From NCBI GenBank assembly GCA_937930495.1, contig CALGKL010000134.1:1-12306 (forward strand): a stretch of 12,306 nucleotides of DNA, in the 5' to 3' direction. The DNA is from an uncultured Gloeocapsa sp. GTDB taxonomy: Bacteria; Cyanobacteriota; Cyanobacteriia; Cyanobacteriales; Gloeocapsaceae. Positions within the stretch are counted from its first letter, which is position 1. Each line of letters begins with the position of its first letter. The position numbers were made by a program, and so were the translations under genes. Of the stretch, positions 1-12,306 are shown piece after piece. Below the pieces are notes generated by a model. The model was given only the letters and a program-made list of their open reading frames with translations. It made no database searches and had not been told where the DNA came from.

Positions 1-117
1 CCAGATATGGAGTGTGGAGATATGACCATGACGGAGGGATTTTTCTCGTCTTGCGTGGGCGGAGATTTGTTTAATGGGGAGGTCGATTTCGATTAATCTT
101 TTGGGATAGGCTGACAT
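1..117 (-). CDS. DUF1156-domain DNA methylase, N-terminal fragment (gene runs off the left edge)
   Basis: The frame opens with ATG at 115-117 and stays open for 39 codons to the window edge. The visible peptide begins [16 protein letters not shown] and continues with a Ser-Ala-His-Ala-Arg-Arg-Glu-Lys stretch, then Arg-His-Gly-His and a final Leu-His-Ile-Trp. This is the conserved opening of DUF1156 proteins (COG1743-type predicted adenine-specific DNA methylases); in the family it leads into a tryptophan- and arginine-rich segment and then the methylase domain. The catalytic motifs are off the window, so methylase activity is inferred from the family. The start lies 12 bases after the helicase stop codon, so the two genes are almost certainly co-transcribed. 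No clear Shine-Dalgarno sequence precedes the ATG. In defence loci such methylases are thought to mark host DNA. Confidence 0.72.
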
Positions 118-129
118 AGGGTTTTTAGA

Positions 130-3100
130 CTAAGGGGTTTGGGATTCGAGTCTTTTTTGGATTATCTGTTGAAAATCGATTTGATAATGTTCAACCTTAG
201 AGATTGGTTGCCAACCTAGTTTGACAGGGTCGTTGAGACAGTGTATTTCTGGGTTGGTTGTACAATTAAATACCACGTAAAGCCAATAGTCATGTTTGAG
301 ACGTTGTGCTGTTTTGTATTCATTTGTAGTTAAGGCGATATCTCCGACAGTAGCTCTCCCTTTAACCTCGATAAATCTGACATTGGTAGCGGTTTGGGGG
401 TCTTCTGGGTGTGGTAAGCGGGAGATTAGATCAAAACCGCGATTTTCTCTTTCTACACTTTCTACTCTCCAACCCCTGCTTTCTTCGTATTTAATCACCG
501 CTTCTATGGCTATTTTCTCTATCTCTTCATTACTGATTATTTCAGCTAAGGGGGAAATATGGCGATCGGGGTGCGGTAATACCCATGCTCTACCGTAATG
601 ACGGATATCGGCGATCGCCAAGGTTTGTTCTTGTTTTAATTCTTGTAGACGAGTATCGAGACGATGATTTAACTCGGAGAGTCGATCCTCTGCTTGTTTG
701 ATTCTACCATCTAGTCCTGGTTCGGTTGAGCCTGATTCTTTTTTTTGGACTAGATCAGCTAATTTACAATTTTCTCGATCGATAATGGTGTTGAGGCTAA
801 TCTGGATGTGTCTGGTGATGGTCTTAACTTCCTTGAGTTTTTCTGCTTTTACCTCTTCTAACAGTGGTTGTAAAGCTTCTGTGATTAGTTTATGTTCTAA
901 TTGTTGTTTGGTTGGTAAATTACTGGTGTCTAGGGGTTGTCTCTCCCCGGTTATGGGAATCAAGTCTAAAAATATCGTTGGTTGTCTAACGGTAATATTG
1001 CCGTTTAAATCGCTTTCTGTGACAAAAAGCTTCTGATGAAGAACATTACCCCGTCCATCCACAATACTACCAGTAAAAACATCAAGCATCACCGGTGCGG
1101 AACGATATAAATCGTAAAATATAGCACCTGCTCTCAAATGATTTTGGGATTCTTGGTCGATCGCCTTTCTCACGGTCTCAAACAGGGGATGACCAGGGGT
1201 TACCCATTCTAGGGTAGGATTCTCTTGGAGAAGGTCTTTGTTAAAGACTACCTGTTTATATTCCCTCCCGAGTTTACCGAAATTGTTCTCTAATTGATCG
1301 CCGATGGACCAAAGAGTGCGGGGAATCTTGCCAATCTGAAATATATGGGAATTTTTACGAATTGCTTTGGGATAAATACCCACCAGGGGTGCTGCAGCTA
1401 GGAAAAATTCTTCGATGCTTTCGGTTGTAAGTTTAGACTCTTTCATCTCGACATTTTGACCAAGCTGTTTGATCAAATTGCAGTCACGTTTAGCTAATCC
1501 TTCTAAAGCGGAATTAGTAATTCGTCGAAAATGTTCGATATCAACGGATTGGACAATGCGAGCGACAATGTCTTGTTCGGTTAAGCTTCTGGTGTACATA
1601 TCTCGCAGCATTTTCTCTAATTGATTAGAAGGAAAGATATCCCCGAGAACATTAAAGACTTTACCGGTTTTTTCCGGGTCTAAATCTGCTTCGATATTTC
1701 TAATCCGCTCGAATAGCTTTTCTAATACTCTCCCTTCACGAGTATTCTCAGCGACAAAATTAAAGATTAAACAGTCCTTTTCTTGACCATAGCGGTGGAT
1801 TCTTCCCATTCTTTGCTCTAGACGAATCGGATTCCAGGGAATATCATAGTTAATCATCAACCAGCAAAACTGCAGATTTATCCCCTCTCCTGCTGCTTCT
1901 GTGGCTACTAAGACTTGACAATCTTCTCTAAATTCTTTTTCGGCGTAAATCCTGGTTCCAGGGGTGTCCCTATCCCCAATTTGCATCCCTCCGTGGATTT
2001 GGGTAACCTTTAAACCCCAATCCCTTAATTTACCCACTAGGTAGTCGAGGGTATCTTTATGTTCGGTAAAAATCAGTAATTTGGTGTTTGGGTTTTGAAA
2101 AATACCTTCTTGAGTGATTATTTTTTTTAATTCGACTAATTTTGTTTCAATTTCTCGTTTTTCTAGTTCTAAAGCCATACGAATTAAGCCTTGGAGTTGG
2201 CTAATTTCTTTTTGCAAGTCTTGGGGATTGATGAAAACAACCACATTTTCTAAATCACTGATAATCTTTTCCTGTTCGGCTTCGGTCATTTCTTCGAAGT
2301 CTTTGGGTAATTTTTTGATTATTTCCTCTTGGCGATAGACTTCGGGGTTTTCTAATATCTTCTCCCGTTTGTTTTTCATTCGTTCTAGGGAACGACGTAC
2401 GGCATAAATACTGGAAGCGAAGCGACGCTGGAGCATTGCCATGGTAAAGCCTAATACTTTGCCTTTAATTTGGTCTTTTTGAAGGGCTTGGATTGATTGC
2501 TCTTCGACGTAATCGGTTAACTCGTTGTAGAGAGCAAATTCCTCTTGATCGATTTGAAAAGGGATTGTCTTGACTCGACGATTGGTGAATAATTTTTTTA
2601 CCTCTCCTGTTTGCGGATCCGGGAAAGTCATTAAAGCTTCCTTGGTTCGACGGAGATAAAAGGGTGCTTCGTTGCGTCTTATTGCTTCTTCTAGGCTTTT
2701 GACGTCGCCATAAACGTCTTTATCTAAAAGTTCTAGGAATAAACAGAAATTTTGGGGGTCGCCTTTATGGGGTGTAGCGGTCATCAAAAGGTAGTGGTCG
2801 GTCATTTCTGAGAGTTTTTCCCCTAATTCGTAGGCGAGGGTTTTTTTGTTTTTAGAGGCACTCATTTTGTGGGCTTCATCGACGATAATTAAATCCCAAT
2901 GGGATCTCAGCAGACTTTCTTTGGCATCGTCCTTCACCGCTACCCAAGAAATGGAGGTAACAACTTGATTTTTATCTTGCCAAGGGTTTTGACCGTAATT
3001 AGCTCTTAAGATATCGCCTTTAATGACTTCAAAGTTTTCTCGAAATTTATCTTTCATTTCTCTTTGCCATTGAAAGGTGAGGTTAGCGGGAGAGAGAATG

Positions 3101-3564
3101 AGCACACGACGAACTAAACCTCTAATTTTTAATTCTTTGAGGAGGAGTCCCGCCATAATCGTTTTTCCTGCTCCTGGATCATCAGCAAGGAGAAAGCGGA
3201 TTCTCGGTAGTTTGAGAAAATATTCGTATACCGCCTCTAGTTGATGGGGAAGAGGGTCAACCCGTGACATAGCCAGGGAAAAATAGGGGTCGTATTCATG
3301 GGCTAAACTCCAACTCATCGCTTCAACTCCGAGACGGAATAGTCCAGGGTCTCCGTTAAAAGGCTCTGTATCGGGTTCTATTTGTAATTGCTTGATTTGC
3401 TCACTGGTTAAAATGAGATCATAAACTTGGTTGGTATTTAACCCTCTACCTATTAACTTACAACTATTGTCACTAATTGATTTGACGATGATTATGGCAA
3501 CAGGTTCTGGAAAAAAAGGACCTCTGACGATTCGGTCTGGTTTAAGCTGTGTTGGATCTAGCAT
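130..3564 (-). CDS. SNF2-family helicase with C-terminal DUF3883 domain; candidate anti-phage defence protein (DrmD-like)
   Basis: A predicted 1144-residue ATP-dependent nucleic-acid translocase. Numbered from the ATG at 3564, it shows a PHQ motif near 106, a Walker A loop DDPGAGKT at 128-135, the DEAH box at 229-232 and motif III MTATP at 261-265. The second RecA-like lobe has TEAAGEGINLQ at 555-565 and QRMGRIHRYGQ at 584-594. A charged, probably coiled-coil stretch spans about 950-988. The C-terminal DUF3883 region holds GFDL at 1043-1046 and EVKGR from 1066, a D...ExK arrangement resembling restriction-type nuclease folds. A TTG at 3657 would add 31 residues, but it lies inside a consensus -10 box and those residues look non-conserved, so the ATG is preferred. 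The gene is followed 12 bases later by a DUF1156 methylase. That order matches drmD-drmMI of class 1 DISARM or a DUF1156/DUF499 cluster; the rest of the cassette is not visible. The helicase call is firm and the defence role is inferred. Confidence 0.88.
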   Translation of the reverse strand: MLDPTQLKPDRIVRGPFFPEPVAIIIVKSISDNSCKLIGRGLNTNQVYDLILTSEQIKQLQIEPDTEPFNGDPGLFRLGVEAMSWSLAHEYDPYFSLAMSRVDPLPHQLEAVYEYFLKLPRIRFLLADDPGAGKTIMAGLLLKELKIRGLVRRVLILSPANLTFQWQREMKDKFRENFEVIKGDILRANYGQNPWQDKNQVVTSISWVAVKDDAKESLLRSHWDLIIVDEAHKMSASKNKKTLAYELGEKLSEMTDHYLLMTATPHKGDPQNFCLFLELLDKDVYGDVKSLEEAIRRNEAPFYLRRTKEALMTFPDPQTGEVKKLFTNRRVKTIPFQIDQEEFALYNELTDYVEEQSIQALQKDQIKGKVLGFTMAMLQRRFASSIYAVRRSLERMKNKREKILENPEVYRQEEIIKKLPKDFEEMTEAEQEKIISDLENVVVFINPQDLQKEISQLQGLIRMALELEKREIETKLVELKKIITQEGIFQNPNTKLLIFTEHKDTLDYLVGKLRDWGLKVTQIHGGMQIGDRDTPGTRIYAEKEFREDCQVLVATEAAGEGINLQFCWLMINYDIPWNPIRLEQRMGRIHRYGQEKDCLIFNFVAENTREGRVLEKLFERIRNIEADLDPEKTGKVFNVLGDIFPSNQLEKMLRDMYTRSLTEQDIVARIVQSVDIEHFRRITNSALEGLAKRDCNLIKQLGQNVEMKESKLTTESIEEFFLAAAPLVGIYPKAIRKNSHIFQIGKIPRTLWSIGDQLENNFGKLGREYKQVVFNKDLLQENPTLEWVTPGHPLFETVRKAIDQESQNHLRAGAIFYDLYRSAPVMLDVFTGSIVDGRGNVLHQKLFVTESDLNGNITVRQPTIFLDLIPITGERQPLDTSNLPTKQQLEHKLITEALQPLLEEVKAEKLKEVKTITRHIQISLNTIIDRENCKLADLVQKKESGSTEPGLDGRIKQAEDRLSELNHRLDTRLQELKQEQTLAIADIRHYGRAWVLPHPDRHISPLAEIISNEEIEKIAIEAVIKYEESRGWRVESVERENRGFDLISRLPHPEDPQTATNVRFIEVKGRATVGDIALTTNEYKTAQRLKHDYWLYVVFNCTTNPEIHCLNDPVKLGWQPISKVEHYQIDFQQIIQKRLESQTP

Positions 3565-3639
3565 TGTTTGATTTTCCGCTCTTTTGGTCAAGGAGTGAGA
3601 TGTTCCTAGTGAAGCAAGGGTTAGGGAAATATCTAATCT

Positions 3640-3662
3640 CCCATTATTATAATACAAATGGG
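3640..3662 (-). promoter_or_regulatory. Putative promoter and operator of the helicase gene
   Basis: Read on the minus strand, a perfect -10 hexamer TATAAT lies at 3651-3646. It sits in the 11-base loop of an inverted repeat whose arms are CCCATT (3662-3657) and AATGGG (3645-3640). No good -35 box is found 16-18 bases upstream. A start site about seven bases downstream of the -10 would give a leader of roughly 75 bases before the ATG at 3564. The palindrome around the -10 could be an operator, or the pairing could be chance in AT-rich DNA. Confidence 0.4.
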
Positions 3663-3680
3663 CCAGAAGGATACAGTATT

Positions 3681-6362
3681 TTAAAGGGTTTTTAACAGGG
3701 TTAATCCTTCCTCTCGATTAGAGATTTCACCATCAAGGGTAGCTTGGAGTAAGCGAGTAAGAATTTGTTTGTATTGTGGTCCGGGTTTGTAACCAAGGAG
3801 TTTTAAATCATGACCATTGAGGAGTGGTTTGACGTGAGCTAGGTGAGTAAGATAATGCCAAATTTTGCGTCGTTTGGGATAGTTAGTCTTAATCGCTACT
3901 AGGAGTAAACTGATCCAATCGTAAGGTTGTAAAAGATGATAAATCTGACTAGGAAGTTGGACAAGCTCGAGCTCGGTAGTGAGATGTTCTAAGAGTTGGG
4001 GTAACCTTTTGAGGCGATCGATACTATCTTTGGGAAGTTGTAAACTTTCCGCTAGGGGAATCGTCTTTTGAATGGGTAAGGAAGCAATGAGGATCTCTAG
4101 ACGGACTAACCAATGATTGCTTTTTTCCTCTGGAGTGATGAGGCGTAACCAGCGATCGCCGTAACGCAGTTGCCACCACAAAACCTGATTTAATTCTAAA
4201 GCTGGATCGAGACAGCGCAAAGCTTGTAAATGGTCTAATAATTTGAGTGCTTTTTGCCAATAACCAGCCGAGAGGATATATTTTAATTCTGCTTTGAGTC
4301 TAGTTGTCAAAGCTGGAGCTAGTCTATTTTCTCGACGTAACCTTTCATACACCCCACTGGCGATCGCGTATCTGATATAACCTTCGGTTTGTTCTTCAAT
4401 GGTAAAATTGAGCTTGACGGCAAAACGGACGGCGCGATAGATCCGGGTAGGATCTTCGATAAAACTGTTGGCGTGGAGTACCCTAATTTGACGAGATTGT
4501 AGGTCGAGATAACCTCCAAAAAAATCTAGCAATTCTCCCAATTTAGGGTTGGTCAGACGTATGGCCAAAGCATTGATCGTAAAATCTCTTCGGTAGAGGT
4601 CTTGACGAATGGAACTAGCTTCCACTTCCGGATTAGCCGCCGGATAGGGATAAAATTCTGTTCTCGCGGTGGCTATATCCATACACAGGGAGCCAAATTC
4701 AGGGTCCTGGTGCCAAGTTAAGGCAGCGGTTTGAAACTCCCCATGGATGGATAGACTAGCGTTGGGGTAAATGGTTTTAATGTGGTTAGCTAATTCTACC
4801 CCTGCACCGGGATCGGCGCTTTTATGGAAACCATCTACTACTAAATCTAGATCTTGGAGTAGAAGAGTTTGTCCTTGTTTAGCTAGGAGTAGGTCTCGTA
4901 CCGCACCGCCAACTAGGTATAAATGCCAACCTCGCTCCTGAGCAGCGGTGGCGATCGCTTGTAATAGTTGCCAAAAAGAGGGAGGTAAAAGTTGTTGTAA
5001 AGAGGGTAATAAACAGGAAATTAGGGCTATTTTGCGGCGATCTTTTTCCTGGCCATTATTTTGGTGTAATTGTCTCAAGACGTCGGTACGGGTGACTATC
5101 CCGATCAAATTGCCCGACTCTAACACGGGAAGACGTCCTATGTCGTAGGTGACCATTAACCCTTCTATTTCCTGGAGGGGGGTTTCTGGGGTGATGGTTT
5201 TGAGATTGCGGGTCATATACCCTTTGACGGGAGCGTGACTAAAACCGTGATGTAAGGCTAAATCTAAATCTCGTCGGGAGATAATCCCTACTAATTGTCC
5301 TGTGCTATCGACTACGAATAAACCGGAATGTCCATAACGGAAGAGGATGCGTTCAGCTTGTTCAATCGTTGTTTCTGGGAGAATCGTGCGTACTGGTGAG
5401 GACATGATTTCTCTAGCGGTGACCGGAGAGGGGATTTGTCTGGTGAATTCTTCCCTGATTTTGCTTAAGGTTTTCTCTGGGTCAAGACAACGCATACTTA
5501 CAGAAGCGGCGCTACTGTGTCCTCCTCCTCCATAAGGGCTGAATAATTGGGCTAGATTGGTTTGGGGAATCCGCGATCGCCCGATGATGGTTAAATAGGG
5601 TTCTTGACTTTTTTGATAATAATGGGCGACAAACAGAGCGTCTATTTCTACTAGTTCTAATAGTCTTTCTGTTAAACTCGATAAACCCGGGACGAATTTA
5701 CTCGTCTCTAATAATACCCACCCGAGTTGATATCCCTGTGTTTCTTCTGTTTTGATTTTGGCGATCGCTTCGGCTAGCAGTTTTTGCAGTTGGGGTGATA
5801 AACTCGGATCTACGTATTCTGAGACAATTTTGACATTAGCTCCCTGACTCATCAACCAGGCTAAGGCTTGAGCGTCTCTGGCTGTGCTTTGTTCAAAGGT
5901 TAAAGAGCCTGTATCTACGTGGATTCCTAGAGCCATTACCGTTGCCGCAAATTGATTGGGGGTAATCCCCGCTCTTTGTAATTTCTCTACTACTAAAGTA
6001 GTCGTCGCCCCCACTGGTTCTATATATCTTTCTGTGAAGGGAATATCCGTCTCTTGTTTGTAGCAATGATGATCGTAGATGATTATTTGTGTTAATTGTG
6101 CTTGGGTTAGCCATTCTTTAGCCTTGCCTAGGCGATCGCTTTGTTGCGTATCTACTATAATTAAAGAACGAATTAACTTTGGGTTGACGCTACGTCGTTC
6201 GAGTAAGGGAAATTCATCCCGATACAAAGCTAAAAAATTGCTGACTCCTGGATGTGCTCCTCCGGTTAAGACTATTCTGGCGCCGTGATAGAGCAAACTC
6301 AGCCCTACCCCAGCGCCGAGAGCGTCAAAATCTGCCGTTTGATGGCATAAAATTAAGTCCAT
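3681..6362 (-). CDS. DHH phosphoesterase - CBS - tRNA nucleotidyltransferase (CCA-, CC- or A-adding) fusion protein
   Basis: An 893-residue multidomain protein. Residues 1-310 form a DHH/DHHA1 phosphoesterase: H7, D11 and D13 in motif I, D71, the DHH triad at 97-99, D150, and the glycine-rich [10 protein letters not shown] at 278-287. Two CBS domains follow at about 316-370 and 380-433; these usually bind adenine nucleotides. The C-terminal half is a class II nucleotidyltransferase: LVGGAVRD at 483-490, the metal-binding DLD at 504-506, [10 protein letters not shown] at 591-600 and [13 protein letters not shown] at 636-648. All catalytic residues that can be located are present. The family repairs or adds the tRNA 3' CCA end; in some lineages, including Synechocystis, CC and A addition are split between two related enzymes, and sequence alone does not say which this is. 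The often-used label poly(A) polymerase is less likely. ATG at 6362 is chosen over a TTG two codons upstream. The gene carries six HIP1 octamers and is divergent from psbZ. Confidence 0.9.
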
Positions 6363-6496
6363 CCACAAATAATTTACGAGCCGTTGACTCCTAAAATAGT
6401 ATCATAACTAAAGTCATGATTGTGTGGAGCAAGTCGTCTAGGTTTGTAACTGATGACCTTGTTAACTAAAAGTTTCTGTTTCAGGAGAAGTTCAAA
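6363..6496. promoter_or_regulatory. Divergent intergenic region between the CBS/nucleotidyltransferase gene and psbZ
   Basis: These 134 bases must hold promoters for both flanking genes. For the minus-strand gene, TATGAT (6406-6401) is a plausible -10 box, but the best -35 (TTGCTC) is about 20 bases away. On the plus strand TTGACT (6384-6389) resembles a -35 but has no good -10 at the right distance. The psbZ promoter could not be placed. No hairpin or coding sequence was seen. Confidence 0.35.
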
Positions 6497-6685
6497 ATGC
6501 AAATTTTATTTCAAATTACCCTTGCTGTTTTAGTATTATTCTCTTTTGTGATGGTTATTGGTGTTCCTGTAGCTTATGCTACCCCCCAATATTGGTCTCA
6601 AGCTAAACCTTTACTCTTTGTTGGCTCTGGTATTTGGCTAGTTTTAGTCATTTTAGTGGCTATTTTAAACTTCTTTGTGATTTAA
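6497..6685 (+). CDS. psbZ: Photosystem II protein Z (PsbZ, Ycf9)
   Basis: A 62-residue thylakoid membrane protein of photosystem II. It has two hydrophobic helices, at about residues 4-24 and 40-60. They are joined by a short polar loop containing the family's VPVAYATPQ sequence and an SQAKPLL segment. The protein ends in LNFFVI, as PsbZ/Ycf9 proteins do, and its length matches the family. In the family PsbZ lies at the edge of the photosystem II core, near CP43, and stabilises its interaction with peripheral subunits. A good Shine-Dalgarno sequence AGGAGA lies at 6483-6488, eight bases before the ATG. ribH follows after 75 bases on the same strand, an arrangement also recalled from Synechocystis, so co-transcription is plausible. 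Confidence 0.96.
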
Positions 6686-6760
6686 CTTTTTGGCTTTGGC
6701 GGTATTTCTTCCTGGTTATCTTGGGAAGAGATACTATATTCTTTTACTACTTGATTAACT
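6686..6760 (+). promoter_or_regulatory. psbZ-ribH spacer with weak hairpin and possible ribH promoter
   Basis: TCTTCC (6707-6712) and GGAAGA (6724-6729) can pair as a six-base stem with an 11-base loop, followed by an AT-rich run ending in CTTTT. TATATT at 6735-6740 is a possible -10 box for ribH, but no convincing -35 precedes it. The stem could partly terminate psbZ transcription. No Shine-Dalgarno sequence is seen before the ribH ATG. Confidence 0.25.
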
Positions 6761-7315
6761 ATGACTGTTTTTGAGGGAACTTTTGCTCAAGATTCATCTT
6801 TGTTTCGCTTCGCCATTATTATCGCTCGTTTCAATGATTTAGTCAGCGAAAAACTCTTATCGGGATGTCAGGATTGTCTGAAACGACACGGGATTGATGT
6901 TAGCCCTGAAAGTAACCAAGTCGATTATATCTGGGTTCCTGGTAGTTTCGAAGTCTCGGTGGTAGCCCGTCAGTTGGCTTTTTCCCGTCGTTATGACGCT
7001 ATTATCTGTTTAGGAGCAATTATCAAGGGACAAACCCCCCATTTTGATTACGTTGCTAGTGAAGCGGCTAAAGGGATCGCCGCGGCTAGTTTTCAAAGTG
7101 GCGTACCCGTTATTTTTGGCATTTTAACCACCGATACCCTTCAACAGGCTTTAGAAAGAGCCGGAATCAAAAGTAATCACGGTTGGCATTATGCTCTCAA
7201 TGCTCTGGAAATGGCTAGTTTAATGCGTAAACTCAATAGTTGCTCAGATAATACCTATCCCGGCAATAATCTCTTAACCGCAGAAACTATTAAAAATTTG
7301 GACAAAAACCCTTGA
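6761..7315 (+). CDS. ribH: 6,7-dimethyl-8-ribityllumazine synthase
   Basis: This cytoplasmic enzyme makes lumazine, the penultimate step of riboflavin (FMN/FAD) synthesis, by joining 5-amino-6-ribitylaminouracil to 3,4-dihydroxy-2-butanone 4-phosphate. Visible family motifs are ARFN at 22-25 (the aromatic residue stacks on the substrate), PGSFEV at 60-65, [14 protein letters not shown] at 85-98 with the proposed catalytic His94, and FGILTTDT at 119-126. The usual phosphate-site sequence GNKG reads SNHG here, a variant I associate with cyanobacterial members. At 184 residues it is longer than the typical 155-160; the extra part is a C-terminal tail after about residue 160 with no recognised function. 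The stop codon TGA lies inside the -35 box of the downstream tRNA-Gly promoter. Confidence 0.96.
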
Positions 7316-7341
7316 CAAAAAAAATTTTTTCAAGTTATACT
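7312..7341 (+). promoter_or_regulatory. Near-consensus promoter of tRNA-Gly
   Basis: A perfect -35 box TTGACA at 7312-7317 is followed, after 18 bases, by TATACT at 7336-7341 (five of six consensus bases); the overlapping TTATAC gives a 17-base spacer. The spacer begins with an A-run followed by a T-run. Transcription would begin near 7348, about 12 bases before the tRNA. The -35 box contains the TGA stop of ribH. Confidence 0.8.
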
Positions 7342-7359
7342 GAGATAGTTATTTAAATT

Positions 7360-7431
7360 GCGGGTATAGCTCAGCGGTAGAGCGCCACCTTGCCAAGGTG
7401 GATGTCGCGCGTTCGAATCGCGTTACCCGCT
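7360..7431 (+). tRNA. tRNA-Gly, anticodon GCC
   Basis: A complete cloverleaf of 72 bases including the discriminator U. The acceptor arm GCGGGTA pairs with TACCCGC. The D arm is GCTC/GAGC and the anticodon stem CCACC/GGTGG encloses the loop TTGCCAA, giving anticodon GCC. The T arm GCGCG/CGCGT, with one G-U pair, holds the standard TTCGAAT loop. The 3' CCA is not encoded and must be added after transcription. The gene has its own strong promoter and faces a tRNA-Ala gene on the other strand. Confidence 0.97.
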
Positions 7432-7477
7432 TTTGATATTTCAGGGTTTAGATAAGACTTGCTCCGGGGGTGATCCA

Positions 7478-7509
7478 CATGGGGTTTGGGGTAGTAATTA
7501 AACCCTATG
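7478..7509. terminator. Hairpin between two convergent tRNA genes
   Basis: CATGGGGTTT (7478-7487) and AAACCCTATG (7500-7509) pair over ten bases with one G-T wobble, around a 12-base loop. The hairpin begins 46 bases after tRNA-Gly and overlaps the last two bases of tRNA-Ala on the other strand. It could end transcription from either side or guide 3' trimming, but neither strand has a proper U-run after the stem, so it is not a classical intrinsic terminator. Confidence 0.35.
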
Positions 7510-7580
7510 GAGAATAGGGAACTCGAATCCCTGACCTCTGCGGTGCGATCGCAGCGCTCTACCAACTGAGCTAATTCCCC
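7508..7580 (-). tRNA. tRNA-Ala, anticodon CGC
   Basis: A complete 73-base cloverleaf on the minus strand. The acceptor GGGGAAT pairs with ATTCTCC and includes the G3-U70 wobble that identifies alanine tRNAs; the discriminator is A. The D arm is GCTC/GAGC. The anticodon stem CTGCG/CGCAG encloses the loop ATCGCAC with anticodon CGC, reading GCG. The T arm AGGGA/TCCCT holds the loop TTCGAGT. CCA is not encoded. The loop has an unusual A32-C38 combination, and the anticodon arm contains a complete HIP1 octamer at 7545-7552. Confidence 0.96.
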
Positions 7581-7587
7581 TGGTTAA

Positions 7588-8259
7588 CTAATATTTTAGC
7601 ATAATCCGTTCTAATTCCAAGTCAGAAAGATTGTCCACAACCCAATTAGCACGTCGTTGCAGAATATGCATAGGATAGAGATTGGTTAAACCGACTACGG
7701 GGATGTGGGCTTTTTTAGCAGCGGTAATCCCGAGAAAGGTAGTTTCGATAGCGAGACAATGCTCAGGGGTTAAACCCAATTGTTGACAAGCCAATAAATG
7801 ACTTTCACTATCTGGTTTAGATTTTTGCACAAGTTCCCCAGAAATAATGAGGTCAATCTGGTCACCAAGTCCAATTTTAGATAAGACTAAATCAATTTCA
7901 GGAGCTAAAGCACCGGTGACGATACTTGTACGGAGTTTTTTACTCTGTAATAGTTTGAGAAAATCAAGGAAATGAGGATCGGTGGCTAAATTCTCGGTTT
8001 GATTTAAATAGTTTAAATAAATTTGACTTTGACGTTGAACTAATTTAGTTAAATAAATATCTGAGACTATCCTCCCACGCTCGGTGAGTAATTGATTTAA
8101 ACCATCACGAGGACTTCTCCCGAGACAAAAGCGACGATAATCTGAGGATTCACAGAGAAGGTTTTCAGTCAAGAGAGTCTCTGCTAGGGCTTTTTGCCGA
8201 ATAATTTCATCGTCAATAATCAGATTATTAAAATCAAATAAAACTGCTTTTAAACTCAT
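7588..8259 (-). CDS. HAD-like hydrolase, beta-phosphoglucomutase/phosphatase subfamily, with altered catalytic motifs
   Basis: A 223-residue protein of the haloacid dehalogenase superfamily with a helical cap between motifs I and II. The nucleophile D9 is present in FDFNN, but the usual second Asp of the DxD motif is Asn11. Motif II is TGA with Thr115, and motif III is the lysine of SKPD (K148). Motif IV, usually Glu-Asp before an S/T..GI.AA helix, reads Glu172-Thr173, so one metal-binding Asp is missing. Cyanobacterial relatives with a DFNG-type motif I exist as I recall them, so part of this is a family trait. The substrate cannot be predicted; a sugar phosphate is the family default. It lies 51 bases downstream of glgP, with a terminator-like hairpin between, so it may be only partly co-transcribed with it. 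Its 3' end contains the tRNA-Ala promoter. Confidence 0.85.
   Translation of the reverse strand: MSLKAVLFDFNNLIIDDEIIRQKALAETLLTENLLCESSDYRRFCLGRSPRDGLNQLLTERGRIVSDIYLTKLVQRQSQIYLNYLNQTENLATDPHFLDFLKLLQSKKLRTSIVTGALAPEIDLVLSKIGLGDQIDLIISGELVQKSKPDSESHLLACQQLGLTPEHCLAIETTFLGITAAKKAHIPVVGLTNLYPMHILQRRANWVVDNLSDLELERIMLKY
7593..7620 (-). promoter_or_regulatory. Putative promoter of tRNA-Ala inside the end of the hydrolase gene
   Basis: On the minus strand TTGGAA (7620-7615) as -35 and TAAAAT (7598-7593) as -10 are 16 bases apart. The -10 is preceded by TGC, giving an extended -10 element. A start near 7586 would leave only a few leader bases before the tRNA at 7580. Both boxes lie in the last codons of the HAD-like hydrolase gene. 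Confidence 0.6.
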
Positions 8260-8267
8260 GGACTTAA

Positions 8268-8300
8268 CGAAAATTATCCCCCGCCAAGAAATAGCGAGGG
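8268..8300 (-). terminator. Probable terminator after glgP
   Basis: In minus-strand RNA, CCCUCGC (8300-8294) pairs with GCGGGGG (8284-8278) over seven bases with one G-U pair and a nine-base loop. It is followed by the U-rich AUAAUUUU. The stem lies 10 bases past the glgP stop codon and ends before the hydrolase ATG at 8259. It may end glgP transcription or lower expression of the next gene. Confidence 0.55.
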
Positions 8301-8310
8301 AAAAAAGAAA

Positions 8311-10842
8311 TTAGACTAAACCGCTACGCTGTTGATCGTATTCAGGTATAGTAATGTTTATCGGTTGAACTTTCCAGATTTCTTGACAGTATTCATTAAT
8401 AGTACGATCAGAGGAGAACTTGCCCATACGCGCGCTATTAAGGATAGACATACGTGTCCATTTTTCCCTGTCTTGATAGATTTTGCTCACCTGATCCTGA
8501 CAATCCAGATAAGATTGATAGTCAGCCAACAACATCCATTGGTCTTCATTTAATAAAGAGTTAATGATTGGCTCAAATAACCGGCGATCGCCTTGGGAGA
8601 AATCACCACTAGCGATGCGATCGATGACCTGTTTCAGTTCAGAGTTGCTGTGATAGTATTTAATCGGTTTATATCCTTGACTTTTGAGAGCATATACTTC
8701 TTCAGCGGTTAAACCGAATAAGAAGAAGTTTTCTGGGTGTACCTCTTGACGGATTTCGATATTAGCACCATCAAGAGTTCCAATGGTTAAGGAGCCATTC
8801 ATGGCGAATTTCATATTACCGGTACCAGAAGCTTCTTTCCCTGCGGTAGAAATTTGTTCGGATAATTCGGCAGCCAGATAAATGCGCTCGGCCATAGAGA
8901 CGTTAAAATTGGGGAGAAAAACTACTTTGAGACGTCCTCTAACATCGGGATCCTTATTGACCACATCAGCGACCGAGTTAATCAATTTAATAATCAACTT
9001 CGCCATAAAGTAACCCGGTGCTGCTTTACCTCCAAAGATAAAGGTACGAGGTACTATATCTAGATTAGGGTTTTGTTTGATGCGATTATACAGAGTGATG
9101 ATATGCAGTACGGCTAGATGTTGGCGCTTATATTCATGAATCCGTTTAACTTGAACATCAAACATAGAGTTAACATTAACTTCGATGTCAGTATGTTTGA
9201 GGATATAAGCAGCTAAACGACGTTTGTTTTCTAATTTAATTTGATACCAGCGCTCGCGAAAATCGGCGTCATCCACATATTGTTCAATTTCGCGAACTTT
9301 ATCCAGATTTTTGAGCCAACCTTCACCTACTTTCTCGGTGAATAATTCAGCTAACAAAGGATTAGAGAGTAGGATCCAACGACGAGGAGTTACCCCATTG
9401 GTTTTGTTGTAGAATTTGTTGGACCAGATTTTGGCGAAATCTTTGAGGGTATCCTTCTTAAGCAATTCTGTATGTAGTGCGGCTACGCCGTTAATGGAGT
9501 GACTACCCACACAGGCTAAATGAGCCATCCGCACTTTTTTTTCGGCTCCTTCTTCGATGAGAGATAGTCGGGGGATTAATTCTTCTTCATCGGGAAACCA
9601 GGTTTTTACATCTATGAGGAAGAAGTGGTTAATTTTGTAGATAATTTCTAGATGTCGGGGTAAGAGTTTTTGAAATAGACTTACAGACCAACGTTCTAAG
9701 GCTTCTGGCATCAAGGTATGATTGGTATAGGCAAAGGTTTTTTGGGTGATAGACCAAGCCTTATCCCAATCGTAATCGTATTTATCTACTAACAATCGCA
9801 TCATTTCGGCGATGGCGATCGCTGGATGGGTATCATTGAGTTGAATAGCGAATTTTTCTGAGAAATTATCCAAGTTAGGATTTTTGCGCAGATGGAAGCG
9901 AATCATATCTTGGAGGGAAGCAGAGACAAAGAAGTACTGCTGAGCCAGACGCAGTTCTCTACCGGCGGGGGTATTATCATTAGGATAGAGTACCTTAGAG
10001 ATGGTTTCGGCGTTCATTTTTTCAGCTACCGCTTGGTCATAATTTCCCGCGCTAAAAGCTTCAAAGTTAAATACTTCTGAGGCTTCTGCTTTCCACAGAC
10101 GTAAGGGATTAACGGTATTAGTTTTATATCCTGGTACGGGGGTATCGTGGGGGATAGCGATGATGGTGCGTTCTGAAATCCAGGTTACCCTTTCTTGTCC
10201 TTGTTCATTGTGAGAGGTTTCGGTATATCCTCCGAGTTGAATTTCCACAGCTTCATCTGGTCTAGGGATTTCCCAGGGGTTACCAAATCTCAACCAGTTA
10301 TCGGGTACTTCTACCTGATAACCGTTAATGATATTTTGGTGAAAGATGCCAAATTCATAACGAATCCCATAACCGATGGCGGGATATTCTAGACTAGCTA
10401 AAGAGTCGAGGAAACAAGCTGCTAAACGTCCTAAACCTCCATTACCTAGACCTGGATCTGGTCCTTGTTCGAGTAAATCTTCTAACTCGAAACTGAGTTG
10501 GGAGTCAGAGATTACTTTTTTCATTTGATCGTATATACCTAGATTGACCAGATTATTGCCCAGGTGTCTTCCCATGAGGAATTCTGCTGATAGGTAGGAG
10601 ACGATTTTAACGTTTTCCTGTTGATAAGTGCGAATAGTTTTGATAAAGCGATGTAACAGTCTATCTCTGACGGTATAAGCTAAAGCCATGTAATAGTCAT
10701 AGGCTGAAGCTGAGCTTTTATCGGTACATTGCAGATAAAATAGGTTATCAGCAAAAGCACGAGTGAGAGTTTCCAGACTCATCCCTGTGCGATCGTCTTC
10801 TGTTTTAATCTGAGGTTTACAATCGTTATTATCCTGATTCAC
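8311..10842 (-). CDS. glgP: Glycogen phosphorylase
   Basis: An 843-residue PLP-dependent enzyme that releases glucose 1-phosphate from glycogen, the main carbon reserve used by cyanobacteria in the dark. Family signatures include YLSAEFLMGR at 83-92, GLGNGGLGRLAACF at 131-144, QLNDTHP at 334-340, a KRIHEYKRQ segment near 565-573, and the cofactor-binding EASGTGNMKF with Lys678. Length and all visible motifs fit an intact glucan phosphorylase. The start is GTG at 10842, supported by AGGAG (10859-10855) 12 bases upstream; an internal ATG at 10782 would remove 20 residues before the conserved region and has less support. Downstream are a hairpin and a HAD-like hydrolase; upstream is por on the same strand. 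Two HIP1 sites lie within the gene. Confidence 0.96.
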   Translation of the reverse strand: MNQDNNDCKPQIKTEDDRTGMSLETLTRAFADNLFYLQCTDKSSASAYDYYMALAYTVRDRLLHRFIKTIRTYQQENVKIVSYLSAEFLMGRHLGNNLVNLGIYDQMKKVISDSQLSFELEDLLEQGPDPGLGNGGLGRLAACFLDSLASLEYPAIGYGIRYEFGIFHQNIINGYQVEVPDNWLRFGNPWEIPRPDEAVEIQLGGYTETSHNEQGQERVTWISERTIIAIPHDTPVPGYKTNTVNPLRLWKAEASEVFNFEAFSAGNYDQAVAEKMNAETISKVLYPNDNTPAGRELRLAQQYFFVSASLQDMIRFHLRKNPNLDNFSEKFAIQLNDTHPAIAIAEMMRLLVDKYDYDWDKAWSITQKTFAYTNHTLMPEALERWSVSLFQKLLPRHLEIIYKINHFFLIDVKTWFPDEEELIPRLSLIEEGAEKKVRMAHLACVGSHSINGVAALHTELLKKDTLKDFAKIWSNKFYNKTNGVTPRRWILLSNPLLAELFTEKVGEGWLKNLDKVREIEQYVDDADFRERWYQIKLENKRRLAAYILKHTDIEVNVNSMFDVQVKRIHEYKRQHLAVLHIITLYNRIKQNPNLDIVPRTFIFGGKAAPGYFMAKLIIKLINSVADVVNKDPDVRGRLKVVFLPNFNVSMAERIYLAAELSEQISTAGKEASGTGNMKFAMNGSLTIGTLDGANIEIRQEVHPENFFLFGLTAEEVYALKSQGYKPIKYYHSNSELKQVIDRIASGDFSQGDRRLFEPIINSLLNEDQWMLLADYQSYLDCQDQVSKIYQDREKWTRMSILNSARMGKFSSDRTINEYCQEIWKVQPINITIPEYDQQRSGLV

Positions 10843-10883
10843 GGGATTTAATTACTCCTGTAGCTATTTAATCATGGTAAAAT

Positions 10884-10907
10884 ACCTACACTCAGTATAG
10901 TGTAGGT
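10884..10907. promoter_or_regulatory. Perfect inverted repeat between por and glgP (terminator or operator)
   Basis: ACCTACACT (10884-10892) and AGTGTAGGT (10899-10907) are a perfect nine-base inverted repeat around a six-base centre. In minus-strand RNA it follows por by 43 bases and is followed by AUUUUACC, so it could be a weak terminator. The minus-strand sequence TATACT, a good -10 hexamer, lies across the centre of the palindrome, so it could instead be an operator over a glgP promoter; no good -35 box was found. Confidence 0.5.
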
Positions 10908-10950
10908 TCTTGACCTTAACGGGTATCGCTTCTGACAAAATTTTGGCTAT

Positions 10951-11995
<1,045 letters not shown>

Positions 11996-12027
11996 TTGAC
12001 GCGAGGAAAGCCCAAGAGGAAAAGATG

Positions 12028-12040
12028 TGGCTTTTAGCCA
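12028..12040 (-). terminator. Weak hairpin after the M16 peptidase gene
   Basis: TGGCT (12028-12032) and AGCCA (12036-12040) form a perfect five-base stem with a three-base loop, seven bases past the peptidase stop codon. In minus-strand RNA it is followed by CAUCUUUUCCUC, a broken U-run. It is a plausible but weak terminator before por. Confidence 0.35.
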
Positions 12041-12047
12041 AACCTAC

Positions 12048-12306
12048 TCATTCAACTGGTCCTACTAAAGAGATATAAGGTTCAATAAAATATGTTTGGG
12101 CGACTTTTTGCATTTCGGCGGGGGTTACTGCTTTAATATGTTCTTGGAAATCTAGGTCAAAGGAGATCCCGAGTCCTAGGGTTTCGTACCAACCGTAAAT
12201 TTGGGCAATTTCCCCATTGGCTTGTTTACCTAAAGCGTATTGTCCGAGGAGTTTATTTTTAGCTATTTGTAACTCTGTTTCCGTCAACTCTGTGTTACAA
12301 AGACGT
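12048..12306 (-). CDS. M16-family (insulinase-like) zinc peptidase, C-terminal fragment (gene enters from the right edge)
   Basis: The frame is open from the right edge to the TGA at 12050-12048, giving 85 residues. They contain the pattern seen near the end of M16 peptidases: a TETELQIAKNKLLG helix start, an IAQIYGWYETLGLG segment, an AVTPAEMQKVAQTYF helix and a final strand ISLVGPVE. The metal-binding HxxEH region and the true start are beyond the window. A TTG at 12287 should not be taken as the start, because the frame continues upstream without a stop. Cyanobacterial M16 peptidases often occur as adjacent pairs; the partner, if any, would lie to the right. Confidence 0.82.
   Translation of the reverse strand, partial: RLCNTELTETELQIAKNKLLGQYALGKQANGEIAQIYGWYETLGLGISFDLDFQEHIKAVTPAEMQKVAQTYFIEPYISLVGPVE

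What the first reader, a model, noticed from the sequence alone, without database searches (positions are those of the whole stretch)
1..3564. Edge of a probable anti-phage defence cassette: SNF2/DUF3883 helicase followed by DUF1156 methylase
The helicase stop and the methylase ATG are 12 bases apart on the same strand, and both families recur together in defence islands. The order helicase then methylase fits class 1 DISARM (drmD-drmMI), but a DUF1156/DUF499 ATPase cluster is also possible. The cassette sits directly beside housekeeping genes, so its right boundary lies between this helicase and the tRNA nucleotidyltransferase gene. Family recognition is from motifs; the system type is inference.
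Basis: partly seen in the sequence, partly recalled or inferred. Interest (0 to 1): 0.7.

Follow-up and report, generated by a model that had tools for sequence, protein, structure and literature searches.

The report
Cut-off Hma anti-phage cassette in cyanobacterium
The end of this contig holds one complete gene and the start of a second from a known kind of bacterial anti-phage system (a DNA motor with a DNA-cutting end, plus a DNA-marking enzyme); it is a good example of that kind rather than a new one.

Summary
On the minus strand lie a complete SNF2 helicase with a C-terminal DUF3883/NOV_C nuclease domain (130-3564) and, 12 bases on, the first 39 codons of a DUF1156 methylase (1-117), cut by the contig end. 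The best-supported system is Hma (helicase, methylase, ATPase), also published as the Type-1 DUF499-centred BREX-related system, not class 1 DISARM: PADLOC HmaA 636 bits against DrmD 439; NCBI's DrmD cut-off missed, 379 of 610; the 39 residues match only HmaB in PADLOC. A DUF1156 methylase follows in 54 of 58 relatives' loci with 3 kb held beyond the helicase, and a DUF499 ATPase in 38 of 45 with 6.5 kb. The ATPase was not found in this 77%-complete genome and is inferred. The place beside the tRNA nucleotidyltransferase gene is not conserved: no helicase in 29 other loci, 27 with about 1.5 kb held. The helicase lies on a well-supported branch apart from the modelled HmaA. A DrmB-like gene on another contig of this genome leaves DISARM a small chance. 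Known kind, modest interest.

The parts
130..3564 (-). HmaA: RapA/SNF2-type helicase with C-terminal NOV_C (DUF3883) PD-(D/E)XK nuclease domain, 1144 aa, complete
   Evidence: PADLOC HmaA 635.7 bits, residues 5-1100; Pfam; motifs; model, RapA fold
3157..3186 (-). Helicase motif I (residues 127-136, ADDPGAGKTI)
   Evidence: G131, A132, G133, K134, T135 in 53 of 53 rows
2869..2880 (-). Helicase motif II (DEAH, residues 229-232)
   Evidence: D, E, H in 53 of 53 rows; A in 51 of 53
238..522 (-). NOV_C nuclease domain (residues 1015-1109); putative catalytic E1016, D1045, E1066, K1068
   Evidence: NOV_C 75.9 bits; E1016, E1066, K1068 in 53 of 53 rows, D1045 in 52 of 53
118..129 (.). 12-base spacer between helicase stop and methylase ATG
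1..117 (-). First 39 codons of HmaB (DUF1156 methylase), cut by the contig end
   Evidence: PF06634 35.1 bits; HmaB 39.2 bits; 20 of 61 relatives' starts share at least 33 of 39 residues
3565..3680 (.). 116-base spacer between the housekeeping gene and the cassette; no terminator-like site, 2 promoter-like matches in 3450-3760 against 0.9 (sd 0.8) in shuffles
3681..6368 (-). Boundary gene, not part of the cassette: DHH-CBS-tRNA nucleotidyltransferase protein

Best explanation
The window ends inside an hma operon (hmaA-hmaB-hmaC, also called Type-1 DUF499-centred BREX-related system), of which hmaA is complete, hmaB is cut and hmaC lies beyond the contig. It most likely works like restriction-modification: HmaB methylates adenine in host DNA, the HmaC ATPase (BrxC-like) assembles a scanning complex on unmodified incoming DNA, and HmaA translocates on that DNA and cuts it with its C-terminal PD-(D/E)XK domain. 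Shown here: gene identities, order, intact motifs, the predicted fold of HmaA, and the three-gene neighbourhood in relatives. Inferred: presence of hmaC in this genome, methylation, cleavage and defence. The cassette stands at a place where relatives lack it, so it was probably gained there.
Against: No DUF499 match in the window's own genome, and only the cut start of HmaB; the genome is 77% complete. A DrmB-like protein (285 bits) exists on another contig. HmaA scores less than half of what three members of the modelled branch score (636 against 1503-1691 bits), so membership rests on neighbourhood as well as on the model. Whether the rest of hmaB is intact is unknown; in G030 hmaB looks broken near codons 46-49. 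Of 45 loci with room, 4 lack HmaB and 7 lack HmaC (L077, L082 and L083 are partial helicase matches).
Confidence: 0.87

Rival explanations
1. Class 1 DISARM (drmD-drmMI-drmA-drmB-drmC; gene set partly recalled): the helicase is DrmD and the methylase DrmMI.
For: DrmD models match at up to 438.8 bits and NCBIfam DrmD at 378.6. A DrmB-like gene (285 bits) lies on G000:C161.
Against: Below NCBI's DrmD cut-off of 610; HmaA scores higher and covers the nuclease domain. The start of the second gene matches only HmaB in PADLOC. L004 and pGM02 go on with HmaB and HmaC. The DrmB-like gene is preceded by a transporter-like and a dehydrogenase-like gene, and the congener G002 has its relative beside a pheT-like gene (names by eye), while the hma genes of G002 lie on other contigs.
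Confidence: 0.05
2. ARMADA type I: a BrxHII-like helicase and a PglX-like methylase precede a YprA-like helicase, an order reported for many archaea and cyanobacteria.
For: Same pair order; PMC12458937 (passages) says so for archaea and cyanobacteria. BrxH models match at 371 bits.
Against: HmaA is clearly better than BrxH, and the NOV_C nuclease is extra. The methylase start is DUF1156/HmaB; DUF1156 does not occur in that paper's main text. Relatives carry the DUF499-type ATPase.
Confidence: 0.03
3. A decayed or orphan helicase-methylase pair without the ATPase, no longer a working system.
For: No DUF499 in the assembled genome; 7 of 45 relatives' loci with room lack HmaC, 8 helicase spans of relatives have stops or frame breaks, and G046 keeps only a helicase fragment without DUF1156 or DUF499.
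Against: hmaA is open and its motifs are intact; a 1.82 Mb assembly in 344 contigs at 77% completeness can easily miss the next contig.
Confidence: 0.1
4. A mis-assembly joined the cassette to the housekeeping gene.
For: Fragmented assembly; none of the 29 other loci shows the junction.
Against: No direct sign of it; the genes on both sides have their best or nearly best relative in the same congener, G002 (86% and 82% identity). Read depth could not be seen.
Confidence: 0.05

Closest known systems
Hma system (PADLOC 2021, PMC8565338)
   Same: Helicase, DUF1156 methylase, and in relatives the ATPase, in one operon; best PADLOC model for each component.
   Different: HmaA scores 636 bits against 1503-1691 for three members of the modelled branch and lies on a separate branch with 100% local support. 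The 2021 paper calls HmaB an m5C methylase; the DPPY motif IV seen here fits adenine (N6) methylation better (motif reading recalled).
Type-1 DUF499-centred BREX-related (BR) system (PMC12839542, 2026)
   Same: RapA-like helicase with an added C-terminal PD-(D/E)XK domain, DUF1156 methylase, and in relatives the DUF499-type ATPase.
   Different: In 30 complete ATPases of relatives there is no room for an N-terminal HEPN domain (at most 36 extra residues), and 15 of 30 match an Ig-like motif near the C terminus (Big_2/LigA folds for L004). The paper reports tandem FnIII-like domains for 53% of Type-2 taxa; its Type-1 section does not mention them.
BREX type 3 (BrxHII, BrxXI, BrxC)
   Same: RapA-like helicase fold; ATPase model of L004 nearest to BrxC of Acinetobacter BREX.
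   Different: Extra nuclease domain on the helicase; DUF1156 start of the methylase; BrxH model 371 against HmaA 636 bits.
Class 1 DISARM
   Same: SNF2 helicase followed by a methylase.
   Different: DrmD below NCBI's cut-off; no drm genes beside it in the two near relatives read gene by gene.
ARMADA (PMC12458937)
   Same: Helicase-methylase pair order.
   Different: No DUF1156 in the paper's main text, and a YprA-like helicase as partner (passages).

Membership tests
Hma | HmaA helicase | tested here: met
   PADLOC HmaA 635.7 bits, residues 5-1100, best of 60 families
Hma | HmaB methylase adjacent | tested here: met
   Only for the first 39 codons: HmaB 39.2 bits, DUF1156 35.1 bits; the catalytic part lies beyond the contig
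Hma | HmaC ATPase in the operon | tested here: inconclusive
   Not found in the incomplete genome; present in 38 of 45 relatives' loci with room and in G002
Hma | Protects against phage | not testable with these tools
   PMC12839542 says a later study confirmed phage defence by HmaA; that study was not found or read
Type-1 BR system | Swi2/Snf2 core with RapA-like C-terminal domains | tested here: met
Type-1 BR system | Additional active PD-(D/E)XK domain at the C terminus | tested here: met
   NOV_C 75.9 bits; D1045, E1066, K1068 conserved. Activity not tested
Type-1 BR system | N-terminal Tudor domain | tested here: inconclusive
   Model has strands at 12-53 that look like a small barrel, and one RapA alignment starts at residue 23; the part was not searched by itself
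Type-1 BR system | No DUF3780 (Type-2) and no PglZ (Type-3) in the locus | tested here: inconclusive
   Not among the 25 families shown for 104 embedded and for 73 flanking ORFs of relatives, so at most a few members there; the window itself is cut
Class 1 DISARM | DrmD at family cut-off | tested here: not met
   378.6 bits against 610 (NF038317) and 216.6 against 950 (NF038318)
Class 1 DISARM | DrmB (DUF1998) in the operon | tested here: inconclusive
   None in the window; a DrmB-like gene (285 bits) on a separate contig, G000:C161. The MZB/DUF1998-type model rings in 4 of 6 genomes and 8 of 14 controls, so it alone is not DISARM-specific
Class 1 DISARM | DrmA and DrmC in the operon | not testable with these tools
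   Contig ends at position 1; not searched in G000 as separate genes
BREX type 3 | PglZ and BrxC in the locus | not tested
   Contig ends; not searched in G000
ARMADA | YprA-like helicase in the locus | not testable with these tools
   Contig ends at position 1

The most novel reading that the evidence does not exclude
The cassette belongs to an undescribed subtype of Hma/BR systems: a helicase branch of its own (56 of 71 rows, 17 phyla by the labels) in which the Type-1 helicase-nuclease is combined with an ATPase that has no HEPN domain but often an Ig-like (Big_2) domain before its C-terminal domain, as if mixing published Type-1 and Type-2 traits, and in which the gaps between the three genes serve as landing places for other defence and toxin-antitoxin genes.
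Probability: 0.35. Interest if true: 0.45.

Novelty: new member of a known kind. Interest (0 to 1): 0.3.

Why it matters
It settles, as far as the sequence allows, a choice between two systems that share a helicase-methylase pair: near relatives of this helicase sit in Hma operons, not in DISARM. It also marks a branch of Hma that the present HmaA model scores weakly, found across bacterial phyla and in archaea, with an ATPase architecture that the sections read of the 2026 classification do not describe. The compact spacing here (12 bases), against insertions of up to 6 kb in relatives, and the complete compact locus of L004 give a minimal three-gene version that could be cloned for a first test.

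Tried and rejected
Class 1 DISARM: rejected on family cut-off and neighbours, with the DrmB-like gene on C161 left as an open point. Rest of the operon: I looked for another contig of G000 carrying the rest of hmaB or hmaC; only the window's own end was found, and neither window end matches the end of another contig of G000. Explanation of the break by an assembler k-mer at a duplicated hmaB: the idea fits G002 but could not be tested for G000, so it is not used. Promoter and terminator scan at 3450-3760: 2 promoter-like sites (0.9 in shuffles), no terminator. RNA fold after HmaC in G002: not more stable than shuffles. Gene order as a difference from published Hma: dropped, because a plasmid of the modelled branch (L174) also has the helicase before the ATPase. 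Genes beside HmaA in L004, L131 and L173 gave one PADLOC hit among 8 proteins, DprA of L131 with ShosA and PsyrA models. Rows dropped before counts: 53 of 80 helicases were kept (8 left out for stops or frame breaks, the rest partial or too long); L010 was left out of the 53-row alignment and L097 (broken) out of the tree; 30 of 41 ATPases were complete enough; of 262 flanking ORFs listed, 73 were scanned, those of 339 aa or more and at most two per side and locus. The Pfam scan of two HmaC proteins gave no DUF499 hit, although the genome search did (79 and 81 bits); PADLOC HmaC matched both.
Full report
What is there. The window is the whole contig C134 of a genome of 1.82 Mb in 344 contigs, 77% complete. 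On the minus strand, in reading order, stand a DHH-CBS-tRNA nucleotidyltransferase gene (6368-3681), a spacer of 116 bases, a helicase gene (ATG 3564, stop 130-132, 1144 aa), 12 bases, and the first 39 codons of a second gene that leaves the contig. The other genes named are a lumazine synthase, a HAD hydrolase, a carbohydrate phosphorylase and a short-chain dehydrogenase. The two best named hits of the helicase are cyanobacterial, and G028, placed in the same order as the window's genome, has a contig of the same 22,168 bases and an identical helicase as Gomphosphaeria aponina; so the host is a cyanobacterium (inference).

The helicase. Pfam finds the SNF2 core, Helicase_C and, at residues 1015-1109, NOV_C; DUF3883 is called a novel REase domain fused to an SNF2 helicase in the DUF499 operon in PMC3710099 (passages). 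That NOV_C and DUF3883 are one family is recalled; the annotation of the pGM02 relative as a DUF3883 protein agrees. In an alignment of the window with 52 relatives, the core residues of motifs I, II, III, V and VI and the nuclease residues E1016, E1066 and K1068 are invariant and D1045 is present in 52 of 53 rows. The AlphaFold2 model (pLDDT 79, pTM 0.56) is nearest to RapA over residues up to 1000, leaving the nuclease domain as the extra part. That is the architecture PMC12839542 gives for the Type-1 BR helicase (section 29).

Which system. PADLOC ranks HmaA first (635.7 bits) before DrmD (438.8) and BrxH (371.2). NCBIfam's two DrmD models stay below their cut-offs. The 39 residues of the second gene match only HmaB models in PADLOC and DUF1156. 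The nearest named relative, L004, shows helicase, methylase and ATPase in a row with 20 and 32 bases between them, which PADLOC names HmaB and HmaC. One scan of the genome collection found 92 relatives of the helicase and kept 80 loci. A HmaB relative follows in 61 and a HmaC relative in 41, on the same strand. Many contigs are short: of 58 with at least 3 kb beyond the helicase match 54 have HmaB, and of 45 with at least 6.5 kb 41 have HmaB and 38 HmaC. Among 80 genomes (the window's own and 79 relatives), 21 have a helicase at E of 1e-100 or better; besides the window's own, five full-length ones are 65-82% identical and one (G046) is a fragment at 71%. The five genomes with a full-length one also hold DUF1156 or pieces of HmaB and DUF499, though hmaB of G030 looks broken near codons 46-49; G046 has neither. 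The annotated plasmid pGM02 of Geminocystis has the same three genes with a small gene in the first gap and a small gene plus VapC in the second, between integrases and a Tn3 transposase, so the cassette can be plasmid-borne.

The place. The gene beside which the cassette stands is found in 75 of 80 genomes, the window's included. Of the 74 others, the best 29 were fetched; no helicase lies within the held stretch after the gene, about 1.5 kb in 27 and only 92 and 195 bases in two. In the congener G002 the helicase (82% identical) stands after dprA; in G001 the tRNA gene is followed by a VWA-like gene and an atpD-like gene (names by eye).

Mechanism. PMC12839542 and PMC7641849 (passages) propose a restriction-modification logic with the methylase protecting self DNA, the DUF499 ATPase (CDC6/ORC-like, BrxC-like) acting on foreign DNA, and the helicase-nuclease restricting it. 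Here the parts agree: intact ATPase and nuclease motifs in HmaA; methylase motif I (DPFxGxG) in 32 and motif IV (DPPY type) in 34 of 36 complete HmaB rows of relatives; the L004 ATPase model (pLDDT 77, pTM 0.44) has BrxC of Acinetobacter as first fold match (E 2.2e-7). Nothing here tests methylation, cleavage or protection.

The branch. A tree of 71 helicases (FastTree, local support) puts the window and 55 others on one side of a branch with 100% support. Apart stand seven that include G001 of the same genus and a Thermus plasmid, and two smaller groups (five around L067, three around L090). Three of the seven that I scanned score 1503-1691 bits with the HmaA model; the window, L131 and L173 score 635-640, L090 662 and L067 575. 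The group names were mine and the root is a midpoint. In 30 complete ATPases no frame extends more than 36 residues upstream, so there is no HEPN domain, while the G001 ATPase has HEPN_Swt1. A stretch near the C terminus matches an Ig-like pattern, which I wrote after reading the rows, in 15 of 30, and three more (L040, L051, L063) resemble it by eye; the L004 model has a beta domain at 822-900 and Foldseek finds LigA and Big_2 domains. PMC12839542 describes tandem FnIII-like domains for 53% of Type-2 taxa and HEPN for 1370 of 2446 Type-1 taxa. Its supplement, which might list this branch, could not be read.

Embedding. Between the helicase and methylase matches the gap is 148 bases or less in 24 of 59 loci and 363 to 6063 in 35; between the methylase and ATPase matches 121 or less in 11 of 39 and 311 or more in 28. 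The 104 ORFs of 80 aa or more in these gaps include SLFN_AlbA_2 (6), AAA_15 (6), HD (5), DarT (3), HepT-like (3), PIN (2) and GmrSD (2) by Pfam, and match AriA (6), HEC-04 (5), PtuA (5) and HEC-01A (4) models of PADLOC; one ORF may match several models. That Septu genes sit in Hma is in print (PMC12255303, passage); that HEC stands for Hma-embedded candidates is recalled. The window has the compact form.

Doubts. The ATPase and most of the methylase are inferred from relatives. A DrmB-like gene (609 aa, 285 bits) lies at the end of contig C161, and a relative of it at the end of a contig of G002. Its upstream neighbours do not look like drm genes (by eye), and the hma genes of G002 are on other contigs, so I read it as unrelated to this cassette, but what follows it is not visible.

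Papers. Searches for Hma, DUF1156, DUF499 and DISARM terms. Seen as passages: PMC8565338, PMC12255303, PMC10273834, PMC3710099, PMC7641849, PMC9142583, PMC12458937; as passages and sections 29, 31, 33: PMC12839542. The experimental study on HmaA that PMC12839542 cites was not recognised in the listings of these searches.

Noticed in passing
G002 contigs C17 (L162:1-73) and C27 (L164:1-73): Both contigs begin with the same 55 bases, the 3' end of hmaB; one goes on to HmaC, the other to a ubiD-like gene (by eye). With contig C24 ending 52 bases into hmaB, hmaB looks present twice in this congener (or in two strains), one copy not followed by HmaC; only one helicase and one DUF499 match were found in G002.
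   Followed up: partly
G002: L129:9720-9771 and L162:4309-4360: The same 52 bases follow the tRNA nucleotidyltransferase gene and HmaC in the congener, at two contig ends; perhaps the end of one mobile element at both places, just where the window has its cassette.
   Followed up: partly
L185:73-1899 (-), contig G000:C161; L186:7565-9367 (+): DrmB-like gene of 609 aa at a contig end in the window's genome, and a relative at a contig end in G002.
   Followed up: partly
L131:6719-8223 and L162:221-827 (G002): Between HmaA and HmaB of the congener lie DUF3368/UPF0175 and DUF433/DUF5615 pairs (toxin-antitoxin-like); before HmaC a nucleotidyltransferase and BrnT.
   Followed up: partly
G001: L163 and L134: The other congener has a different Hma branch: HEPN_Swt1-DUF499 ATPase upstream of a DUF1156 gene on one contig, and an HmaA of 1642 bits on another.
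   Followed up: partly
window 7362-7584: The spacer between lumazine synthase and the HAD gene matches short repeats elsewhere in both congeners; 7362-7427 and 7507-7584 match the same place in G001 on opposite strands, like a palindromic repeat element.
   Followed up: no
L058:13514-13624: The first about 35 residues of HmaB run straight into sequence that looks like the inside of HmaC (by eye), as if a deletion had fused them.
   Followed up: no
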